In this document: positions 1-7,917 of the stretch, one piece after another
Position numbering within the stretch: the stretch's first letter is position 1
Layout: each line of letters starts with the position of its first letter
Assembly: GCA_009780545.1 (NCBI GenBank)
Contig: WQZW01000058.1
Coordinates: 1-7,917 of the forward strand
Length of the DNA: 7,917 bases
From: Treponema sp.
GTDB taxonomy: Bacteria > Spirochaetota > Spirochaetia > Treponematales > Breznakiellaceae
Reading direction: 5' to 3'
Notes under the pieces: model-generated
What the model saw: the letters and a program-made list of their open reading frames with translations, nothing else
Told to the model about the DNA's origin: nothing
Database searches by the model: none
Position numbers and translations under genes: made by a program

Positions 1-30
1 CCGTGTTCTCCGTGTAACTCCGTGGTTGAA
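1..30. repeat. CCGTG-type short repeat (partial, at window edge)
   Basis: The pentamer CCGTG occurs at 1-5, 10-14 and 20-24, so the spacing is 9-10 bases, and the block ends in GGTTGAA. Strings of this kind (read on the other strand as CACGGAG units) are familiar from intergenic regions of many unrelated bacteria and look like small dispersed repeats. Only the right end is inside the window. It is non-coding as far as can be seen. That it is a dispersed element is inference, because other copies cannot be checked here. Confidence 0.4.
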
Positions 31-103
31 TCTCTTCCCCAACCTAAACCGCACAAAAGCGCGGTTACTCGGCGGGGCCAAAAGTTAAATGCTGTTGCCC
101 TGA

Positions 104-132
104 CCACCCTAGACAAGGGGCTGGGATTTTTT
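104..132 (+). terminator. possible weak rho-independent terminator
   Basis: CCACCCT (104-110) can pair with AGGG (116-119) and TGG (122-124) around the 5-base loop AGACA, with a 2-base bulge. Six T residues follow at 127-132. This is the only hairpin in the window followed by a T run. It could end a gene that lies left of the window. The stem is short and interrupted, so this may be chance. Confidence 0.3.
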
Positions 133-144
133 GGAGAATACGGG

Positions 145-150
145 TATGCT
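145..150 (+). promoter_or_regulatory. possible -10 box for the first gene
   Basis: TATGCT lies 63 bases before the chosen ATG at 214 and 12 bases before an in-frame GTG at 163. No convincing -35 box is seen at 16-18 bases upstream. Transcription from here would start near 157. That would give a leader of about 57 bases for the ATG start, with room for the SD-like GAGG at 206-209. Confidence 0.25.
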
Positions 151-213
151 GGGGTTTTGTGAGTGAACGGAACCGAGACATCTTTCGGGGGAAGTGGTGG
201 GAACCGAGGAACT

Positions 214-1839
214 ATGGACATAAAAGATTTGCCCGTCGCGGCGGATTTTCCGGGGGAGACGGCGGAGGGGGCGAGGATGCTCCTGGCCATACGGGAGGGC
301 CTTGCGGCCCCGTTGGAGTCCCTGTCGGTGCTGACGGAGGAAGATGCCGAGGTGCCGGACATGGGAAAGCAGTTCGGGGCGTTGGCCTGGTACCTCAGGC
401 TTATCTACCTCGTCCTGGGATTTTTTACCAACAGGACGGCCGAGGCCCTCTTTCGGGAACGGCAGATGGTCGGCATGGGGAGGGGGGTCGAGGTCGACTT
501 TCCCGGCGTCTACGATTCCAGGCAGCGGATGCTGCGGCAGGCCTTTTACGACCGGCTGCTGCGGCTGAAGGAGGCCGGCAGGTTCCTGTACGACCTGATG
601 TCCGGCGGGCTCGGGCGGGAGCGGCCGGCCTTTTTCGCCGTGCTGGGCTCGCTGGAGATGCGGGGGGTGCACTGCCGGCTCAAGGAGGAGTGCCGGCCGG
701 AAGCCGTCATGGCAAGGAAGCCGGACCTTCCGCCGGCCGGGCTCCGGCATCAGGCAAGTCGGACCCTGGACGAGATACTGTACTCCATCCCCGAGGAAGC
801 CCGCGACACGATGTACTACCATGCGCGTTCCTTCGGACATATCGTCAACATCGCCTGCTTCCTCTTCGACCGGCTGCTGCTGGCATTTACCGACACGCCG
901 GAGGGCAAGGTCTGCAGGATCAACGCGGCCGTCAAGGACCAGCTTATGGCGCTCGACGCGGTGTTTCTCGCACTCCGGGAACCGCCGACCTCCGTCTTCA
1001 TCGAGGCGCTGTTGCTGTACCAGATGGAACGGGGGACGAAGGGGCCGCTCTTCGATGCCGATACGGAGCTTACCTTCCTGCTGAACCGCATGGACGGCTC
1101 GCTGCGGGCCATCGCCGACTTCGGGGGCCTGATTCCCCTGGGCCGCATCCTCCGCTGCGCGACCGGGAACCCGGAGTACGCCCCGGCTCCCCTGGGCGGG
1201 GGCGAGGACTGGTTCCAACTGTACCGCTGCCACTGGGAGCAGCGGATACAGGCCGACCTTTCCCGCTTCCTTACCGAGAGGAAATGCCGGGAGATCGCCG
1301 CATCCCTGGAGGTACTGTACGGAATCCGCCTCGTCCCGGCTCCGGGCCAGGGAAGTTCCGGCATTCCCCTGGCCCAGGACTTCGCCCTTTCCTTCCTCGC
1401 CGCCTTCCACCCGGTGCTTGCCGGGAAGATGGGCGAGGAGCTGGCCCCCTTCCTTACGGAAACCGACGACGGGCCCGAGGCGGACGATCCGAACGAGGTC
1501 GCCGGGCCGTACCGCCGCCTCCTCGATATCGAGCGGGACATACGGGACTTCTACACCAAGCTGGGCCCCCGGGGGGTATACGGCGGGTGCATCCGGTCCA
1601 CGGGCGAGGAGGCCGAAGCCCCGGCGGCGAAGGCCCGCAAGGTGAAGGCCGTGCAGGAGCATGTGGGCGAGGAGGCCGCCGGCATCATCCTCGGTGCCCT
1701 GCAGTCGATGAGGAAACTGACCGCCGCACTCGACGCCCTCTCCGCGGAGGACCCGGGCCTTGCCGAAAGGACCGCCGGAACGAGGGAGGGACTGCGGTAC
1801 GCGGTTACCACGCTGGAGGAGGTCGGGGAGTCGGTTTGA
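214..1839 (+). CDS. uncharacterised 541-residue helical protein, spirochaete type
   Basis: I do not recognise a function. The product has no signal peptide, no lipobox and no clear membrane anchor. One moderately hydrophobic stretch lies at residues 55-71, and helix-rich sequence dominates. Residues about 470-541 are charged, Ala/Glu/Lys-rich and coiled-coil-like. An acidic, low-complexity stretch near residues 410-425 may be a linker. Length and character recall spirochaete-only families of unknown function such as DUF5312, but this is from memory and unverified. The ATG at 214 was chosen because GAGG (206-209) lies just upstream. An in-frame GTG at 163 would add 17 Gly-rich residues but has no SD. 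The next gene is tyrS after 163 bases, with a hairpin and a promoter between, so the two need not form one operon. The open frame is intact. That the gene is real is supported by its full length and by the hairpin placed just after its stop. Confidence 0.8.
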   Translation: MDIKDLPVAADFPGETAEGARMLLAIREGLAAPLESLSVLTEEDAEVPDMGKQFGALAWYLRLIYLVLGFFTNRTAEALFRERQMVGMGRGVEVDFPGVYDSRQRMLRQAFYDRLLRLKEAGRFLYDLMSGGLGRERPAFFAVLGSLEMRGVHCRLKEECRPEAVMARKPDLPPAGLRHQASRTLDEILYSIPEEARDTMYYHARSFGHIVNIACFLFDRLLLAFTDTPEGKVCRINAAVKDQLMALDAVFLALREPPTSVFIEALLLYQMERGTKGPLFDADTELTFLLNRMDGSLRAIADFGGLIPLGRILRCATGNPEYAPAPLGGGEDWFQLYRCHWEQRIQADLSRFLTERKCREIAASLEVLYGIRLVPAPGQGSSGIPLAQDFALSFLAAFHPVLAGKMGEELAPFLTETDDGPEADDPNEVAGPYRRLLDIERDIRDFYTKLGPRGVYGGCIRSTGEEAEAPAAKARKVKAVQEHVGEEAAGIILGALQSMRKLTAALDALSAEDPGLAERTAGTREGLRYAVTTLEEVGESV

Positions 1840-1844
1840 GGTTT

Positions 1845-1882
1845 GGGGAACCGCCGAACAAACAGGGATTCGGCGGTTCCCC
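1845..1882 (+). terminator. perfect 14-bp hairpin after the first gene
   Basis: GGGGAACCGCCGAA (1845-1858) is exactly complementary to TTCGGCGGTTCCCC (1869-1882), with a 10-base loop. The stem begins 5 bases after the stop codon. There is no T-tract after it, so it is not a textbook intrinsic terminator. It could be a T-less terminator, an RNA 3'-end protector or part of a dispersed palindromic repeat. Confidence 0.5.
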
Positions 1883-1986
1883 GACCCGTCTCCGATCGGT
1901 CCGGACGGCCCGGGGTCGAAAGCCCGTGCCCCCGCACCGAGAACCGAAGGATTCTCCCAAATCCCTTTTCCCCGAACCTTCCCCCG

Positions 1987-1995
1987 TGCTATACT
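1987..1995 (+). promoter_or_regulatory. extended -10 promoter of tyrS, leaderless start
   Basis: TGC directly followed by TATACT (1990-1995) makes an extended -10 element, which can make up for the poor -35 region (TTTCCC at 1967-1972 for a 17-base spacer). Only 7 bases separate the -10 box from the tyrS ATG at 2003. Transcription would start at or within a base or two of the ATG. Confidence 0.55.
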
Positions 1996-2002
1996 TCCGC
2001 CT

Positions 2003-3241
2003 ATGAACCAAGCGATACTGACCTTGCAGGAACGGGGCTTTTTCAAGCAGTGCACCAATCCCGAGGGCCTTTCCGCCCTGATGGACGGGGGGCCGGCGAC
2101 CTTCTACGTCGGCTGCGATCCCACCGGCCGGAGCATGCATATCGGGCACTTGGTGCCCTTCTTCGCCTTCCGCCACCTGAAGGCCGCGGGCCATTCCGGA
2201 ATCGCCCTGGTCGGCGGGGGCACGGCCCGGATCGGCGACCCCTCCGGCAAGAGCGAGCTGCGGAAGATGCTGGACTACGACGCCCTGGACGCCAACGCGG
2301 CGGCCATCACCGCCCAGCTGGACCGTTTCGTGGGCTTCGACGGCGAACGTTCCCGCCCGGCGAACAACCGCGACTGGCTGGCCGACCTCAACTACATCGA
2401 CTTCCTCCGGGAGATCGGCAGCCACTTTTCGGTAAACCGCATGCTCGGTTTCGAGGCGTACAGGGCCAGGATGGAGACCGGACTTTCCTTCATCGAGTTC
2501 AACTACCAGCTTTTGCAGAGCTACGACTTCCTCGAACTGTACCGCCGTCATGGCTGCCGGCTGCAGATCGGCGGCGACGACCAGTGGGGCAACATCGTCG
2601 CCGGCGTCGAGCTGGTCCGCAGGATCGAGGGTGCGGAGGTTTTCGGCCTTACCTTCCCCCTGGTTACCACCGCCGACGGCAAGAAGATGGGCAAGACCGA
2701 AAAAGGCGCCCTCTTCCTCGATCCGGAAATCACCACACCCTACGACTTCTTCCAATACTGGCGGAACGTGCAGGATGCCGACCTGCTCCGCTTCCTGCTG
2801 ATGTTCACCTTCCTTCCGGCCGACGAGTGCCGGGCGCTGGCCGCCGAGGGGAGGAATCCCAACGAGGGCAAGGAACGCCTCGCCCGGGAGATCACCGCCC
2901 TGATCCACGGCGGGGAAGCGGCCGACCGCGCCCTTGCCGGAGCCAAGGCGGCTTTCGGGGGAGCAGGCGATTCCGACGCGATGCCCGGGGTGGAGCTTTC
3001 CCGCGCCGCCTTCGATGCCGGCTACAACGTCGTGGACCTCTTCCACGATTCCGGCCTGGCCCCGAGCAAGAGCGAGGCCCGGCGCCTGGTCCAGCAGGGC
3101 GGGGCCTTCGTTTTCGGGCCCGCGGGCGAGGCCGCCGTTACCGACATCGCGGCGGGCATAGGCCCGGATGCGCTGGACCCGACGGGAACGCTGGTGCTGA
3201 GGGCCGGGAAGAAACGGTATATGCGGGTGAAGGCGGTCTAA
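2003..3241 (+). CDS. tyrS: tyrosyl-tRNA synthetase
   Basis: Charges tRNA-Tyr with tyrosine using ATP, in the cytoplasm. This is a class I synthetase of 412 residues, close to the usual bacterial length (E. coli about 424). Visible motifs are YVGCDPTGRSMHIGH with the HIGH box at residues 46-49, the GDPSGK motif in the ATP/Tyr pocket, the tyrosine-binding QIGGDDQWG at 188-196, and KMGKT at 228-232, a common variant of KMSKS. A C-terminal S4-like RNA-binding domain starts near residue 341 and contains the typical SKSEARRLVQQGGAFV pattern. The frame stays open upstream, but the ATG at 2003 fits the family N-terminus. There is no Shine-Dalgarno sequence before it; instead an extended -10 box sits 7 bases upstream, which suggests a leaderless mRNA. 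No T-box leader is possible with that start. The last codons and the stop lie in the 5' arm of a strong hairpin. Confidence 0.97.
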   Translation: MNQAILTLQERGFFKQCTNPEGLSALMDGGPATFYVGCDPTGRSMHIGHLVPFFAFRHLKAAGHSGIALVGGGTARIGDPSGKSELRKMLDYDALDANAAAITAQLDRFVGFDGERSRPANNRDWLADLNYIDFLREIGSHFSVNRMLGFEAYRARMETGLSFIEFNYQLLQSYDFLELYRRHGCRLQIGGDDQWGNIVAGVELVRRIEGAEVFGLTFPLVTTADGKKMGKTEKGALFLDPEITTPYDFFQYWRNVQDADLLRFLLMFTFLPADECRALAAEGRNPNEGKERLAREITALIHGGEAADRALAGAKAAFGGAGDSDAMPGVELSRAAFDAGYNVVDLFHDSGLAPSKSEARRLVQQGGAFVFGPAGEAAVTDIAAGIGPDALDPTGTLVLRAGKKRYMRVKAV

Positions 3242-3266
3242 TCTCCTGCGGAGATTGGACCGCCTT
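3230..3266 (+). terminator. 17-bp hairpin overlapping the tyrS stop codon
   Basis: AAGGCGGTCTAATCTCC (3230-3246) pairs with GGAGATTGGACCGCCTT (3250-3266) over all 17 positions, with one T-G wobble and a 3-base TGC loop. The tyrS stop codon TAA (3239-3241) is inside the left arm. No T-tract follows (GGTTTACC). It is the strongest fold in the window and very likely shapes the tyrS mRNA 3' end. Whether it terminates transcription on its own is open. Confidence 0.6.
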
Positions 3267-3411
3267 GGTTTACCGGACAGATGTCGGGCCGTGTGGCAGC
3301 AAAGCTCCGAGTCCTGGTTTTACGGGGCAAAGGCGGAGCGTCCGTGCTAAAGGTTTTCTGCCTCGGTCCGTAAATCTCCGGTGTCCCGTTCCCATGGGGA
3401 ATCGGGCGGGC
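3267..3411. other. intergenic region between tyrS and the cyclase gene
   Basis: No gene, tRNA or known riboswitch fold is seen here. The one structure is a 9-bp stem at 3385-3406: CCCGTTCCC pairs with GGGAA and CGGG around an ATG triloop, with one bulged T. It ends 5 bases before the -35 box of the cyclase promoter. It could be a regulator site or a weak terminator. The RNA would lie outside the cyclase transcript, so it cannot be a leader element for that gene. Confidence 0.4.
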
Positions 3412-3440
3412 TTGAAAGGAGTTTCCCTACCGTCTATAAT
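3412..3440 (+). promoter_or_regulatory. near-consensus sigma-70 promoter of the cyclase gene, leaderless start
   Basis: TTGAAA (3412-3417), a spacer of exactly 17 bases, then TATAAT (3435-3440). This is 11 of 12 matches to the housekeeping promoter consensus. The -10 box ends 8 bases before the ATG at 3449, so RNA would begin about 0-2 bases before the start codon. An AAAGGAG at 3415-3421 is too far from the ATG, and upstream of the predicted RNA start, to be the ribosome binding site. Confidence 0.75.
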
Positions 3441-3448
3441 TAGAAGAT

Positions 3449-5140
3449 ATGAATATCCGGATGAAGATGTTGCTGGTGGTACTTCCGCTGGTGGTGGTGA
3501 TTCTTGCCCTGGCCCAGGCCGCGTCCTACTTCAATGCGGTCAACGGCGTAACCCGGCTTGCCCGGGAGCTGCTGGGCTTCAAGCTCCGGGAGATGAACAA
3601 ATTCGCGGACGGGCAGTGGTCGTTGCTGATCGAGAACGGCTTCGCCGCGAGGCCGGATATGATCGAGGCCGCCCAGACGGCGGTCCGGGGCTATGCGGAA
3701 GGTATAGTCCTCAGCGGTACCGAGCGTATCTTCGCCATGGACTCCGACGGCCGCCTGGTCATGACGAGCGGCCCGCTGGAATTCCTGGACGGCGAGTCCG
3801 ACCTGTTGATGGGCATGCTCAGGTCCGAACCGCAGGGCCTGCTGACCGCGTCGGTCGGCGGGGAAAACCGCGTCTTCCAGGTCTTCTACTTTCTCCCCTT
3901 CGACTGGTACATCCTGATCAGCGAGACCCATGCGGCCTTCTACCGGGATTCCGACAATATCGCCTCCCAGTCCCTGATCACCCTGTTGGCCGCCGTCCTG
4001 CTCATCTCCCTGTTCCTGGCGATCATGACCGGCAAGCTTACCGGCCCCCTCAGGCGGATCGTGGCGGCCATGGACGGAATCATCGGTTCGGCGGACCTTT
4101 CGGCCAGGGTCAAGGTCGAGTACCGGGACGAGACCGGCCGGCTTGCCTGGACCTTCAACCGCATGCTCGGCGAGCTGGAAAGCGCCTACTCGCAGATCAA
4201 GCGGTACGCATTCGAGGCGGTGCTGGCCAAGAAGAAGGAACAGCGCATCAGGCAGATATTCCAGAAGTACGTGCCGGCCACTGTCATCGAGCGCTTTTTC
4301 GCATCGCCCGAAAAGATGCTCGTCGGCGACAACCGCAACCTTTCCATCCTGTTCTCCGACATACGGAGCTTCACCACCATCTCCGAGGGCATGGCCCCGG
4401 ACGACCTGGTCAACTCGCTGAACCGCTACTTCTCCGGTCAGGTGGACATCATCTACGGCAGGGGAGGGGTGGTCGACAAGTACATCGGGGACGCGATCAT
4501 GGCCTTCTGGGGCGCGCCGAACCTCGGCGGCGACGACGCCCTGCAGTCGGTGCTTGCCGGCCTGGATATGATCGACCAGGTTGGCCTGTTCAACGAAAAC
4601 CAGCGGTCCCTGGGAAAGCCCGAGTTCCGGATCGGGATCGGGCTGAACTACGGCGAGGTTACCGTGGGCAACATAGGCAGTGAGCGGAAGATGGACTACA
4701 CCGTCATCGGCGATTCGGTGAACCTGGCCTCCCGGATGGAGGGCCTGACCAAGAACTACGGTTTCGGGATTCTCCTTTCCGAGTCCGTCCATGCCCAGAT
4801 ACTGCGGACGGGAATCCCCGAGGGGGAAAATCTGGACTTCAGGCTGATAGACACCGTGGCCGTCAAGGGCAAGGCCCGAGGGGTGAAGATATACACCGTC
4901 GGAAGGCGGATCGGCGAGGCGGAACGGGCCGGCTGGCAGCTGCACGACCTGGCCATGGATTTGTACTACCGGCGTTCCTTCAAGGAGGCGGCGGAAAAGT
5001 TTCGGGAAGTCTACCGGCTTCTTTCCAACGGAAACGTCAAGGACTCCGTCTCCGAGCAGATGTACCGGCGTTGCGCGCAGCATGCCGCCAATCCCCCGCC
5101 CGCGGACTGGGACGGCGTGGAAGTCATGGAAAGCAAGTAG
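3449..5140 (+). CDS. membrane adenylate cyclase, class III (IIIb-like), with HAMP domain
   Basis: Predicted to convert ATP to cAMP in response to a periplasmic signal. The 563 residues show TM1 (about 7-25), a periplasmic sensor region (26-172, possibly Cache-like; the NRVFQVFYFLPFDWYILIS part is typical), TM2 (173-195), HAMP (about 194-250), a linker helix, and the catalytic domain (about 290-480). Metal-binding aspartates are D304 (LFSDIRSF) and D348 (DKYIGD). K344 is the adenine-selecting lysine. The partner position, usually Asp, is T418 (MDYTVIGDSVNLASR), as in class IIIb enzymes; N425 and R429 complete the transition-state pair. All catalytic residues are present, so an active homodimer is expected. 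The tail (485-563) looks TPR-like and ends with PPPADWDGVEVM, a pattern I associate with spirochaete and related cyclases. The start is supported by the promoter just upstream; downstream Met5 or Met7 cannot be excluded. The next gene follows after 67 bases and may be co-transcribed. Confidence 0.93.
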   Translation: MNIRMKMLLVVLPLVVVILALAQAASYFNAVNGVTRLARELLGFKLREMNKFADGQWSLLIENGFAARPDMIEAAQTAVRGYAEGIVLSGTERIFAMDSDGRLVMTSGPLEFLDGESDLLMGMLRSEPQGLLTASVGGENRVFQVFYFLPFDWYILISETHAAFYRDSDNIASQSLITLLAAVLLISLFLAIMTGKLTGPLRRIVAAMDGIIGSADLSARVKVEYRDETGRLAWTFNRMLGELESAYSQIKRYAFEAVLAKKKEQRIRQIFQKYVPATVIERFFASPEKMLVGDNRNLSILFSDIRSFTTISEGMAPDDLVNSLNRYFSGQVDIIYGRGGVVDKYIGDAIMAFWGAPNLGGDDALQSVLAGLDMIDQVGLFNENQRSLGKPEFRIGIGLNYGEVTVGNIGSERKMDYTVIGDSVNLASRMEGLTKNYGFGILLSESVHAQILRTGIPEGENLDFRLIDTVAVKGKARGVKIYTVGRRIGEAERAGWQLHDLAMDLYYRRSFKEAAEKFREVYRLLSNGNVKDSVSEQMYRRCAQHAANPPPADWDGVEVMESK

Positions 5141-5150
5141 TTGGTGGCCG

Positions 5151-5183
5151 GTGATCGGTGGCCCGTCGCTAATCACCGATCAC
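5151..5183. repeat. inverted repeat after the cyclase gene, possibly a dispersed repeat or terminator
   Basis: GTGATCGGTG (5151-5160) and CACCGATCAC (5174-5183) are perfect 10-bp inverted repeats around a 13-base spacer. They begin 10 bases after the cyclase stop codon. No T-tract follows. The GTGATCGGTGA / AATCACCGATCAC wording resembles short repeats often scattered between genes of some bacterial genomes, so it may be a repeat copy instead of a gene-specific terminator. Confidence 0.45.
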
Positions 5184-5197
5184 TGCCTACGAGCAAA

Positions 5198-5203
5198 AAG
5201 GGA
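5198..5203 (+). promoter_or_regulatory. Shine-Dalgarno site fixing the start at 5208
   Basis: AAGGGA lies 4 bases before the ATG at 5208 and is the clearest SD-like site in the window. It supports this ATG over upstream in-frame starts, which would also bury the signal peptide. No promoter is seen in the 67-base gap, so this gene is probably translated from an mRNA shared with the cyclase. Confidence 0.55.
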
Positions 5204-5207
5204 TGGT

Positions 5208-6680
5208 ATGAAGGCTAAGGTCCTTGCGGCGTTGCTGGCCGTTTTTTGCATAACCTCGGCCCTGGGTCAGGGCGGGGGAAAGCCGACGCTGGCCATCCTC
5301 CCCTTTACCGGCGCCGGTATCGAGGGCGGGCGTATCGCCGACAGCCTGGCCCTGCAGCCGGATATCCGCAGGACCTTTACCCGGGTGGCCGTGTCCCCCG
5401 CGGCCCTGGAGATATTCCTCGGCCGGATGTCCCGGATCACCGCCCTTACCGATTCGGACTTCGTCTCCGGCCTGGGTCGGGAACTCGGGGCCGACTACCT
5501 GATTTCAGGCCATGTGCGGAGGGTGGGGAACAGGTTCCTGGTAACCGTCTCGGTCATAGATTCCGGGAACTACGAGCTGGTCGCCGGCTTCTACCGGCTT
5601 TTCTACGGCAACCGGGAGATCGGCGGGCTGCTCCCCGTCATGGCACGGCAGATGACGGACACCGTGCGGAAAAGACAGGGCCTCGGTCCGCTTCCCGCCC
5701 TTGCCGTCGCCCCGCCCGGCTTCGACGACGAACCCTTAAGCAGGTTCGAGACCACCGTTTCCGGCGTGAACTACGACGTGGAGACGCTGACCCAGATACT
5801 GTCCATAGAGATCGCCAACATGGGCCTGTACGCCGTCCTTCCCCGGGGAACCGTGCTGCGGAACGCCCTCCTGCTCTGGGAATCGTACTTTCCGGGCGAG
5901 GTAACGGTAACCATGGAACGGCTCTTCCTTAAGCTGCGGATTATCTTCGAATCCTCCGAGCCGGTTACGGCTCCGTACAGGCTGGTCGGCCCGATGGAAA
6001 CCATGGGCCGGGCCGCCGACGCCGAGTTCGTCCTTTCCGTCAACAACCGGGAAACCGACGGCGCGAACGTCTTTCAGGCGGGGCTTTTCAGGGCCTTCGG
6101 CGACGAGCAGCTTGCCGTGGTCGCCCAAGGCTACCGCTCCCTGGCGGAGGGCCTGGACATAATGCCCGACGTCGCCATCGCCCTGGTCAACCCGCCCGAT
6201 TCGGATGCCCGCCTTGCCCAGCTCGTCCAGCGACGCTGGAAGTCCAGGCTCATCGAGGACCCGGCCCGCTTCTGGAGCATCGGCGCGGCCGTGGGAACTT
6301 CCTTCAACGATCCCTGGGCTATCGGAACCTTCATGGCCACCTTCGCCCCGCTTCCCTTTTCCTTTCTCAAGGTCGGCGTCGATGCCGGCTTCATCAGCGA
6401 CCTGGTTCCCGGCATAGACTACTTTTCGCTGTACCCCTTCGTTCATTACGCCCTGTTCGTCCCCTTCGGCGCGGCTTCGTGGTACCTGGGCGGCGGCGGC
6501 GGCTACATGATAGCGCGGTACGTCGTCGGCGGATTCGAGCATAACGTCGGGGCGCCGCTGGTGGACCTCGGTACCGGCTTCGTCATAGGCAACCTGCTGG
6601 ACGTGTCCTACACCCTCAGGACCAATTTTTCCTCGATCAACGGCAAGCTCTCGGTAGGCTTGACTTACCGCTTCCGGTAG
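5208..6680 (+). CDS. secreted protein with two TolB/CsgG-N-like modules and a C-terminal outer-membrane barrel
   Basis: The 490-residue product starts with a signal peptide (residues 1-20, MKAKVLAALLAVFCITSALG, probable cleavage before Q21; no lipobox). Residues 26-155 follow the pattern of periplasmic TolB-N/CsgG/LpoB-like domains: a PTLAILPF strand, a FVSGLGRELGADYLISGHV segment and then VTVSVIDS. Residues about 180-330 seem to hold a second, more divergent copy (IANMGLYAVLP, then AADAEFVLSVNN and VFQAGLFRAF). Residues about 355-490 alternate aromatic and small residues in Gly-rich strands and end in LTYRFR, as in outer-membrane beta-barrels. So it is likely an envelope protein, with its N-terminal part in the periplasm and its C-terminus in the outer membrane. 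Its role is unknown. The domain calls are by eye and the barrel could have about 8 strands. It follows the cyclase by 67 bases with its own SD. The promoter of the next gene is inside its last codons. Confidence 0.8.
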   Translation: MKAKVLAALLAVFCITSALGQGGGKPTLAILPFTGAGIEGGRIADSLALQPDIRRTFTRVAVSPAALEIFLGRMSRITALTDSDFVSGLGRELGADYLISGHVRRVGNRFLVTVSVIDSGNYELVAGFYRLFYGNREIGGLLPVMARQMTDTVRKRQGLGPLPALAVAPPGFDDEPLSRFETTVSGVNYDVETLTQILSIEIANMGLYAVLPRGTVLRNALLLWESYFPGEVTVTMERLFLKLRIIFESSEPVTAPYRLVGPMETMGRAADAEFVLSVNNRETDGANVFQAGLFRAFGDEQLAVVAQGYRSLAEGLDIMPDVAIALVNPPDSDARLAQLVQRRWKSRLIEDPARFWSIGAAVGTSFNDPWAIGTFMATFAPLPFSFLKVGVDAGFISDLVPGIDYFSLYPFVHYALFVPFGAASWYLGGGGGYMIARYVVGGFEHNVGAPLVDLGTGFVIGNLLDVSYTLRTNFSSINGKLSVGLTYRFR

Positions 6681-6689
6681 TTTTAGAAT
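6660..6689 (+). promoter_or_regulatory. sigma-70 promoter of the RCC1-repeat gene, leaderless start
   Basis: TTGACT (6660-6665), an 18-base spacer and TAGAAT (6684-6689) match the consensus at 10 of 12 positions. The -35 box lies inside the last codons of the preceding gene. The -10 box ends 6 bases before the ATG at 6696, so the RNA would begin at about the start codon. No SD is present. Confidence 0.6.
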
Positions 6690-6695
6690 TGGTGT

Positions 6696-7917
6696 ATGCG
6701 GCGGGAATCTCCCTTGCGACGTAGCATACTCTCCCCGATCTTCCTTGGGATACTTATGTGCCTCGTAAGCCCGGCCTCCTGCGACAGGATGGGCGGCGTG
6801 GGCCTGGTCGAGGTTTCCTTCGACGGGGGCGGCGCCAAGGGAATGCTCCCCCCCAACCAGATCGTGGTAATAGGATCCTTCATCACCGTCCCGGGCGACT
6901 ACGGACTGATTCCCCCGGAAGGCGGTTTTCTCTACTTTACCGGCTGGAAGGACGAGAACGGCGCCCTGTACAGGGAAGGCATCAAGCTCAAACCCCTGAC
7001 CAATATGACGCTCACGGCACAGTGGGGCGACGACTTGGGCTGGAGGTATGCGGGCTTTTCTCCGGAAGGCAGTGGGACCGGCAAGATTAGCATTGAGTTT
7101 GACGGAATTGTAGGCACATTGGAAAAGAGTGATATAAAGTTTATTCCTTCTTTGGTTGATGTAGTGGGACTAAAATGGGCGGAACCAAGGAAATGGGACC
7201 TGGATGTTGTTGTCAATAAGCCCGATTCGCCTTACTTTAATATGAGTATTGAAAAACCGGGGATTGATCCCGAAATAACAGTATTTGTAGATGCCACCAC
7301 CGGTTCCACTTCCCTTGCCGGGGTAGCGGCCGTTTCCGCCGGGGCGAACCACAGCCTGGCCGTCAGGAGCGACGGTAGCCTGTGGAGCTGGGGCGGCAAC
7401 GAGAACGGCCAGTTGGGTAACGGTTCGACCGGTACGAATAATGCCAAACCCGAACGAGTAGGGACGGATACCGACTGGAAACGGGTGTCCGCGGGCGGCG
7501 GTTTTTCCCTGGCCATCCGGCAGGACGGCAGCCTGTGGGCCTGGGGAAACCGGGCCAACGGCAGGCTCGGCACCGGTTCCGCCGTCGGAACCCAGCCCGT
7601 GCCGGAACGGGTGGGAAGCGACGGCGACTGGTATTCGGTATCGGCCGGGTCCGACCATGTCCTGGCCGTCAAGAACGACGGCAGCCTGTGGACATGGGGC
7701 GGCAACGGGAGCGGTCAGTTGGGTAACGGTTCGACCGGTGACGTTTCCGCTCCCCGGGCGATACAAGGCACCTGGAAAGAGGCATCCGCGGGCGACGGTT
7801 TTTCCCTGGCCATCCGGCAGGACGGCGGCCTGTGGGCCTGGGGAAACGGGGAGAACGGCAGGCTCGGCACCGGCGCCTCGGGCGGAACCCAGCCCGTGCC
7901 GGAACGGGTGGGAAGCG
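6696..7917 (+). CDS. predicted surface lipoprotein with Flg_new, Ig-like and RCC1 repeats (3' end outside window)
   Basis: The frame is open from the ATG to the window edge: 407 codons, C-terminus missing. Residues 1-29 form a signal peptide with RR at 2-3 and 8-9, a hydrophobic core (11-24) and Cys29 after SPAS. The lipobox is atypical (Pro at -3), so lipidation is likely but unsure, though spirochaete lipoboxes are loose. Residues 37-110 match the Flg_new/InlB-type repeat, ending GWK...LTAQW. Residues about 120-200 look like an Ig-like domain of treponemal surface proteins (IEFDGIVGTLEKSDI, then IEKPGI), and its DNA is far more AT-rich than the rest. From about residue 210, RCC1 repeats begin: AGANHSLAVRSDGSLWSWG, QLGNGSTG and similar, four units of about 50 residues, the fourth cut by the edge. 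RCC1 repeats fold as a seven-bladed beta-propeller, so about three more units are expected. Likely surface-exposed binding protein; ligand unknown. Confidence 0.85.
   Translation, partial: MRRESPLRRSILSPIFLGILMCLVSPASCDRMGGVGLVEVSFDGGGAKGMLPPNQIVVIGSFITVPGDYGLIPPEGGFLYFTGWKDENGALYREGIKLKPLTNMTLTAQWGDDLGWRYAGFSPEGSGTGKISIEFDGIVGTLEKSDIKFIPSLVDVVGLKWAEPRKWDLDVVVNKPDSPYFNMSIEKPGIDPEITVFVDATTGSTSLAGVAAVSAGANHSLAVRSDGSLWSWGGNENGQLGNGSTGTNNAKPERVGTDTDWKRVSAGGGFSLAIRQDGSLWAWGNRANGRLGTGSAVGTQPVPERVGSDGDWYSVSAGSDHVLAVKNDGSLWTWGGNGSGQLGNGSTGDVSAPRAIQGTWKEASAGDGFSLAIRQDGGLWAWGNGENGRLGTGASGGTQPVPERVGS
7329..7917 (+). repeat. tandem RCC1-coding repeats with a two-unit higher-order period
   Basis: RCC1 units alternate between two types. 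The DNA at 7488-7620 recurs at 7785-7917, exactly 297 bases later, with about ten mismatches in 133 bases by eye. The 24 bases from 7410 recur without change at 7716, a period of 306. So units 1/3 and 2/4 are pairs that were copied as two-unit blocks (99-102 residues). The window ends inside this array, so its full size is not known. Confidence 0.85.

Follow-up and report, generated by a model that had tools for sequence, protein, structure and literature searches.

Predicted leaderless starts in a Treponema contig and apparent mixing of start types among related spirochaetes

Leaderless starts are an already known kind of gene start, including in spirochaetes. In Leptospira interrogans, dRNA-seq found a primary transcript start at most 10 bases from the start codon for about 440 genes (PMC5243855); that study gives sigma-70-like matches, yet doubts most of them (PMC5243855). 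In Deinococcus, a further study shows that a -10 box adjoining the ORF drives leaderless expression (PMC12340547). A survey of genomes gives a mean of 39.4% leaderless genes for Deinococcus-Thermus and predicts such genes in 6 of 18 spirochaete genomes, with a mean of 3.9% (1.8-6.9) (PMC3160421). The words Treponema, Borrelia and Leptospira do not occur in the main text of the survey, and its Spirochaetes part does not treat switching at single orthologues. Among the matches listed by our literature searches there was no study of leaderless starts in termite-gut treponemes, and neither switching of start mode in tyrS nor a conserved leaderless cyclase was found there.

The genes analysed here resemble TANNNT-led genes of Deinococcus-Thermus and Actinobacteria in that the -10 box stands beside the ORF, no SD site is present, and they are mixed with SD-led genes (PMC12340547, PMC3160421). 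Unlike the 39.4% of Deinococcus-Thermus, the share estimated here is lower, an excess of about 1-8% of ORFs, which counts strong boxes and was obtained by another method (PMC3160421). The likeness to the leaderless mRNAs of L. interrogans is that these also belong to a spirochaete; unlike in that distant relative, where RNA was measured, the case made here is one of sequence prediction and of recurrence in Treponema/Breznakiella-type spirochaetes (PMC5243855).

Gene starts and promoter boxes in the window

The window, i.e. the whole stretch of DNA that was analysed (7,917 nucleotides), carries five genes, all on the + strand. Their coordinates and those of the promoter elements discussed below are as follows.

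214..1839, + strand: DUF5312 gene (PF17239, 7.4e-77) with a putative start codon and an SD-like start (contrast case)
1987..1995, + strand: extended -10 of tyrS (TG-N-TATACT), with TATACT at 1990-1995 and N7 to the ATG at 2003
2003..3241, + strand: tyrS, tyrosyl-tRNA synthetase (PF00579, 3.1e-81), predicted leaderless start
3412..3440, + strand: cyclase promoter TTGAAA-17-TATAAT, 11/12 match, N8 to the ATG at 3449
3449..5140, + strand: protein with a HAMP and a guanylate/adenylate cyclase catalytic domain (PF00211, 4.4e-22; PF00672, 9.8e-07), predicted leaderless start
5208..6680, + strand: gene with no Pfam match and a weak SD-like start (contrast case)
6660..6689, + strand: RCC1 promoter TTGACT-18-TAGAAT, 10/12 match, N6 to the ATG at 6696
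6696..7917, running off the window, + strand: RCC1-repeat protein gene (PF00415, 7.4e-38), predicted leaderless start

The first-pass annotation had placed a -10 box 6-8 bases before the ATG of tyrS, the cyclase gene and the RCC1 gene, and all three boxes are present as it described. So are the two -35 elements that it named, TTGAAA (3412-3417) with a 17-base spacer to TATAAT (3435-3440) and TTGACT (6660-6665) with an 18-base spacer to TAGAAT (6684-6689). The -35 of tyrS is poor in the window (3/6), and that of RCC1 lies within the gene before it, which ends with a stop 15 bases ahead of the RCC1 ATG. The RCC1-repeat protein has an N terminus that looks lipoprotein-like by eye. In agreement with the claim that these three starts have no SD site, none of six 4-base SD-like words occurs at 3-12 bases before the three ATGs. 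The two genes named as SD-led behave as proposed: the gene at 214, which only 213 bases precede in the window, has AGGA/GAGG at 3/4 bases before its start, and the gene at 5208 has AAGG, a weak SD-like word, at 6 bases; both are without a close -10 box.

To assess chance, the 80-base regions upstream of the five window genes were dinucleotide-shuffled as a set, 5000 times over. Three genes with TANNNT at 5-9 bases, as observed, were seen in 3/5000 shuffled sets; three genes with a -10 match of at least 5/6, and two genes with a promoter match of at least 9/12, both as observed, were each seen in 0/5000.

Read in this way, each of the three genes would have a promoter of the sigma-70 type, with a -10 hexamer ending 6-8 bases ahead of the ATG. 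RNA polymerase would begin on the A of the ATG or no more than about two bases away from it, giving the putative RNA 5' end, and translation would begin at the 5'-terminal AUG without an SD site, ribosomes presumably entering there. Leaderless mRNAs can bind 70S ribosomes directly. We regard it as highly probable that the three window genes yield leaderless mRNAs, as predicted from these letters and from the relatives described below.

The further remark that a leaderless tyrS has no T-box control holds but adds little: no T-box or other leader RNA was matched at Rfam gathering scores in the window or in 11 SD-led tyrS loci.

Other features of the window concern gene ends and composition. Strong inverted repeats at 1840-1887, 3230-3266 and 5144-5190 lie just past or across three gene ends, that at 3230-3266 covering the tyrS stop codon; no clear T run was seen by eye, and they are possibly terminators without a U tract. 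Inside the RCC1 gene, GC content drops in the stretch 7000-7300 (0.405 at 7100-7299 versus 0.66-0.70 from 7300 on), which has perhaps recombined.

Starts of tyrS and the cyclase gene in relatives

The 390 genomes drawn from the order include no near relative of the window, the top identity for the DUF5312 protein being 36%. The best TyrS identity is 80%. The relatives are mostly metagenome bins, cited under their names as deposited, and their ORFs were picked mechanically.

For tyrS, the best 80 of 581 loci from one scan were taken. The match starts at residue 1 in 79/80 relatives; the remaining one (L078) was left out because its match begins at residue 7, giving 80 sequences with the window included. 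A -10 box was accepted at 4/6 matches or more with A at position 2 and T at position 6, located 4-9 bases before the aligned start. By this rule, 34 of the 80 upstream regions have a close -10 box, 36 an SD core, 10 neither and 0 both, a mutual exclusion that is partly forced because both signals need the same space. The distance in the 34 leaderless-type sequences is most often 6 bases (18 sequences), followed by 8 (6), 7 (5), 5 (4) and 9 (1), and TANNNT stands at exactly 6 bases in 18/78 upstream regions. All 34 leaderless-type tyrS genes start with ATG, and GTG is found in 2/36 SD-led and 1/10 of those with neither signal. At least five of the latter ten begin within 10 bases of the preceding ORF and therefore look operon-internal.

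A stricter search (at least 5/6 matches, over 4-99 bases upstream) placed the best box of SD-led tyrS genes 16-79 bases upstream in 29/36 and found none in 7. For the 34 leaderless-type genes, it lies at 9 bases or less in 23 and further away in 5, and is lacking in 6.

The cyclase gene has matches at 1e-60 or better in 159/390 genomes, and a 143-base region spanning the start was retrieved for 40 orthologues, of which 20 were the top-ranked matches and 20 were hand-picked lower down. Thirty-nine of the 40 align from residue 1, with ATG there in all 39; in the other, L279, the alignment begins at residue 2 and the start codon is apparently a GTG located 6 bases past its -10 box. With the window included (n = 41), a close -10 box stands in 30 upstream regions and an SD site in 2, and the remaining 9 show neither signal. 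The box is at exactly 6 bases in 19 of the 30 boxed rows and at 7-9 bases in 10, and 24 boxed rows also carry a -35 of at least 4/6 at a spacing of 16-18 bases.

In the 40 ungapped cyclase sequences (L279 left out), numbered from the A of ATG, TANNNT at exactly 6 bases occurs in 20/40, and the most informative columns are -11 (A, 68%), -31 (G, 57%), -35 (T, 68%), -33 (G) and -32 (A); column -7 is T in 60%. Usual sigma-70 numbering places +1 on the A of ATG for these columns.

These alignments bear on the idea that translation really begins further downstream, the -10 boxes belonging to leaders of the usual kind. In its favour, the cyclase gene also has Met codons at positions 5 and 7, and the start of RCC1 is unaligned. 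Against it, matches run from residue 1 in 79/80 tyrS relatives and 39/40 cyclase orthologues, ATG is kept in all 39 cyclase orthologues that align from there, and no SD site is seen by eye before Met5 or Met7. We consider downstream starts very improbable. The predictions of a leaderless start for tyrS and for the cyclase gene find support among the relatives, in the start codons and promoter positions of both genes and, for the cyclase, in the sigma-70 columns. For RCC1, the prediction comes from the motifs in the window's own letters (TTGACT-18-TAGAAT-N6-ATG); a local tblastn of the fetched loci gave one weak locus, L119, in which the start is not covered. The gene at 5208 had no homologue in the fetched loci.

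Ultra-short leaders of 1-4 bases, rather than strictly leaderless mRNAs, would be biologically near the main reading and compatible with it. Distances of 7-9 bases, seen in 12/34 tyrS and 10/30 cyclase rows and including the spacing of the window tyrS (7) and cyclase (8), would fit such leaders, although 6 bases is the commonest distance in both genes, which puts +1 on the A, and one of the ten cyclase rows at 7-9 bases is 6 bases from a likely GTG. On balance, ultra-short leaders are possible, if rather unlikely.

In two relatives, the gene divergent to the cyclase gene (L283:99-305 and L282:100-306) encodes a conserved protein of 68 aa that has no confident Pfam match. In L283 this gene also has a close -10 box (GATAAT-N6-ATG), and in L255, L257, L259, L260 and L264 some 66 bases separate the two divergent ATGs.

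Genome samples and the position of genes

Seven relatives (G001, G002, G004, G005, G006, G009 and G021) were sampled at 220-400 kb each. For in-frame starts within the first third of an ORF, -10 boxes of at least 5/6 were counted 5-8 bases upstream and compared with positions 12-59. G001 and G021 were sampled at even steps. Many contigs of G002, G004 and G006 came from a TATAAT-N6-ATG list, which is the motif under test, and two corrections were made: (A) exact TATAAT was excluded, and (B) only loci not picked by motif were used. The G005 contigs, also on that list, were retained, having been taken one after another from C1 to C5 at fixed steps.

Under (A), enrichment before ATG is significant in four of the seven relatives, namely G006 (22 versus 5.9, p = 3.1e-7), G009 (14 versus 4.7, p = 0.00036), G002 (22 versus 11.9, p = 0.0056) and G005 (40 versus 29.8, p = 0.043), and not in G001 (p = 0.089), G004 (p = 0.12) or G021 (p = 0.24). 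Under (B), it is likewise significant in four, G006 (p = 0.0013), G009 (p = 0.0015), G005 (p = 0.02) and G004 (p = 0.026), and not in G001 (p = 0.14), G002 (p = 0.23) or G021 (p = 0.26); pooled over 1189 ORFs, the count is 140 versus 96.3 (p = 1.8e-5). The excess under either correction comes to about 1-8% of ORFs. The enrichment of -10-like motifs before starts that the first-pass annotation proposed to look for genome-wide is significant, on these samples, in four relatives under either correction and in the pooled count, and is not significant in G001 or G021. Loose TANNNT before first genes in the uncorrected sample was not significant in 4/6 genomes (G001, G021, G005 and G006), and whole-genome motif counts versus the reversed pattern did not separate the genomes by tyrS type.

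There was no p < 0.05 for GTG or TTG in 14 tests of (A), and no clear excess at ATGs in the later two thirds of ORFs. A third count (C), on the genes that accompany tyrS in its 80 loci, gave 60 versus 39.4 for ATG (p = 0.0014), 15 versus 15.1 for GTG and 14 versus 20.1 for TTG. A restriction to ATG is no strict rule, because (C) has 10 boxes exactly 6 bases before a GTG and the start of L279 is apparently GTG too. Split by tyrS type, the excess of leaderless starts among these other genes is 5.8% versus 3.0%, and no link is claimed.

A different explanation would put the promoters further upstream, with SD-independent translation of leadered mRNAs (e.g. via S1) and the near -10 box arising by chance or from an A+T-rich start context. 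It draws on the 515/781 sampled first genes that lack an SD site by a simple test, on the window tyrS without a strong -35 and on the 5/34 leaderless-type tyrS genes with a better-scoring box further upstream. The peak of tyrS and cyclase boxes at 6 bases, the correctly spaced -35 in 24/30 cyclase rows and the lack of a significant excess at GTG, at TTG and at ATGs beyond the first third of ORFs argue against it, and we judge it improbable. The genome samples appear to back the leaderless reading, more weakly than the tyrS and cyclase comparison does.

It had also been suggested that first genes of a unit have leaderless starts and internal genes SD-led ones. This was assessed in six samples (G004 left out). 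Genes counted as first if their neighbour was divergent or if the free stretch upstream was 80 bases or longer, and as close-spaced if the gap to the preceding gene was under 25 bases. Near -10 boxes (TATAAT excluded) precede 57/781 first versus 8/407 close-spaced genes (p = 7e-5), or 50/605 versus 7/321 in loci not picked by motif (p = 1.4e-4), and SD sites precede 266/781 first versus 176/407 close-spaced genes (p = 0.0024). The suggestion survives as a tendency and not as a rule, given that 266 first genes have an SD site. RCC1 itself goes against it, since its start 15 bases past the previous stop makes it an internal gene by spacing.

Possible exchange between initiation modes

Initiation mode appears to go by gene, as the cyclase genes of G007 (L280) and G009 (L279) have a close -10 box though tyrS there (L005 and L038) is SD-led. 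Leaderless and SD-led starts seem to be mixed in the relatives at the level of single genes.

The tyrS tree needs 10 changes between leaderless and SD states, and 9 under stricter labels (26 leaderless, 30 SD); the tree is unrooted and the counts carry no direction. A figure of about ten changes depends on the tree, because 33 of 77 inner branches are open, and the well-supported branches alone force just 2 changes with the strict labels. The state labels are clustered on the tree (0/500 shuffles as low), one side of which, with 13 sequences, is entirely SD-led, on a weak branch (54/90). The record behind L005 bears the title Treponema denticola; its GC content is about 65%, its TyrS falls together with that of Gracilinema caldarium in the tree, and the species name looks wrong.

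Whether leaderless and SD-led starts are interchangeable for individual genes of Treponema/Breznakiella-type spirochaetes, tyrS having switched some ten times and the HAMP-cyclase gene having stayed mostly leaderless, also beside an SD-led tyrS, is a question on which we are evenly balanced.

Gene finders built around SD sites may put leaderless starts in the wrong place or treat them as doubtful. Among the relatives, the housekeeping gene tyrS shows both modes and the signalling cyclase gene mostly keeps one, and such orthologues allow a test of whether leaderless starts are relics or are freely exchanged. If the interchange is real, the lineage would be a natural experiment on a gene moving between two initiation modes, and it would also inform on whether selection keeps some genes leaderless.
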